Of a stretch of DNA of 64,000 nucleotides, positions 1-64,000 are shown in pieces (positions within the stretch are counted from its first letter, which is position 1; each line of letters opens with the position of its first letter). The position numbers and the translations under genes were made by a program. The notes beneath the pieces are model-generated. The model had not been told where the DNA came from and searched no databases. It saw only the letters and a program-made list of their open reading frames with translations. Origin of the DNA: Sneathiellales bacterium (GTDB lineage: Bacteria > Pseudomonadota > Alphaproteobacteria > JANQFL01). The stretch spans positions 1-64,000 of the forward strand of contig JANQFL010000055.1 in assembly GCA_028277845.1 (NCBI GenBank), given 5' to 3'.

Positions 1-5
1 CGTCT

Positions 6-28
6 CGGCCATACCCCGGGTATGGCCG
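6..28. repeat. Perfect 10-bp inverted repeat
   Basis: Arms 6-15 and 19-28 are perfect reverse complements around a 3-nt loop. There is no T-run on either side, so a Rho-independent terminator is not clear. It lies downstream of the minus-strand gene ending at 126 and could equally end a gene left of the window or be an operator. Confidence 0.4.
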
Positions 29-125
29 TCACCGCCAGCCTTGGCCTTGGCGCCAATACGCTCCGTCAGAATGCTTCCATCTAAAGAGGAATTGCTCTAA
101 CACGTTGTCTTTGCAAGGAAACGGC

Positions 126-668
126 TTAAGGGCGCAGGTCGAACAGCCAACCGGTGTTTTCGTGGGTGATGGCGGAGGCGGCCTTGTATCCCTGGCTGGC
201 CTGGGCGAACCGGGCCGCCGGCAGGCCGTCGTCGTCGGATCCGGAGGCGGCATCCGGACGCGCCGGCACCGATGCCGTCATGACCTTGTCGGCCGTCGGC
301 GACGGAATGTCCTCGCCGGTGACCAACGCCACCACATGGCCGCCAACGTCGGCACCCGTGGCCTTCTCCACCGCGACATTGAACAGGCTGCCGGCCAAGC
401 CGATAACGCCGCCGAACAGTCCGCCGCCGGCAACCCGGGACGCCGGCGAGATCTCGTCGCCGGTGAACTTGCGATACAGGGTGGAAACGACGGGCAGGTG
501 CTGCAGCGGGTTGATCACGTCCAACAGGTCGTGGAAGGTAAAACCGTCCTTGCCGAACAGGGATTTTTCCAGCCCTTCGGTATCAAAGGACGCGCCGCCG
601 TTCGCCTTGCTCTGGGTATACAAGGCGGCCTGGTAGTCCGCGTACTCGCTTGTTCGACTGATCGGCAT
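126..668 (-). CDS. Hypothetical protein, 180 aa
   Basis: Not recognised. The start is supported by a good AGGAG ribosome binding site just upstream of the ATG at 668. The protein is soluble-looking at the N terminus, with a glycine-rich, mildly hydrophobic central stretch (about residues 75-105, GGGLFGG then VIGLAGSLFNVAV), the only candidate membrane-associated segment. The C terminus is polar and rich in Ala, Ser and Asp. No catalytic motif is visible. It stands alone on the minus strand, separated from the next minus-strand gene by about 145 bp, so nothing in the context suggests a role. Confidence 0.6.
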   Translation of the reverse strand: MPISRTSEYADYQAALYTQSKANGGASFDTEGLEKSLFGKDGFTFHDLLDVINPLQHLPVVSTLYRKFTGDEISPASRVAGGGLFGGVIGLAGSLFNVAVEKATGADVGGHVVALVTGEDIPSPTADKVMTASVPARPDAASGSDDDGLPAARFAQASQGYKAASAITHENTGWLFDLRP

Positions 669-814
669 GGTATTCTCCTGCTCAACGCATGGTTAAGCAA
701 GAGCCAGGCCAGTTTTTTGGTGTTTTAGTTCAATAGGTTACACTTGGCATATCCTATTGCGGCAGGAATTGCCGGGTCAAACATGCCGCGGCGGACCATA
801 ACGGGTCGGCGCCG

Positions 815-1057
815 TTAGAACCCGATGGAATGGTTTGGCGCGGCGCGGCGCTTCGGCATGGCGGGTTCCGACAACTCGGCCGCGTCGCAGGGGTGATAGC
901 CCGCGGAGGGACGGTCCTCCAATGTCGCGCCATGCGCGCGGTCCAGCATGTCGCTTTGCGCGGCTTGCCATTCCTTCGTCAGGGTGTCGTACAGCCGCTC
1001 CGCGCCGGCGAACACCGAATGGGAGATTTTCGAAATGGAATGGGATGGCGTGTTCAT
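815..1057 (-). CDS. Small hypothetical protein, 80 aa
   Basis: Not recognised. An 80-residue, basic-to-neutral polypeptide without a signal peptide or membrane segment. The N-terminal half (residues 5-45) could form helices, and the C-terminal half is rich in Pro and Ala. The ribosome binding site is weak (AAAGAG about 8 nt upstream). A 24-bp palindrome at 1081-1104 lies directly upstream and may be its operator. Codon use fits the neighbours, but the gene could be a chance frame. Confidence 0.4.
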   Translation of the reverse strand: MNTPSHSISKISHSVFAGAERLYDTLTKEWQAAQSDMLDRAHGATLEDRPSAGYHPCDAAELSEPAMPKRRAAPNHSIGF

Positions 1058-1080
1058 GTCCGGCTCTTTCGAATCGCTGC

Positions 1081-1104
1081 GATGGTTAGCATTTGTTAAC
1101 CATC
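1081..1104. promoter_or_regulatory. Inverted repeat upstream of small gene
   Basis: Arms 1081-1088 and 1097-1104 are perfect 8-bp reverse complements with an 8-nt spacer in an AT-richer stretch. It lies 24 bp upstream of the minus-strand ATG at 1057 and downstream of ribA. It could be an operator for the small gene or part of the ribA 3' end; no U-run follows on the minus strand. Confidence 0.3.
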
Positions 1105-1198
1105 ATTTTCGCTGCGACTCTGCCGCCTGATCCCGCGACGGGATATTCGTAATTTCCCTCACGCCGTCCGTCCGGCGCATGATCCCCTGGACCGTGCG

Positions 1199-2329
1199 TT
1201 ACAGATGGTGGCCGCTGCGGCGTTTCTTGGTGGCGAGATAAAATTCGTTGTGGTTGTTGGCCGGGAAGGCGTGGGGTACCCGCTCGGTCACGGCGATGCC
1301 GTATTGGGTCAGGCCCGCCATCTTGTCCGGGTTGTTGGTCATCAGCCGGACTTGGCCGTAGCCCAGTTTCTTCAACATTTCGGCGGCCGGCAGGAACACT
1401 CGCTCGTCGGCGTCGAAGCCCAGCCGCTCGTTGGCGTCGATGGTGTCGAAACCCTGGTCCTGCAGGCGGTACGCCCGCAGCTTGTTGATCAGCCCTATGC
1501 CGCGGCCTTCCTGGGCCAGGTACAGCAGGATGCCGCCGCCGGCCTCGGTGATTTCCCGCACGGCGCCGCGCAACTGTTCGCCGCAGTCGCAGCGCAGCGA
1601 GCCCAGCAGGTCGCCGGTGAAACACTCCGAATGCAGCCGGGTCAGCACCGGCGCGCCGGTCGGCGGCTCGCCGATGACGATGGCCAGGTGCTCCAGGCTG
1701 CCGTCGGCGGGCCGGAAGGCGAGGATACGGGCGTCTTCCGCATCGGCCAACGGCACGGCGGCGGCGGTCACCTGGGTCAGCGACAGGCTCGAACGGGTCT
1801 CGAAGGCGTCCACATCGGCTGCGTGCACCGCCAGCAGGCCCTGGCTACGGGTCAGGACGACGCCATCGCCATCGCCGCACACGGCATAGACCGCGGCGGG
1901 CAGGACCTGGGCCAGCTTGCACAGTTTGACGGCGGCGAAGACGGCGTCGGCCGGCCGTTCCATGTCACGCTGGAACGGGCCGCGCAGCGGCTGGTCCAGG
2001 TCGCTGGTCGGATCCGCCAGGCCGCGCAGCACGTCGGCGGTCATATGATCAGCCACCGGCAGGGTGATGCAGTCGTGGCCCGTCGGATTGATGTGCAGCA
2101 CATTGGCCCGGTTGGCGGTCAGCGCCAGGTTGGGTTCGGATCCGGCGACGGCGGCCAGCCAGGCCAGGTTTTCCGGCGTCACCACCTCGGCGGCGACGAC
2201 CGCGATGACCACGGCCCCGTCGGCGATCAGCACGGGCACACCCCGGCGCAGCTCGGGCCGTGCCCGGTCCACCGCGTTGTGTCCGTAGGACAGGCCCGCC
2301 CGGTCAAACTGTTCGTCTCGATCCGTCAT
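1199..2329 (-). CDS. ribA: GTP cyclohydrolase II (RibA) with extended N-terminal domain
   Basis: Catalyses the first committed step of riboflavin synthesis, GTP to diamino-hydroxy-ribosylaminopyrimidine phosphate with loss of formate and pyrophosphate. The C-terminal half (about residues 205-370) carries the family hallmarks: the zinc cysteines C236, C247 and C249 in the ECFTGD...LRCDCG stretch, the GRGIGL segment and the LMTNNPDK segment. The first ~200 residues lie where bifunctional RibBA proteins carry dihydroxybutanone-phosphate synthase, but I do not see that enzyme's acidic active-site motif, so the domain looks degenerate or unrelated. The start at 2329 has a GGAG site. It is divergent from the kynurenine genes with about 136 bp between them. 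Confidence 0.9.
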   Translation of the reverse strand: MTDRDEQFDRAGLSYGHNAVDRARPELRRGVPVLIADGAVVIAVVAAEVVTPENLAWLAAVAGSEPNLALTANRANVLHINPTGHDCITLPVADHMTADVLRGLADPTSDLDQPLRGPFQRDMERPADAVFAAVKLCKLAQVLPAAVYAVCGDGDGVVLTRSQGLLAVHAADVDAFETRSSLSLTQVTAAAVPLADAEDARILAFRPADGSLEHLAIVIGEPPTGAPVLTRLHSECFTGDLLGSLRCDCGEQLRGAVREITEAGGGILLYLAQEGRGIGLINKLRAYRLQDQGFDTIDANERLGFDADERVFLPAAEMLKKLGYGQVRLMTNNPDKMAGLTQYGIAVTERVPHAFPANNHNEFYLATKKRRSGHHL

Positions 2330-2465
2330 TACAACTCCGCTGCCAGCCTGAACACATAACCGCTCGCCCCGGTAACGGCAAGGAAAAGGCCGCTCCGCCG
2401 GCCCACGGCGCGGGACCCATCAGGCAAATGTTGCGGTGGCGGACGAATTGACGCACAGTCTGCCG

Positions 2466-3326
2466 ATGACCGACAATATCAATCAGAACGCGCACGACGG
2501 CGAGGCAAAACTCGACTCCGGTGTGCATACCGACTTCTCCGACGCCATGTCCTATGGCGACTACCTCAAACTGGAGAAAATCCTCGATGCCCAGCAGACC
2601 CTGACCGACAGTCACGACGAGCTGCTGTTCATCATCATGCACCAGGCGACGGAATTGTGGCTCAAGCTGATGTTCCACGAAATCCAGGCCGCCATGGCGC
2701 ACATCCGCGCCGATGACCTGGAGCCCGCCTCCAAAATGCTGGCCCGGGTGTCGCGGGTGCAGTCCCAGATCATCCAGTCGTGGGACATCCTGTCGACGCT
2801 GACGCCGGCCGATTATCTGACTTTCCGCGATTCGTTGGGCCAATCGTCCGGTTTCCAGTCTTTCCAGTACCGCAAGCTGGAATTCGTGCTGGGCAACCGC
2901 AACGGGGCGATGATGAAACCGCATCGCCACGATCCCGCCGTCTACGCCGACCTGGAAGCCGTGCTGACGGCGCCCAGCCTGTATGACGAGGCCATCGCCC
3001 TGCTGGCCCGGCGCGGTCTGGCCGTCGACCGGGCGGTGCTCGAACGCGACTTCAGCCGGCCCTACAGCGCGGACGCCAGCGTCGCCGCGGCTTGGGCCGC
3101 CGTTTACCGCGACACCGATACCTATTGGGACCTCTATGCCCTGGCGGAGAAGCTGGTCGATTGCGAGGACTGGTTCCAGCAATGGCGCTTCCGCCATATG
3201 AAGACGGTGGAACGTATCATCGGCCACAAACGCGGCACCGGCGGCACCGCCGGCGTGACGTATCTGAAACGGGCGTTGGACTACAGTTTTTTCCCCGAAT
3301 TGTGGGACGTCCGCACGCAACTGTAA
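2466..3326 (+). CDS. kynA: Tryptophan 2,3-dioxygenase
   Basis: Haem enzyme that opens the indole ring of L-tryptophan to N-formylkynurenine, the entry to the kynurenine pathway. From the ATG at 2466 the protein has 286 residues, the usual bacterial length. Visible hallmarks are [11 protein letters not shown] (residues 55-65, with H59 the expected distal histidine), FQYRKLEF (R136, substrate carboxylate), and the C-terminal RHMKTVER...KRGTGGT region carrying the expected haem-ligand histidine. An in-frame GTG at 2436 would add ten residues. The hydrolase for the next step follows 20 bp downstream, so the two form an operon. Confidence 0.95.
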
Positions 3327-3346
3327 TCAATAAAGAAAGCCACACC

Positions 3347-4213
3347 ATGCTCTATCACGGCTACGACAAGGCCGGCTTGGATGCCCAGTACAATCTGCGC
3401 GAACGGGTGCCCGATTTCGAAACCCATTACGCCGGCTGGCGGCAATGGAGCGACCGCGCCGCGGACAGCCTGCCGTGCCATCTGGATCTGGCCTACGGCC
3501 CCTCCGATGCCGAGACACTGGACCTGTTCGTGCCGGACAACGCCGACGGTGCCCCTGTGCACGTGTTCATTCACGGCGGGTATTGGCGGGCCATGGACAA
3601 GGCCGACTTCCGCTATATGGCCGAAGGCCTTGTGCCCTACGGCAGCATCGTCGCCGTGGTCAACTACGCCCTGATCCCCGGCGTGGATATCGACGAAATC
3701 GTGCGGCAGAACCGGGCGGCGCTGGCCTGGCTCTGGCACAATGTGCGGCAATACGGCGGAAATCCTGAAAAAATCCATGTTTCCGGCCATTCCGCCGGCG
3801 GCCATTTGACGGCCATGATGCTGCTGACGGACTGGCCCGCCTACGATGCCGCCCTGCCGGCCGACCTGGTCAAGGGCGGATGCGCCATTTCCGGCGTCTT
3901 CGACCTGGAGCCGGTGCGGCTCTGCTACCTGAACGACGATATGGGCATGGACGCGGCCACCGCTCGGCGCAACAGCCCCCAGGCCCTGCTCGCCGGTCCC
4001 GTCTCCGCGCCGCTGATCGTCTGCGTCGGCGGCGACGAGACCGACGAGTTTCACCGCCAGCAGGCCGCCTACGCCGATGCCTGGTCCGCGGCCGGCGGCC
4101 CGCTGCAGGTGGTCGATGCGCCGGGCATGCATCACTTTGTCGTGGTTGACGCGCTGGCCAAGCCGGATTCCCCCTTGAACAAGGCTGTGCGGGAACAAAT
4201 GTCGTTACCGTAG
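3347..4213 (+). CDS. Alpha/beta hydrolase, probable N-formylkynurenine formamidase
   Basis: A 288-residue alpha/beta hydrolase of the esterase/lipase (HSL-like) type: oxyanion-hole motif HGGYW at residues 76-80, nucleophile elbow GHSAGG with S149, and likely acid and base residues in the GGDETDEF and MHHFVVVD stretches near the C terminus. Placement 20 bp after kynA supports hydrolysis of N-formylkynurenine to kynurenine and formate. This is the eukaryote-like AFMID type rather than the metal-dependent bacterial KynB. The function rests on family plus neighbour; a general esterase is the alternative. Confidence 0.8.
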   Translation: MLYHGYDKAGLDAQYNLRERVPDFETHYAGWRQWSDRAADSLPCHLDLAYGPSDAETLDLFVPDNADGAPVHVFIHGGYWRAMDKADFRYMAEGLVPYGSIVAVVNYALIPGVDIDEIVRQNRAALAWLWHNVRQYGGNPEKIHVSGHSAGGHLTAMMLLTDWPAYDAALPADLVKGGCAISGVFDLEPVRLCYLNDDMGMDAATARRNSPQALLAGPVSAPLIVCVGGDETDEFHRQQAAYADAWSAAGGPLQVVDAPGMHHFVVVDALAKPDSPLNKAVREQMSLP

Positions 4214-4279
4214 GAAAAACAGCCTGAATGTGGTGATATGGAAGCGGAACGACTGGAAGCGGGACAAGGCACGAGACCC

Positions 4280-4969
4280 ATGAAATCTGGACGACGCGTT
4301 CTTTTGGTCGATGACGACGATTCCCTGCGTCAGGCATTGGCCGAACAGCTCGAACTCCACGAGGATTTCGGAACCGGCGAAGCCATCACGGGTGCCGAGG
4401 CCCTGGACATGGTCAAGGGCGCGCATTTCGATCTGATTCTCCTGGACGTGGGCTTGCCGGACATGGACGGCCGTGAAGTCTGCCGTCTGATGCGCAAAGG
4501 CGGCATCAAGGCGCCCATCATCATGCTGACCGGCGCCGACAGCGACGCCGACTCCATCCTCGGACTGGATGCCGGCGCCAACGACTATGTGGTCAAGCCG
4601 TTCCGCATGGGCGTCCTTCTGGCCCGCATCCGGGCCCACCTGCGCCAGCACGAGCAAAGCGAAAACGCCGTTTTCACCATCGGGCCCTACACCTTCAAGC
4701 CGGCCTCCAAGATCATGCTGCACGACGACGGCAAGACCAAGGTGCGCCTGACCGAGAAGGAAACCGCCATCCTCAAGTACCTTTACCGGGCCGGGCCCAA
4801 GGTGGTGTCGCGCGATGTGCTGTTGAACGAGGTCTGGGGCTACAATGCCGGCGTCACCACCCATACGCTGGAAACCCATATCTACCGGCTGCGGCAGAAG
4901 ATCGAGGAAGATCCCTCGAATTCCCGTATCCTGACCACGGAACCCGGCGGCTACTGCCTGGTGCCGTAA
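4280..4969 (+). CDS. OmpR/PhoB-type response regulator
   Basis: Two-component transcription factor. The receiver domain (residues 5-120) has the acidic pocket DDDD at 11-14, phospho-acceptor D56 in LLDVGLPD, the MLTGAD switch threonine and the KPF lysine. A winged-helix DNA-binding domain occupies about residues 130-229 (LTEKE, EVWGY, THTLETHIYRLRQKI). No histidine kinase is adjacent, so its partner is unknown. The start at 4280 places the receiver directly at the N terminus; an ATG at 4238 would add 14 residues without homology value. Confidence 0.92.
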   Translation: MKSGRRVLLVDDDDSLRQALAEQLELHEDFGTGEAITGAEALDMVKGAHFDLILLDVGLPDMDGREVCRLMRKGGIKAPIIMLTGADSDADSILGLDAGANDYVVKPFRMGVLLARIRAHLRQHEQSENAVFTIGPYTFKPASKIMLHDDGKTKVRLTEKETAILKYLYRAGPKVVSRDVLLNEVWGYNAGVTTHTLETHIYRLRQKIEEDPSNSRILTTEPGGYCLVP

Positions 4970-5206
4970 GCGCAGGCGCGCCGCTGCGACCATTTGTCCG
5001 CATACGATCGGGATTCCGCGTCCCGTGCGGCCATTTATCCGTTGAGTCGTCAGAGTTGCGTCCATACAGTTAGGATGTAACAGGCAGGGATGCGGCGTCC
5101 GCGGCCCATCGGTCGCGACAGTCCACACCGGCCGGCATGATGAGGGCCGCGGTACCGGACGGCGCCGTCCGGACAGGTCCCGTACGACAGCGGAGCGGAC
5201 TGCAAC

Positions 5207-6076
5207 TTGAATCAGGCGTCCAACGGCGATGACGGTCAAAACGGTGCCGGAAGCGGTGGCTTCTCGGTACGGTTCTGGGGTGTCCGCGGCAGCATTGCCT
5301 GCTCCGGTCCCGATACCGCGCGTTACGGCGGCAACACGGCCAGCATCGAAGTGCGCTGTGGCGATCACGTTCTTCTGCTCGACGCCGGCACCGGCATCCG
5401 CTATGTGGGCAACCAGTTGTCCGAGACCGGACCGACCGACCTCGACATCCTGCTGACCCATACCCACTTCGACCACGTCTGCGGCCTGCCGTTCTTTTCG
5501 CCCCTGTTTTTTCCGGAATTCAAGGTCAATCTCTGGGCCGGTCATCTCGGTTCCGACAAACAATTGCTCGAAGTCATCCAGCGCCTGATGGAAGAACCCC
5601 TGTTTCCCGTGCCGCCGGATATTTTCGAAGCGGACCTGGATTTTCGCGAATTCACCTCGGGCGACACGTTGCATCCGAAACCGGGGGTGACCGTGCGCAC
5701 GGCGCCGCTGGATCATCCCAACGAGGCATCGGGTTACCGCATCGAATTCGGCGGACGTTCGGTCTGCTACGTCACCGACACGGAACACACCAAGGGCCGG
5801 CTCAACGACAACATCGTGTCGCTGATCCAGGGCACCGACTTTTTCATCTACGACAGTATGTACACCGACGACGAATATGAAGGCCGGATCGGCTGGGGCC
5901 ATTCCACCTGGCAGGAAGGCGTGCGCCTGAGCGACGCCGCCGGCGTCAAGACCTTCGTCGCCTTCCACCATGATCCCGACCACGACGACAGTTTCATGGA
6001 CGGGATCGCGGAGCAATTGGAGCAACTGCGGCCGGGTTCCCTGGTCGCCCGCGAAGGCATGGTGCTGACCCTGTGA
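5207..6076 (+). CDS. MBL-fold metallo-hydrolase, TTG start
   Basis: Metallo-beta-lactamase-fold hydrolase of 289 residues. The metal-binding signature THTHFDH is at residues 84-90, later ligands are expected in DHPNEASGY and YVTDTEH, and H974-type ligands in the C-terminal FHHDPDHDD. The substrate is unknown; related proteins include phosphodiesterase and phosphonate-type hydrolases. The start is TTG at 5207: stop codons at 5138 and 5141 close the frame upstream and no ATG or GTG lies between, while GCGGAG about 10 nt upstream can serve as ribosome binding site. The stop overlaps the next start (GTGA), so the following methyltransferase is translationally coupled. Confidence 0.85.
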   Translation: MNQASNGDDGQNGAGSGGFSVRFWGVRGSIACSGPDTARYGGNTASIEVRCGDHVLLLDAGTGIRYVGNQLSETGPTDLDILLTHTHFDHVCGLPFFSPLFFPEFKVNLWAGHLGSDKQLLEVIQRLMEEPLFPVPPDIFEADLDFREFTSGDTLHPKPGVTVRTAPLDHPNEASGYRIEFGGRSVCYVTDTEHTKGRLNDNIVSLIQGTDFFIYDSMYTDDEYEGRIGWGHSTWQEGVRLSDAAGVKTFVAFHHDPDHDDSFMDGIAEQLEQLRPGSLVAREGMVLTL

Positions 6077-6927
6077 ATCGCCGGCTGAGGCGCCTGCTCA
6101 TGGGACTGGAGACCGTGCTTGGCACCCGCCGGCGGGGTTTCTTCATTCCCTACCGTTATGCCGGGACGGTTCCGGAGCCGGACAACCGCGGCCCCTACGC
6201 CGCCGTCGAACGGCGCTTGAAGACATGCGAACCGGCGTTCGCCGGGATGCTCGCCACCTTGGACAGCCTGTCATCCGGGCTCACCGCCATCGGCGACCGG
6301 GCGGCGCCGCAGCCGCGCTGGGCCCAGGACTGGTTCCCGCGCCTGGATGGCGCCGTGGCCTATGCCATGGTGCGTCATGGCACGCCGGCCACCATCGTCG
6401 AGATCGGCTCCGGGCATTCGACCCGCTTCATGGCCAGGGCGATCGCCGACGCGGGTCTGTCCACGCGCTTCGTCGCCATCGATCCCGCGCCGCGCGCCGA
6501 AATCGCCACGTTGGACATCGATTGGCGCCGGACGACACTGGACAACGCCGATCAAACGGTATTCGACGACCTGGCCGCGGGCGATATTCTGTTCGTCGAC
6601 TCCAGCCACGTCGCCATGCCCGGAACGGACGTGGACCGGATCTTCGGCCATATCCTGCCGGCCCTGCCGGCGGGCGTTCTAGTGCATGTGCACGATATTT
6701 TTCTGCCCGACGACTACCCAGCCGCCTGGGATTGGCGCGGCTACAATGAACAGCAGTCCGTGCTGCCGTTGCTGGTGAGCCGGGATTTCGAACCGCTGTT
6801 TGCCAGCCACTATGTGGCGACGCGCATGGCCGGTGCGGTGTCCGCTTCCGTCGCAGGCCGGCTGGACCTCCGGCCCGGTGCCTTGGAAAGCAGCCTGTGG
6901 CTGCGGAAAATCGCGCCGGCATTGTAA
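6073..6927 (+). CDS. Methyltransferase-fold protein coupled to the MBL hydrolase
   Basis: A 284-residue protein with a Rossmann-type SAM-binding core: motif I VEIGSGHSTRFM at about residues 109-120, a following acidic strand end (VAIDPAP), and LFVDSSHV in the position of motif IV with an Asp. This resembles the 'Methyltransf_24'-like group often found next to glycosyl or cephalosporin hydroxylase genes. The GTG start at 6073 overlaps the previous stop by 4 nt. The C-terminal VHVHDIFLPDDYP stretch recalls metal-dependent methyltransferases. Substrate unknown. Confidence 0.75.
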   Translation: MNRRLRRLLMGLETVLGTRRRGFFIPYRYAGTVPEPDNRGPYAAVERRLKTCEPAFAGMLATLDSLSSGLTAIGDRAAPQPRWAQDWFPRLDGAVAYAMVRHGTPATIVEIGSGHSTRFMARAIADAGLSTRFVAIDPAPRAEIATLDIDWRRTTLDNADQTVFDDLAAGDILFVDSSHVAMPGTDVDRIFGHILPALPAGVLVHVHDIFLPDDYPAAWDWRGYNEQQSVLPLLVSRDFEPLFASHYVATRMAGAVSASVAGRLDLRPGALESSLWLRKIAPAL

Positions 6928-7033
6928 CCGCATCAAATACGGCGTTGCCGGGCCGGTCACCGGCATGTGACAGGCCGTGATTGGAATAGTACTGTATTTC
7001 CGGGCACTTATGATGGTGTCGGTGTGACGGGGG

Positions 7034-8431
7034 ATGACGGAATTGGCCGCGCGTTCAGGACAGGCGAAGGAACACCCCACGATGGTGCGGCGTTTGGCGC
7101 AGGGATTGTTTGGCGACGGCCTCGACGGCCGGCTGCCCGCGCGCGTTCTCAATGTCATCGAGCGGCAACAGGACGCCAGCGAAATTCTGATCGCCTGGGT
7201 GCAGCTGTCGGTCGTGTCGATCTGGACCGTGCTCTACACCCTGGCGCCCAAGACCTTCGCCGAGGACGCCGACATCGAACCCGTGCCCTATGCCTTGGCC
7301 GGGTATTTCGCGTTCACCATCATCCGGCTGGTCCTGGCCCATCGCAGGGCCTTGCCGCGCTGGTTCCTGGCGCTCTCGGTCATCATCGACATGGCCATCC
7401 TGATGGTGCTGATCTGGAGCTATCATCTGCAGTACGAACAGCCGGCGTCGTTCTATCTCAAGGCGCCGACCCTGCTGTACGTCTTCATTTTCATCGTCTT
7501 GCGCGGCCTGCGTTTCGACCCGTGGTTCGTCATTCTGTCCGGCGTGGCCGCGGCGGCCGGATGGCTGGTGCTGGTGCTCTACGCCATTCAGGTGGACCCG
7601 GGCGACAACATGATCACCCGCGACTACGTCGCCTATATCACCGCCAACAAGGTGCTGCTGGGGGCGGAATTCGACAAGGTCATCTCCATGGTGGTGGTGA
7701 CGGCAATCCTGGCGGTGGCGCTGGTGCGCGCCCGGCGGCTGTTGATCCGCGCGGTGGCCGAGGAAACCGCCCACGCCGACCTGTCGCGATTCTTCTCGCC
7801 GGAGATCTCGCGACAGATCACCCAGGCGGAACAACGGGTGGAGGCCGGCCAGGGCGAACTGCGCGCCGCCGCCATCCTCAATGCCGACATCCGCGGCTTC
7901 ACGCCGTTGGCCATGCGCACGCCACCCAACGAACTGATGACGTTGCTGGCCGAATACGAAAGCCGCATGGTGGCGGTCATCCAGCGCCACGGCGGCAGCA
8001 TCGACAAGTTTCTCGGCGATGGCATCATGGCCACGTTCGGTGCCGCGCCGCCCAGCGATACCTTCGCCGCCGACGCCATGCGCGCGGTCGAGGATCTGAC
8101 GGACGCGGTCGAACTTTGGAGTGCCGAACGCAAGGAACAGGGACTTGAGTCCCTCGACATCCGTTTCACCGTGGCGGTGGGGCCGGTGGTGTTCGGCGCC
8201 GTCGGCGCCGCCAGCCGGCTGGAATATACGGTCATCGGCGACGCCGTAAACCTGGCCGCCAAGCTGGACAAGCACACCAAGGTCGAAGGCGTGCGCGCCC
8301 TGACCAGTCTCGAGTCCTACACCGAAGCCCGCAACCAGGGCTTCATGCCGCGCCAGCCGGTGGAGGAACGTCCGCAACGCGATGTCGCAGGCGTCGAAGC
8401 GCCGGTCGATTTGGTCGTGTTGGTGGCTTGA
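7034..8431 (+). CDS. Membrane-bound class III adenylate/guanylate cyclase
   Basis: Makes cAMP (or cGMP) from the nucleotide triphosphate. The first ~240 residues hold five or six hydrophobic segments (about 51-71, 87-103, 110-131, 144-157, 164-187, 216-231), a MASE-like integral-membrane sensor. A short linker (SRFFSPEI, 251-258) leads into the catalytic domain, with metal-binding D285 in NADIRGF and D329 in FLGDGIMATFG, and the IGDAVNLAAKLD stretch (N406; K410 where many cyclases have Arg). Nucleotide specificity cannot be read with certainty. An ATG at 7082 is an alternative start. A large inverted-repeat terminator follows directly. Confidence 0.9.
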   Translation: MTELAARSGQAKEHPTMVRRLAQGLFGDGLDGRLPARVLNVIERQQDASEILIAWVQLSVVSIWTVLYTLAPKTFAEDADIEPVPYALAGYFAFTIIRLVLAHRRALPRWFLALSVIIDMAILMVLIWSYHLQYEQPASFYLKAPTLLYVFIFIVLRGLRFDPWFVILSGVAAAAGWLVLVLYAIQVDPGDNMITRDYVAYITANKVLLGAEFDKVISMVVVTAILAVALVRARRLLIRAVAEETAHADLSRFFSPEISRQITQAEQRVEAGQGELRAAAILNADIRGFTPLAMRTPPNELMTLLAEYESRMVAVIQRHGGSIDKFLGDGIMATFGAAPPSDTFAADAMRAVEDLTDAVELWSAERKEQGLESLDIRFTVAVGPVVFGAVGAASRLEYTVIGDAVNLAAKLDKHTKVEGVRALTSLESYTEARNQGFMPRQPVEERPQRDVAGVEAPVDLVVLVA

Positions 8432-8442
8432 TTGGTTCGGCT

Positions 8443-8518
8443 GGGCCATCCCGCTCCCCCTCCCAACCACCCGGCGATGGTACCCTATGGGTGGTTGGGA
8501 GGGGGAGCGGGATGGCCC
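8443..8518. terminator. 30-bp perfect inverted repeat between converging genes (copy 1)
   Basis: Arms 8443-8472 and 8489-8518 are perfect 30-bp reverse complements around a 16-nt loop. It lies between the stop of the plus-strand cyclase (8431) and the stop of the minus-strand permease (8546), so it can act as a bidirectional terminator. The inner arm (CTCCC.TCCCAACCACCC type) recurs at 41206-41278 in the same kind of position. Confidence 0.7.
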
Positions 8519-8545
8519 GGTTCGTTTTCGCGCCTGGCGAAAACG

Positions 8546-9721
8546 TTATTTATAAGGATCGGCGGCGTCGCGCAATCCATCACCGAAGAAGTTGAACGCC
8601 AGCACGGTGATCAGCACCGGCACCACGGGCAGCATGAGCCATGGATAAAGCGCCACCACGTTCATGTTCTGCGCCTCGTTCAGCAACACGCCCCAACTGG
8701 TGACCGGCGGGCGCAGGCCCAGGCCGAGGAACGACAGCGCCGTCTCGCCGAGGATCATCTCCGGAATGGACAGGGTGGCCGAGGCGATGATGTGGCTCAT
8801 GAAGTTGGGCAGCAGGTGACGGCCGATGATGCGTTTGGGCGGCGCGCCCATGAGCTGCGCCGCGGTACAGAAATCCTCCTCGCGCAAACTGAGCAGCTTC
8901 GACCGCACCGCCCGTGCCAGTCCCGGCCAGTCCAGCAGGCCGAGCAATATGGTGATGCCGAAGAAGACGAGTATGGGGCTCCAGTCCTTGGGCATGGCGG
9001 CGGACAGGCCCATCCACAAGGGAAGTTGCGGGAACGAGCGCATCATTTCGATCAGCCGCTGGATGACGTGATCGATCCAGCCGCCGTAATAGCCCGAAAT
9101 ACCGCCGAGAATCAGGGCGATGACGAAGCTGATGGCGATGCCGATCAGGCCGACAGTCAACGAAATGCGGGTGCCGTAGACGATGCGCGAGAACATGTCG
9201 CGGCCGAGCCGGTCGGTGCCGAACAGGAACAGGGTGCCGCGCTTGGCCGGGCAGACGAGGTGGAAGCGGGCCTTGGCCATGCCCCAGAACTTGTACTTGT
9301 CGCCCTTGCAGAAGAACCGCAGCGGCTGCACCTTCTCGGTGTTGACCGTGTATTCCCGCTCGAAGGTTTCCTTGTTGAGCTTGAGTGTGTAGCCGTAGAC
9401 GAATGGGCCGACGAACTCGCCCTCGTGGAACAGGTGCACCGCCTGCGGCGGGGCGTAGATGTGCCGGGCGTTGCGGGTGGTCAGATTGTAGGGCGCCACG
9501 ATCTCGCAGAACATGGCGACCAGGTACATCAGCAGCAGAATGACGCCCGACGCCAGGGCAATTTTGTGGCGCTTCAGCTTCCACCACATCATCTGCCACT
9601 GGGATGCCATGTAAAAGCGTTCCTGCTCGGGCGACATGGTTTCGACCGAGTAGGGATCGAACGGGTCCTTGTTGACCCAGTGCTTCAGGGGATCGGCGCG
9701 GCCGCCCGTGGTATCGGTCAT
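8546..9721 (-). CDS. Peptide-type ABC transporter permease (OppC/DppC/YejE-like)
   Basis: Inner-membrane permease of a Dpp/Opp-type importer, 391 residues. The first membrane segment lies around residues 33-55. About 100 periplasmic residues follow (residues ~60-155), then the FGTDRLGRDMFSR motif typical of OppC-type permeases, followed by five membrane segments with the EAA loop (AAQLMGAPPKRIIGRHLLPN). The long first periplasmic loop makes it longer than standard OppC (~300). Its ATG overlaps the oppB-like stop (ATGA). It is the last gene of the long minus-strand operon and ends just before the 30-bp terminator repeat. Confidence 0.93.
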   Translation of the reverse strand: MTDTTGGRADPLKHWVNKDPFDPYSVETMSPEQERFYMASQWQMMWWKLKRHKIALASGVILLLMYLVAMFCEIVAPYNLTTRNARHIYAPPQAVHLFHEGEFVGPFVYGYTLKLNKETFEREYTVNTEKVQPLRFFCKGDKYKFWGMAKARFHLVCPAKRGTLFLFGTDRLGRDMFSRIVYGTRISLTVGLIGIAISFVIALILGGISGYYGGWIDHVIQRLIEMMRSFPQLPLWMGLSAAMPKDWSPILVFFGITILLGLLDWPGLARAVRSKLLSLREEDFCTAAQLMGAPPKRIIGRHLLPNFMSHIIASATLSIPEMILGETALSFLGLGLRPPVTSWGVLLNEAQNMNVVALYPWLMLPVVPVLITVLAFNFFGDGLRDAADPYK

Positions 9722-10743
9722 TTGCTGGCGCCTCCCGACAGACGGATGCGCGGGTCAAGCATGGCCAGCAGCACATCGGAAATGAACACGCCGATGACCG
9801 TCAGCAGTGCCAGGAACATCAGGAACGATCCCGCCAGGTACTGATCCTGGCTGCGCAGCGCCTCCAACAGCATGGGCCCCGATGTGGGCAGCGAGAGCAC
9901 GACGGCCACGATGGCCGATCCCGAGATCACGCTGGGCAGCAGGTTGCCGATGTCGGCGACGAATGGATTGAGCGCCATGCGAATCGGGTATTTGACCAGC
10001 AGCTTGGTCGACCGCAGGCCTTTGGCCCGGGCCGTGGTGACGTATTGTTTCTGCAGTTCATCCAGCAGGTTGGCGCGCAGGCGGCGGATCATGCCGGCGG
10101 TGCCCGACGTGCCGATGACGATGACCGGGATCCACAAATGGGCCAGCACCGACTGGAACTTGCCCCATGTCCACGGTTGATCGAGATATTTGGAATCCAT
10201 CAGCCCGCCGATTTCCAAACCGAAATACAGCTTGGCGAAATACAGCAGCACCAGGGCGAGCAGGAAGTTGGGCGTGGCGATGCCGAGATAGCCGACCAAT
10301 GTCAGCCCGTGATCGCCCCAGCTGTACTGGTGGGTTGCCGCGTACACGCCGATGGGAAACGCGACGATCCAGGTGAACAGGATGGCGCTGAAGTTCAGGA
10401 TGAACGACATCAGCAGGCGGTCGCCGATGACATCGTTGACCGGCACGTTGTGTTCGAACGACCAGCCCCAATCGCCCTGCAACAGGCCGGAAAAACCCTG
10501 CTCGCCGGGCCAGATTCCCAGCCACACCGCGTATTGTTCGGCCATGGGCTTGTCCAGCCCGAACTGCTTGCGCAGGAACTCCGCCTTTTCCAAGGCCGCC
10601 GTGTCACCCTGCGCGATCAGTTCCTGGATCTGGTTGGATATATAGTCGCCGGGCGGCAGCTGGATGATCACGAACGTCACCAGACTGATCACCAGCAGGG
10701 TGGGGATCATGATCAGAACGCGGTGGATCAGATAGGTGAACAT
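9718..10743 (-). CDS. Peptide-type ABC transporter permease (OppB/DppB/YejB-like)
   Basis: Partner permease of 341 residues. It has an N-terminal membrane segment (MFTYLIHRVLIMIPTLLVIS) and the classic OppB start with a PPGDY motif. A periplasmic stretch to about residue 100 is followed by five further membrane helices and the EAA loop (TTARAKGLRSTKLLVKYPIR). It lies between the binding protein (41 bp upstream) and the second permease (4-bp overlap), giving a standard importer order. Confidence 0.93.
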   Translation of the reverse strand: MFTYLIHRVLIMIPTLLVISLVTFVIIQLPPGDYISNQIQELIAQGDTAALEKAEFLRKQFGLDKPMAEQYAVWLGIWPGEQGFSGLLQGDWGWSFEHNVPVNDVIGDRLLMSFILNFSAILFTWIVAFPIGVYAATHQYSWGDHGLTLVGYLGIATPNFLLALVLLYFAKLYFGLEIGGLMDSKYLDQPWTWGKFQSVLAHLWIPVIVIGTSGTAGMIRRLRANLLDELQKQYVTTARAKGLRSTKLLVKYPIRMALNPFVADIGNLLPSVISGSAIVAVVLSLPTSGPMLLEALRSQDQYLAGSFLMFLALLTVIGVFISDVLLAMLDPRIRLSGGASK

Positions 10744-10784
10744 GGCGGGTCCGGTAAGTCGTGTCGCTTAGGCGTGGCCAGTGA

Positions 10785-12707
10785 TCATTTTACCGGATCG
10801 AGCCAGAACGTGTCAGGCCGATATATGCCGAAGTGGGCGCCCGGATCCCAGTTGTAGACCCCTTCCTCGGGCACGTTGCGCACGGTGTTGAGTACCACGA
10901 CCGGCTGTTTGACTTCGGACACGATGCCGATGGTAAGCTGGCTTTCGGCGTGTATTTCCAGCATTTCCTCCCAGATTTCTTCGCGTTCCTCGGTCGTGGT
11001 CGCATGGATCCACCGGTCGTTGAGAGCCGCGAGCTTCTGGCCTTCCTCCATATCCGGTTTTTCGCCGCTGTGCCCGCTGGTCTCGTAATACTGGCCCCAT
11101 TTCGGCCATTGCAGGCCCATCTGACTGGTCGGCGCCAGTTCCTCCGGGCTCATATCCGCGGTGACGACGGCGTTCTCATAGCCCGACCAAACCGCCATCA
11201 GGGATTCGCCGGCGAAGATGCGGTTGCGGAAGACCTGCCGCTGGGACGGGTTGCTGATCAGCTTGATGCCGATCTCGGCCCAGGTTTCGCGGATCAGCTC
11301 CAGGATATCGGTCTGCTCGGTATCCTCGCCGGCCGTCTCGACCAGGATTTCCATGGGCCGGCCGTCGGGCAGCAGGCGGATATCGTCGTCGTTCATTTCG
11401 TCGAGGCCGATTTCGTCCAGCAGTTCGCTGGCTTCGTCCGGGTCGTAATAGGCCCAGGTGGTGCGGTAGTCCTCGTCGTACAGCGGGCTTTGCGGCAACA
11501 CCGTGTTGTTGCCTTCCGCGGCCAGGCCGAAATAGAGCGACTGGTTGATGATTTCCCGGTCGATGCCGAGCGACAGGGCGCGTCGGAAGCGCACGTCGCG
11601 GAACAGTTTGCGCCACACCTTGTCGTTGGTGTTCAGGTTCGGGAACAGGGCCATCTGCGATCCCTTGGCCGTGCTCCACAGATAGGTTTTGAAGCCGAAG
11701 CGCTTCTCGTTCTTTTTCAGGAAGGTGTAGTCCTTGAAGGCCAGGCTGCGGGCCTGCAGTTCCACTTCCCCCGAACCCGCCTTGGCCGGCACCAGCCGGG
11801 TGTCGGATGTCACCAGGATGACCCGGTCGACGTAGGGCAGCTGTCGGCCGGCTTTGTCGACGCGATGGTAATACGGGTTGCGCTCGCCGATGAACCGGTT
11901 GGCCGGCGGCTTGGTCTTGATGCGCCAGGGCTGCAGCGTCGGCAGTTTGGGATTGTTGAACTTGTACATGTTGTCGAGCCGGTTGTGCAGCGGCGCCCAG
12001 CTGCGCATGCGGGCCTTCTCGATCATGGCCTTGATCCTGGCCGGATCGGCATACTTGCCGTGGAACTGTTTCAGGTAGGTCGACGGGCGGTAGATGAACA
12101 AGGGCGACGCGCCGGCCAGTTTGGCCAGGAAGAACGGATTGCGCGCATGCCACGTGTAGCGCACCGTGGTGTCGTCGATGACCTCGAACTTGGGCGGCTT
12201 GCCGTCCACCAGCATGGAGCGGGGCGGCCCGGTCGGCGACAGTTCCTTGTTGTTGGCGATGTCTTCCCAGTAGTAACGGAAGTCCTCCACCGTGAACGGG
12301 TCGCCGTTCGACCACTTGTGGCCCTTGCGCAGCTTGAAGGTGAAGATGCGGCCGTCCTCGACCTCAAAGGATTCGGCGATGTCGGGCTTGATCGAGAAGT
12401 CCGTGTCGTAACCGACCAGCCGGGCATACCCGTAAACCACCAGCAATTTGGTGTCCTTGGGCCGGCCGATCAGGGTGCGCAGGTCGCCACCCGGCTTACC
12501 CGGTACGCGGCCCATGGCTTCCAGGTCGACGACGGAGGGATTGGCGGGGACGCGTTCGGCCACCGGCGGCAGTTTACCGGCCTTGACGGCAGCCTCGAAC
12601 ATCGGCGTTTCGACCAGCGAATTGGCCTGGACCACGGTGGCCAGCAAGCCCGCAAGAACCAGCCCGGCGCCGGCGGCACCGGATTTCAAAATACTCTTCC
12701 CTGTCAT
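10785..12707 (-). CDS. Periplasmic peptide/oligopeptide-type substrate-binding protein
   Basis: Family 5 extracellular solute-binding protein, 640 residues, delivering substrate to the adjacent permeases. It has a signal peptide with a hydrophobic core (about residues 11-27, ending near VQANS). A DppA/YejA-like body follows, with FTFKLRKGHKWSNGDPFTVEDF (about residues 124-145) and the LSLGIDREIINQSLYFG hinge-type segment. The length exceeds OppA (~540) and is nearer to YejA-like proteins. The ATG overlaps the ATPase stop (ATGA). Co-operonic glycosyltransferases and a deacetylase raise the possibility that it recovers muropeptides or glycopeptides rather than plain peptides; that is inference. 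Confidence 0.9.
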   Translation of the reverse strand: MTGKSILKSGAAGAGLVLAGLLATVVQANSLVETPMFEAAVKAGKLPPVAERVPANPSVVDLEAMGRVPGKPGGDLRTLIGRPKDTKLLVVYGYARLVGYDTDFSIKPDIAESFEVEDGRIFTFKLRKGHKWSNGDPFTVEDFRYYWEDIANNKELSPTGPPRSMLVDGKPPKFEVIDDTTVRYTWHARNPFFLAKLAGASPLFIYRPSTYLKQFHGKYADPARIKAMIEKARMRSWAPLHNRLDNMYKFNNPKLPTLQPWRIKTKPPANRFIGERNPYYHRVDKAGRQLPYVDRVILVTSDTRLVPAKAGSGEVELQARSLAFKDYTFLKKNEKRFGFKTYLWSTAKGSQMALFPNLNTNDKVWRKLFRDVRFRRALSLGIDREIINQSLYFGLAAEGNNTVLPQSPLYDEDYRTTWAYYDPDEASELLDEIGLDEMNDDDIRLLPDGRPMEILVETAGEDTEQTDILELIRETWAEIGIKLISNPSQRQVFRNRIFAGESLMAVWSGYENAVVTADMSPEELAPTSQMGLQWPKWGQYYETSGHSGEKPDMEEGQKLAALNDRWIHATTTEEREEIWEEMLEIHAESQLTIGIVSEVKQPVVVLNTVRNVPEEGVYNWDPGAHFGIYRPDTFWLDPVK

Positions 12708-14593
12708 ACGCCCAATTCTCGTTGGTTCGCGTTCTTGTCGGCACGGACGTAGTGCCCGCCTCCCAGGTCAATCATAGCCGGGTCTGTGCCGCCGTCCAGG
12801 GCGAAGGGGGCGGGCCATTCCGCCGGCCGCGAAGCCCGGCCCTCCATCAAGGCCCCCAAATCCAGCCGCTCGCCCGGGTCGGGTTTGGGCACGGCGGCCA
12901 GCAGGGCCTTGGTGTAGGGGTGGACGGGGTTCTGGAACAGCACCTCCCGGGGCGCCATTTCCACCAGGCGGCCGGCGCACATGACGGCGATGCGGTCGGC
13001 GATGTAGTCCACCACCGCCAGGTTATGGGAAATGAACAGGTAGGTCAGACCCAGTTCGTCCTGCAAATCCTTGAGCAAATTCAACACCTGGGCCTGGATC
13101 GAGACGTCGAGGGCCGAGACCGGCTCATCGCAGATCAGCAGGTCGGGTTGCAGTGCCAGGGCGCGGGCGATGCCGATCCGCTGGCGCTGGCCACCGGAAA
13201 AGCTGTGCGGATAGCGGCGCAGGAATTTGACGTTGAGGCCGACCATTTCCACCAGGTCGCGGACCCGGTCGGCCCGTTCCTCGGGCGTGCCGATCTTGTG
13301 GATGACCAACGGTTCGGAAATGATATCGAACACGGTCATGCGCGGGTTCAGCGAGGAATAGGGATCCTGGAAGATGAACTGCACCTTGCGCCGGTAATCG
13401 AACAGGTCCGACCCGCGCAGGGTCTCGACGTCGACCGGCTGGCCGTTTTCGCAGTACAGAATATCCCCGGAATCGGCGGTCAGGGCGCGCAGGATCAGCT
13501 TGCTGGTGGTGGTCTTGCCGCAGCCCGATTCGCCGACCAGGCCGAGGCATTCGCCGCGGTCGATGGAGAAGCTCACGTCGTCGACGGCCTTGACCGAGCC
13601 GCCCGGCTTGGAGCCGAACAGGCCGGTCTTGCGGGTATGAAACTCCTTGGTCAGGTTGCGTACGGCCAGCAAGGGATGGTCGCCGATGCCATTCGCGGGT
13701 TCCGGTGCCTTGTCGCGCAGCAACTGGGGCGGCTTGGTCTTTATTTCACGGATCGGCACCAGGCGCTCGCCGGGTTCCAGATCGAAACGCGGCACGGCCC
13801 GCAGCAGGGCCTGCAGATAGGGGTGCTCGGCCTTGCGGAAGATGTCCTCCAGCGTGCCCGTCTCCATCACCCGGCCGTGATACATGACGACGATCTCGTC
13901 GGCCATGTTGGCAACGACGCCCAGGTCGTGGGTGATCATCAGGATGGCCATGTGCAGTTCGTCCTGCAAATCCTTCATCAGCTTGAGGATCTGGGCCTGG
14001 ATGGTGACGTCGAGCGCCGTGGTCGGTTCGTCGGCGATCAACAGCGCCGGGCGGCAGATCAGCGCCATGGCGATCATGGCCCGCTGACGCAATCCGCCGG
14101 ACAGCTCGAACGGGTAGGTGTGCACCGCCTTGACCGGGTCGGGAAAGCCGACGAGGCGGAGGATTTCCTCGGTCTTCTCCAGCACTTCCTTGCCGCTGGC
14201 CTTGGAGTGCACGGCCAGGGCCTCGCCGATCTGATTGCCGATGGTGTGCAACGGCGAGAGCGATGTCATCGGCTCCTGGAAGATGATCGAAATGCGGTTG
14301 CCGCGGATATTGCGCATGTCCGAGCCGTCCGGCGCCAGCCGGGTGATGTCGACGAAACTGCCAGGCTGATCGGGGTCGAACAGGATAATCTGGCCGCCGG
14401 TGATCCGCGCCGGCTTGGGCAGAATGCCCATGATCGCCTGGGACACGACCGACTTGCCGGATCCGGATTCACCCACCAGGGCGACGGTCTTGCCGGCGGG
14501 AATGCGGAAACTGACGCCGTCGACGGCCTTGATGATGCCTTCACTGACGTGAAACTCGACCTTGAGGTCGCGGACCCGGAGAACGTTGTTCAT
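12704..14593 (-). CDS. ABC importer ATPase with two fused nucleotide-binding domains (OppD-OppF/YejF-like)
   Basis: Energises the downstream importer. It has 629 residues with two complete NBDs in tandem. The first has Walker A GESGSGKS near residue 40, LSGGLRQR signature and [12 protein letters not shown] Walker B. The second, from about residue 315, has [22 protein letters not shown] and [12 protein letters not shown]. Both end with an oligopeptide-transporter C-terminal segment ([16 protein letters not shown]). All catalytic motifs are intact, unlike in the ABC protein at 21457. The ATG at 14593 overlaps the stop of the upstream membrane protein. Confidence 0.95.
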
Positions 14594-15135
14594 TGTCCCG
14601 GCGCCATCCCCTGATCGCCCCCGGGCGGTTGTGGTCCCGCCCCGTCGGCATCGCGAATGCCCATGGCGGCCATGTTCGTGCGGCTGGCCTGGGAAATCTC
14701 CACGTCATGGTCGCCGGCCTGGCGGGCCACGGAGCGGACGACGGCTTCGAAGTCAGTCAGAGTGGATTCCAGCTTGATCTTGCCGTGATCCCCGAAAATA
14801 CGCAGTTCCATCCATCCGTCCGATTTGTCCCGTTTGGTGGAATAATACCGGAGATCGACCCCCCGAAGCTCCGCCCAGGGGATGATTTTACGCGTTAGCC
14901 CGCTCACGGCAATACCGTCCCTGTCCACCGTTACCCTTGTATTTTGCCGGAAGGCCGTCCTGATCCCGTAGGCCAGGAACAGCAGCGCCAGAAGCAGCAG
15001 AATATACAGGATGATCGGTGACAGGTCTGCCATGATGATGGGCAGGCCGAGAAGCGCCACGCCGACCGCCGCGCGGCCGTAGTCGGCGCTCAGGGCGGAC
15101 AGGGGATAATGATGGCTGCTGACCGGCTCAGACAT
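14590..15135 (-). CDS. Small membrane protein with PH-like cytosolic domain, 181 aa
   Basis: Unnamed protein. Two adjacent hydrophobic segments (about residues 22-35 and 39-58) are followed by a beta-rich stretch (FRQNTRVTVDRDGIAVSGLTRKIIPWAELRGV...) resembling bacterial PH-like membrane proteins, in which a tryptophan-containing IPWAEL turn is common. The C-terminal 40 residues are polar and Pro/Gly-rich, probably disordered. It overlaps both neighbours (deacetylase stop at 15128, ATPase start at 14593), physically linking the glycan half of the operon to the importer half. Confidence 0.7.
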   Translation of the reverse strand: MSEPVSSHHYPLSALSADYGRAAVGVALLGLPIIMADLSPIILYILLLLALLFLAYGIRTAFRQNTRVTVDRDGIAVSGLTRKIIPWAELRGVDLRYYSTKRDKSDGWMELRIFGDHGKIKLESTLTDFEAVVRSVARQAGDHDVEISQASRTNMAAMGIRDADGAGPQPPGGDQGMAPGQ

Positions 15136-15901
15136 GACGGCCGCCAGTGTGATCGAAGAGTCCCCGCGCTGGCAACCAGGTAACGCCGTCCCGGCCGGCC
15201 ATGCGCTCGAACAGCTCCGCCAGGAAATGCCATGTCGCCTCGTCCTGAACCAGGTGATGACTGAGCAACCCTGTGGGTTCGTGCGGGTCGCAGTGACCGT
15301 TGCGCCGGTCCCACAAATGCCCGGTCAGAGCCAGCAATGACGCCTCCAGGCCGAGAAATTCCTTTTTACCGCGCCAGAAAATCGGATCCACATGGGTGTT
15401 GACTTGATGAAGGCCGCCATCGGTCCGGGGCCGCGGGCCAAAGCGCGACAACCCGGCGTATCCGGCGTCGGTCAAATCCGGCAGCCAGCGGTCGGGCAGC
15501 CGGTTCCACGGTGGCACGAAAATCGGCTGCGCGGTGGAGCCGAACAACTCGGCGAGCCGGTGGCGGCCGTCCCGGAAAGTGCGATTCACCAGGGCCGGAT
15601 CGGCCGTATCGGGGAACTCACACTTTTTCGCCTCCGGCGGCGCGTTGTTCACGTGGGCATGGCCATGGGTCAGCACCGCAAGCTCCGGGCAGCCGTTGAC
15701 CGCCGGCAACAATGCCCGGTCCACATGGGCGGGGATCACGGCCAGGGACAGCGGCACGGCATGCCGGGCGGACAAGTCCAGCATGCGGTCCAGCGCGGCG
15801 CTCGGCGCGACGGCGTCGTCGTCCCGCCACCATAGGGTGACGGTCCGTCCGGACTCCGTCCAGCGGGTCAGTTCTTCATCCAATACCGCCCAACTGGTCA
15901 T
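15128..15901 (-). CDS. Polysaccharide deacetylase-family protein
   Basis: A 257-residue NodB-fold (carbohydrate esterase 4-like) protein. Residues 25-32 read LWWRDDDA, with the tandem aspartates expected at the catalytic and metal site; THGHAHVNNAP near residue 90 supplies metal histidines; FVPPWNRL is the third motif; and LLSHHL provides the late histidine. It probably removes an N- or O-acetyl group from a sugar. No signal peptide is seen, so it acts in the cytoplasm on an intermediate. The ATG at 15901 overlaps the stop of the upstream glycosyltransferase; a longer frame to 16069 lies inside that gene and is not preferred. Confidence 0.8.
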   Translation of the reverse strand: MTSWAVLDEELTRWTESGRTVTLWWRDDDAVAPSAALDRMLDLSARHAVPLSLAVIPAHVDRALLPAVNGCPELAVLTHGHAHVNNAPPEAKKCEFPDTADPALVNRTFRDGRHRLAELFGSTAQPIFVPPWNRLPDRWLPDLTDAGYAGLSRFGPRPRTDGGLHQVNTHVDPIFWRGKKEFLGLEASLLALTGHLWDRRNGHCDPHEPTGLLSHHLVQDEATWHFLAELFERMAGRDGVTWLPARGLFDHTGGRHV

Positions 15902-17049
15902 GTGGGACGCCTTCGACATTCGGACAGGAAACGGGCGGTGAACCGGGCGCCGTTCAGGTCGATCCGGCTCGCATCGGGCGCCGTCGCCCGGTCGGCCGCC
16001 GCCGCGAGCGTGCGGGGGGTCATGGCGTCCGGCGCGACCAGGGTCACCAGTCCGCGGTCGGCAAAACACATGGCCCGCTCCGTCTGCTCGGTTTCCGTGT
16101 CGTCGGCGAACGGCACGACCACGGCCGGCGTCCGGGTCTGTACGATATCCATCATGGTATTGTACCCCGCTTGGCTGATTGAGACCGCCGCGTGGGACAT
16201 CAGCTCCCGGAAGTCGGGCCGAACCCGCTCGACGATGACACCGCTGCCCGCGCGCGCACTGAGCGCGCGGAATTCCTCTTCCGCGATGATATCAGCCACC
16301 AGGATGCGCCACGTCGCCGAAGCCAGGACACTGTGGGCCTTGGCGGCCACGGCGGCCCGCAGCAGGGACAATCCAACCGCGCCGCCGCCGGCGGAGACAA
16401 TGACGCCGGAACGGGCTTCGGGAGGCACGGGCGCCGGGCCGTCCCGTTCGCACACATAGCCGGTGTAGACCGTCTTTTCGGCGAACCGGTCGGCCAACGG
16501 AAACGTCCGGTCCAGGGTCACGATGCTACCGTCGGCATGAACCAGCACGTGATCGAAACGGGCGGCGATCAGATCGGCGGTTTCCTGCAGGCGCTGCGGC
16601 TTGTTCTTCGCGACAAGAATATCGCGCACGGAACAGGCCACGACCGGCCGCTTCGATCGGGCCGCGATCGCGTCCAACAGCGGCAACAACTCGAAACGCA
16701 TGAGCCGCCGTCCGAACGGAAACTGCTCGATCACCATCACGTCGGGTGCAAATTCGGCGACGGTTTGCAGAAGCTGCTCCGCCCGCGACGCTTTGAACGG
16801 ATCGTCCACCGTATGGCCGCCGGCATCGACAAGGCGTTGAAACCGGCTGTCCTCGGCCCGGACCGGCGGTAGCTGGTGCAGCCGTGCCCCGCCGACATCC
16901 AGGCCGCGCACCGGCAGGCCGCCGGACACCAGCAGTACGTCATGGCCCGTGGCGGCGGTTTCCCGGGCCAGTGCCGCGGTCCGGCGCAGATGGCCGGTGC
17001 CCAGCAGGTGCTGCACATAGAACAGGATTTTCCGCGGTTGGCCGGTCAT
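15898..17049 (-). CDS. Predicted glycosyltransferase (COG4671/MurG-like), first paralogue
   Basis: A 383-residue GT-B-fold protein. The N-terminal loop reads QHLLGTGHLRRTAALARE (about residues 12-29), the GxGH glycine loop of MurG-like enzymes. A C-terminal nucleotide-sugar half includes VSAGGGAVG and ISQAGYNTMMDIVQTRTPAVVVPFADD, with the acidic end that contacts the donor. Donor and acceptor are unknown. Its start and stop both overlap neighbours by 4 bp (histidine phosphatase upstream, deacetylase downstream). It resembles the protein at 20057-21283 in the same operon, suggesting duplicated steps. Confidence 0.82.
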   Translation of the reverse strand: MTGQPRKILFYVQHLLGTGHLRRTAALARETAATGHDVLLVSGGLPVRGLDVGGARLHQLPPVRAEDSRFQRLVDAGGHTVDDPFKASRAEQLLQTVAEFAPDVMVIEQFPFGRRLMRFELLPLLDAIAARSKRPVVACSVRDILVAKNKPQRLQETADLIAARFDHVLVHADGSIVTLDRTFPLADRFAEKTVYTGYVCERDGPAPVPPEARSGVIVSAGGGAVGLSLLRAAVAAKAHSVLASATWRILVADIIAEEEFRALSARAGSGVIVERVRPDFRELMSHAAVSISQAGYNTMMDIVQTRTPAVVVPFADDTETEQTERAMCFADRGLVTLVAPDAMTPRTLAAAADRATAPDASRIDLNGARFTARFLSECRRRPT

Positions 17050-17651
17050 GGGTCTTCGATGTCCTGGTCCAGGCCATGGTTGATGGCGTGCGGCGCCGGC
17101 TGGCCGTCGCCGGACAAGGCAAACACGTGCACCCTGTCCCACGCCAGCTTGATCGGTGCCTTGCCGCGCATGTCCCAATCGTAGGCCAGGGCCATGACCG
17201 CGCGGATAACACCTTTGTGGGTGACGGCCGCGGTCAGACCGCCGTCCTTGGCGCGGTCTGTCAGCCAAGGCCGCATTCGGACTTGCACGTCGCGCGGGCT
17301 TTCGCCGCCGTCCGGCCGGAAGTCGAGCCCACGGTCTTCCAGTTCCCGCATGCGCGGGCCCAAGTCCGCGCGCAGGTCGGCAATGGTCCGGCCTTCCCAA
17401 TCACCCCAATCCATTTCCGTCAGTGCCGCGTCGGGTGCCGCTTCCGTGACGCCCAGCAATGCCGCCGTTTCCCGCGCCCGGCCCAACGGGCTGGTAAACC
17501 AGTGGGCGGCGCGCAGTTGCGGCCCGAGCCGCCAGGCGCGGACGGTATCCCGGCCTGAATCGTTGAGCGGGATGTCGGCGCGGCCTTGCATGCGTCCGAG
17601 CCGGTTCCATTCGGTCGGGCCGTGGCGGAGCAGGGCGAGCAGTGCGGTCAT
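17046..17651 (-). CDS. Histidine phosphatase family protein (phosphoglycerate mutase-like)
   Basis: A 201-residue branch-1 histidine phosphatase: RHG at residues 9-11 with H10 the phospho-acceptor, QGRADIPLNDSG, FTSPLGRARETA with the phosphate-binding arginine, EMDWGDWEG, and the later catalytic histidine in THKGVIRA. Comparable enzymes dephosphorylate sugar phosphates or nucleotides, such as CobC or the heptose phosphatase-like proteins. Within a run of glycosyltransferases, a sugar-phosphate substrate is plausible but not shown. It overlaps both neighbouring glycosyltransferase genes by 4 bp. Confidence 0.88.
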   Translation of the reverse strand: MTALLALLRHGPTEWNRLGRMQGRADIPLNDSGRDTVRAWRLGPQLRAAHWFTSPLGRARETAALLGVTEAAPDAALTEMDWGDWEGRTIADLRADLGPRMRELEDRGLDFRPDGGESPRDVQVRMRPWLTDRAKDGGLTAAVTHKGVIRAVMALAYDWDMRGKAPIKLAWDRVHVFALSGDGQPAPHAINHGLDQDIEDP

Positions 17652-18790
17652 GCCGGCACCACCGCCGACAGGATTTGATCGAGTGTCCTACCGGCGCGAT
17701 GGACGGAACGGGTTTCGGCGGCAAACCGTGCGCCACGCCGCGACAGGTCCGCGCGCAAGGACCGGTCGTCGAGCAACGCCGCGATTTTGTCGGCGAAGTC
17801 GTCCGGATCGCCGGCCCGGGCCAGCAGGCCGCCCGCGCCGTCGACCACCACGTCGGGCACGCCGCGCGTATTTCCGGCGACGACCGGCAAGCCTGTCGCC
17901 TGCGCCTCCAGATACGCCATGCCATAGGCTTCGCCGATGCCGGGCCAGACAAAAAGATCGCTGGCCGCATAGTAGGCCGGTAGTGCGTCCACATCGCATT
18001 GTCCGGCGAATACCGTCTTGTCCGCCACGGGCTGGAACATGGCTTCCACGGCCGGCCGTGCCGGCCCGTCACCGACGACGATGAGCCGCCAATTCCGATC
18101 GGCGATCCGTTGCAGTGCCTGTGCCAGACAGGCATAGGAGTCACACTTGTCGCCCGGCCGCATCATCGCGACGGTCAGCAGCCAGGGCGGTTTTTCCGCA
18201 ACGGACAGAGCTTCGGCTAGGCGTTTCCGGTGCGTGGACCGCAATGGCCGGGCGGCGGCGTAGGGTGTGCCGTCGATGAACGGCGGCAGATAAAACAGCC
18301 GGTCGCGGTTCGCGGCCAACGGCGCGACGCATTCCATGTCATGCCGGGTCACGCCGATGACGGCATCGGCCCGGCGGATGGTGCGTTCGACGGCCTGGTG
18401 GTTGTGATGCCACGGCCCGCCCGCCCGTTTCGGCGCGTGGGATGCCTCGGCGACGATGTATGGGATGCCGGCGGCGTCGCACACCTGCGGACCGATCCAG
18501 TCCGGCGCCTTGTAGTGCAGGTGATAGGTCAGCCAGGCATCGGGCCGCATATTCGGCGTCCGCTTATCAAAATCGGCGACGATGTGTTCCGCGGTTGCCC
18601 GTCCTTGATGCTCGAATTCCACTTGCCGCGCGTGATCGCCGTCCCCATCGAACGTCCGCAGTTCGGACATCAGTTCGGTGGTGTGCCCGGCGCTTCGCAA
18701 CGCTGCCATCAACAGCCGGGCCATGCGCCGGTCGCCTGACGGCACGGGGTGGTCGGGCGATTTCATCGGCGCATAGAAGGCAATGCGCAC
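17648..18790 (-). CDS. Glycosyltransferase family 4 protein
   Basis: A 380-residue GT4-type enzyme that transfers a sugar from an activated donor. N-terminal segment MRIAFYAPMKSPDHPVPSGDRRMARLL; donor-binding C-terminal half with VVGDGPARPAVEAM, DLFVWPGIGEAYGMAYLEAQATGLPVVAG (the EX7E motif region) and a following GLLARAGDPDDFA stretch. Cytoplasmic face of the membrane is expected. It starts 3 bp after the next glycosyltransferase ends and overlaps the histidine phosphatase gene by 4 bp. Confidence 0.9.
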   Translation of the reverse strand: MRIAFYAPMKSPDHPVPSGDRRMARLLMAALRSAGHTTELMSELRTFDGDGDHARQVEFEHQGRATAEHIVADFDKRTPNMRPDAWLTYHLHYKAPDWIGPQVCDAAGIPYIVAEASHAPKRAGGPWHHNHQAVERTIRRADAVIGVTRHDMECVAPLAANRDRLFYLPPFIDGTPYAAARPLRSTHRKRLAEALSVAEKPPWLLTVAMMRPGDKCDSYACLAQALQRIADRNWRLIVVGDGPARPAVEAMFQPVADKTVFAGQCDVDALPAYYAASDLFVWPGIGEAYGMAYLEAQATGLPVVAGNTRGVPDVVVDGAGGLLARAGDPDDFADKIAALLDDRSLRADLSRRGARFAAETRSVHRAGRTLDQILSAVVPA

Positions 18791-18793
18791 TTG

Positions 18794-20035
18794 TTACTCC
18801 GCGGCATCGGGGACGGCACGTGACCCGGATAATCCGAAGCGCCGGGCCAGCCGGTCGATCAGCGGCTCCATGTCGAATTCGGCGTGCAGCCGATCGAATC
18901 CGGCCCGGCCCAGTGTCCGCCGCAGCGCTGCATCGGCAAGCAGGCGTGCCAAAGCATCCGACAAGGCGTCGGCGTCGTCGGACGGCACCAGGAGACCCGT
19001 CCGGTCGTGCTCGATCAGTTCGGGTATGCCGGAGATGTCCGTGGCCACGCAGGGCAGGGCCTGGCTTTGGGCTTCCATCAGCACATTGGGCAAACCATCC
19101 CTGTCACCGTCACCGGTGATCTTGCTGGCCAGCACGAACACGTCCGCATCCCGCATGGCCTGCAGGACGATGGCCTGGGCCTGGGCGCCGCGCCACTCGA
19201 TCCTGTCGGCGAGGCCCAAGGCCTGCGCCAACTCAGCCAGGTTCCCACGTTCGCCGCCGCCGCCGATGTGGACGAACCGCCATGCCAGGCCAGGGTCGAG
19301 TTGCGCCAGGGCGTGCAGCAGAACGTCGTAACCTTTTTTCGGCACCGCCCGCCCGACGGACAGGACGGTGACCGGCCGGCCCTCCGTTGGCGGCCGGTCC
19401 CTTTCGGGTGGCGGAAATCGGCGGAAGTCGATGCCGTGATAATTCAGTTCGACATCGGCCGCGTCCGACAAAGACTTCAGATACTCCGCGCCCGACCGGG
19501 TACATGTCGTGAGCCAGGACATGCAGGCCAGCTTTTCCCGGATCTCCCATTCCGGGATCGTCCAGATGTCCTTGGCATGGGCCGAGCAACTCCAGCGCCG
19601 GCCGGTCAGCAACGCGGCGTATCGGGTCACGGACGCCGGTGTGTGCAGGAAATGGGCGTGCAGGGCCGCGATATCGTCCGGCAGTTCGGCGGCCAGGACC
19701 AGCGCCTGGCCGAAACGGCGGATGCGGTTGCGGGTCCGGTCGCGCAACAGATCCCGCCACCAGACCGATACAGTCTTGCCAAAACCCTTGCGGCCGACGG
19801 CCTTGACCAGGCCGCGCAGGACGCGGACCGGTTCCCGGTGCAGGTACTCCGGCAGGTAGGTGACCGGCGCCCGGATTTCGTCGTGCACCGGATGGCGCTG
19901 CCGGTCGATCGGGTGTCTGAGGGAAACGATGCGGATCGGCAGGCCGCGGGCTTCGAGCGCACGGATCTCCTGGGCGATGAACGTCTCGGACAGCCGGGGA
20001 TAGCCTTTGAGTATGAACGCGACCGGTTCGGTCAC
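18794..20035 (-). CDS. Glycosyltransferase family 4 protein (WcaL/colanic-acid-like)
   Basis: A 413-residue GT4 enzyme. The N-terminal ILKGYPRLSETFIAQEI is typical of the colanic acid WcaL/ExpE-like subgroup. The donor half has VLSVGRAVPKKGYDVLLHAL, RFVHIGGGGERG and DVFVLASKITGDGDRDGLPNVLMEAQSQALPCVAT with the EX7E-type residues, then LLVPSDDADALSDAL. It probably adds a hexose in synthesis of a surface glycan or lipid-linked oligosaccharide. It is the second gene of the operon, with 21 bp separating it from the upstream gene. Confidence 0.9.
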   Translation of the reverse strand: MTEPVAFILKGYPRLSETFIAQEIRALEARGLPIRIVSLRHPIDRQRHPVHDEIRAPVTYLPEYLHREPVRVLRGLVKAVGRKGFGKTVSVWWRDLLRDRTRNRIRRFGQALVLAAELPDDIAALHAHFLHTPASVTRYAALLTGRRWSCSAHAKDIWTIPEWEIREKLACMSWLTTCTRSGAEYLKSLSDAADVELNYHGIDFRRFPPPERDRPPTEGRPVTVLSVGRAVPKKGYDVLLHALAQLDPGLAWRFVHIGGGGERGNLAELAQALGLADRIEWRGAQAQAIVLQAMRDADVFVLASKITGDGDRDGLPNVLMEAQSQALPCVATDISGIPELIEHDRTGLLVPSDDADALSDALARLLADAALRRTLGRAGFDRLHAEFDMEPLIDRLARRFGLSGSRAVPDAAE

Positions 20036-20056
20036 AACAGCACCGTTCGGATGAGG

Positions 20057-21283
20057 TTAGGCCCGCCGGCGCAGGTCGGCGTTGTCGGTTTCGGCCGCCG
20101 GTTTGCGGATGTAGGGCTCGACCAGCCGGTTGACGTTTTGCAGACCCTCCAAAAGACCGGGCACTACCACGTCCGACGGCCGGGCCTGTTTCGGCAGGTT
20201 GCGCAGGGCCGCGGCCATGACCGCCGGGTCATAGACCTGGTCGTCCACCAGCATGCGAATGAGCCCCAGCTCCTCGGCGCGGGAAGCGCGAATGTATTGC
20301 TCGAGCCTCGGTTTCGTGCGCGGCACGATGATGGCCGGTTTGTCGAAGGACAGCACTTCGCAGAAAATATTGTACCCGCCCATGGCCACCACGCCGACGG
20401 CATTGTCCATAAGACTTTCCATGTGGGCGTCGAAGGTGATGGCGTCGACGCGTTTCAGGGCGTCCGCCCGTTCGATGAACTCGCCTTGCCGGTCGGGATG
20501 CATGAACGGGCCCAACACCATCAGGGCCGGATAAGGCAACAGCTCGTCGGATTCGTAGGCCCGCAGGACCCAGTCGATCAGTTCGGCGCCGTCGCCGCCG
20601 CCGCCCGGCGTGACCAGCAGATAGGGCCGGTTGACCACTTCGGGCAGTTGCTGCGAGGACGGCGCATCGCGCACCGTCCGCGGCAGGTAGCCGGTGTAGA
20701 TGACCTTGCGCAGGACACACTCGGGCAAACCGATGCCGTCCAGCGGCTCGCAAATCTGCGGCAGGCCGTAAATCCAGATGTCGTCGTACATGTCCTCGAG
20801 CGACGGCAGCACGTTCTTGCGCTCCCATTCGGGGGCCAGCAGGCCCGGCTCGTCGAGCACATCGCGCAGGCCCAGCACCAGTCGCGTGCCGCGCTTTTGC
20901 AGCATTTTCAACGTATCCGCCACTTCGCCGCGCAGACCGAGCGGTTCCTTGTCGACTATGAAGACATCGGGATCGAAGATCATTGCGGTGTGCTGAATGA
21001 TCGACGAACGCATTGAAATCGTCTCGTCGATATCCACGTCTAGGCTGTGCGAGGTATATTCACCGTTCCGCAGCTTGATGACACCCGGGATGCGGACGAA
21101 GTCCACATGGGGGGGGAAATCGAAGCTGCCGATGATCGGTGAACCCGACAGGATCAGGATCGACAGGTCGTCGAAGTTCGCCACCAGGGATTGCGCGATG
21201 GTGTGGCATCGCCTCAGATGGCCGAGCCCGAACGTATCGTGACTGTAGATCAGTATCCGGGAACCGCTCTGAACGCCCCGCAT
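20057..21283 (-). CDS. Predicted glycosyltransferase (COG4671/MurG-like), second paralogue
   Basis: First gene of the eleven-gene operon, 408 residues. The N-terminal motif YSHDTFGLGHLRRCHTIA (residues 13-30) carries the glycine loop of MurG-like GT-B enzymes and matches the GTGHLRR motif of the protein at 15898-17049. The donor-side half has LLVTPGGGGDG, VAMGGYNIFCEVLSFDKPAIIVPRTKPRLEQ and a closing helix. This group is usually annotated only as 'predicted glycosyl transferase'. It is divergent from the ABC gene at 21457, with 173 bp for both promoters. Confidence 0.85.
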   Translation of the reverse strand: MRGVQSGSRILIYSHDTFGLGHLRRCHTIAQSLVANFDDLSILILSGSPIIGSFDFPPHVDFVRIPGVIKLRNGEYTSHSLDVDIDETISMRSSIIQHTAMIFDPDVFIVDKEPLGLRGEVADTLKMLQKRGTRLVLGLRDVLDEPGLLAPEWERKNVLPSLEDMYDDIWIYGLPQICEPLDGIGLPECVLRKVIYTGYLPRTVRDAPSSQQLPEVVNRPYLLVTPGGGGDGAELIDWVLRAYESDELLPYPALMVLGPFMHPDRQGEFIERADALKRVDAITFDAHMESLMDNAVGVVAMGGYNIFCEVLSFDKPAIIVPRTKPRLEQYIRASRAEELGLIRMLVDDQVYDPAVMAAALRNLPKQARPSDVVVPGLLEGLQNVNRLVEPYIRKPAAETDNADLRRRA

Positions 21284-21456
21284 GTTTTGCCCCGAGTTGG
21301 TTGACGGCGCACTATGACACAGGCCAAGCTTTGCCGAAAAGTCTTTTTACCTCGGTGATACAGGCATTTACCGACCATAGAGGGCTAGGATAATCTGCTC
21401 CGCAACCGATCGTATGGTCAGCGGGGCACCGAAGTCGGACGGGACGGATTTCGTAT
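21284..21456. promoter_or_regulatory. Divergent promoter region between glycan operon and ABC gene
   Basis: This 173-bp gap must hold the promoters for both the minus-strand operon and the plus-strand ABC gene. A GATAAT at 21389-21394 is a reasonable -10 for the plus strand. GACCAT near 21373 and ATGGTC near 21414 form a spaced inverted pair. No known operator is recognised. Confidence 0.35.
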
Positions 21457-24108
21457 ATGGACCGAAGTATCTTTCGTTACATCCTGAGGTACAGCGCCAG
21501 GCAGCAGGTTGTGTTGACGCTGATGGCGGCGTTTTCGTTTCCGTTTCTGTACGCCTTTTACGAACTGCCCAAGCTGATCATCAACGAAGCCATCCAGGGC
21601 GACCCCGCAGATTTTCCGGTGGAGTTTTTCGGCCTGGAGTTCGACCAGATCGAGACCACGATGATCCTGTCGGGCGGGTTTCTCGCCCTGGTCGTGGTCA
21701 ACCAGTCGTTCAAGTACGTCATCAACGTCTACAAGGGCATCACCGGCGAACGCATGCTGCGCCGTCTGCGGTTCGAACTGTACGGCCGCGTCTTGCGTTT
21801 TCCGCTACCGACTTTCAAGAAAGTCAGCCAGGGCGAGATCATTCCCATGGTGACCGCCGAGGTGGAACCGCTGGGCGGCTTCATCGGCGACGCTTTCTCC
21901 CTGCCGGCGTTCCAGGGCGGCACCATGATCGTCATCATCAGCTTCCTGATGATCCAGAACTGGATGATGGCCCTGGCCGCCATATCGCTCTATCCCATAC
22001 AGATCTACATCATCCCGCGCCTGCAACGGCGGGTGAACGCGCTGGGCAAGGAACGTGTCCGGCGGGTGCGGAAGCTGTCCGACCGCATCGGCGAAACCGT
22101 GCAGGGCGTCCAGGAAGTGCATGCCAACGATACGTCCAATCTGGAGTTGGCCATCTTTTCCCACCAGCTCGGCGACATTTTCCGGGTGCGGTATCAGATC
22201 TACCGCAAGAAATTCGTTATCAAGTTTCTCAACAACTTCATTCAGCAGCTCGGTCCGTTCTTCTTCTATTCCATCGGCGGCTATTTCGTCATCGCCGGGC
22301 AATTGGAGATCGGCACGCTGGTCGCCGCCATCGCCGCGCACAAGGATCTGGCCGGGCCGTGGAAGGAACTGTTGAACTACTACCAGATGAAGGAAGACGC
22401 CCGCATCAAGTACGACCAGGTGGTGTCCCAATTCGATCCGGCCCACATGCGGGAACCCGAATACCAGCACACCGAACCGGAAGGCCCGGTCAAACTGTCG
22501 GGCGACGTCGCCGTCGCCAACCTGATTCTGGCCGACGAGCAGGAAACCAACATCATAGACAGTGTGTCGTTCTCGACCGGGCTCGATCAACGCGTCGCGG
22601 TGGTCGGCGACAGCGGTAGCGGCAAGGAACACATGGCGTTGCTGCTGGCCCGCCTGCTCGATCCCGACAAGGGCCGCATCACCGTCGGCGGCGTCGACTG
22701 GGCGGTGGCGCCCGAATCCGTCACCGGGCGGCGCATTTCGTTCGTCGGGCAGAACCCGTTCATCTTCAACGCGACCCTGGGCGACAATCTGTTTTATGGC
22801 CTGAAACACCGGCCGCTGCAGCCGGCCGACTACTCCGGCAAGGCCGCCGACGAGATGGACTTCTTCGTCAACGAAGCCAAACGCTCCGCCAACAGCACCG
22901 ACGATCCGAACGCCAACTGGATCGACTACGCCGCCGCCGGGTCATCGGGTGACGACGATCTGAAGCAGGAGGCCATGCGCGTGGTCGAAATGGTGGCGTT
23001 GGAAAATGACATCTATTCGCTCGGCCTGCGCGGAACCATCGATCCCGACAAGAACCCCGATCTGGCAACGGCGATCCTGAGCGCCCGGGAGGCACTGCGT
23101 GACCGGTTGAAGGATCCGGAATTCGCGCCGCTGGTGGAGGGGTTCGACAAGGATAGCTACAACACCAATGCGTCGGTGGCGGAAAACCTGCTGTTCGGCA
23201 ATCCGGTCGGCGATGCGTTCAATCCCGACCGCCTGGCCGAAAACGAGTACGTTCTCAGCATTCTCGATAAGGTCGGACTGACCGACACGGTGCTGTCGGT
23301 CGGTTATCAGGTCGCCGCCACCATGGTCGAGCTGTTTGCCGATCTGCCGCCCGATCACGAATTCTTCGAACAGTTCGCCTTTATCTCATCCGAAGACCTG
23401 CCGGAGTTCCAGGCCCTCTTGTCGCGGGCCTCGAAAGACAATCTTGGAGAACTCAAGGACGAAGACCGCACCAGCCTGATGTCGTTGCCGTTCAAGCTTA
23501 TCCCGGCCCGGCACCGTCTCGGTCTGATCGACGACGATATGCGCGCCAAGCTGCTGGAAGCCCGGGCGGCGTTTGCGGCGGGGCTGCCCGACGATCTCCA
23601 AGGCAAGATCGCCTTCTTCGACGCCGAGGCCTACAACCCGGCGGCCAACCTGCAGGACAATATCCTGTTCGGCAAGGTGGCCTACGGCCAGGCCCACGCC
23701 GCCGACCGGGTCGGGGAGCTGATCTCCGAGGTCATCGACAGCCTCAATCTACGCCGGGTGGTGGCCGAGGTTGGCCTGGCGTACGACGCCGGCATCGCCG
23801 GATCGCGCCTGTCGGCGGCGCAGCGCCAGAAACTGGGCATCGCCCGTGCCGTGATCAAGCATCCCGATCTGCTCGTCGTATCCGAAGCGACGGCGGCACT
23901 GGATGCCGTCTCGCAAGCCAGGATCATGGAAACCATCATTGACGAATATGAAGGCCGCGGCCTGATCTGGGTCTTGCATCGCGCCGATATGGCCCGCTAC
24001 TTCGACCGGGTCCTGGTCATGCGTACGGGCCGTGTGGTCGAAAGCGGCACGCCCGAGGAACTGGACCGTGACGGTACCGCGTTCCGCGAACTGGTCGCCG
24101 CCGAATAA
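21457..24108 (+). CDS. ABC half-transporter with degenerate, expanded ATPase domain (883 aa)
   Basis: Exporter-type ABC protein, far longer than the usual ~580-620. The membrane domain occupies about residues 10-300 with several hydrophobic stretches. The ATPase domain starts near 345. Walker A reads GDSGSGKE at 384-391, so the Ser/Thr after K390 is Glu. The Q-loop is FVGQNPFIFN (Q432). The signature is LSAAQ at 785-789 instead of LSGGQ. Walker B reads LLVVSE at 805-810, with Ser replacing the Mg-binding Asp but E810 kept; D-loop TAALD and H841 are present. Between Q-loop and signature lie ~340 residues in place of ~80, and the Q-loop neighbourhood recurs twice: NATLGDNLFYG (439-449), NASVAENLLFG (571-581), AANLQDNILFG (729-739). 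It probably exports or flips a glycoconjugate, but its ATP hydrolysis must be unusual. Confidence 0.9.
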   Translation: MDRSIFRYILRYSARQQVVLTLMAAFSFPFLYAFYELPKLIINEAIQGDPADFPVEFFGLEFDQIETTMILSGGFLALVVVNQSFKYVINVYKGITGERMLRRLRFELYGRVLRFPLPTFKKVSQGEIIPMVTAEVEPLGGFIGDAFSLPAFQGGTMIVIISFLMIQNWMMALAAISLYPIQIYIIPRLQRRVNALGKERVRRVRKLSDRIGETVQGVQEVHANDTSNLELAIFSHQLGDIFRVRYQIYRKKFVIKFLNNFIQQLGPFFFYSIGGYFVIAGQLEIGTLVAAIAAHKDLAGPWKELLNYYQMKEDARIKYDQVVSQFDPAHMREPEYQHTEPEGPVKLSGDVAVANLILADEQETNIIDSVSFSTGLDQRVAVVGDSGSGKEHMALLLARLLDPDKGRITVGGVDWAVAPESVTGRRISFVGQNPFIFNATLGDNLFYGLKHRPLQPADYSGKAADEMDFFVNEAKRSANSTDDPNANWIDYAAAGSSGDDDLKQEAMRVVEMVALENDIYSLGLRGTIDPDKNPDLATAILSAREALRDRLKDPEFAPLVEGFDKDSYNTNASVAENLLFGNPVGDAFNPDRLAENEYVLSILDKVGLTDTVLSVGYQVAATMVELFADLPPDHEFFEQFAFISSEDLPEFQALLSRASKDNLGELKDEDRTSLMSLPFKLIPARHRLGLIDDDMRAKLLEARAAFAAGLPDDLQGKIAFFDAEAYNPAANLQDNILFGKVAYGQAHAADRVGELISEVIDSLNLRRVVAEVGLAYDAGIAGSRLSAAQRQKLGIARAVIKHPDLLVVSEATAALDAVSQARIMETIIDEYEGRGLIWVLHRADMARYFDRVLVMRTGRVVESGTPEELDRDGTAFRELVAAE

Positions 24109-24127
24109 GGGGCGCGGAGTTTCCGTC

Positions 24128-24610
24128 ATGAGCCGGCTGACCCGGATGATCGAACGCCTGTCGACGCAACAGGCCTGCATCGATCACGTCGCCCGGGCCA
24201 TCGCCGGACAGCCCGGCGTGGTGTTGGAAATCGGCCTCGGCAAGGGCCGCACCGTCGATCACATGCGGGAAGTCATGCCGGACCGGGAGATCTATGCCTT
24301 CGATGGCTTCGTGCATGCACCGCCGGCCGCGGTGCCCGACGACGACCACCTGTTCCTCGGCGATTTTCGCGAGACACTGATTACACCGCCGGATCATCTG
24401 CGCGGGCAAGCCATCTTCGCCCATGCCGATATCGGCAGCGAGGACCGCGACGCCGACGCCGTCTTGGCGCCAATTGTCGGGGAACGATTGGTCAGTTGGC
24501 TGCGGCCCGGTGCCTTCGTTGCCAGTGACCGGGACCTGAAAGTTCAGGCATGGCAAAGGCTTAGCGTCCTGGACGGACAACCATGGCAGTATTTCATATA
24601 TCGGACGTGA
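24128..24610 (+). CDS. Small class I SAM-dependent methyltransferase, first paralogue
   Basis: A 160-residue, single-domain Rossmann methyltransferase with motif I VVLEIGLGKGRTVDHM (about residues 38-53), an acidic residue after the second strand (YAFDGFV) and FAHADIGS in the motif IV position. It matches the protein at 25231-25716 along its whole length, including the shared C-terminal YFIYRT. I place both in the small 'Methyltransf_17'-like group from memory. The ATG at 24128 follows 20 bp after the ABC gene with a GGGGCGCGGAG ribosome binding site, so it belongs to that operon. Substrate unknown. Confidence 0.8.
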   Translation: MSRLTRMIERLSTQQACIDHVARAIAGQPGVVLEIGLGKGRTVDHMREVMPDREIYAFDGFVHAPPAAVPDDDHLFLGDFRETLITPPDHLRGQAIFAHADIGSEDRDADAVLAPIVGERLVSWLRPGAFVASDRDLKVQAWQRLSVLDGQPWQYFIYRT

Positions 24611-24723
24611 ATATTACAAATATAAATATCTTCTGGACTCGTTGCCGGTGAACACGATAATGATGGTTATGGGGGAGACGGCGTCTCAGCCAGTGGGAAC
24701 GCCGTGTCCAGGAGGACACATCT

Positions 24724-25185
24724 GTGAGTTTGAATGAAGAAGTCGAACTGCTCCGTAACATTCCGCTGTTCGCAAAAATTGAGCCGTCCAAACTGAAGCT
24801 ACTGGCCTTTACCAGCGAACGCCTCGTGTTCGATGCCGGCCAGGATCTGTTCCGCCAGGGCGACGAAGGCGATGCCGCCTACATCATCGTCGACGGCACG
24901 GCGGATGTGAAAGTGGAGACCCCGACGGGTCCGCTGACCGTCGCCACCATGGCCAAGAACGATTTCGTCGGCGAGATCGCCATCCTGTGCGACGTGCCCC
25001 GTACGGCGACCGTGACGGCGGCGTCGAAACTGACGACGTTGAAGATTTCCAAGGAACTGTTCTTCCGGCTGATTTCGGAATTCCCCCAGATGGCCATCGA
25101 GTTCATGCGCGAACTGGCCCAGCGTCTGGAACGCACGACAGCCGATCTGCAACGGATCAGCGCGCAACAGACGGCCGAGGGCTGA
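24724..25185 (+). CDS. Stand-alone cyclic-nucleotide-binding protein
   Basis: A 153-residue CRP-type cyclic-nucleotide-binding domain without a helix-turn-helix. The jelly roll spans residues ~10-125, and the phosphate-binding cassette FVGEIAILCDVPRTATV (about 81-97) keeps the Glu and Arg expected to bind the cyclic phosphate and ribose. A C-terminal amphipathic helix (FMRELAQRLERTTADLQRI) could dimerise or bind a partner. The GTG start has a strong AGGAGG site. It probably works as a cAMP- or cGMP-dependent regulatory subunit rather than a transcription factor; the cyclase at 7034 is a possible signal source. Confidence 0.88.
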   Translation: MSLNEEVELLRNIPLFAKIEPSKLKLLAFTSERLVFDAGQDLFRQGDEGDAAYIIVDGTADVKVETPTGPLTVATMAKNDFVGEIAILCDVPRTATVTAASKLTTLKISKELFFRLISEFPQMAIEFMRELAQRLERTTADLQRISAQQTAEG

Positions 25186-25230
25186 CCGGCCATTCACATC
25201 GTTCCGCCAAACAGATCGGCATAGTCCACG

Positions 25231-25716
25231 ATGAGCCGTCTCGACAGCTTCATCCGCCGCATGTCGGCGCAGCGCGACTGCCTCAACTGGTCGGCCGGCG
25301 CCTTGAACGGTGTTGACGGGCCGGTCCTGGAATTGGGGCTGGGCAACGGCCGCACCTATGACCATCTGCGTTCGCTGTTTCCCGATCGCGAGATCTTCGT
25401 CTTCGAGCGCCGGGTCAACGCGCACCCCGATTGCATCCCGGATCAGGCCCACCTCATCCTCGGCGACATTTTCGAAACCCTGACCGGATTCGCCGCGCGT
25501 CTGCCGGCGGGGGCGGCGCTCGCCCACGCCGATATCGGCTCCGGCGACACCGAACTGAACCGGCAGATGGCCGTGCGCCTGCCCGAACTGCTGGCGCCGA
25601 TGATGACGCCGGGCGGCCTGGTGTTCAGTGACCAGCCTCTGTCGCACGACGGCTGGCGGCCGGAGCCCCTGCCCGAAGGCGTGCCCGCCGACCGCTATTT
25701 CATCTACCGCACGTAG
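25231..25716 (+). CDS. Small class I SAM-dependent methyltransferase, second paralogue
   Basis: A 161-residue sister of the protein at 24128. It shares MSRL at the N terminus, motif I VLELGLGNGRTYDHL, PDREIFVFER, LAHADIGSGD and the final YFIYRT. It lies 45 bp after the cyclic-nucleotide-binding gene, so the order is methyltransferase - cNMP protein - methyltransferase. It converges with the exonuclease III gene, with only 6 bp between stops. Substrate unknown; a role in modifying the product of the neighbouring glycan genes is inference. Confidence 0.8.
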   Translation: MSRLDSFIRRMSAQRDCLNWSAGALNGVDGPVLELGLGNGRTYDHLRSLFPDREIFVFERRVNAHPDCIPDQAHLILGDIFETLTGFAARLPAGAALAHADIGSGDTELNRQMAVRLPELLAPMMTPGGLVFSDQPLSHDGWRPEPLPEGVPADRYFIYRT

Positions 25717-25722
25717 CCCGGC

Positions 25723-26514
25723 TTACACAGCCAGATCGACGGTGACCGGCACATGGTCGGACGGTTGCGTCCAGCCGCGGGCATCTTTCTCGATGGCGGC
25801 GGACGTGAGCGCGTTTTTCAGGGCCGGGGAGACCCAGACATGGTCGAGCCGCCGGCCCCGGTCGGATTCGCGCCAGTCCCGGGACCGGTAGCTCCACCAG
25901 CTATAGACTTTTTCTTCCGGCGGAATGAAGGCGCGCACGGCGTCGTGCCAAGCCGATTGGGCGATCACGGCATTGAGGGCATCGACCTCGACCGGCGTGT
26001 GGCTGACCACCTTGAGAAGCTGCTTGTGCGACCACACATCGGTTTCAAGCGGCGCGACGTTGAGATCACCGACCAACACCCGCTTGGCCGCCGGGTCGGC
26101 CCGGTTGCCGAACCAGTCCTTCATTTCGGCCAGGAATTTGAGCTTGTGGTCGAACTTGTCGTTGACCGCCGGATCGGGGATGTCGCCGCCCGAAGGCACA
26201 TAGAAATTATGCAGCTCGACATTGCCCGGCAGGGTGACTTGCAAATGGCGGCCGTCGGCCTTGCCGCACCATTCCCTGGACGTGACGGCATCGAACGGCA
26301 GGCGCGACAGTACGGCGACGCCGTGATAGTTCTTGTTGCCGTTTATGGCTTGGTGCGACCAGCCCATGTCGGCCAGGGCATCCGCCGGGAACTTGTCGTC
26401 GGCCACCTTGGTTTCCTGCAGGCACAGCACATCGGGCTTGAGGCTTTCGGTCAATTGCTTGACCAGGTCGATCCGCAGCCTGACCGAATTGATGTTCCAC
26501 GTGGTAATGCGCAT
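25723..26514 (-). CDS. xth: Exodeoxyribonuclease III
   Basis: Endonuclease/exonuclease/phosphatase-fold AP endonuclease acting in base-excision repair, 263 residues from the ATG at 26514. Visible active-site motifs: TTWNINSVR at residues 4-12, CLQETK with the metal-binding Glu, VGDLNVAP, RRLDHVWVS, and the closing SDHVPV with the catalytic Asp-His pair. A longer open frame to 26727 adds only unrelated sequence. Confidence 0.95.
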   Translation of the reverse strand: MRITTWNINSVRLRIDLVKQLTESLKPDVLCLQETKVADDKFPADALADMGWSHQAINGNKNYHGVAVLSRLPFDAVTSREWCGKADGRHLQVTLPGNVELHNFYVPSGGDIPDPAVNDKFDHKLKFLAEMKDWFGNRADPAAKRVLVGDLNVAPLETDVWSHKQLLKVVSHTPVEVDALNAVIAQSAWHDAVRAFIPPEEKVYSWWSYRSRDWRESDRGRRLDHVWVSPALKNALTSAAIEKDARGWTQPSDHVPVTVDLAV

Positions 26515-26597
26515 CCCTGCTCCGCTTCCGTTGTTTTTTGGAGGCGCGAGAGTGGCGGCGGGGACGGGGTGCGTCAACCGCAAACACGCGGCATCGG

Positions 26598-27194
26598 TCA
26601 AAACAGATTGAGGGTGTGTCCGACAATCCCCAGTGGCCAGCGGCCGGCCTCGAACAATTTGTATTTCAAGGCGAACGGGTGATCGGCGTCGGCATCGGCG
26701 GCGAGCACCAAGGCGGCCTGGTGGCAAGCCTGGGTCGCCGCCCCGGTGGCGGCCAGGATCAGTTCCTCGTCATGCACGCCGCTGCGGGCCGCCGTGGCGG
26801 CGGCCGTGTCTTGAATGATTTGCGCCGCCCGGTGCGACACGTGATGCAGGGCCACCTGAAGTTCCTCTTCGTCGACCCATTCCATGGCGTCCGTCGCCAG
26901 GGCGACGCGCAACTGTTCTTCCGTCTCCCACCAAGCGGTGTTCCAATCGGTGCTGAGGGCGGCGGCTTCGGCATCTTCCCAGTCGGCGATCCATCCAACG
27001 TGAACTTCGGGAAAACCAAGTGCCGCGATGTAGGCTTCGGCAGTTGCAACGATGTCGTCATCGAGCGGCTGACAGACGGCGGCGAACCAGGGCACCTGGC
27101 CGATCATCTTCGCGAACCGGCTGATGGCCATGGTCTGGGGGCTCTGTTCGAAGTCGTCTTCGTCTTCGAATTCGAAGTCGAAATCGTCGGTCAT
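26598..27194 (-). CDS. Uncharacterised acidic protein downstream of gentisate dioxygenase, 198 aa
   Basis: Not recognised. The N terminus is a strikingly acidic, Phe-alternating tract (residues 1-20, FDFEFEDEDDF). The rest looks helical, Ala-rich, with several Trp residues (GWIADWEDAEAAALSTDWNTAWWETEEQL) and no signal peptide or membrane helix. The ATG at 27194 shares a base with the dioxygenase stop (TGATG), so translation is coupled and the two form an operon. That points to an accessory role in gentisate breakdown or simply a conserved partner; nothing catalytic is visible. Confidence 0.7.
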   Translation of the reverse strand: MTDDFDFEFEDEDDFEQSPQTMAISRFAKMIGQVPWFAAVCQPLDDDIVATAEAYIAALGFPEVHVGWIADWEDAEAAALSTDWNTAWWETEEQLRVALATDAMEWVDEEELQVALHHVSHRAAQIIQDTAAATAARSGVHDEELILAATGAATQACHQAALVLAADADADHPFALKYKLFEAGRWPLGIVGHTLNLF

Positions 27195-28237
27195 CACGGT
27201 TCGAGATTGCCTTGCCGGTCCTCGCGCCACAATCCGAGCGCCTCCTGGACCGGCCGGTCGGAGAAACTGAACAACACCGCGTCGCCGTCCGTCTCATGGC
27301 TGACATGGGTCCAGCTCGGCACGACGAAGATGTCGCTCGGGCTCCAGTCGAAAACCTGCTCGCCGATCCTGGTCCGGCCGCCGCCTTCGACGACGCAATA
27401 CACGACGGCGTCGGACGACCGGTAGGGCGCGGTCTCGAAACCCTTGGGCAGCAGTTGCATGGCGGTACCGATGGTCGGCATGGCCGGGCCGCCGGTGACT
27501 GGGTTGACGTAGCGCATCTTAAGGCCGTGATGGGGGTCCCATTCCTCGGACCGGCGCATGGTTTCCAGGGCATCGCGGGTGCGGCCGTAGGGATAATTGA
27601 AGACCGGCGAGACCGGACGGACGGACTGGTAGCCCTCCGGCAGCATGCCCGAACCGTAGCGAGCCAGCGCATCCCCCGGCGGACGGCTGACCGGATGGGC
27701 GTCCGCGCCGTAGCGTTCGGCGAAACTGGTGTCGAGGGACTGCACCAGGGGAATATCCAGGCCGTCGAGCCACACCACCGGGTCGTCCCCTTCGTTGCCG
27801 TGGTCGTGCCAGGTCCAGGTCGGCGTGATGATGAAGTCGCCGCGCCGCATGTAGGTGCGCTCGCCGTCGACGGCGGTGTACCCCTTCGATCCTTCCAGGA
27901 TGAACCGGAGCGCGCTCTGCGAATGGCGGTGCGCCGGCGCCACCTCACCCGGCAGCACGAGCTGCAGCCCGGCATACAGGCTGGTGGTGATGCGGGACTC
28001 GCCCGGCAGGGCGGGGTTTTCCAGGATCAGCACCCGGCGCTCGGCTTCCTTGGCGGTGATCAGCGCGCCGGATTCCATCAGCGTCGGACGGACGGCATCG
28101 TAGTTCCAGATCGCCGGCTGTAGCGATGAATTGGGGGTGGGTGCGACCAGGTCGTGCAGAACCTCCCACAGCGGAGCAAGGTTGTTTGGCCGCAGCTTGT
28201 CGTAGTAGGCCTGCCGTTCCGCCGTGGTTTGATCCAT
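27194..28237 (-). CDS. Gentisate 1,2-dioxygenase (bicupin)
   Basis: Fe(II) ring-cleavage dioxygenase converting gentisate to maleylpyruvate. It has 347 residues from the ATG at 28237, which follows a GGAGAGGACGG ribosome binding site (an ATG at 28291 is an alternative). It has two cupin domains. The first has [15 protein letters not shown] and the later WHDHGNEG, supplying the iron histidines; the second, degenerate cupin has [21 protein letters not shown]. Later pathway enzymes (maleylpyruvate isomerase, fumarylpyruvate hydrolase) are not in the window. It is divergent from a MarR gene, the probable regulator, and preceded by a structured leader. Confidence 0.9.
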
Positions 28238-28326
28238 TTGACCGTCCTCTCCCGCGCCGCCATAAGCACCCATGCCGTCTTTGGATGCCACTTATTGCCA
28301 CGGAACGCAACGGGGGCGGACAAAGA

Positions 28327-28457
28327 GAAGGCGCCTGGTTGGGGGGGTAACCAAGCGCCTTCACGCTCATATTGAGCAAACGCCGAAAAGGGGACAACTC
28401 GGCGTAATCGGCCGTCCAGCTGCAACAGAGAGGGCGGGAGCAGCACCATGGACGGCC
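28327..28457 (-). ncRNA. Candidate structured RNA: four tandem hairpins in the gentisate leader
   Basis: Four consecutive inverted repeats fill 131 nt. H1: 28327-28340 with 28349-28362 (14 bp; its one imperfect pair is G-U on the minus-strand RNA). H2: 28365-28369 with 28373-28377 (5 bp, 3-nt loop). H3: 28381-28386 with 28399-28404 (6 bp). H4: 28410-28423 with 28440-28457 (9+5 bp, 4-nt bulge). A TATAGT at 28466-28471 on the minus strand would start transcription at about 28459, exactly at the base of H4. On the minus strand three loops are C-rich. It may be a leader/attenuator of the dioxygenase mRNA or a separate small RNA. No known family is recognised. Confidence 0.5.
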
Positions 28458-28465
28458 CTACTCAG

Positions 28466-28471
28466 ACTATA
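28466..28471 (-). promoter_or_regulatory. Candidate -10 box (TATAGT) for the leader RNA
   Basis: TATAGT on the minus strand, one base from the sigma-70 consensus, 7-8 nt before the first hairpin base of the candidate RNA. The hexamer 17 nt further upstream (GTCTCC) is a poor -35, so an activator or another sigma factor may be needed. Confidence 0.35.
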
Positions 28472-28517
28472 TGGTGCCCCGGGCATCGGGAGACCAGTCC
28501 TTGACGGCAATTGGGCT

Positions 28518-28532
28518 ATGCACCATGTGCAT
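28518..28532. promoter_or_regulatory. Palindrome ATGCAC-N3-GTGCAT, possible MarR operator
   Basis: Perfect 6-bp half-sites with a 3-bp spacer, lying in the divergent gentisate dioxygenase / marR region, about 115 bp upstream of the marR start and upstream of the candidate -10 box. MarR proteins bind short palindromes of this size next to their own gene; the assignment is by position only. Confidence 0.35.
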
Positions 28533-28647
28533 GGCTATGGCAAGGCATGCAACCTATTGGTTTGCCTTCGATTTGCCTTTTTCCCCGGATCAAAGTGTCA
28601 TAGCCTCGGTCCGGCGATCACGCAGAGGTGAAGGACACGGAGCCTGA

Positions 28648-29142
28648 ATGTCGACGCGGAACGGCGATATCAAGAAACGGCGGCGGCGCGCGACCAGCAA
28701 GGTCCGGCGGAAGCTGAACTACGATATTTTGCCGGAGCTGGTCGGTTATCAACTCCGGCGTGCACAACTGGCGATGTTTCAGGACTTCATGAGTGTCGCG
28801 GGCGAACTCAAGATCACGCCCGGCCAGTTCGGTGTCATGACCCTGATCGCCGCCAATCCGGGATTGAACCAAAGCGAGTTGGGTGAGGCCATGGGTGTCG
28901 ACCGCTCGACCATGGTGGCGGTGATCGACAAGCTGGAAACGTCGGGTTTTGTTCTGCGCAAGACCGCGCCCAACGACCGCAGATCCTATGCGCTTCAATT
29001 GAGCAAAAGCGGCGAGGCGCTCATGGCGCGCCTGCGTCCCGCGGTGCTGCAACACGAAAAAAACTTGGCGGCGCCACTCAACGAAACCGAACAGTCCCAG
29101 TTGATCGAATATCTTCGCCGCGTGGCGGACAATATTCCCTGA
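28648..29142 (+). CDS. MarR-family transcriptional regulator
   Basis: A 164-residue winged-helix regulator. Helices around residues 25-55 form the dimer interface, and the recognition region reads LNQSELGEAMGVDRSTMVAVIDKLETSGFV (about 74-103), followed by the wing RKTAPNDRRSYALQLS. The basic N terminus (KKRRRRATSKVRRK) is unusual and may add DNA contact. Divergent placement from gentisate 1,2-dioxygenase makes control of that operon, with gentisate or a related aromatic acid as ligand, the likely role. Confidence 0.9.
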   Translation: MSTRNGDIKKRRRRATSKVRRKLNYDILPELVGYQLRRAQLAMFQDFMSVAGELKITPGQFGVMTLIAANPGLNQSELGEAMGVDRSTMVAVIDKLETSGFVLRKTAPNDRRSYALQLSKSGEALMARLRPAVLQHEKNLAAPLNETEQSQLIEYLRRVADNIP

Positions 29143-29167
29143 CCGGTCCGTTTCGTCCCGTTCGACG

Positions 29168-29959
29168 TCAGAATGACGCGGCGATCCGTCCCTTGTCGCG
29201 CGCCTGCTCGCGTGCGGCATTGCCGAACGCCCGAAACAAGGCGAGCGAGTCCGGGTTCTGCAGGACCTGGAATTCCGGATGCCATTGCACGGCCAGGGCA
29301 AATCCCGGAGCATTGTCGATGCTCAGGGCTTCGACAGTAGTGTCGGGCGCCACGGCCTCCACGGTCAGGCCGTCACCGAGACGGTCCACGCCTTGCTCAT
29401 GCAGGGTATTGACCCGCGTTTGTTGCTTGCCGACAAGCTGGGCCAATAGGCCGCCCGGCGTCACATCGATTTCGTGGCGAAGACCGTACCGTTGGTCGTA
29501 CGGCACCGATTCATCCTGGCGATGGTCGAAGCGGCCGGGCAGTTCATGCAGGTGCTGGTGCAATGTACCGCCGTAGGCGACATTGATTTCCTGAAACCCC
29601 CGGCAAATCCCGAACAGCGGAAACCCGGCGTCAACGGAACGGCGGATCAGCGGCAATGTGGACGCGTCCCGGGGCGGGTCGTGCATGACGCCGTCACGGC
29701 TTTGCGGACCGCCATAATGGTGCGGCTCCACGTTGGACGGGCTGCCCGTCAGCATCAGGCCGTCCAACCGGTCCAGCAGCAGATCAATATCGTTGGCGTC
29801 GCTCAGGGCCGGGATCAGCACCGGCTGACAGCCGGCGCCGTCGACGACGGCCCGGGCATACTGGTCGAGCACGGCGTGAAACCAGCGCCCGCCGATATCG
29901 CGGTGGCAGGCGGAAACCCCGATCAGGGGCCGGATGTCTTTCCTAACGGGTTCGTGCAT
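29168..29959 (-). CDS. Class I glutamine amidotransferase-like hydrolase (peptidase C26, PuuD-like)
   Basis: A 263-residue gamma-glutamyl hydrolase family protein. The nucleophile elbow is LFGICRGFQEINVAYGG (Cys at about residue 119), and the catalytic His-Glu pair lies in VQWHPEF near residue 227. PuuD-type enzymes hydrolyse gamma-glutamyl-GABA in putrescine breakdown, but there is no other putrescine gene here, so the substrate is open. It sits 12 bp downstream of the histidine kinase on the same strand. Confidence 0.88.
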   Translation of the reverse strand: MHEPVRKDIRPLIGVSACHRDIGGRWFHAVLDQYARAVVDGAGCQPVLIPALSDANDIDLLLDRLDGLMLTGSPSNVEPHHYGGPQSRDGVMHDPPRDASTLPLIRRSVDAGFPLFGICRGFQEINVAYGGTLHQHLHELPGRFDHRQDESVPYDQRYGLRHEIDVTPGGLLAQLVGKQQTRVNTLHEQGVDRLGDGLTVEAVAPDTTVEALSIDNAPGFALAVQWHPEFQVLQNPDSLALFRAFGNAAREQARDKGRIAASF

Positions 29960-29971
29960 GCCGATTGGCTA

Positions 29972-31882
29972 TCACGCTTCGTATTCCTGGACAAGCGGGC
30001 TGGCCGTTGAAGTGCTCAGGCCCTGGGGCACCAAAGCATCGTCGTCGTCTTCGTCCTCGTCCATGCGGTGCGGGAAATGCAGTGTGACCGTGGTGCCTTC
30101 GCCCACGGTGCTGTGCAGGGTAAGAGACCCTTTGTGCAGTTCCATCAAGGCCTTCGACAGCGGCAGGCCGATTCCGGTGCCTTCGTTGCTGCGGGACAGG
30201 GAGGCGTCGACCTGTCCGAACGGCGCCAGCACCCGCTCGAAATCGCACTGGGCGATGCCCACACCCGTGTCGGCGACCTTGACCTCGGTCCCGCTGTCCA
30301 ATTCATGGACCGAGACCGTGACCGAGCCGCCCCGCTCCGTGAATTTGATGGCGTTGGACATCAGGTTGAGGATGACCTGTTTCACCTTCAGGCGGTCGGC
30401 CCGGACATCGGGTGCGGGGTCCGGCATTTCGCAGTGAAGCTGCAGTCCGCCGGTTGCCGCCTTTTCCCGCACCATCCGCATGCATTCGTTGACGATGGCG
30501 CCGATGTCGACCGGCTCCTTTTTCAGATCGAGCTTACCGGCTTCGATCTTGGCCATGTCCAGCAGATCGTTGATCAGATTCAGCAGGTGCTGCCCGCTGG
30601 TGCTGATATCGTCGGCATACTCCTTGTACTGCTCATGGCCCAGCGGGCCGAGCATTTCCGACTTGATGATGTCGGCGAAGCCGATGATCGCGTTGAGCGG
30701 CGTCCGCAGTTCGTGCGAGGTGTTGGTCAGGAACTCGGTCTTCGACCGGTTGGCGGTCGCCAGCTGAATGTTCTGCTGCTGCAGGCGGTTCTGGAAGGCC
30801 TGTTGTTCGCTGATGTCGCGGATGATGGCGAAGACCGCGTCCGAATTGTCGCTTTCGATCTGGTTGGCGCTGATGAAGCAGGGTATGCGGCGCGTGTCGG
30901 AAAAACCCAGGTGATATTCCTTCGAAAACGGCGCGTCGATCAACGTGCTGGCCAGCGTGTTGCCGCCACGGCCGCTGGCGTCGTGCACGGTCGGATAGCC
31001 ATCCGCCACCAGTTCCGCCGGGTCCGCGCCGAACATCTTGGTGCAGGCCTTGTTGGCGTAGATCAGGTTGCCTGCCGTATTGAAGGCGATGATGGCGTCG
31101 ATGCTGTTGTCCACCATGGACAGCACCCGCGACACGGCGATGCGCCGTTCCTCGGACAGCCGCTCCAGCAGCTCGTTCACCGCGCGGTGCAGGTCACCCA
31201 GTTCCGCCGGGGCGTCGATTTCGGTGACGTAGCGCTCCGGGTTCTTGGAGTCCTCGGCCGCCGCCGACACCGACTGATGCAGCGACAGGAGCGGGAAGAT
31301 CACCCAGCGATTGAAGATCAGCAGCGTCGCGCCGGCGACGAACAGGGAAATGACCAGGATCAGGCCGATCACCCGCCAGACGAAATCCTTGACCTCGCCG
31401 TTGATCCAGGTGCTGTCGAGCCGGCCGATGACGATATACGGGAACGTGGCCCCTTCGGCGGGCCAGACGACGTCGTAACGGTTGCCGTCGGGACTGGTGC
31501 GCCGCATCCTGCCGGTCGTGGCTTCGGCCGGCGTCAGTTCCGGCACTTCGCCGAAGTAACTGATAAACGCGCCGTCGGGCCGGATGATGGCGCCGCCCAC
31601 CAAATTCGTATTCGCCGTCACCGTTTCGAAAACGAGGCGCAACTCTTCGTGGGTTTTCTGGTTGGATCCCAGTGTCTTGAAGACGTCATAGGCGGTGTGA
31701 ACCGTCGACCGGCCGACATGCTCCAGGCGGGCCTGCAGATCCTGTTCGTAGTTGCGGACGGTGGGAATCAGAATGGCGGTCTCGATCAGCAGAATCGAGG
31801 CGACGACCATCATGGCCACACGCAGGCATAACCTGCAGCGGACAAGCGACCGGTCAAAACCGATTTTCCTGAAGCTGACCAT
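29972..31882 (-). CDS. Membrane sensor histidine kinase with PAS domain
   Basis: A 636-residue two-component sensor. It has a membrane helix at about residues 20-42 and a ~130-residue periplasmic sensor. The second membrane helix is at about 170-191, followed by a HAMP-like linker (~192-245). A PAS domain spans ~250-360 (DAIIAFNTAGNLIYANKAC). The dimerisation helix carries H390 in TNTSHELRTPLNAI, and the ATPase domain has N box NLMSNAIKF, DTGVGI and GTGIGLPLS. The C terminus ends in an acidic tail (EDEDDDD). No response regulator is adjacent. Confidence 0.93.
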   Translation of the reverse strand: MVSFRKIGFDRSLVRCRLCLRVAMMVVASILLIETAILIPTVRNYEQDLQARLEHVGRSTVHTAYDVFKTLGSNQKTHEELRLVFETVTANTNLVGGAIIRPDGAFISYFGEVPELTPAEATTGRMRRTSPDGNRYDVVWPAEGATFPYIVIGRLDSTWINGEVKDFVWRVIGLILVISLFVAGATLLIFNRWVIFPLLSLHQSVSAAAEDSKNPERYVTEIDAPAELGDLHRAVNELLERLSEERRIAVSRVLSMVDNSIDAIIAFNTAGNLIYANKACTKMFGADPAELVADGYPTVHDASGRGGNTLASTLIDAPFSKEYHLGFSDTRRIPCFISANQIESDNSDAVFAIIRDISEQQAFQNRLQQQNIQLATANRSKTEFLTNTSHELRTPLNAIIGFADIIKSEMLGPLGHEQYKEYADDISTSGQHLLNLINDLLDMAKIEAGKLDLKKEPVDIGAIVNECMRMVREKAATGGLQLHCEMPDPAPDVRADRLKVKQVILNLMSNAIKFTERGGSVTVSVHELDSGTEVKVADTGVGIAQCDFERVLAPFGQVDASLSRSNEGTGIGLPLSKALMELHKGSLTLHSTVGEGTTVTLHFPHRMDEDEDDDDALVPQGLSTSTASPLVQEYEA

Positions 31883-32042
31883 GCACTATGCCGGGGGCGA
31901 CCGCCCTCGGATCCCGGTTCGTTCCCGTTTGATCAAACGACGCCAATGGTGCCGCCACTAGCCTTAACGCAGGGTGAACAAACCGGGGTGTTGCGCTAAT
32001 TTTGCGAGAAATTCTACTTTAAGATGAGTAAAATTCGGGAAA

Positions 32043-32687
32043 TTACTCTTTATTCGGAATCAATGGTTTGTCGAAGATGACAAACAGCCGGGGATCGAGC
32101 GTGACGCCGGTCTCGATCGCCGACAGCGCGACGGTGGTCTCCAGCCCCTGTGCGTCGGTGATGATCCAGCTGCGCAGGGACAGGGGCTGGTCGGCGAACA
32201 CCAGGGTGAGCAGGCCCTCGTCGGGACGCTCCTTGTCCTGCAAGGTGATGCGCATCGATCCCGGGTTGCGGTCGATCTTGATCACGTTCACTTTGTCGGT
32301 AAACCGCACCGTGTCGTCGACCAGGACGCTGATGGGGGTGGACCACAGCGGCAGCCGGTCGGCCTGTTCCAGTTCCGAATCGTACAGGATCAGCCACACC
32401 CGGTCGGCCACGATCAGCAGCGGCGTCGGCGGATCGTATTCGAACCGCAAACGCCCCGGCCGGCGCAGATAGAGCGACCCTTCCGCCAGGGCGCCGTCCG
32501 GTGCGATCTGCACGAAGCGGCCCTGCAGGGTCTCGAAACCGTTGAGGTACTTCTCCGCCCGGGCGATATCGGCCTTGTCGGCCTCGCTCAGGTCCGCCTG
32601 CGCCGGCCCCGCCAGAGCCGCGCAGAGCATCGCCGCCGCGACGGTCCGGCAGATGCGGCGCAGGGTGGAGGCCAGTGCGGTTCTCAT
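32043..32687 (-). CDS. lolA: Outer-membrane lipoprotein carrier LolA
   Basis: Periplasmic chaperone that takes lipoproteins from LolCDE to the outer membrane. It has 214 residues from the ATG at 32687, with a signal peptide ending near AGPAQA (about residue 31). The mature body has the LolA pattern LQGRFVQ...GSLYLRRPGRLRFEYDPPTPLLIVADRVWLILYD. The ATG overlaps the ftsK stop (ATGA), the ftsK-lolA arrangement usual in alphaproteobacteria. A longer open frame to 32855 lies inside ftsK and is not the gene. Confidence 0.92.
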   Translation of the reverse strand: MRTALASTLRRICRTVAAAMLCAALAGPAQADLSEADKADIARAEKYLNGFETLQGRFVQIAPDGALAEGSLYLRRPGRLRFEYDPPTPLLIVADRVWLILYDSELEQADRLPLWSTPISVLVDDTVRFTDKVNVIKIDRNPGSMRITLQDKERPDEGLLTLVFADQPLSLRSWIITDAQGLETTVALSAIETGVTLDPRLFVIFDKPLIPNKE

Positions 32688-35104
32688 GACGCCCTGTCGT
32701 CGATGTCGCGCGCCAGCACTTCGCGCTTGCCCACATGGTTGGCGGGTCCGATCACGCCTTCGGTCTCCATCTGTTCGATGATACGGGCGGCGCGGTTGTA
32801 GCCGATCTGCAAGTGGCGCTGGACGAAACTGGTCGAGGCCTTGCGCTCGCGGCACACCAGGGCGACGGCCTGGTCGTAGAGGGCATCGTGGTCGCTGCCA
32901 CCGCCACCGCCGGGCATGCCGGGGAAGGAAAACGTATCGCCCTCGCTTTCCTCGGTCACCTGGTCGTTGTAGTCGGGTTTGCCCTGCTTCTTCAGGAAGG
33001 CGACGATGGATTCCACCTCTTCATCGGACACGAACGGGCCGTGCACGCGGGTGACCCGGCCGGCGCCGGCCATGTACAGCATATCGCCGGCGCCCAGCAA
33101 TTGCTCGGCGCCCTGCTCGCCCAGGATGGTGCGGCTGTCGATCTTCGACGTCACCTGGAAACTGATGCGGGTCGGGAAGTTGCTCTTGATGGTGCCGGTG
33201 ATGACGTCCACCGACGGCCGTTGCGTCGCCATGATCAGGTGAATGCCCGCGGCCCGGGCCATCTGCGACAGGCGCTGGATGGCGGCTTCCACGTCCTTGC
33301 CGGCGACCATCATCAAATCGGCCATTTCGTCGACGATGACGACGATCAGGGGCAGCGGGTCCAGGTCGAGGGTGCGCTCCTCGAACACCGGCTCGCCGGT
33401 CTCCGTGTCGAAGCCGGTCTGCACCGTGCGGCTCAAGGTGTCGCCCTTGTCGCGGGCCTCCTCGAGGCGGCGGTTATAGCCGGCGATGTTGCGCACCCCC
33501 AGTTCCGACATCTTGCGGTAGCGGTCTTCCATTTCCCGCACCGCCCACTTCAGGGCGACGATGGCCTTGCCCGGCTCAGTCACCACCGGCGCCAGCAGGT
33601 GGGGGATGCCGTCATAGACCGACAGCTCCAGCATCTTGGGGTCGATCATGATGAAGCGGCACTGCTCCGGCGACAGCCGGTACAACAGCGACAGGATCAT
33701 GGTGTTGATGGCCACCGACTTGCCCGACCCGGTGGTGCCGGCGATCAGCAGGTGCGGCATGCGGGCCAGGTCGGCGAACACCGGCGTGCCGCCGATGTCC
33801 TTGCCCAGCGCCAGGGTCAGGGACGAACCGGTCTTTTCGTAATCGGCGGTGGCCAGCAGCTCGCGTAGATACACGGTCTCGCGCCGGTTGTTGGGCAGCT
33901 CGATGCCGATGGCGTTGCGGCCGGGGATGACGGCGACGCGGGCCGACACCGCGCTCATGGAGCGGGCGATATCGTCGGCCAGGCCGACGACGCGCGACGA
34001 CTTGGTGCCGGGCGCCGGTTCGAGTTCGTACAACGTCACCACGGGGCCGGGCCGGACCTTGACGATCTCGCCGCGCACGCCGAAATCGTCCAGCACCGAT
34101 TCCAGCAGACGGGCGTTCTGTTCCAGCGCATCCTCGCTGATGACTTCGCCGGCGTCCGAATCCGGCTGCAGGGCCAGCAACCGCAAGGGCGGCAACTGGT
34201 GTTCACCGTGGGGCGACAGGTTCAGGCTGGGCTGACGTTCGGCGTCCGCCCGCTTGCCGACCGCTGTTTTGCTCTTGCGTTTGACGACCCGCGGGCTGTC
34301 CTTGGCCGGCCCGGCCGCCGGCGCCATCGGTTCGAACGCGTCCGGTTCGTCGACCGGATCGGGCTCCACCGGACGCGGCACCCGGTCGACGATTTTCTTG
34401 CCGCGCAAGGCACCGGTCCGTTCGCGCAGGGCGCCGCGGACAGTGTCGAATGCCTGGCCGGCTTTGCCGAGGCCGGCAATCGCGCGCCACAGGCTCAGGG
34501 CGGTGCGGCCGGCGCCGCCGGCCAGGGCGCGCCATTCATGGCCATAGAGACCCAGCGTGAACACGATTGCGGCCAGGGCGGTCGCCGCGGTGACCAGGCG
34601 GTAGATCCACTGCGTCGACGGGTCGTAGGGCAACAGGGCGGAGATATTGGAATAGACCCAGTCGCCGACATAGCCGCCGAGACCCATGCGGATCGGCCAG
34701 GAGTCCGGCGCGGGCACGGCGGCGAAAAACGCCGTCGACAGAACCAGGGCGACCGGCAGCAACGTCACGTTGAGCCACGGCCAGCGCGGACCGGTGTGCG
34801 AGAAGGCGCGCCAGGCCCAAGCCATCAGGACGAAGGCCAGAACCAGTCCGGCCAGTCCCAGTGTTTGCAGCAAAACGTCGGCGGTGTAGCTGCCGGGCCA
34901 GCCCAACAGGTTGGTGGCCGGCGCTTCGGTGGCCAGGTTGAAGCTCGGGTCGTCGGCGTTGTAGGTGGCGAAGGCCACGAGAATGAACGCACTGGCCACG
35001 CACAAGACGATCCCCACGGCTTCGACCGCCCGGCGGCGGAAAAAGGTCGCCGTGCCCGCGGGCAGCAGCGGGTTCTTGCGGGTCGCTGTGGTTCGTTGGC
35101 TCAT
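32684..35104 (-). CDS. ftsK: DNA translocase FtsK
   Basis: Septum-anchored motor that pumps chromosome DNA at division and activates dimer resolution. It has 806 residues. Four or five N-terminal membrane segments (about residues 28-200) are followed by a short Pro/Lys-rich linker (~210-300), then the RecA-type motor with Walker A GTTGSGKS, Walker B VIVDEMADLMM, and the ATQRPSVDVITG segment. The C-terminal winged-helix gamma domain (about 735-800, FVQRHLQIGYNRAARIIEQME) reads polar KOPS sequences. The short linker makes this a compact FtsK. lolA is coupled downstream. Confidence 0.95.
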   Translation of the reverse strand: MSQRTTATRKNPLLPAGTATFFRRRAVEAVGIVLCVASAFILVAFATYNADDPSFNLATEAPATNLLGWPGSYTADVLLQTLGLAGLVLAFVLMAWAWRAFSHTGPRWPWLNVTLLPVALVLSTAFFAAVPAPDSWPIRMGLGGYVGDWVYSNISALLPYDPSTQWIYRLVTAATALAAIVFTLGLYGHEWRALAGGAGRTALSLWRAIAGLGKAGQAFDTVRGALRERTGALRGKKIVDRVPRPVEPDPVDEPDAFEPMAPAAGPAKDSPRVVKRKSKTAVGKRADAERQPSLNLSPHGEHQLPPLRLLALQPDSDAGEVISEDALEQNARLLESVLDDFGVRGEIVKVRPGPVVTLYELEPAPGTKSSRVVGLADDIARSMSAVSARVAVIPGRNAIGIELPNNRRETVYLRELLATADYEKTGSSLTLALGKDIGGTPVFADLARMPHLLIAGTTGSGKSVAINTMILSLLYRLSPEQCRFIMIDPKMLELSVYDGIPHLLAPVVTEPGKAIVALKWAVREMEDRYRKMSELGVRNIAGYNRRLEEARDKGDTLSRTVQTGFDTETGEPVFEERTLDLDPLPLIVVIVDEMADLMMVAGKDVEAAIQRLSQMARAAGIHLIMATQRPSVDVITGTIKSNFPTRISFQVTSKIDSRTILGEQGAEQLLGAGDMLYMAGAGRVTRVHGPFVSDEEVESIVAFLKKQGKPDYNDQVTEESEGDTFSFPGMPGGGGGSDHDALYDQAVALVCRERKASTSFVQRHLQIGYNRAARIIEQMETEGVIGPANHVGKREVLARDIDDRAS

Positions 35105-35131
35105 GCGCGCTCCGTCTTGTTCAAACGGTCT

Positions 35132-36337
35132 CTACAGGACCTGACTCAAGCGGTCCAGGGCTTCCGAGGTTTGTGCCAGCTCCGCGACCAGGGCCAGCCG
35201 GATATAGGGCGACCCCGGATTGCCGCCGTCGCCGCCGGCCGGTCCGTTGGACGGGCGGCCGAGATATTCACCGGGCAGGGCGCGGACACCGGCCTCGGAC
35301 CACAATGTCTTCGTTGCTTCGACGCCGTCGCCGACATCGAGCCAGAGGAAAAACCCGCCTTCGGGATTGCGGAAGCCGAAGCGGTTGGAAAGCTTCTGGA
35401 TCGCCACGTCGAACTTGGCGCGGTAGAGCGCCCGGTTGGTTTCCACGTGGGCCTCGTCGCGCCACACGGCCGCGGACGCCGCCTGCACCGGCAGCGGTTG
35501 CGTCGCGCCGCCGTAACTGCGCAGGCGCAGGAAGGTGGCGGCGATGTCCGGGTCGCCGGCGGCGAAGCCCGAACGCAGGCCCGGCAGGTTCGAGCGTTTC
35601 GACAGGGAATGGAAAACCAGCACGTTGGACATGTCGCCACCCAGTTCGGCGCAGACCTCCAGCCCGCCCGGCGGCGGGGCGTCGTAATAGATCTCCGCGT
35701 AGCATTCATCCAACAGGAGAACTATGTCGAAATTCCGGCACAACTCGATGAGCCGGCGCAGGTACGCCTTGTCGGCGATGGCGCCTTGCGGGTTGGCCGG
35801 CGAACACAGATAGATCAGCGCCGTGCGCCGCAGCAGGTCTTCGTCCAGCCCGGTGTAGTCGGGCAGGAAACCGGTTTCGGCGGTGGTCGGCACCAGGACA
35901 GGTTCGGCCCCGGCGGCCACCGCCGCGCCGACGTAACAGTGATAGAACGGGTTGGGGATCAGCACGGCGGGCCGGCGGCCGTCCTTGACCCGCGGCACCG
36001 CCACCTGGGCGATCATGTAGAGCCCCTCCCGGGTGCCGTTCAACGGCACGATGTGGCGGCCCGGATCGATCATGCCGCCGGGCAGGGCGTAGCGCCGGTT
36101 CAGCCATTCGGCGATGGCGTTGCGGTAGGCGTCCGTTCCGGCCAGGGGCGGATATTTGCCGTAGCCCTCCTGGTGCTGGTTCAGGACATCGGATACGAAC
36201 GGCGGAAACGGGTGTTGCGGCTCGCCCAGGGTCAGGTTGATCGGCTGCATACCGGGCGGCGGCGCGGTATCGGCCAACAGCTCGCGCAGGCGCTGAAAGG
36301 GGTAGTCTTTTAGATGTTCGAGATGGGGATTCAGCAT
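35132..36337 (-). CDS. PLP aminotransferase, class I/II (DapC-like)
   Basis: A 401-residue fold-type I aminotransferase. Features are a LGEPQHPFPPF N-terminal segment, SPANPQGA for cofactor binding, LLDECYAEIY with the pyridine-nitrogen Asp, SLSKRSNLPGLRSGF with the Schiff-base Lys, and a late carboxylate-binding Arg in YIRLAL. In this synteny the gene is usually annotated as succinyldiaminopimelate transaminase (DapC) of lysine/meso-diaminopimelate synthesis. The family assignment is firm, the substrate is inferred. It lies 27 bp upstream of ftsK. Confidence 0.85.
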   Translation of the reverse strand: MLNPHLEHLKDYPFQRLRELLADTAPPPGMQPINLTLGEPQHPFPPFVSDVLNQHQEGYGKYPPLAGTDAYRNAIAEWLNRRYALPGGMIDPGRHIVPLNGTREGLYMIAQVAVPRVKDGRRPAVLIPNPFYHCYVGAAVAAGAEPVLVPTTAETGFLPDYTGLDEDLLRRTALIYLCSPANPQGAIADKAYLRRLIELCRNFDIVLLLDECYAEIYYDAPPPGGLEVCAELGGDMSNVLVFHSLSKRSNLPGLRSGFAAGDPDIAATFLRLRSYGGATQPLPVQAASAAVWRDEAHVETNRALYRAKFDVAIQKLSNRFGFRNPEGGFFLWLDVGDGVEATKTLWSEAGVRALPGEYLGRPSNGPAGGDGGNPGSPYIRLALVAELAQTSEALDRLSQVL

Positions 36338-36461
36338 GTGCCGATAATGGCCGGACCCGTTCGACGGTGCTCAAATACAAAGGGGTACAAAACAAAAACA
36401 AATGTAGCCATCCCCCGGGCGCGGCACAAGCCCGCTGTCTCCGCCACCCACGCACCCGGTC

Positions 36462-36489
36462 AAAAAAAGAGCGCGGACGAATCCGCGCT
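36462..36489 (-). terminator. Rho-independent terminator of the first amtB
   Basis: On the minus strand an 8-bp stem (36482-36489 with 36470-36477) with a UUCG loop is followed by a run of seven U (36468-36462). It lies about 50 bp after the ammonium transporter stop at 36538. Confidence 0.85.
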
Positions 36490-36537
36490 TTGAAAGTAGG
36501 CGGCCATCCGTGAACGCGTGGCCGCGGGGAAACCCCG

Positions 36538-37773
36538 TTACCGGACGGGGACGTCCTCCTCCGGTGTTGCACTGATCTTGTGAATGGACAGGTCGGCGCC
36601 GCGGTATTCGTCTTCCTCGTGCAGGCGGATGCCCATCGCCACCTTCAGGCCGCCGTAGACGGCGAAGCCGGCGGCGGTGGCCATGATCACGCCGGTGATG
36701 CAGCCGACCAACTGCGCCGCGAAGCTGACGCCGCCCAGGCCGCCCAGCGCCTCGAGGCCGAACACGCCGGCGGCCAGGCCGCCCCACAGGCCGCACAGGC
36801 CGTGCAGGGGCCAGACGCCGAGCACGTCGTCGATCTTCCATTTGTTCTGGCACCATGTGAAGGTGTAGACGAATAGGCCGCCGGCGACGCCGCCGACGAT
36901 CAACGACCCGATCGGGTGCATGACGTCGGAGCCGGCGCAGACGGCGACCAGGCCGGCCAGGGCGCCGTTGTGCACGAACCCCGGGTCGTTCCTGCCGGCG
37001 ACCATGGCCATGATGATGCCGCCGCCCATGGCCATCAGGGAATTCATCGCCACCAGGCCGGTGACGCCGTCGACGCTTTGCGCGCTCATGACGTTGAAGC
37101 CGAACCAGCCGACGGACAGCAGCCACGAACCCAGCGCCAGGAACGGGATGTTGGATGGCGGAATGCCGATCACCGAACCGTCCTTGCGGTAGCGGCCCAT
37201 GCGGGCGCCCAGCATGACGACGGCGCCCAAGGCCAGCCAGCCGCCCATGGCGTGCACCACGATGGAGCCGGCGAAGTCATGGAAGGTGGCGCCGGTCAGG
37301 CCCTCGACCCAGCCCTGGAAGCCGAGCCGGTCGCCCCACACCATGCCCTCGAACAGGGGGTAGACCAGACCGACGAAGACCGCGGTGGCGATCAGCTGGG
37401 GAAAGAACTTGGCGCGTTCGGCGATACCGCCCGAGATGATGGCGGGTACGGCGGCGGCGAAGGTCAGCAGGAAGAAGAATTTGACCAGATCGTAGCCGCT
37501 GGCCGCGAATGTGTAGCCCGGCGCCTCGGCGCTGCCCGACAGCACGGCGGCGTTGACGAAGAAGTCCGTGCCGTAGGCCACGGCGTAGCCGATGAAGAAG
37601 TACGCCACCGTCGAAATGGAAAAGTCGACCAGGATTTTGACCAGGGCATTGACCTGGTTCTTCTTGCGCACGGTGCCGACCTCGAGAAAGGCGAAGCCGC
37701 CATGCATGGAGAGAACCAGAATGGCCCCCATCAAAACGAAAAAAACATCCGCACCGGATTTGAACGCGTCCAT
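36538..37773 (-). CDS. amtB: Ammonium transporter (Amt)
   Basis: Eleven-helix ammonium channel, 411 residues from the ATG at 37773, which has a GGGG ribosome binding site and a sigma-54-like promoter 44 bp upstream. The pore histidines are in GSIVVHAMGGW and WPLHGLCG, with the conserved Asp in the FHDFAGS stretch. An in-frame ATG at 37860 lies upstream of that promoter and is not preferred. A second Amt gene with its own P-II partner follows upstream, so this copy probably serves as an additional nitrogen-controlled channel. Confidence 0.95.
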   Translation of the reverse strand: MDAFKSGADVFFVLMGAILVLSMHGGFAFLEVGTVRKKNQVNALVKILVDFSISTVAYFFIGYAVAYGTDFFVNAAVLSGSAEAPGYTFAASGYDLVKFFFLLTFAAAVPAIISGGIAERAKFFPQLIATAVFVGLVYPLFEGMVWGDRLGFQGWVEGLTGATFHDFAGSIVVHAMGGWLALGAVVMLGARMGRYRKDGSVIGIPPSNIPFLALGSWLLSVGWFGFNVMSAQSVDGVTGLVAMNSLMAMGGGIIMAMVAGRNDPGFVHNGALAGLVAVCAGSDVMHPIGSLIVGGVAGGLFVYTFTWCQNKWKIDDVLGVWPLHGLCGLWGGLAAGVFGLEALGGLGGVSFAAQLVGCITGVIMATAAGFAVYGGLKVAMGIRLHEEDEYRGADLSIHKISATPEEDVPVR

Positions 37774-37816
37774 TGTGGTCCCCGACTCGTTTGTTGTGCT
37801 CTTTGGCACCCCTTGT

Positions 37817-37834
37817 TTCCAAGTTTCGTGCCAG
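37817..37834 (-). promoter_or_regulatory. Sigma-54-like promoter of amtB
   Basis: The minus strand reads CTGGCACGAAACTTGGAA: a perfect -24 TGGCACG and a TTG at the correct -12 spacing (TTGGA for TTGCA). It lies 44 bp before the amtB ATG at 37773. Sigma-54 and NtrC control of ammonium transporters is well established. Confidence 0.7.
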
Positions 37835-37943
37835 CCGGGAATAGCTAGAGATACTGCCAATTTTCAGTGGATGGCGAACCGTGAGGATCGAATAATGCCC
37901 AAATTTTGATCTGCGTAGAGAGGAAGTGGTTACAATTTAAGCA

Positions 37944-37969
37944 AAAGGAGAGGGCGCCGAAACGCCCTC
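37944..37969 (-). terminator. Terminator of glnK-amtB
   Basis: On the minus strand a 7-bp GC stem (37963-37969 with 37950-37956, 6-nt loop) is followed by CCTTTTGC. It is placed about 35 bp after the second ammonium transporter stop. The U-run is short, so strength is uncertain. Confidence 0.55.
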
Positions 37970-38002
37970 CCAAGTTGGACCACTAGGGTCGGGGTTATCC
38001 GG

Positions 38003-39328
38003 TCACGCTATCTGAGAACCGCGACCGAATTCCGGATAGGCTTCCAGACCGAGCTCGGTACGGTCGAGGCCCAACGCTTCCTCTTCCTCGCTGGCACGCA
38101 CGCCCATGGTCAGTTTCAGGGCCAGCCACACCACTAGGCTGCAAGCCACGACGAAGGCACCGATCGAGACCACGCCGATGGCCTGGGTGACGACGCTGGC
38201 GTCGCCGTTGGTGATCGGCACGGCGAGGGTGCCCCAGATACCGGCGAACAGGTGGACCGGAATGGCGCCGACCACGTCGTCGATCTTCAGCTTGTCCAGG
38301 AGCGGCACGGCGAACACGACGATGACGCCGCCGACGGCACCGATCAGCACGGCCGATCCGAGCGTCGGGGTATCGGGCCCGGCGGTGATCGAAACCAGGC
38401 CGGCCAGGGCGCCGTTCAGCACCATGGTCAGGTCGACCTTCTTGTACAGCACCTGCGTGGCGGCCATGGCGGCGACCACACCGCCCGCGGCGGCGATGCC
38501 CGTGTTGGCGAAAATGTTCGACATGGCGATGGCGTCGGCCGCCGAACCCAGGGCGAGCTGCGAACCGCCGTTGAAGCCGAACCAGCCGAGCCACAGGATG
38601 AAGGTGCCGATGGTGGCCAGCGGCAGGGACGAGCCCGGCATCACGTGGATCTGGCCTTCGGCGCCGTACTTGCCCTTGCGGGCGCCCAGGATGATGGCGC
38701 CGGTCAGGGCGGCCCAGCCGCCGGTGGAGTGCACGATGGTGGAACCGGCGAAGTCGGCGAAACCCCGTTCGGCGAGCCAGCCGCCGCCCCACTGCCAGGC
38801 GCCCTGGATCGGGTAGATCACGCCGGTCAGCACGACGACGAAAATCAGGAACGGCCACAGACGGATGCGTTCGGCCAGGGTGCCGGACACGATCGACGCC
38901 GCCGTGGCGACGAAGACCATCTGGAAGAACCAGTCGGACGACGCGGCATAACCGGCTTCGAAGTCTCCGGCCAGCGCCTTGGCATCGTCGGCGCCCCAGA
39001 GTGACAGGCCGCCGATGAAGCCGCCGTCGACGCCGTCATACATCAGATTGTAGCCGATCAGGTAGTACATGATCATGGCGACCGAGAAGAGGCCGACGTT
39101 TTTCAGCAGGATGGTGGCGACGTTCTTGGTCCGCACCAGGCCCGCCTCCAGCATGGCGAAGCCGGCGGCCATCCACATCACCAGGAAGCCATTGACGAGG
39201 AACGAAAAGGTGTTGAATACGTAGGCGGTTTCGGAAGAAACCTCGGCCTGCGCCGGCGACGCGACGATCATTGCCGCCGCCGCGGCCACCAATGCCATCG
39301 CCCCGATCCGAGTTGTCTGTTTTACCAT
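38003..39328 (-). CDS. amtB: Ammonium transporter (Amt), glnK-linked
   Basis: A 441-residue ammonium channel from the ATG at 39328 (AGGAGT ribosome binding site). Unlike the copy at 36538 it has a cleavable N-terminal signal-like segment (residues ~8-29, ending ASPAQA) before the eleven helices. Pore histidines are seen in GSTIVHSTGGW and PVHLFAGIWG. It lies 17 bp downstream of glnK, the usual pair in which GlnK plugs the channel when ammonium is high. Confidence 0.95.
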   Translation of the reverse strand: MVKQTTRIGAMALVAAAAAMIVASPAQAEVSSETAYVFNTFSFLVNGFLVMWMAAGFAMLEAGLVRTKNVATILLKNVGLFSVAMIMYYLIGYNLMYDGVDGGFIGGLSLWGADDAKALAGDFEAGYAASSDWFFQMVFVATAASIVSGTLAERIRLWPFLIFVVVLTGVIYPIQGAWQWGGGWLAERGFADFAGSTIVHSTGGWAALTGAIILGARKGKYGAEGQIHVMPGSSLPLATIGTFILWLGWFGFNGGSQLALGSAADAIAMSNIFANTGIAAAGGVVAAMAATQVLYKKVDLTMVLNGALAGLVSITAGPDTPTLGSAVLIGAVGGVIVVFAVPLLDKLKIDDVVGAIPVHLFAGIWGTLAVPITNGDASVVTQAIGVVSIGAFVVACSLVVWLALKLTMGVRASEEEEALGLDRTELGLEAYPEFGRGSQIA

Positions 39329-39345
39329 TGGATTGACTCCTGACT

Positions 39346-39684
39346 TCAAAGTGCGTCTGCGTCGGTCTCGCCGGTACGGATACGCACCGCCTTCTCGACA
39401 TCGAAAACGAAAATCTTGCCGTCACCGATCTGGCCGGTGCCGGCCGACGTCTGAATGGCTTCCACCGCGCGCTCCGCCAGATCGGCCGGAACCACGATTT
39501 CGATTTTCAGCTTGGGAAGAAACGTGACGGCGTATTCGGCGCCACGGTAGATTTCGGTATGACCCTTCTGGCGGCCGTACCCCCTGACTTCGGAGACCGT
39601 CAAACCTTGTACCCCGACGCCCCCCAGGGCTTCGCGCACGTCATCCAGCTTGAACGGCTTGATGATTGCCATGACCATTTTCAT
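39346..39684 (-). CDS. glnK: P-II nitrogen regulatory protein GlnK
   Basis: Trimeric signal protein of 112 residues. The T-loop has Y51, the expected uridylylation site, in GHTEIYRGAEY, after the KPFKLDDV start. The C-terminal part has the GTGQIGDGKIFV ATP/2-oxoglutarate-binding segment. It senses 2-oxoglutarate and energy state and controls AmtB and nitrogen enzymes. The ATG at 39684 follows a GGGAC site; the frame to 39804 crosses the sigma-54-like promoter and is not used. Confidence 0.95.
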   Translation of the reverse strand: MKMVMAIIKPFKLDDVREALGGVGVQGLTVSEVRGYGRQKGHTEIYRGAEYAVTFLPKLKIEIVVPADLAERAVEAIQTSAGTGQIGDGKIFVFDVEKAVRIRTGETDADAL

Positions 39685-39740
39685 TGTGTTGTCCCTTCGT
39701 CCCATGACTCGAAGCGGGCGACCCCGCTTGGACGCCTTAG

Positions 39741-39758
39741 AGTCAAATTCCGTGCCAA
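39741..39758 (-). promoter_or_regulatory. Sigma-54-like promoter of glnK-amtB
   Basis: The minus strand reads TTGGCACGGAATTTGACT: consensus -24 TGGCACG and TTGA at the -12 position (consensus TTGC). It is 57 bp upstream of the glnK ATG. A small palindrome-like TTGCAATGCAA lies just upstream (about 39765-39775), where an NtrC half-site pair could sit. Confidence 0.7.
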
Positions 39759-39962
39759 CTTTGTTGCATTGCAATAAATTCAATAAATTCATGAACTTAC
39801 TCAAGAACGACCATTTTCCTTGAGTTCACGGCTTCTCTAGAATGCCTAATATTTAGACAACATAATTCATTTGATGAATTGATAGGCAAATCCAATTCTG
39901 GACAATCGGGGACCGGCGCGGGATGGTGCCGCCATGAACGAACGACAGGAAAAAAGTCGGAT

Positions 39963-41180
39963 ATGGGAAGCCCCGTGATGCAGGCCGACATCGCCATTAT
40001 CGGTGGCGGACTGGTCGGACTCAGCCTGGCCTGCGCCGCCGGCGGCGCCGGTTTGCAGGTCGTCATTGTCGACCGGGACGATCCGCGTGCGGTGCTGGAT
40101 CAGGGCTTCGACGGCCGGGTTTCGGCCATCGCCTACGCCAGTTATCAGTTGCTCAAGACGACGGGTGTCTGGGCACACGTCGCCGAAGCCCAGCCGATCC
40201 TGGATATCCGGGTGACCGACGGGGATTCACCCCTGTTCCTGCACTACGATCATCGGCAGATCGGCGACGAGCCGTTCGGCTTCATGGTCGAAAACCGGTT
40301 GCTGCGCGTCGCGCTGGACCGGGCGGCGACGGCGTGCCCGCACATTCACCGGCTGGCACCCGCCACCGTCACAGGCATGGAGCGCGGCCGCGATGATGTG
40401 ACGATCGGCCTGGCGGACGGGTCTTCCGTGCGGGCGCCGTTGGTGGTCGGTGCCGAAGGCCGGCGGTCGCCGACCCGCGAGGCCGCCGGCATCAACACGG
40501 TCGGCTGGTCCTATCATCAGACCGGGATCGTCTGCACGGTGGAACACGCCGTGCCTCATCAGGGTGTCGCGCATGAACGCTTTCTGCCGGCCGGACCGTT
40601 CGCCATCCTGCCCATGACCGGCGCCCGCTCGTCCCTGGTGTGGACCGAACCGACCGATGTGGCCGCCGCCATCATGGCGCTCGACGATGCGGCGTTTCTC
40701 GACGAACTCCGTGACCGTTTCGGTGATTTTCTCGGTGACCTGTCGGTCACCGGCCCGCGCTGGAGCTATCCGTTGGCGCTGCAGAACGCCGAACGCTACA
40801 CCGACCATCGCCTGGTCCTGGTGGGCGACGCCGCCCACGGCATGCACCCCATCGCCGGCCAGGGCCTCAACCTGGGCCTGCGCGATGTGGCGGCGCTGGC
40901 GGAGGTGCTGGTGGACCGGGCCAGGCTCGGTCTCGATCTCGGTGCGGCGGACGGGCTGGAGCGCTACGAGCGCTGGCGGCGGTTCGATTCGGTGTCCCTG
41001 CTGGCGGTCACCGACGTCCTGAACCGGCTGTTTTCCAACGACGTTACGCCGGTCAAGGCGGCCCGCGATTTGGGTCTGGCGGCCGTCGACCGCATGCCGG
41101 CGCTGAAGGGCTTCTTCATGCGCCATGCCCGCGGCACGGTCGGCAAGCTGCCGCGTCTCTTACAAGGGGTGTCTCTTTAA
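39963..41180 (+). CDS. UbiH/UbiF/COQ6-family FAD monooxygenase
   Basis: Flavin hydroxylase of ubiquinone ring modification, 405 residues. N-terminal dinucleotide fold IIGGGLVGLSLA (about residues 10-21); the DG motif region (VVGAEGRRSPTRE); and the second FAD motif GDAAHGMHPIAGQGLNLGLRDV (about 282-303) typical of UbiH-type enzymes. Which ring carbon it hydroxylates cannot be read from sequence. It is divergent from glnK and followed by the second 29-bp inverted-repeat terminator. Confidence 0.9.
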   Translation: MGSPVMQADIAIIGGGLVGLSLACAAGGAGLQVVIVDRDDPRAVLDQGFDGRVSAIAYASYQLLKTTGVWAHVAEAQPILDIRVTDGDSPLFLHYDHRQIGDEPFGFMVENRLLRVALDRAATACPHIHRLAPATVTGMERGRDDVTIGLADGSSVRAPLVVGAEGRRSPTREAAGINTVGWSYHQTGIVCTVEHAVPHQGVAHERFLPAGPFAILPMTGARSSLVWTEPTDVAAAIMALDDAAFLDELRDRFGDFLGDLSVTGPRWSYPLALQNAERYTDHRLVLVGDAAHGMHPIAGQGLNLGLRDVAALAEVLVDRARLGLDLGAADGLERYERWRRFDSVSLLAVTDVLNRLFSNDVTPVKAARDLGLAAVDRMPALKGFFMRHARGTVGKLPRLLQGVSL

Positions 41181-41205
41181 GTTTTTTGCTGGCGCAAAAA
41201 CCTAA

Positions 41206-41278
41206 GCCGGCCCGCTCCCCCGTCCCAACCACCCCTAGGGTACACTCATGGGTGGTTGGGACGGGGGAGCGGGCCGGC
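41206..41278. terminator. 29-bp perfect inverted repeat between converging genes (copy 2)
   Basis: Arms 41206-41234 and 41250-41278 are perfect reverse complements with a 15-nt loop. It lies between the plus-strand hydroxylase stop (41180) and the minus-strand dehydrogenase stop (41299). The stem core (CCCGCTCCCC.GTCCCAACCACCC type) and loop match the repeat at 8443-8518. Confidence 0.7.
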
Positions 41279-41298
41279 CTGGCCCATCCAACAGAGTC

Positions 41299-42063
41299 TT
41301 ATCTAGGCGCCATGCGGATGGCGCCGTCGAGGCGGATGACTTCGCCGTTCATCATCGGGTTTTCGATGATATGGCGGGCGAGCGACGCATATTCATACGG
41401 CGTGCCCAGCCGCTGCGGGAACGGCACGCTGGCGCCCAGGGCTTCCTGCACTTTTTCAGGCAAAGTTTCCATCAGCGGGGTCTTGAACAGGCCCGGCGCG
41501 ATGGTGCAGTTACGGATGCCCAGGTTCGACAGGTCGCGGGCGATCGGCAGGGTCATGCCGACGACGCCGCCCTTGGAGGCGGAATAGGCCGCTTGGCCGA
41601 TCTGGCCGTCGAACGCGGCGACAGACGCGGTGGAGATGCACACGCCGCGCTCGCCGTCGTCGTTGACCGGGTCCTCGGCCGCCATATGGGTCGCCGCCAG
41701 CCGGATGCAGTTGAAGCTGCCGATCAGGTTGATGGTGATGACCTTGCTGAACTGGGCGAACGAGTGCGGCTCGCCGCGCGACGTGGTCTTGGCCGCCGGG
41801 CCGATGCCGGCGCAGTTGACCAGGATGCGGGCGGCGCCGTGGGCGTTCTTGATGGTCTCGAACGCCGCCGCTGCCGCGTCCTCGCTCGACACGTCGCATT
41901 CGACGAAGATGCCGCCCAGTTCACTGGCGATGCCCTCGCCGCGATCCTTGTTCAGGTCCAGAATGGCCACTTTGGCCCCGGCGGCCGCAAGTTCCCGTGC
42001 GGTGCCTTCACCCAGGCCCGACGCGCCACCGGTCACGGCGGCTGAAACGCCCGAAATATCCAT
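41299..42063 (-). CDS. Short-chain dehydrogenase, 3-hydroxyacyl-CoA dehydrogenase type (HSD10-like)
   Basis: A 254-residue SDR. NAD-binding TGGASGLG at residues 11-18; DLNKD after strand 2, which favours NAD; NCAGIG; catalytic Ser-Tyr-Lys in STASVAAF and YSASKGG. The sequence MAPR end and [12 protein letters not shown] are typical of the 3-hydroxyacyl-CoA dehydrogenase type 2 group. An acetoacetyl-CoA ligase gene lies nearby at 42978, consistent with short-chain acyl or ketone-body metabolism. Confidence 0.88.
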
Positions 42064-42126
42064 GTTTTTCCTCCAACTTTGACAAGCCGCCGTCTTGTAT
42101 CAGATCGCCCCAGACAGCGCGAGCAC

Positions 42127-42151
42127 GCATTGTTTGCTCCTCAAACAATGC
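42127..42151. promoter_or_regulatory. Perfect 10-bp inverted repeat in divergent promoter region
   Basis: Arms 42127-42136 (GCATTGTTTG) and 42142-42151 (CAAACAATGC) with a 5-nt spacer. It sits between the divergent dehydrogenase (start 42063) and DUF1232 gene (start 42156), so it is a likely operator for a dimeric repressor. It is too close to the plus-strand ATG to be anything but regulatory. Confidence 0.5.
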
Positions 42152-42155
42152 CCAT

Positions 42156-42548
42156 ATGCGGGTCATGACCAGGGACAACGGAGATGACGGCAAATACGAT
42201 CCCGGCAAACTCGCCGAAGACGAACAATACGTTCGGCAGGGATTCTGGGACAAAATCCGATCAACGGCGAGTAAAATCCCGTTCGCCGAGGACGCCGTCG
42301 CCGCCTACTACTGCGCCATGGATTCCGCCACCCCCACCTATGTCAAGGCCATGCTGCTGGGCGCCATCGCCTACTTCATCATGCCGACCGACGTGATCCC
42401 CGATTTCATCGCCGCGCTCGGCTTCACCGACGACGCCTCGGTCCTCGCGGCAACCCTGGCGGCGGTCGGCCGGCACCTGACCCCGGAACACCGCGACCGG
42501 GCGCGCAGCCTGCTGAACAAGCCGGACCAGCTTGACGCCATGAAATAG
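42156..42548 (+). CDS. DUF1232 / YkvA-family membrane protein
   Basis: A 130-residue protein of unknown function. The family signature is the hydrophobic segment around residues 65-85 (AMLLGAIAYFIMPTDVIPDF) ending in the diagnostic P-x-D-x-IPD pattern, followed by GFTDDASVLAATLAAV. It is an inner-membrane protein with a cytosolic acidic N terminus. An ATG at 42165 is an equally good start. An operator-like palindrome lies directly upstream. Confidence 0.85.
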   Translation: MRVMTRDNGDDGKYDPGKLAEDEQYVRQGFWDKIRSTASKIPFAEDAVAAYYCAMDSATPTYVKAMLLGAIAYFIMPTDVIPDFIAALGFTDDASVLAATLAAVGRHLTPEHRDRARSLLNKPDQLDAMK

Positions 42549-42650
42549 CCGGGCCGCGATTCGTCCATTCTGATCCGCCAAGTTCTTTGCGCGGCGTTGC
42601 GTCTTCGAGTAAGTCTTGGTCAACAACACGGGACATCGGGAGGACGCACC

Positions 42651-42932
42651 ATGCAGTTCATGGTTTTCGCCTACGACGGCAAGGACGACGGCGCGCTGGA
42701 GCGGCGCATGACGGCGCGGCCCATCCATTTCGAGACCGTTCCGAAAATGAAGGAAGAGGGCACGCTGATCAACGGCGGCGCCATTCTCGACGACGACGGC
42801 AAGATGATCGGATCGATCGCGCTGTACGAATTTCCCGACCGCGCGGCCTTCGATGCCTGGTATGAAAACGAGCCCTACGTCACCATGGGTGTGTGGCAGG
42901 ACGTCACCATTCACACCGTCAAACTGGCCTGA
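42651..42932 (+). CDS. YciI-like protein
   Basis: A 93-residue ferredoxin-fold (dimeric alpha/beta barrel) protein. Family features visible are the MQFMVFAYDGKD start, the RPIHFETVPKMKEEGTLINGGAILDDDGKMIGS block containing the conserved His, and the FPDRAAFDAWYENEPYV segment. Exact function unknown; relatives include chloride-binding or weak hydrolase proteins. The ATG at 42651 has a GGGAGGA ribosome binding site. It precedes the acetoacetyl-CoA ligase gene by 45 bp, probably as an operon. Confidence 0.88.
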   Translation: MQFMVFAYDGKDDGALERRMTARPIHFETVPKMKEEGTLINGGAILDDDGKMIGSIALYEFPDRAAFDAWYENEPYVTMGVWQDVTIHTVKLA

Positions 42933-42977
42933 GCCAGCTCCACCAAACAATGATGGCCTGAGGCAGAGGAGAATACC

Positions 42978-44936
<1,959 letters not shown>

Positions 44937-45049
44937 CGGCTTAGGCCTGGCCGTGCCGCGACACTGAACCGCGCCATTTGTAAACGGAATATTAAAGCCT
45001 TCTTGCCACACTGACTTGACAGGTCGGGCCCTGGTGTAAGGAGGTTGGC

Positions 45050-45517
45050 ATGACACGCCAAGTCATGCGCGTTCGAGCGGAAGACCGGACACCGCGAAGC
45101 GGTGCCTCCCGCCACGATCCGGCGCCAGACCGGCTCTCGCAACAACCCGGACGCCGGTCCTCGGCCCCGGCGCCGCACGCGCCCCGCCGCGTCGCCTTGC
45201 GCCGCGATGACATCCGTGCCGTGCAAACCCAATTCGACAAGCGCTTGCCCGGCAGCTGCTGGTGCGGTTTCGCCAGCTGGGAGGAAACCTACCACTGCCG
45301 CCGGCCCAATCCGCAGGACTGCAAATCGGCGCCCGTCAACGATGCCGGTGCCGCGCGGCTTGTCCTGTTCACGCTGACAGACGGCAGCCGCTATCTGACA
45401 CTGAGCCGCTATGACGACGACCATCTGGAATTGACCAACGAGGTCGGCCATGTGGTGGCCTCGGCCGACCATGTCGATGCACTGATCGACGTCATCGAAC
45501 GGCCCGGACGGCGCTAG
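45050..45517 (+). CDS. Hypothetical protein, 155 aa
   Basis: Not recognised. An Arg/Pro-rich, probably disordered N terminus (residues 1-50) is followed by a compact domain with a Cys-containing segment (CWCGFASWEETYHCRRPNPQDC, four cysteines) and a beta-rich C terminus (ARLVLFTLTDGSRYLTLSRYDDDHLEL). The cysteines may bind metal. The ATG has an AAGGAGG site 6 nt upstream, good evidence for translation. No partner is evident. Confidence 0.6.
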   Translation: MTRQVMRVRAEDRTPRSGASRHDPAPDRLSQQPGRRSSAPAPHAPRRVALRRDDIRAVQTQFDKRLPGSCWCGFASWEETYHCRRPNPQDCKSAPVNDAGAARLVLFTLTDGSRYLTLSRYDDDHLELTNEVGHVVASADHVDALIDVIERPGRR

Positions 45518-45549
45518 GCACACGCCCCTTTCAGTCTCGTATCCGTGAG

Positions 45550-46458
45550 TTGACGCATCGCCGGGCGTTGCGCACGATTTGTCCGTACATCACGAACGGA
45601 AGCGGCAAGGGGTTCGCTTTGTTCAGACGGCGACGCATCCACAGGGTTGGCGTGGCCGCGTGGGCGCTGGCCTGCGTGGTGATGCTGTGTGCACAAAATG
45701 CATTTGCGAAAGACCGCCCGGTCGATCTGGAACTGGTCCTGGCGGTCGACATATCCGGCAGCATCGATCCCGGCGAGGCCCGGCTGCAGCGCGATGGTTA
45801 CATCGCCGCCTTGACGGACAAGCGGGTTCTGGCGGCCATTGGCCAGGGCTTCCACGGCAAAATCGCCGCGACCTATATCGAATGGTCCGGTGCCGACAAG
45901 GTCTGGACCGCGGTGCGCTGGAGCGAAATCGCCTCGGCCCGCGATGCCCGGCTGTTTGCCAAGAAAATCAAGGACGCCCCGTTGATCAGCGGTGTCCGCA
46001 CGTCGATCTCCGGCGCCATCGCCTACGCCCTGCAACTGTTTGACCGCAATGGCTTTTCCGCGCCCCGCCAGGTCATCGACCTGTCCGGCGACGGGCCCAA
46101 CAATCACGGGCCGCTGGTCACGATTGCGCGCGATGCGGCCATGGCCATGAACGTCACCATCAACGGCCTGCCCATCGTCAATCTGCGGCCCAACCGGTTC
46201 GGCTTTCCGTTGCTGCCCGACCTGGATCTCTATTACGAGAATTGCGTCATCGGCGGGCCGGGCGCTTTCATCGTCGTCGCCGAAGGCTTCAACGCGTTTC
46301 CGGCGGCCATCCTGCGCAAACTCATCCTGGAAATCGCCGGACGGAAACCCCGGGATCCCCCGGTTCGCCTGGCCCAGGGGTACCGGCCGCCGCCCTGCGA
46401 CATCGGCGAGCGGCAACTGCGCGAGTATTTCCACAGCAACCCGTTCGGCACGTTCTGA
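45550..46458 (+). CDS. DUF1194 / von Willebrand A-type secreted protein
   Basis: A 302-residue exported protein. A signal peptide follows a basic stretch (about residues 26-53, core VAAWALACVVMLCAQNAFA), and the mature part starts with a VWA-like domain whose metal site reads VDISGSID (about residues 66-73). Later RVRTSISGAI, VIDLSGDGPNN and the ILRKLILEIA C terminus match the DUF1194 family found widely in alphaproteobacteria. Function unknown. The annotated start may be one of several upstream ATGs; a later start near 45619 (FALFRRRR) is also possible. Confidence 0.82.
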   Translation: MTHRRALRTICPYITNGSGKGFALFRRRRIHRVGVAAWALACVVMLCAQNAFAKDRPVDLELVLAVDISGSIDPGEARLQRDGYIAALTDKRVLAAIGQGFHGKIAATYIEWSGADKVWTAVRWSEIASARDARLFAKKIKDAPLISGVRTSISGAIAYALQLFDRNGFSAPRQVIDLSGDGPNNHGPLVTIARDAAMAMNVTINGLPIVNLRPNRFGFPLLPDLDLYYENCVIGGPGAFIVVAEGFNAFPAAILRKLILEIAGRKPRDPPVRLAQGYRPPPCDIGERQLREYFHSNPFGTF

Positions 46459-46574
46459 CGGCCTCGGCCACGGCAATGATTCCTTCGGACACGGTATGAG
46501 CCGCCGACCGCTTGACCCTCTCGGCCCATTGCGCAGCTACACATGGCAAGACTCCGGCCCGGCATGGATATGTA

Positions 46575-46655
46575 ATACGTATAAATAATGTATAATTTTT
46601 TATTTTACATTTTTATTTGACATTAAAAGTTTAATCTCAAATTTTAAGTGTGTTG
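46575..46655. promoter_or_regulatory. AT-rich island upstream of the cys operon
   Basis: About 80 bp of strongly AT-rich DNA in an otherwise GC-rich window. It contains TTGACA (46616-46621), TATAAT near 46589 and an interrupted TTAAAA...TTTTAA inverted pair (46622-46646), plausible promoter and regulator-binding sequences for cysH at 46700. No S-box or other riboswitch is recognised. Confidence 0.45.
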
Positions 46656-46699
46656 TCAGTCGCTTCAACCCGCCGGGCCGCCGCCCGGCCAAGTTTGGG

Positions 46700-47401
46700 A
46701 TGTGTTTCATGGTGGCCGCGCATCGTCTCGCGCATTCCGGCGCCCTGATCGAGAAAGCCGTCAAACGGCGTTTTCCTGGCCGGGTCGCCCTCTCGTCGTC
46801 GTTCGGCACATCGTCCGCGGTCCTGCTGCATCTGGTCTCGCGGATCGATCCGACGGTGCCGGTGTTGTTTCTCAATACGCAAAAACTGTTCGGAGAAACG
46901 CTGCGTTACCGGGATGACTTGATGGGCAGGCTGGGCTTGACGGATGTTCGCGAGTTGGCGCCCCATGCGGAAGACATCGCGGCCCACGACCCCGATGGCA
47001 TGCTGTTCCGGACGCAGCCCGACCTCTGCTGCCATATGCGCAAAACGCTGCCCCTCAACCGCGCCCTGCAGGGCTTCGATGCCTGGATGACGGGCCGGCG
47101 GCAGGAACAGTCGAGCACGCGGTCCGCGTTGAAACCGGTCGAACGGATCGACGGCCGGGTCAAGATCAATCCCCTGGCTCACTGGTCGGGCGATGACATC
47201 GACGCCTACATGGATGCCCACGACCTGCCCCGCCATCCGCTGGAAGCGGACGGCTTCCTCTCCATCGGCTGCATGCCGTGCACCGACCGGGTGGCGCCCG
47301 GCGAGGACGCCCGCGCCGGCCGCTGGCGGGGGTCCGAGAAGTCCGAATGCGGCATTCATCTGCCTTTATCACCATTACCCGCGACCGGAGTACCCGCATG
47401 A
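46700..47401 (+). CDS. cysH: Adenylyl/phosphoadenylyl-sulfate reductase CysH, iron-sulfur type
   Basis: Reduces activated sulfate to sulfite in assimilation. It has 233 residues. The two cysteine pairs of the [4Fe-4S] type are present (C110-C111 and C191-x-x-C194) and the catalytic cysteine is C217 in SECGIH. The CC/CxxC pattern marks the APS-reductase subgroup; Enterobacteria-type PAPS reductases lack it. The start has no clear ribosome binding site, with ATG at 46700 or 46709. Its stop overlaps cysD (ATGA). Confidence 0.9.
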   Translation: MCFMVAAHRLAHSGALIEKAVKRRFPGRVALSSSFGTSSAVLLHLVSRIDPTVPVLFLNTQKLFGETLRYRDDLMGRLGLTDVRELAPHAEDIAAHDPDGMLFRTQPDLCCHMRKTLPLNRALQGFDAWMTGRRQEQSSTRSALKPVERIDGRVKINPLAHWSGDDIDAYMDAHDLPRHPLEADGFLSIGCMPCTDRVAPGEDARAGRWRGSEKSECGIHLPLSPLPATGVPA

Positions 47402-48192
47402 ACCACCTGGATGCCTTGGAAGCCGAAAGTATCTTCATCCTGCGCGAGGCGTATCACCAGCTCAACAAACCGGCCATGTTGTGGTCGGTCGGCAAGGATT
47501 CCAACGTCATGATCTGGCTGGCGCGCAAGGCGTTCGTCGGCGCCATCCCGTTTCCGGTGGTGCACTTGGATACCGGTAAGGAATTCGCCGAGACCTATGC
47601 CTTCCGCGACCGGTATGTCCCCGAATGGGGTCTCGACTTGATCGGCGATGCATGTCCGCCGATCGAAACCGTCGATCCGTCGCTGCCGCCCGCGTCGCGC
47701 TTCGCCGCCCGCAAAAGCCGTGGCCTGACCCAGGCGCTGGAGCGCCACGGCTTCGACGGCATCATCGCCGGCATCCGCCGCGACGAGCAATCGACCCGGG
47801 CCAAGGAACGGGTGTTCAGCCCGCGCGGGGCCGATGGTGTTTGGGATTTCCGTGATCAACCGCCTGAGTTCTGGCATCAGTTCAATGCCCGTGCACCCCG
47901 GGACGCCCATGTCCGCGTGCACCCCCTGCTGCAGTGGACGGAACGGGATATCTGGCTCTACATCCAGCGCGAAGGCATCCCCGTGGTGCCGCTTTACTTC
48001 GCCCGAGACGGCAAGCGATTCCGCTCGCTCGGCGAGGAGGGCATCACCCATCCCATCGACAGCAACGCCGCGACCATCGACGACATCATCGCCGAACTGG
48101 ACGCGACGACGGCACCGGAACGCCAGGGCCGGGCCATGGATCACGAAGCGGAGGACGCCTTCGAGCGCCTGCGCGAAAGCGGCTACATGTAG
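47398..48192 (+). CDS. cysD: Sulfate adenylyltransferase small subunit CysD
   Basis: The ATP-pyrophosphatase-fold subunit that makes APS from sulfate and ATP, 264 residues from the ATG at 47398, which overlaps the cysH stop. The PP-motif region reads [19 protein letters not shown] (about residues 24-42), followed by HLDTGKEF and [19 protein letters not shown]. It acts with the CysN GTPase half encoded 11 bp downstream. Confidence 0.95.
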
Positions 48193-48202
48193 GACGCTCG
48201 CC

Positions 48203-50083
48203 ATGAACAGCACGATCGAAAATCAGCACGGCGCGCGGCCGTATCCCATCGTCATCGCCGGTCACGTGGATCACGGTAAGTCGACCCTGGTCGGGCGGTT
48301 GCTCTACGAGACCGCCAGCCTGCCCGACGGCAAGCTTGAAGAGCTGAAGCGCACATCGGAAAAGCGCGGCGCCGACATGGAATGGGCTTTCGCCTTGGAT
48401 GCCCTGCAAATGGAGCGCGACCAGGGCATCACCCTGGACACCACGCGGGTTTGGTTCGCATCGGACGCACGGACCTACGTCATCATCGATGCGCCTGGGC
48501 ACAAGGAGTTTCTCCGCAACATGATCACCGGCGCCGCCGCCGCCGACGGTGCCGTGCTGGTCGTCGACGCGGTCGAAGGCTTGAGCGAACAGACCCGTAG
48601 TCACGCCTATCTGCTTGCCCTTCTCGGTGTCCGCCAGGTGGTGGTGGCCGTCAACAAAATCGACAAGGTCGATGGCGGCGAATACCGTTTCGCATCCGTG
48701 CGCGACGATGTCGTCGACTATCTCGGTGGTATCGGGATCGAACCGCACGTCGTTCTGCCGCTGTCGGCCAAGCACGGCCATAATCTGGTTGCGGATCAAA
48801 CGTCGGCGCTGCCATGGTGGTCCGGCCCCAGCCTTTTGGAGGCTCTGGATGCGCTGCCGGTGCGGCCCATTCAGTTGGAGGGCGATTTGCGTTTGCCGGT
48901 ACAGGACCTCTATCGCCGGCCGGACAAACGCCTGATCGTCGGCCGCATCGAACGAGGCCGGGTCCGGGTCGGTGATACTCTCTCGGTGTGGCCCGGTGGG
49001 CGCAGCGCCAAAGTCGTCAGTCTGGAAACGGGCAGCGACGATACCCGCATCGCCGCCGCCGCCGGCCAGTCCATCGCCCTGACCCTGGACGACGAGCTGT
49101 TCGTCGAACGCGGGCATGTGCTGGCGGCAGGCGACCCGCCGGTGGAAGGCAACGCCATCCGGGCGCGCCTCTTTTGGCTCGACCGGACACCGTTGCGTGC
49201 AGGGGACACGCTGACCCTGCGTCTCGCCACCGCATCCCATCAGGTGGTCGTCGAACGGCTCGATACGGTCATCGACGTACAGACCCTCAGTGAACACGAC
49301 GCCGATGCGGTGCCCAACAACGGTATCGCCGATGTGGTCCTGCGCAGCCGCTCCAAGCTGGTATTCGACCTGGCCGAGGGCGGCATCGCCACGGGCCGCG
49401 GCGCCCTGGTGCGCGATGACCGTATCGTCGGCGGCTTCACCGTGGCCCAGGCGGCCGATGTTGCCGACGGCCGGGTGCTGATCCCGGTGGACCATTCGGT
49501 CGGTGCCGGGGAACGGGCGGCCGCCAACGGCCACCAGGGGGGCGTGTTGTGGCTGACCGGCCTGTCCGGTTCCGGCAAGTCGACCCTGGCCATGGCGTTG
49601 CAGCGCCGGCTGTTCGACCGGGGCCAACAGGTGTACGTGCTGGACGGCGACAATATCCGTGGCGGCCTGAACAAGGACCTGGGCTTCAGCCCCGACGACC
49701 GTTCGGAAAACATCCGTCGCATCGCCGAGGCCGCGCGCCTGTTCGCCGATGCCGGTTTCATCGTGGTCACCGCCTTCATTTCGCCCTACCGGGAAGACCG
49801 TCACAACGCCCGCGCCATCATCGGCGACGGCTTCCAGGAGGTCTTCGTCAAGGCCGGACTGGACGCCTGTGAATCCCGCGATCCCAAGGGCCTGTATGTC
49901 CGGGCCCGCAGCGGGGAGATCCCCGAGTTTACCGGTATCACGGCGCCCTATGAGGAACCCCAGGATCCCGATCTGACGGTCGATACCGAGGCCTTGTCGC
50001 TGGATGCGGCGCTCAATGTGTTGATCGGCCAGATCGACCGGGTTTATGCAACCGGTGGCGACCGGGAGCGCGCCTCCGGCTAA
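48203..50083 (+). CDS. cysNC: Fused sulfate adenylyltransferase GTPase and APS kinase (CysN-CysC)
   Basis: A 626-residue bifunctional protein (NodQ-like). The N-terminal EF-Tu-like GTPase has GHVDHGKS at residues 20-27, the DAPGHKEF G3 motif and NKID G4 motif, with a beta-barrel following. From about residue 445 comes an APS kinase with Walker A GLSGSGKS at 453-460, [21 protein letters not shown] and a final [11 protein letters not shown]. It makes APS (with CysD) and then PAPS. PAPS synthesis next to an iron-sulfur type CysH suggests PAPS is also needed for sulfation. Its stop overlaps the converging methyltransferase stop by 4 bp (CTAA). Confidence 0.95.
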
Positions 50084-51351
50084 CCGGCGCGGCGGATCAG
50101 CAGGATGTTGAGGGCGTGCAGCACGGCGTAAAGCCGGTCGAAGCGCTGCCTGAACACGAACCAGTCCAGTCCGAGGCCCTTGTGAATGGCGTCCAGGCTG
50201 CGCCGCCCGTCGATCTGAGCCAGTACGGCGGCGGCGCCTTCAGGCAGGTCAAACCGGTGCTTGACCCCGTTGAGATCAACCTGGATACGCTTGCGCCCGG
50301 CCAGGCCCTTGGCCAGTTCGGCGTGGTTGCCGTCGCGTATCACGGGAACGGTGGTCTGGCTGTCCGGCGACGGCGGCAGTCCGCCGGCGCGGTTTGACGG
50401 TACGACGTAGAAGGAATGGGTTTTGATCGTGCCACCCAGGTTTTCCGCCAGCGCACAACGGTCGAGCCACGGCAGGGCCTGCGCCTTGGCCGCCAGGTCG
50501 GTGTCGGTCAGGTAGATCGCCGGGTCGTAGTTGACCGGTTCCACGAAACCGGTAAGCGCCAGGCCGGCGCCCTCCACCAAGGCCGCAACCTGCGGCACCG
50601 TATAGGCCCGGTCGCGGCTGTGCAGGAACAGATCGAACAAACCCGGGTCACCGGCCGTGATGTGGTCGGCCACCAACGTATTGCGCTTCAGCCAGTTGGA
50701 CTCGGGCAGCGACGCCAGCAATGTGCGGGCGGTGGCGACGCGCTCGTCGGGCGGCAGGCCTTCGGGCGACAGCGCCCGCAAGGCGTTCTGCACGGGGTAG
50801 ACGCCGGTCCGTCCCAACGCGCCATAGACCATCAGACCCATGCCGCCGTCGGGCTTGAGCACCGACATCAATGCAGCAAGGCCGGCCGCCGGATCCTCCA
50901 GGTGATGCAACACGCCGCAACAGTCGATGTAGTCGTAAGGACCCGGCGCCAAACCGGCGACGTCCAAAAGCGAACCTTGCAGGAAACGAATGTTGTCCAA
51001 CCCGCGGGCTTCGGCCCGGGTCTGCGCCACTGCCATGCTGGCGGCGGACAGGTCGAGATAGGTGACTTGCGCGGCCGGCGTCCCCAAAGCTTGCGATTCC
51101 CACGCCAGTTGCTGGGCCAGCATGATGGTGCCGTCGCCGGTACCGCCGCCGGCGATCAGCACGTTCAGCGGGGATGACAGATCGCGGCGGCCGCCGAAGA
51201 CATAGTGATCGATCTCCGCCAGGTGGCTCGGCGAACCGGTGATCAACCGCTTGCGTTCGTCGGCCGGGTCGCGCGGCGGGTAGGGCAGGTCCTCGTACTG
51301 CCGGTGCACCAGCCGGTCGCGCCTGGCCTGCCCGTTGTCGGATGCCGTCAT
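50080..51351 (-). CDS. Class I SAM-dependent methyltransferase with C-terminal extension
   Basis: A 423-residue protein. The Rossmann core has motif [18 protein letters not shown] (about residues 63-79), YLDLSAASM after strand 2 and [15 protein letters not shown] for motif IV. The first half ends with a peptidyl-like SAM-MT helix bundle; the last ~110 residues ([32 protein letters not shown]) look like a separate winged or PqqD-like module. The substrate is unknown. The ATG at 51351 lies 7 bp after the quinone oxidoreductase stop, so both are co-transcribed. Confidence 0.82.
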
Positions 51352-51358
51352 GCGTGTG

Positions 51359-52336
51359 TCAGTTCGGCGTGATGACCAGTTTGCCGGTGGCCTTGCGGTC
51401 GGCGATGGCGCGCATGGCGTCGACCGCATGGTCCAGGTCGTAGGTCTGCGACACCAGCGGCTTGATCTTGCCGGCGTCGACCCATTGCATCAGGGTCTCG
51501 AAGTTGGCCCGGTTCTGTTGCGGATTGCGGGCGGCGAACGAACCCCAGAACACGCCGACCAGCGAGAAACTTTTCACCAGGGCGTAGTTGATCTTGAACG
51601 CGGGAATGCGGCCCGACGCGAAGCCGATGATCAGAAACCGCCCGCCCCATGCGGTGCAGCGCACGGCGTCGTCGAACACGTCGCCGCCGACCGGATCGTA
51701 GATCACGTCGGCGCCGGCGCCGCCGGTCAGTTCCTTCATGCGGTCGCGTAGGTTTTCCGTCGAATAGTTGATCAATTCGTCGGCGCCGTACTGCTTGGCG
51801 ACCTCCAGTTTTTCGTCGTTCGAGGCGGCGGCGATGACCCGGGCACCGGCGGCCTTGCCCACCTCCACCGCCGACAGTCCGACACCGCCCGAGGCGCCGG
51901 TCACCAGCAGGGTTTCGCCGGCCTGCAACTGGCCGCGGTCGAACAGGGCGTGGTAGGTGGTGCCGTAGGTGATCTGCATCGCGGCTGCGGTGGCATAGTC
52001 GATGGAGTCGTGCAGCTTGTTCACCGTCGCGGCGGGGGCATTGACCTCCTCGGCATAGCCGCCCCAGGGGTGGGTGGCCATGACCCGGTCGCCCACCGCG
52101 ATGTCCTTGACGTTGTCGCCGACCGCGATGACGTCACCGGCGGACTCGGGTCCCGGCGTGAACGGCAAGGGCGGCGTCACCTGGTACTTGCCCTGGACGA
52201 TCAGGATATCGGGGAAATTGACCCCGGCCGCGCGGACCTTGATGCGGACTTCGTTGGGTCCCGGAGCCCGGGCCTCGACATCCTCGATGACCAGGTCGTC
52301 GATTTCACCGAAGGCCTTGCATACGACTGCTTTCAT
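51359..52336 (-). CDS. Zinc-independent quinone oxidoreductase (NADPH:quinone reductase family, MDR superfamily)
   Basis: A 325-residue medium-chain reductase. Substrate-binding N-terminal part with TPGPESAGDVIAVG, then LVTGASGGVGLSAVEVGKAAGA, the NADPH-fold glycine motif (about residues 143-164). The catalytic zinc cysteine pattern of alcohol dehydrogenases is absent, as in quinone reductases and enoyl reductases of this group. The ATG could be 52345 three residues earlier. Confidence 0.9.
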   Translation of the reverse strand: MKAVVCKAFGEIDDLVIEDVEARAPGPNEVRIKVRAAGVNFPDILIVQGKYQVTPPLPFTPGPESAGDVIAVGDNVKDIAVGDRVMATHPWGGYAEEVNAPAATVNKLHDSIDYATAAAMQITYGTTYHALFDRGQLQAGETLLVTGASGGVGLSAVEVGKAAGARVIAAASNDEKLEVAKQYGADELINYSTENLRDRMKELTGGAGADVIYDPVGGDVFDDAVRCTAWGGRFLIIGFASGRIPAFKINYALVKSFSLVGVFWGSFAARNPQQNRANFETLMQWVDAGKIKPLVSQTYDLDHAVDAMRAIADRKATGKLVITPN

Positions 52337-52396
52337 GGTGTGCACCCTTGTTCAGTGTTCGGTTTTGTCTGCTGATACCCCGCGCGGCCTCGGTGG

Positions 52397-53500
52397 TCAA
52401 ATGGCTGAACGTTCGCCGGCCGAAGCAACCCGGACTTCACCGACAAGCAATTCCCGGCGGTTGAGCAACGGCGCGACGGCATAGGCGTTGAGTTGGCACA
52501 GGGCATCATCGGACAGGCCGCCGAAACGGCGCAGCACGGCGATGACCGCCGCCTGAGAGGCGCGGGTGGCGCCGTCGCGTACCTTCAGACCGATGCCCAG
52601 GCCTTTGGCCGGGATGGCCGCGGCGTATACCCCTTCCGCGCCGGTCTTGACCAGGGCGGCGCCGCCGGTCGCTTCCATGATCGCGGTACAGGCCCGGCCA
52701 TGACCGGCCACCATGAAGGGTTCGGCGGCCATGGCGGCGGCGACCCGGCGGCAGGCTTCGGTGAGGGCGGCAGGCAGTCCGTCGGGCTTGCCGAACCGGG
52801 CCATGGCCCGCGCCAACCCCGTCAGCGGCAGGCCGATGGTCGGCAGGGAACAGCCATCGATACCCGCGGCGGCGGACGACAGGTCACACTCGCTCATGTC
52901 CTCGATCGCCGCGCGGACGCGCTGTTGCACCGGATGGTCGGCCTGGGAATAGCCGGCGACGTCTTCTCCCAGGTGTACGGCCGTGGCCATCATGCCCGTG
53001 TGTTTGCCCGAACAGTTGTTGTGCACGTTTTCGGCGTCATTGCGCTGTTCGATCATGGCGTTGGCGGACGCGGTGTGGCTGGGGTAGTGCGCGCCGCATT
53101 CGAGATCGTTGTTATTCAGTCCGACTCGGGCCAGGAGACTTCGTACCGTATCCACATGCGCCAATTCACCGCCATGGGAGGCACACGCCAGGGCGATTTC
53201 CTTGTCGTCGAACGCAAACGCGTCGGCGGTGCCGCTTTCGACCAGGGGCAGGGCCTGGATCGGCTTGATGGCCGAGCGCGGATAGACCGGCCGGTCCACG
53301 TCGCCCCATGCGGCCACCAGCGCACCGGTCTGATCGACCACGGCACAGGCCACATCGTGGGTGCTTTCCACCATGGGTCCACGGGTCGTGACAACAGTGA
53401 ACGGGTCCGCCCCTTCGGGTGGCAACGTCAGCAATCTGTCCAGCTCCTGGGCCGGTAGGTCCGCCCGCGACGGGCTCAGCATGGTCTCGGGGATTGTCAT
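52397..53500 (-). CDS. Class 3 (Rhizobium etli type) L-asparaginase
   Basis: Hydrolyses asparagine to aspartate and ammonia. It has 367 residues of the thermolabile asparaginase II family. Visible elements: RSAIKP with the Ser-x-x-Lys pair S76 and K79, CASHGGE (S108), LECGAHYP, and NNCSGKH with C163 and K166 at the expected zinc site, then a second Cys in IDGCSLPT. It is unrelated to the E. coli enzymes. Its start region is close to the TrmH gene but on the other strand. Confidence 0.88.
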   Translation of the reverse strand: MTIPETMLSPSRADLPAQELDRLLTLPPEGADPFTVVTTRGPMVESTHDVACAVVDQTGALVAAWGDVDRPVYPRSAIKPIQALPLVESGTADAFAFDDKEIALACASHGGELAHVDTVRSLLARVGLNNNDLECGAHYPSHTASANAMIEQRNDAENVHNNCSGKHTGMMATAVHLGEDVAGYSQADHPVQQRVRAAIEDMSECDLSSAAAGIDGCSLPTIGLPLTGLARAMARFGKPDGLPAALTEACRRVAAAMAAEPFMVAGHGRACTAIMEATGGAALVKTGAEGVYAAAIPAKGLGIGLKVRDGATRASQAAVIAVLRRFGGLSDDALCQLNAYAVAPLLNRRELLVGEVRVASAGERSAI

Positions 53501-53573
53501 CTGCGCGTCATTGCCTCATGTTTGCGGGCGCCCGGACGGGGCAGGCAGTATAGGCGACGTCACGGATTTGACC

Positions 53574-54140
53574 ATGCGGGGATTCTTCGGAATCGGAGTC
53601 GAGGGCTTGAGCAAGCCGATGAACGCCGGAAACCTGTTCCGTTCGGCCCATGCCTTCGGCGCCAGTTTCGTCTTCACCATCGATTCGGTGTATTCACGCA
53701 GTCTGGCGAAATCCGATACCAGCAAGACGCCCGAGCACTTGCCGTTCTACCAGTTCGACACCGTCGCCGAACTCGCCTTGCCCGAGCGCTGCGCCCTGGT
53801 CGGAATCGAACTGACCGATGACGCGGTCGAATTGCCGAGTTTTCATCATCCCCTGCGGGCGGCCTATGTTCTGGGCCGCGAGCGGGGCTCCCTCACGCCC
53901 GAACTGGTTGAACGCTGCGACTCGGTCGTCAAAATTCCGACCAAGTTCTGCATCAATGTGGCGACAGCCGGGGCGGTGGTGATGTATGACCGGCTGATCA
54001 GCCGTGGCCGGTTCGCCGAACGGCCGGTCGGATCGCAAGCCCGGGCGGGCGATCTGCCGCAACATGTCCATGGCGGGCCGGTGATCCGCGGCGGTTCGGG
54101 CGTGAAGGGACAGAAAATCGTTGACGATACAACCAAGTGA
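53574..54140 (+). CDS. TrmH-family RNA methyltransferase (SpoU type)
   Basis: A 188-residue SPOUT 2'-O-methyltransferase without an extra RNA-binding domain. N-terminal GLSKPMNAGNLFRSAHAFGASFVFTI (motif 1 with the catalytic Asn and Arg), YVLGRERGSLTPELVERCD (motif 2), and IPTKFCINVATAGAVVMYDR (motif 3, the trefoil-knot SAM site). Target RNA is unknown. The ATG at 53574 is chosen because it starts directly at the domain; the longer frame to 53361 crosses the asparaginase gene. Confidence 0.9.
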   Translation: MRGFFGIGVEGLSKPMNAGNLFRSAHAFGASFVFTIDSVYSRSLAKSDTSKTPEHLPFYQFDTVAELALPERCALVGIELTDDAVELPSFHHPLRAAYVLGRERGSLTPELVERCDSVVKIPTKFCINVATAGAVVMYDRLISRGRFAERPVGSQARAGDLPQHVHGGPVIRGGSGVKGQKIVDDTTK

Positions 54141-54180
54141 TGGTCTGGAAATCAGTATGAGCCGACGTTATTTTAACGCC

Positions 54181-54753
54181 ATGAAAATTTCAGTTTCAAA
54201 ACTTGCCGCCGTATTCGCGCTGGCCGGCGCCGCCCTGGCGGTGGCACCCGCGCATGCTCAGGTCAATCCCGAATTGCTGGGAACGTTCAAGGCCTGGGAA
54301 GCGTACACCTACAAGGAAGGCAAAAGCGCCGTGTGTTTCATGCTCGGGCGGCCGAAATCGACCGCGGCGTTCCGCAACGGCAAGTCCATCAAGAACGTCA
54401 AACGCGGCGACATCTACATTCTCGTCACCCATCGCCCGGCGCAGAACTCCGTCAACGTTGTCAGTATCAATGCCGGTTACCCTTACAAGCTGGGGTCCAA
54501 GGTGAAGATCCGCGTCGACAAGAAAAAGGCGTACCAGATGTTCACCGCCGACGACAAGGCGTTGAAGGAAGGCGCCGCCAACGACACCGCCTGGGCACGC
54601 GACGACACGGACCAGGCGCTGGTCAAAGCCATGCGCGCGGGGAACCGGCTGCGCGTCACCGGCACGTCGCGCCGCGGCACGGAAACCAGGGACACCTATT
54701 CCCTGTCCGGATTTACCGCCGCCCACAAGGCGATCAACAAGGCCTGCAAGTAA
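54181..54753 (+). CDS. Secreted IalB-like protein
   Basis: A 190-residue exported protein with a clean signal peptide (residues 1-26, core [19 protein letters not shown]). The body resembles the invasion-associated locus B family of alphaproteobacteria (a Trp near the N terminus of the mature part, [11 protein letters not shown] and a beta-rich C-terminal domain with [13 protein letters not shown]). Molecular function unknown. ATG at 54157 would lengthen the signal region by eight residues. It lies between a TrmH gene and rlmN. Confidence 0.75.
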
Positions 54754-54803
54754 GCCGTTGCAGGCCGTATCCACGGGTCGGGTTCCCGTGGGGAGCACAA
54801 ACC

Positions 54804-55985
54804 ATGTCCATCGCAGCGCATTCGGCCAAGGATGCCGCACACACACCTGCCGATCGGCCGCGCAGCCTGATCGGCCTCGACCGCAGCGAACTGGCGGCCG
54901 AACTGGCCGCCGTCGGTGTGCCCGACCGGGCCCTGCGCATGCGGGCCAATCAGTTGTGGCACTGGATCTATCACCGCGGCGCCACCGACTTCGCCGCGAT
55001 GACCACGATCTCCAAGGACTTACGGGCGCTATTGGCGCAGCACTTCACCCTGGACCGGCCCGAAATCACACGCGCCCTCGAGTCCAGCGACGGCACGCGC
55101 AAGTGGCTTCTGAAGTTTTCCGACGGCCAGGAAGCGGAATCGGTACATATCCCCGAGGAAGACCGGGGCGCCTTGTGCGTTTCGAGCCAGGTCGGCTGCA
55201 CCTTGAACTGCACGTTCTGCCACACCGGCACCCAGCGCTTGGTCCGCAATCTCGGACCTGCGGAAATCGTGTCCCAGGTTCTGGTCGCCCGCGACGCCCT
55301 GGCGGAATGGCCGTCGCCCCAGGAAGGCCGCCTGCTCAGCAACATCGTGATGATGGGCATGGGCGAGCCGCTCTACAATTACGACAATGTGGCCAAGGCC
55401 CTGTCCATCGTCATGGACCCGGAAGGCATCGCCCTGTCGCGCCGGCGCATCACCCTGTCCACCGCCGGCGTGGTGCCGATGATCGAGCGCTGCGGCGAGG
55501 AGCTCGCGGTCAATTTGGCCATTTCCCTGCACGCCGTGCGCGACGGTCTGCGCGACGAGATCGTGCCGATCAACAGGAAGTATCCCATCGCCGAACTGCT
55601 CGACGCCTGCCGGCGTTACCCGTCTTCCAGCAACGCCCGGCGCATCACGTTCGAATACGTCATGTTGAAAGACGTGAACGACAGCCCGGCAGAGGCCCGC
55701 GAACTGGTGCGATTGCTGAAAGGCATTCCGGCCAAGGTCAATCTCATTCCGTTCAACCCGTGGCCCGGCGCGCCGTTCGAGCGTTCGCCGCGCAAATCCA
55801 TCGCGGCCTTTGCCCGCATCGTCAACGATGCCGGGTATTCATCGCCCGTGCGCGTCCCGCGCGGCGAGGACATCATGGCCGCCTGCGGACAGTTGAAATC
55901 CGACAGCGTGCGCCTCACCGCACGAGAGCAAAAGGCCCTGTCCAATACTAGCGCAGGCGCGGAAAGCCTTGAATACAAAGCCTGA
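54804..55985 (+). CDS. rlmN: 23S rRNA (adenine-2503) methyltransferase RlmN
   Basis: Radical-SAM enzyme methylating C2 of A2503 in 23S rRNA and A37 of some tRNAs; 393 residues. The iron-sulfur motif C132-x3-C136-xx-C139 is in [12 protein letters not shown], and [14 protein letters not shown] follows. The resolving cysteine near the C terminus is in [10 protein letters not shown]. The Asn-rich [21 protein letters not shown] segment is typical of RlmN. The ATG follows the GGGGAG at the end of the previous intergenic stretch. Confidence 0.95.
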
Positions 55986-56080
55986 CAGGCGTAAGTGTGA
56001 GGGAGAGTAGCGTAGCCGGTTGCAGACACCATGCGGCGTAGAGGGGCATGAGCGTTTGATTTGCAACGGGAACACAGGTC

Positions 56081-56425
56081 GTGACTAAGATCATGCAATT
56101 GGATCGAACCGCCAAGTTTCACATCGGACAAATCGTCCGGCACCGCGTCTATCCGTTCCGCGGTGTCATTTTCGATGTGGACCCCGAGTTCAACAACACC
56201 GAAGAGTGGCTGATGTCGATCCCCGAGGACGTGCGTCCGCGCCGGGAACAGCCGTTCTATCATCTGTTCGCGGAAAACGAGGAAACAACCTACATCGCCT
56301 ACGTTTCCGAGCAGAACCTGGTGATCGACGAATCCGCCGAACCGATCGGCCATCCCCAGGTTTACGACGTTTTCACGGGGATCGAGGACGGCCAGTACGT
56401 GTTGCGGAAGTTCCAATCCCACTGA
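56081..56425 (+). CDS. hspQ: Heat-shock protein HspQ
   Basis: A 114-residue SH3-like protein (hemimethylated-DNA-binding / YccV family) that modulates Lon-dependent proteolysis. The signature FHIGQIVRHRVYPFRGVIFDVDPEF is followed by PFYHLFAENEETTYIAYVSEQNLV. The GTG at 56081 is preferred; an ATG at 56093 gives a protein four residues shorter. It stands alone between rlmN and argG. Confidence 0.93.
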   Translation: MTKIMQLDRTAKFHIGQIVRHRVYPFRGVIFDVDPEFNNTEEWLMSIPEDVRPRREQPFYHLFAENEETTYIAYVSEQNLVIDESAEPIGHPQVYDVFTGIEDGQYVLRKFQSH

Positions 56426-56555
56426 TCGGACGTGGTCACGAATTGCTCTAGGTGCGGCGGTTTGCGCCAGCCGTTGGCAATTGCGCCGGCCTAGGATTTC
56501 CCTATACTGCGCGCCTCTCTTTACCCGGTTCTCCCATCTGCGAGGCGCTTGACCC

Positions 56556-57773
56556 ATGAGCAGCGATGTCAAGAAGGTCGTCCTGGCCTATTCCGGCGGC
56601 CTTGATACGTCGGTCATTCTGAAATGGCTGAAAGTCACCTACGACTGCGAGGTCGTGACCTTCACGGCCGACCTGGGCCAGGGGGACGAACTGGACGACG
56701 CCCGGCGCAAGGCGGAGATGCTGGGCATCAAGGAAATCTACATCGAGGACCTGCGCGAGGAATTCGTCCGCGACTATGTCTTTCCCATGTTCCGGGCGAA
56801 CACGGTCTATGAAGGCACGTACCTGCTGGGCACCTCCATCGCCCGGCCGCTGATCGCCAAGCGCCAGATCGAGATCGCCCGGGAGACCGGTGCCGACGCG
56901 GTCTGCCACGGGTCGACGGGCAAGGGCAACGACCAGGTCCGGTTCGAGCTTGGCTACTATGCCCGCAATCCGGACATCAAGGTCATCGCGCCATGGCGCG
57001 AATGGGATTTGGACTCGCGCACCAAACTGATCGAATTCGCCGAGCAGCACCAGATCCCGATCCCCAGGGACAAGCGGGGCGAGGCGCCGTTTTCGGTCGA
57101 CGCCAACCTCCTGCACATCTCGGCCGAAGGCAAGGTGCTGGAGGATCCCTGGGTCGAGCCGCAGGAGTATGTCTACAGCCGCTCCGTCGCGCCGGAAGAC
57201 GCGCCCGACACGCCGACCTATGTCGAGATCGCCTTCGAGAAGGGCGACGCCGTGGCCGTCGACGGCGAGTCCCTGTCCCCGGCCCGGCTGCTGACCAAAC
57301 TGAACGCACTGGCCGGCGCCAACGGGATCGGCCGGCTCGACCTGGTCGAGAACCGCTATGTCGGCATGAAAAGCCGCGGCGTGTACGAGACTCCCGGCGG
57401 CACCATCCTGCTGGCGGCCCATCGCGGCATGGAAAGCATCACCCTCGACCGCGGCGCGGCGCATCTGAAGGACGAGCTGATGCCGCGCTATGCCGAACTG
57501 ATCTACAACGGCTACTGGTTCTCGCCGGAGCGGGACATGCTGCAGGCGGCCATCGACCACAGCCAGGAACGGGTCACCGGCGACGTGCGGCTGAAACTGT
57601 ACAAGGGCAGCGTCACCGTGGTCGGACGGCGCAGCCCCTACAGCCTGTACAGCGAGGAGCATGTCACCTTCGAAGAGGATACGGTCTACGATCAACGCGA
57701 CGCCGCGGGCTTCATCAAACTCAATGCCCTGCGGCTGCGCCTTTTGAACCGGCAACACGACAACAGCGAATAG
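56556..57773 (+). CDS. argG: Argininosuccinate synthase
   Basis: Joins citrulline and aspartate with ATP in arginine synthesis; 405 residues, the usual length. N-terminal ATP site [11 protein letters not shown] (about residues 10-20), [14 protein letters not shown], and the substrate-binding region [23 protein letters not shown]. All key residues are present. A ytoQ-like gene follows 14 bp downstream in the same direction. Confidence 0.97.
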
Positions 57774-57787
57774 TCAGGAACAGCATC

Positions 57788-58243
57788 ATGGCGCAGACCT
57801 GGACGGTTTATCTCTCGGGCGAAATTCACACGGACTGGCGCGAACGCATCGTCGAGGGCAGCCGCGCGGCGGGCCTGGACATCGACTTCGTCGGTCCCGT
57901 GACCGAACACGACACCAGCGACGACTGCGGCGTTGCCATTCTCGGCGCCGAGGCGGACGATTTCTGGAAGGACCAGAAGGGCTCGCGCATGAACGCCATC
58001 CGCACCCGCACGTTGATCGAGCGGTCCGATGTCGTGGTGGTGCGCTTCGGCGACAAGTACCGGCAGTGGAACGCGGCGTTCGATGCCGGCTATGCCGCCG
58101 CCCTGGGCACGCCCACCATCACACTGCACGATCCGTCGCTCAACCATGCGTTGAAGGAAGTTGACGGCGCCGCCTGCGCCGTCGCCGAAACGCCCGAACA
58201 GGTGGTGCGCGTTCTGACCTACGTGATCGAAGGCACGCTGTAG
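57788..58243 (+). CDS. YtoQ-family protein
   Basis: A 151-residue protein of the nucleoside-2-deoxyribosyltransferase-like fold. The family signature is the N-terminal WTVYLSGEIHTDWRERI, followed by FVGPVTEHDTSDDCG and VVVVRFGDKYRQWNAAFDAGYAAALG. Enzymatic role unproven. The start at 57788 has a weak site; translation may depend on argG read-through. Confidence 0.85.
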   Translation: MAQTWTVYLSGEIHTDWRERIVEGSRAAGLDIDFVGPVTEHDTSDDCGVAILGAEADDFWKDQKGSRMNAIRTRTLIERSDVVVVRFGDKYRQWNAAFDAGYAAALGTPTITLHDPSLNHALKEVDGAACAVAETPEQVVRVLTYVIEGTL

Positions 58244-58245
58244 CT

Positions 58246-59457
58246 CTAGGATGATTGCGGCGTGGGCTCTTCGCGCCGCGCCAAAATCAAATTGATCAGG
58301 ATGTGGGCGGCGACGGCCAGCGTCATGCAGAGGAAAATGGCGATGCCGAGCAGGTTCGGATCGTCGACCACGATCTTGCCGACGATGTAGGAAATGACCG
58401 CCGAAACGGTCATCTGCATGAAACCGGTCAGTCCCGACGCGGCGCCGACCAGGCGTGGCGATACGCTGACTGCACCGGCGATGCCGTTGGGCAGGGTCAG
58501 GCCGTTGCCCATGGCGATCAGACCCATGAACCCGAACAGCGTCACCGTGGTCACGTTGCCGGTCAGCGAGACAACCAGCAGGCCGATGGCCCCGGACATG
58601 GTCAGCACCGCCCCGACGGACAGCATGGTGTCCACCCCGAGCCGGGCCGACACGCGGGCGGTGGCGAAATTGCCGATCATGAACATGATCGAAATGGCGA
58701 TGAAGTAGAGGCCGAACTGGGTCGCGCTCAGGCCCAGCACCTCGACGGTGACATACGGCGCACCGGCGAGAAACGCGAAGAACGCCGAGGTGGCGAAGGT
58801 GACCTGAAGCGAATAGCCGTAGTACCGGCGGATCGTCAGCAGCGCGCCGAACCCGGCGAACAGACCGGTCAGGCTGACCGGCATCCGCTCCGCGACGTGG
58901 GTTTCGGGCAGCTTTGCGGTGGCGAACAGCAGGGCCAGGGCGCCGGCCGCGGCGACGAAAATGAACGTGGCGCGCCAGTTGTAGCTGTCGTCCAGATACC
59001 CGCCGATGGTCGGCGCCATCATCGGCGCGATGACCATGGCCATGGTGACATAGGCGATCATGCTCGCCGCCCGGTCGCGTTCGTAAAGATCGCGGACGAT
59101 CGCCCGGGTCAAAACGATACCCGCCGAGCCGCCCAACGCCTGCACGATGCGCCCGCCGATAAACCACTCGATGGACTGGGCCAGCATGCACATGACGCTG
59201 CCGAGTACGAACAGGCCGAGGCCGAGCAGCAGCGGCGTCCGGCGGCCGAAGCGGTCGGAAACGGGGCCGTAGACCAACTGCGATACCGCCACGCCGAACA
59301 GGTACACCGTCAGTGCCAGCTGCACCGTGCCGTAGTCCGTGTCGAAAACCCGCTGCAGCCCGGGCATGGAGGGCAGGATGATGTGCATCGCCATCGGCCC
59401 CACCGCCGTGACGGCAACGAGAATAGGCAGCAGGAGCGAGGCACGGACGGCAGTCAA
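58246..59457 (-). CDS. Bcr/CflA-type MFS drug efflux transporter
   Basis: A 403-residue, twelve-helix major-facilitator antiporter. The loop 2-3 signature GPVSDRFGRRTPLLLG is present, and the family-typical start segment with PSMPGL (about residue 32) is seen; ARAIVRDLYERD is the Bcr/CflA motif in helix 4-5. It likely exports antibiotics or small organic molecules; substrate unknown. It converges with ytoQ with only 2 bp between stops. Confidence 0.92.
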   Translation of the reverse strand: MTAVRASLLLPILVAVTAVGPMAMHIILPSMPGLQRVFDTDYGTVQLALTVYLFGVAVSQLVYGPVSDRFGRRTPLLLGLGLFVLGSVMCMLAQSIEWFIGGRIVQALGGSAGIVLTRAIVRDLYERDRAASMIAYVTMAMVIAPMMAPTIGGYLDDSYNWRATFIFVAAAGALALLFATAKLPETHVAERMPVSLTGLFAGFGALLTIRRYYGYSLQVTFATSAFFAFLAGAPYVTVEVLGLSATQFGLYFIAISIMFMIGNFATARVSARLGVDTMLSVGAVLTMSGAIGLLVVSLTGNVTTVTLFGFMGLIAMGNGLTLPNGIAGAVSVSPRLVGAASGLTGFMQMTVSAVISYIVGKIVVDDPNLLGIAIFLCMTLAVAAHILINLILARREEPTPQSS

Positions 59458-59533
59458 AACGGAATCCTACGGCGGACGGAGAATGGGATGCGGCCGCCGA
59501 CCGGCAGCCGAACAACAGAACTAAAATGGGGGC

Positions 59534-60097
59534 TTACGAATCCGGGGTGGCGGATGCGGCTTTTTGCTCGAGGCGCCAGCGGGGAAACAGGATGCCCCGC
59601 TCGTAGGCCTTGTCGACCACGTATTCGAAGGCGCTGCGGTAAAACCGTGCCGGCAGATAGCCGTGCACCCGGAACGCTTCCTTGCCCGAGTCGTCGAGAA
59701 ACACCGTCGACGGCGTGAAATGGACGCGGAATTCCTGGGCCAGCCCCTTTTCGCTGGCGTCGGCACCCGACAGGGACGTCGCCGTCTTGTCGCCGAACAG
59801 ATTGATCTGCACCACATCGAAATACTTGCGGATGTAGGCGACCAGGTCCTTGTCCTGGAAATTCACTTCATGCAGCTTTCGGCACGAGCCGCACCCGGGA
59901 GCTTCGAACAGCAGCACCAGGCCTTTGCCCGCCGCCTTGGCGTCCGCCAGGTCTTCCTTCAAATCCAGGAAGCTGAGGTTCTTGATCCAGTCCTGATAAT
60001 GCAGGCCATCGGGCCGCTTGGCTGTGTCCGACGCGGTGGCCGGCGCGGTAATGAGCACGGCAACCAGGCACAGGGTCAGGTACTGGATCAGTTTCAT
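59534..60097 (-). CDS. Periplasmic thioredoxin-family protein (SoxW-like)
   Basis: A 187-residue exported thioredoxin-fold protein from the ATG at 60097. Signal peptide (residues 1-23, core YLTLCLVAVLITAP), active site C-x-x-C in APGCGSCRKLH (about residues 67-70), cis-Pro in FTPSTVFLDD. Likely a thiol reductase in the periplasm, as SoxW-type proteins are. Its substrate is unknown; sulfur-oxidation genes are not in the window. Confidence 0.88.
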   Translation of the reverse strand: MKLIQYLTLCLVAVLITAPATASDTAKRPDGLHYQDWIKNLSFLDLKEDLADAKAAGKGLVLLFEAPGCGSCRKLHEVNFQDKDLVAYIRKYFDVVQINLFGDKTATSLSGADASEKGLAQEFRVHFTPSTVFLDDSGKEAFRVHGYLPARFYRSAFEYVVDKAYERGILFPRWRLEQKAASATPDS

Positions 60098-60249
60098 GGC
60101 GCGGATGTCCAAATGATGGCAAATACGGGTCGTTCGGATATAGGCGTCACCGCCGGGAACGGTAACGATCCTAAGGGATTTCACCGACGAGGACAAATCA
60201 CACAACCGACAAGACGTGCCCGATGCGAAATTTCGCGAAATTCAATGGT

Positions 60250-60618
60250 TCAGGGAGCCGGGCTGAGGCGGGTCAGAAATCCGGTCACCGCACCGTCGTC
60301 TCCGGCCACCGGCACGATGGTCGCATCCAGTTTCAGTTGAAATCCCCGGCCGTGGGGGTTGTAGACAACGGCCGAGCGCGGGCATCCGTCGTGGCGGACC
60401 CGATGCAGCAAGTCGTTGATTTCCGATCCTTGCTGCGTCCGTTCAGGCAGACCGTTCGAACCGCACAACAAAACCCACTCATCGCTGACGTTGACGATGC
60501 GGCCGGCGGTATCCGTCAACAACAGGGCGTCGTCACCGTTCTCGAACAGATCGTCCACCTGCCGCGCCGACGGCACGATGGAGTAATCAAGACGGGCTTC
60601 GCTGAATACGCCGCTCAC
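60250..60618 (-). CDS. Single-domain PAS-like protein, GTG start
   Basis: A 122-residue protein made almost entirely of a PAS-like domain (residues ~14-118: ALLLTDTAGRIVNVSDEWVLLCG, then VVYNPHGRGFQLKLDATIVPVAG). There is no effector domain, so it may be a sensor subunit. The GTG at 60618 is preferred because GGAGGT lies 8 nt upstream. An ATG at 60681 gives a longer N terminus without PAS character. Confidence 0.75.
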   Translation of the reverse strand: MSGVFSEARLDYSIVPSARQVDDLFENGDDALLLTDTAGRIVNVSDEWVLLCGSNGLPERTQQGSEINDLLHRVRHDGCPRSAVVYNPHGRGFQLKLDATIVPVAGDDGAVTGFLTRLSPAP

Positions 60619-60718
60619 GGATGCTGACCTCCGTCTGGTGTGCAATCTCGATCGGTTCGGGCAAAGCATCACGGCCCGCACGCTGTGTGGCGCGCGTCAT
60701 TCTATCCTGAATTGTCAT
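60587..60718 (-). CDS. Small overlapping open frame, 43 aa
   Basis: An Arg-rich 43-residue frame (start MTIQDRMTRATQRAG) upstream of the PAS gene that overlaps its first 32 bp in another frame. It would place translation just before the GTG of the PAS gene and could couple the two, as leader peptides do. There is no direct evidence of expression. Confidence 0.25.
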   Translation of the reverse strand: MTIQDRMTRATQRAGRDALPEPIEIAHQTEVSIRERRIQRSPS

Positions 60719-60752
60719 GATGCTTTGTTCTAAAGCGGGCAAATGATCAAAT

Positions 60753-60768
60753 AAAACGTGCACGTTTT
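60753..60768. promoter_or_regulatory. Perfect 16-bp palindrome AAAACGTGCACGTTTT
   Basis: Perfectly symmetric with an ACGTGCACGT core, in the AT-rich gap upstream of the PAS protein; a related GACGTGCAT half is at 60808-60816. A dimeric regulator site is likely. The regulator is unknown. Confidence 0.5.
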
Positions 60769-60833
60769 CAACTATAAAATCGCCGCGACACAAAAAAGAC
60801 GTGCATACATTAATATTCACTGAGTTGCACTTT

Positions 60834-60854
60834 GTATCCACAGAGTTATGCACA
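60834..60854 (+). promoter_or_regulatory. Tandem DnaA-box-like sequences
   Basis: TTATGCACA (60846-60854) matches the DnaA box TTATNCACA. GTATCCACA (60834-60842) differs at one position, and ATATCCACG at 60923-60931 is a weaker third match. They lie in a short AT-rich gap between folD and the PAS gene. They are too few and too poorly spaced to call an origin, but DnaA regulation is possible. Confidence 0.4.
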
Positions 60855-60955
60855 GGAAACGGGCGGTGTTTTTCTGATTTGTACCTCTAGCGCATAATGT
60901 GAGTAATCACTATCCGGGCGAAATATCCACGAAATACAATCGTTGAGGCCGGAAT

Positions 60956-61879
60956 TTACTGCGTGCCGGGTTCGGGCACGCCGGCTTGGCGGCAGGCCGC
61001 CGTGACGGTGTTTTTCAGCAGTACCGCGATGGTCATCGGTCCAACGCCGCCGGGCACAGGCGTGATGGCGCCGGCCACCTTGACGGCGCCGTCGAAGTCC
61101 ACATCACCGACCAGGCGGGTCTTGCCGTCGTCCTTGGGAATGCGGTTGATGCCGACGTCGATCACCGTCGCGCCCGGTTTGATCCAGTCGCCTTTGATCA
61201 TCTGCGGCCGGCCGACGGCGGCGATCAGGATATCGGCCCGGCGGCACACCTCCGGCAGGTCCTTGGTGCGGGAATGGGCGATGGTGACGGTGCAGCTTTC
61301 ATGCAGCAGCAACGACGCCATGGGCTTGCCGACGATGTTGGAACGCCCCACCACCAGGGCATCGAGTCCGGACAACTCGCCCAGCCGGTCCTTCAGCAGC
61401 ATCAGGCAGCCGAGCGGCGTGCACGGCACCAGGGCCTGCTGGCCGATGGTCAGACGCCCCGTGTTGATGACGTGAAAACCGTCCACGTCCTTGGCCGGAT
61501 CGATCGCCGCGATGACGGCGTTTTCGTCGATGCCGTCGGGCAGCGGTAATTGCACCAGGATGCCGTGCACCGCCGGATCGGCGTTGAGCCGTCCGACCAC
61601 GTCCAGCACCTCGTCCTGGCTGGCGGTTTCCGGTAGGCGGATCAGGTCGGAATTCATGCCGGCTTCGGCGGTTTGCCGTTCCTTGTTGCGCACGTAGACC
61701 TGGCTGGCCGGATCCTCGCCGACCAGCACGACCGTCAGGCCGGGGGTCAGACCGTGTTCGGCCTTCAACGCCGCGACGTGCGCCGCGACCTTTTCCCGCA
61801 GGCCGGCGGCGAACGCCCGCCCGTCGATGATCTCCGCTCCGGTGTTTTCCACGCTACCGCTCTCCGCTGTCCCGCCCAT
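60956..61879 (-). CDS. folD: Methylenetetrahydrofolate dehydrogenase / cyclohydrolase FolD
   Basis: Bifunctional one-carbon enzyme interconverting 5,10-methylene- and 10-formyl-tetrahydrofolate with NADP; 307 residues. Catalytic Tyr-Lys in [35 protein letters not shown] (dinucleotide fold) and the FolD signature [13 protein letters not shown]. The ATG at 61879 has an AGGAGT site and overlaps the DUF167 gene end by 26 bp, so both are co-transcribed. Confidence 0.96.
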
Positions 61880-62195
61880 CGAACCACTCCTTCAACATGT
61901 GCGTGATGTCGTCCCCGTCGCCTTCTAGCAAAACCGTCTTGTCGCGGTCCTTGTCGCCCGCGACGATCCGGAGTCGGCTTTGCGACAATCCCCACTCCTT
62001 GGCCAATAATTTCAGCAAGGCTTTGTTGGCCTTACCCTTCTCGGGCACGGCCGTGACCCGGGCGCGCAGATAGAATCGCCCGTCCGAGGCCCGCGCCACG
62101 CCGTCCGCGCAGGTGCGGCCGGCTTTCGGTGCGAGCCGGATGTTTACAGTGATGCCGCGCGAGCTCTGGGTGAACGGATAAACCTGTGGTGCCAA
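61854..62195 (-). CDS. DUF167 / YggU-family protein, TTG start
   Basis: A ~113-residue YggU-like protein recognised by [44 protein letters not shown] (the family's PEKGKAN core) and [16 protein letters not shown]. No ATG lies between the yggT stop and the domain; the best start is TTG at 62195, 12 nt after that stop, possibly coupled. Function unknown. Confidence 0.8.
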
Positions 62196-62206
62196 GGGTG
62201 CGGCCG

Positions 62207-62488
62207 TCAGCGCGCCAGATATTCCCACATCAGGTTGCGGGCGAATACCAAAAGCAGGATCAGCACGACCGGAGAAATATCGATGCCGCCCAGGTCCGGG
62301 ATGATTCGCCGGATCGGCCTCAGTGCCGGTTCCGTGATGCGGTGGAGGAAATTGCCGACGGTGTAGACGAACTGGTTGCTGGTGTTGATCACGTTGAAGG
62401 ACACCAGCCAACTCATGACCACCGAAATAATCAACATCCACATGTAAATGCTGATGACCGTATCGATCAGTAATATGAGGGAGTTCAT
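62207..62488 (-). CDS. YggT-family membrane protein
   Basis: A 93-residue inner-membrane protein with two hydrophobic segments (about residues 4-27 and 68-87) separated by the family's TEPALRPIRRIIPDLGGIDISP loop. Proteins of this family are linked to osmotic or division phenotypes, and yggT-yggU-folD adjacency is common. ATG at 62488; the ORF can be read further upstream, but the domain starts here. Confidence 0.9.
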   Translation of the reverse strand: MNSLILLIDTVISIYMWMLIISVVMSWLVSFNVINTSNQFVYTVGNFLHRITEPALRPIRRIIPDLGGIDISPVVLILLLVFARNLMWEYLAR

Positions 62489-62709
62489 GGAATACCCGCC
62501 CGTTCGTCGTCCGTACGCGACAGCACAGATAATCCCTGAATGCCCCGTACGCAAGCAGTGATCGCAGTCCGCGGCCCGATCCTCCGCCCCTGATTTCACC
62601 GATATTCGGCCCAAAACCGGGCCGCGAGGCCCATATTGGCACTTGACTCGCGGGCAAGGGCGGCGCAAATATCCCGCGCCTCGTGCCGCAGCCGCGGCAC
62701 GGCGCCCGT

Positions 62710-62785
62710 GGGGCCGTAGCTCAGTTGGGAGAGCGCAACGTTCGCAACGTTGAGGTCAGGGGTTCGATTCCCCTCGGCTCCACCA
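62710..62785 (+). tRNA. tRNA-Ala (anticodon CGC)
   Basis: A 76-nt cloverleaf with encoded CCA end (62783-62785). Acceptor stem GGGGCCG/CGGCTCC contains the G3-U70 wobble that marks alanine tRNAs. D-stem GCTC/GAGC, anticodon stem CAACG/CGTTG with loop TTCGCAA (anticodon CGC, reading GCG), T-stem AGGGG/CCCCT. It is followed at once by insertion-sequence remnants. Confidence 0.97.
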
Positions 62786-62791
62786 AATTTC

Positions 62792-62995
62792 CTACATTTC
62801 TGTCGTTAGCACAGTGGAAACCGTTTTCCCGCCGAAGCATCCGTCATAGTAACCGGCCCGGACGGCTGCGCCGATGAAATTGCAGATAAGGCGCTCGGCA
62901 TGCACCATGGTCGTGATACCCACATCGAAACTGGGCGCGATTTCCACCAGGTCCATGCCCAAAACCCGGCCTTTTTTGGTGAGGCCATGGATAAG
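62792..62995 (-). pseudogene. Agmatinase (SpeB-like) C-terminal remnant
   Basis: On the minus strand about 50 residues (at 62843-62992) match the C terminus of agmatinase/arginase enzymes: VLGMDLVEIAPSFDVG with a metal-site Asp, then TTMVHAERLICNFIGAAVRAGYYD. The rest of the gene is absent: the 5' side joins an IS481-like fragment directly, and the original stop has been lost, so the frame runs to 62792. Confidence 0.7.
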
Positions 62996-63015
62996 CGTGT
63001 GCGTTTGTATCCAAT

Positions 63016-63165
63016 CGAGGCCACCCGGCGTCTGCGCCATTTCTGAACGGTCTTCGGGTTGAGTCCGTAGGTTCGGCTCAACGCCGCGATCGAAGCTTTC
63101 GATCGCTGTATTGCCGCTCGGATGGCGTGCGTCGTCGTGGCGCTGCCGTGAAGTACCTGTCCCAC
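63016..63165 (-). pseudogene. IS481-family transposase N-terminal fragment
   Basis: About 50 residues from a GTG at 63165 (MGQVLHGSATTTHAIRAAI...LSRTYGLNPKTVQKWRRR) match the helix-turn-helix start of IS481-type transposases. It breaks off at about 63015, where agmatinase sequence begins. It is a second copy, distinct from the transposase at 63379. Confidence 0.7.
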
Positions 63166-63214
63166 AGTGCCGCCTTCTATTCCGGCGAAAAGATCGCGCC
63201 ATCAAAGTCTGGGA

Positions 63215-63383
63215 TCAAACACCTAGTTCAAGAATTTGGCTGGTGGGGTCCAATGCGTTGTTGTGGTTTGCTGGGTCGATCGTTGGCCGACTGTTGCGCA
63301 CGCCCAGCTTGATGGCAAGACTCGTACGCGTGCCCTTTGGAATGACGGTAATGTCGACGTCGCCGGCTTCCAGATCCATTAGC
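63215..63383 (-). pseudogene. Unidentified gene remnant beside the IS end
   Basis: About 55 residues in one minus-strand frame (MDLEAGDVDITVIPKGTRTS...ILELGV) look like protein with a normal composition, cut off on the 5' side by the end of the IS481 element. The parent gene is not recognised. The sequence between 63166 and 63214 shows nothing further. Confidence 0.4.
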
Positions 63384-64000
63384 TGTGGAGCGTCAACAGG
63401 TTGTCCGGGTTTAGATCGAGTTGACTGATGGGCGTTTGATTTTTTATGCCGCCGTGGGGCCGATGCCAATTGTACATATGTGTCCACCGGGGCAGGTGGG
63501 CGGCGCGCTGGTCCGAGGTCTGGTAGGCCCGGGCGTAGACCCATTCGCGCAAGGCGGTCTGGATGAAGCGTTCGGCCTTTCCGTTGGTTTTGGGTGTGTA
63601 GGGTTTTGTCCGGATGTGCTTGAGCTTGAGATCGCGGCAGGCTTCGGCGAAGGCCTCTGATTTGTAGCATGATCCGTTGTCGGTCATGACGCGGGTGACG
63701 GTGACGCCAAGGCTTTGGTACCAGGCGACGGCCGCCTTGAGGTGGGCGACGGCGCTGGTGGCTTTCTCGTCGGGATGGATCTGGGTGAAGGACAGGCGCG
63801 AACGGTCGTCGATGCACACATGGACATATTCCCAGCCATAGCCGCCGGTTTTCCGGGCCCGCGGGTTGGACTGGCCGGCGCGGTCGCCGGTGACGCGGTG
63901 GCCGGGGCGTTCGAAACGGCCGAGCTTCTTGATGTCGAGGTGGATCATCTCGCCGGGCGTGCTGCGTTCGTAACGGCGCACCGGTTCGGCCGGTTCCAGG
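63379..64000 (-). mobile_element. IS481-family insertion sequence, partial, with transposase
   Basis: DDE transposase read from the window end to its TAA at 63379. The catalytic triad is seen as HLDIKKLGRF, MTDNGSCYKS and NGKAERFIQ; the C terminus is NWHRPHGGIKNQTPIS. The N-terminal helix-turn-helix part lies beyond 64000, so the gene is partial here. The element's end is probably near 63384-63400, where TGTGGAGCGTCAACA resembles a terminal repeat. Confidence 0.85.

Follow-up and report, generated by a model that had tools for sequence, protein, structure and literature searches.

An ABC-exporter-like protein family with a decayed and internally duplicated ATPase domain encoded beside glycosyltransferase genes

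Introduction

Functional ATP sites are considered necessary in homodimeric ABC exporters, and for heterodimeric exporters the known minimum is one good site per dimer. The locus described here raises the question of whether an exporter transmembrane domain (TMD) can work without ATP hydrolysis. Within the window, by which we mean the whole 64,000-nucleotide stretch of DNA that was analysed, a plus-strand open reading frame at positions 21457..24108 encodes an 883-residue ABC-exporter-like protein with a decayed and expanded nucleotide-binding domain (NBD). The original prediction, made from the sequence alone, described a degenerate ATP site and a triplicated Q-loop region in this protein.

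Results

Exporter architecture with altered ATPase motifs

The window protein has the layout of an MsbA-like ABC exporter, with a TMD followed by an ABC_tran NBD in one chain. The TMD comprises residues 1–330 (21457..22446, plus strand), of which residues 52–292 match Pfam ABC_membrane (PF00664) at E 1.9e-22. ABC_tran (PF00005) matches in two stretches (E 3.8e-16), as expected of a split ATPase domain, and both families score above the gathering score. The AF2 model (73 sequences) has a pLDDT of 88 and a pTM of 0.83, and is weak in TMD segments 164–176 and 287–296 (pLDDT <50). Foldseek matches to the predicted structure are ABC exporters, with E-values down to 2.9e-20, and the nearest solved relatives are ABC exporters both by sequence and by fold. 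Among the 25 NCBIfam matches listed, no exporter family (MsbA, CydC/D, HepA, HlyB etc.) reached its curated cutoff; the top match, MsbA, scored 213.6 bits where 602 are required. A second copy of the family was looked for in the window's genome and none was found. An anti-phage system was considered and rejected, as the PADLOC matches look like generic ABC and cNMP (cyclic-nucleotide-binding) similarity.

The intact motif set of an ABC ATPase (Walker A GxxGxGK[S/T], LSGGQ, Walker B Asp/Glu, H-loop His) is not present in this protein. Walker A reads GDSGSGKE at residues 384–391 (22606..22629, plus strand), the signature is LSAAQ at residues 785–789, and Ser809 replaces the Walker B Asp within DLLVVSEATAALD, with Glu810 and the H-loop His841 present; signature, Walker B and H-loop lie at 23809..23979 on the plus strand. 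The letters reported in the original prediction are all confirmed in the 883-residue translation.

A widespread family

Of 385 alphaproteobacterial genomes sampled, 131 (about a third, from 87 of 277 genera) contain relatives of the window protein, nearly all of them full length. Others occur in beta- and gammaproteobacterial MAGs, subject to the caveat of MAG contig binning. Plasmid-borne relatives are present in Rhizobium, Sinorhizobium, Azospirillum, Ruegeria and others (261 records in all), and pSymB of Sinorhizobium meliloti 1021 carries a family member. Public annotation usually describes members as ordinary ABC transporter ATP-binding or transmembrane-domain proteins. No characterised member of the family, nor any paper on it, was found in the literature searched (mostly outside subscription journals), in keeping with the original view that no characterised transporter of this kind is known.

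A local sequencing error or frameshift is ruled out, as the same architecture is seen in >100 other genomes. Homologues that lack the insertion and have canonical motifs would have spoken against the original prediction; none emerged, since expansion and decay are conserved family-wide. The decayed, expanded ATPase domain is hence a real family trait.

Catalytic residues have decayed across the family

Residues were counted over 89 aligned family members. Five core catalytic residues were considered: the Walker A Lys, the Walker A Ser/Thr, the Walker B Asp, the catalytic Glu and the H-loop His. All five are retained in 1/89 members, with four kept in 3, three in 19, two in 34, one in 17 and none in 15, so that 66/89 members keep two or fewer. 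Position 391, the Walker A Ser/Thr site, is Ser/Thr in 14/89 members, Glu in 30/89 and Asp in 29/89, and the Lys390 position is Lys in 57/89 and Arg in 21/89. The Walker B Asp site (position 809) is Asp in 12/89, Asn in 52/89 and Ser in 15/89, and Glu810 and His841 are found in 50/89 and 26/89, respectively. The decay is dispersed over the family tree, and whole clades lack the Walker A Lys, the catalytic Glu and the H-loop His together (e.g. loci L003, L024, L026, L028, L031 and L042). The one member with all five core residues (L064:10001-12637) has its Q-loop Gln replaced and nests among decayed members.

The degenerate ATP site of the original prediction thus extends, as decay, to the family as a whole; the particular Glu, Ser and LSAAQ letters are not conserved, and the sites drift. 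Likewise, the retention of the catalytic Glu and H-loop His is true of the window protein and is not a family feature. As controls, eight ordinary exporters encoded in related genomes were examined, and each carries GK[S/T], LSGGQ, DE and H (8/8). Because GK[S/T] and GGQ were among the grounds for choosing these exporters, the control is independent for DE and H only.

The window's member keeps three of the five residues (Lys390, Glu810 and His841), so family-level decay is no proof for this one protein. These residues, together with the family counts for Lys and Glu, make weak or unusual hydrolysis possible in some members. Retained family-wide are the Walker A glycines, the D-loop Asp816 (86/89) and the Arg-Gln pair after the signature (87/89 each). 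This pattern suggests that the ATPase domain has kept its fold, and possibly its ability to bind nucleotide or to make dimer contacts, but not catalysis.

The ATPase domain has grown by internal duplication

The distance from the Q-loop Gln to the signature is 353 residues in the window protein (family median 353, range 348–393), compared to 55–56 residues in the eight ordinary exporters, a gain of ~300 residues. Hence, the insertion is fixed in the family and not local. The expansion first noted as ~340 residues against a usual ~80 is real, and the contrast is larger than described.

The expanded region lies on the plus strand and begins with repeat R1 (residues 415–530, 22699..23046), which holds the true Q-loop segment and helices and is identified by its match to an ordinary-exporter profile at the Q-loop. 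Repeat R2 follows (residues 531–616, 23047..23304, with NASVAENLLFG), then a conserved helical segment (residues 617–692, 23305..23532, mean modal frequency 0.63), and finally repeat R3 (residues 693–775, 23533..23781, with AANLQDNILFG), which leads into the signature. R2 is supported by hhalign to R3, and R3 by hhalign and the AF2 model. The Q-loop-like segments of the three copies are located at residues 427–448 (ISFVGQNPFIFNATLGDNLFYG), 560–581 (VEGFDKDSYNTNASVAENLLFG) and 718–739 (IAFFDAEAYNPAANLQDNILFG). The AF2 model spaces strand and helix by the same 14 residues in each copy (E427/H441, E560/H574 and E718/H732).

Non-overlapping profile segments were compared using hhalign with controls from the same protein, the E-values referring to single pairwise profile comparisons. 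R2 and R3 (the latter taken here as residues 690–775) match at E 3.1e-18 over 82 columns, R1 and R2 at E 3.8e-5 over 17 columns, and R1 and R3 at E 2.8e-5 over 32 columns; the top control pair, i.e. one that does not consist of two repeat copies, reaches E 0.009. No kinship of segment 617–692 to R1, R2, R3 or other segments was detectable by hhalign. Against the ordinary-exporter profile, R1 matches the Q-loop at E 1.1e-7, and R2 (E 7.7e-4) and R3 (E 4.7e-3) align weakly to the same post-Q-loop register. R2 and R3 are a true duplication, and the kinship of R1 to them is distant, with weaker evidence. The profile comparisons therefore bear out the proposed internal expansion of an ABC ATPase domain by duplication; of the predicted triplication, copies 2 and 3 are strongly related and copy 1 matches over short stretches only.

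Insert motif residues N577, G581, N735 and G739 are each conserved in 88–89 of 89 members, which places the insert under constraint while catalysis is not. The TMD is the best conserved region of the family (mean modal frequency 0.67). Folded alone, copy 2 and the following helical segment give a pLDDT of 92.8 and no significant match among solved PDB structures, the match to MRP1 NBD1 (44 columns, E 4.7) not being significant. The insert is thus not simply a second ABC helical subdomain, and the candidate of a complete second ABC helical domain was rejected on the same result.

Glycosyltransferase and cNMP-binding genes recur at the locus

Neighbouring genes were counted over 77 aligned homologous loci. 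Five minus-strand genes lie upstream of the exporter gene in the window. The nearest, divergent from it, encodes a glycosyltransferase of the family 28 C-terminal type (20057..21283, PF04101), with counterparts in 56 loci, in 52 of which it lies no more than 6 kb upstream. It is followed by two GT4 glycosyltransferases, one EpsE-like below cutoff (18794..20035; within 6 kb upstream in 54 loci) and one at 17648..18790 (44 loci), a histidine-phosphatase family protein that is CobC-like below cutoff (17046..17651; 41 loci), and a second family-28-type glycosyltransferase (15898..17070, PF04101 E 1.4e-9; 42 loci), whose start is uncertain within a longer open reading frame (500 aa). Both family-28-type enzymes, two GT4 enzymes and the histidine phosphatase are divergent and upstream of the exporter gene in many alphaproteobacterial loci, as is a putative polysaccharide-deacetylase-like protein.

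Downstream of the exporter gene, on the plus strand, a cNMP-domain protein is encoded at 24724..25185 (PF00027, E 9.3e-18), and a cNMP-binding gene occurs within 1.5 kb downstream in 64/77 loci. Among the neighbouring cNMP proteins, the Glu and Arg of the phosphate-binding cassette hardly vary (E84 in 63/65, R93 in 64/65), making ligand binding by this neighbour plausible. In L007 and L012 the cNMP domain forms a C-terminal extension of the exporter itself, and in L061, L062 and L092 the exporter open reading frames are long enough for a fused cNMP domain, which was found in the locus. As in a HetC-like system, a cNMP domain thus occurs with or on the exporter, being adjacent in most loci and fused in a minority.

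In the window, the cNMP gene is flanked by two plus-strand Methyltransf_17 genes, at 24128..24610 (PF12692, E 5.5e-37; start codon picked by inspection) and 25231..25716 (PF12692, E 1.4e-63), homologues of which lie near the exporter gene in 30/77 loci. An Opp-like peptide importer (ATPase, substrate-binding protein (SBP) and two permeases) recurs beside the glycan cluster in L111, L112 and many other loci across proteobacteria. In Rhizobium etli, an Opp-type importer, three glycosyltransferases, the exporter gene and the cNMP gene are all co-directional.

Some relatives are predicted to consist of a TMD only

Approximately 13 short open reading frames are predicted to encode only the exporter TMD. 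These relatives fall into two groups, with L101–L103 forming a separate group. One such gene (L104:2194-3231, minus strand, 345 aa) lies beside the same glycosyltransferase genes, with no NBD or NBD remnant near it on the 9-kb locus; a hidden NBD downstream is ruled out within that span. Its source is one fragmented genome of 1.6 Mb, and a search of 58 genomes turned up no close relative sharing the TMD-only state. Two TMD-only relatives carry an N-terminal extension and are encoded at L106:4540-5781 (minus strand), adjoining CopB, multicopper oxidase and PCuAC genes that are clearly copper genes, and at L105:3868-5094 (plus strand), near metal-linked MerR, MauE/glutaredoxin and DsbD_TM genes.

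An 850-residue protein (L110:3473-6025, plus strand) combines the family's expanded and decayed ATPase domain with a highly divergent TMD. It aligns to P0001 only from its residue 367 on.

Discussion

The conserved architecture, decayed motifs, duplication, gene neighbourhood, cNMP fusion and TMD-only relatives are best explained by a homodimeric ABC-exporter-like protein with a rebuilt domain, in which hydrolysis would no longer be required family-wide and which would be cNMP-regulated and serve a surface-glycan pathway. We give this combined reading an even chance of being correct. We infer from the above the lack of hydrolysis, the homodimeric state, the role of the cNMP protein and the substrate. 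Across the family, the ATPase domain would have been released from the need to hydrolyse ATP; as it retains its fold, glycine-rich loop and D-loop, it may still bind nucleotide or dimerise. Internal duplication of a strand, Q-loop-tail and helix segment would have created a larger cytosolic platform, with regulation supplied by a cNMP-binding partner, separate or fused. Furthermore, the neighbouring genes suggest that the exporter-like protein and the cluster glycosyltransferases move a surface glycan or glycolipid, or anchor its synthesis.

With catalytic residues lost and the motor domain dropped in some relatives, ATP may no longer power this family of pump-like proteins. We count towards this the decay of the five residues against 8/8 controls, the constrained insert, the spread of decay over the tree, the TMD-only relatives and the absence of a second copy in the window's genome. 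A bolder version, which we put forward tentatively and consider somewhat short of probable, is that a widespread proteobacterial exporter branch abandoned ATP hydrolysis, that its motor domain self-duplicated into a cNMP-responsive platform, and that this domain was lost in side lineages, leaving the TMD working alone.

The family could instead comprise exporters that still hydrolyse ATP with altered chemistry, tolerating an acidic residue after the Walker A lysine and Asn or Ser in Walker B. The window's member, with its K, E and H, would suit such an enzyme, as would the family-wide frequencies of Lys (57/89) or Arg (21/89), Glu810 (50/89), the D-loop Asp (86/89) and the Arg-Gln pair (87/89 each). 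Clades missing the Walker A Lys, catalytic Glu and H-loop His all at once are hard to accommodate in this way, as are TMD-only relatives, and we consider altered chemistry unlikely.

The decayed ATPase, the conserved glycosyltransferase neighbours and the large conserved cytosolic insert, whose tested part has no match among solved structures, would also be compatible with a non-transporting membrane scaffold or sensor that gathers glycosyltransferases, these docking on the expanded domain with the cNMP protein serving as the switch. However, conservation peaks in the TMD (0.67), which retains the pattern of ABC exporters, and the TMD-only relatives would be left without a docking platform; a pure scaffold is thus rather improbable. 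It is very improbable that the TMD is powered by an ATPase from another gene, e.g. of the OppDF type often present in the same cluster. Opp-type importer genes do lie near many members, within the same gene run in Rhizobium etli, but each Opp ATPase belongs with an SBP and two permeases of its own, many members have no Opp genes in the flanks examined, and the usual partner of an exporter TMD, fused or separate, is an exporter-type ATPase.

If the preferred reading of a homodimer with dispensable hydrolysis is true, whether an exporter TMD works without ATP hydrolysis becomes directly testable, the more so as Sinorhizobium meliloti 1021 and Rhizobium, which are tractable in the laboratory, carry members. 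The family would also provide a clear case of an enzyme domain that grows by internal duplication while losing catalysis.

Comparison with known systems

The window protein shares TMD fold, NBD fold and domain order with MsbA-like exporters (PF00664 and PF00005), and differs from them in the family-wide decay of catalytic residues and the ~300 extra residues between Q-loop and signature. CFTR, in which the ABC architecture is used as a channel and not as a pump, offers a likeness of another kind. It retains one hydrolytic site and has an R domain unrelated to the insert of the window family, and no duplication of this kind is known in CFTR.

The heterodimeric exporters TM287/288, TmrAB and MsRv1273c/72c resemble the window family in departing from the ATP-site consensus, and TmrAB and TM287/288 are high-ranking matches to the window protein by sequence and fold. 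In such exporters each dimer pairs a degenerate site with a working one (PMC12038006). In contrast, the window exporter is one gene with a single family copy in its genome, so both sites of a homodimer would be poor. No partner subunit with a consensus site was found in the conserved cluster or as a second family copy; an unlinked ordinary exporter may still act as partner.

HetC of Nostoc, an ABC exporter that needs a cNMP domain, provides a precedent for the pairing seen here (PMC10986499). HetC requires its own ATPase residue and has a C39 peptidase (PMC10986499). Its cNMP domain is N-terminal and binds ppGpp (PMC10986499), whereas that of the window family is separate or fused at the C-terminus.
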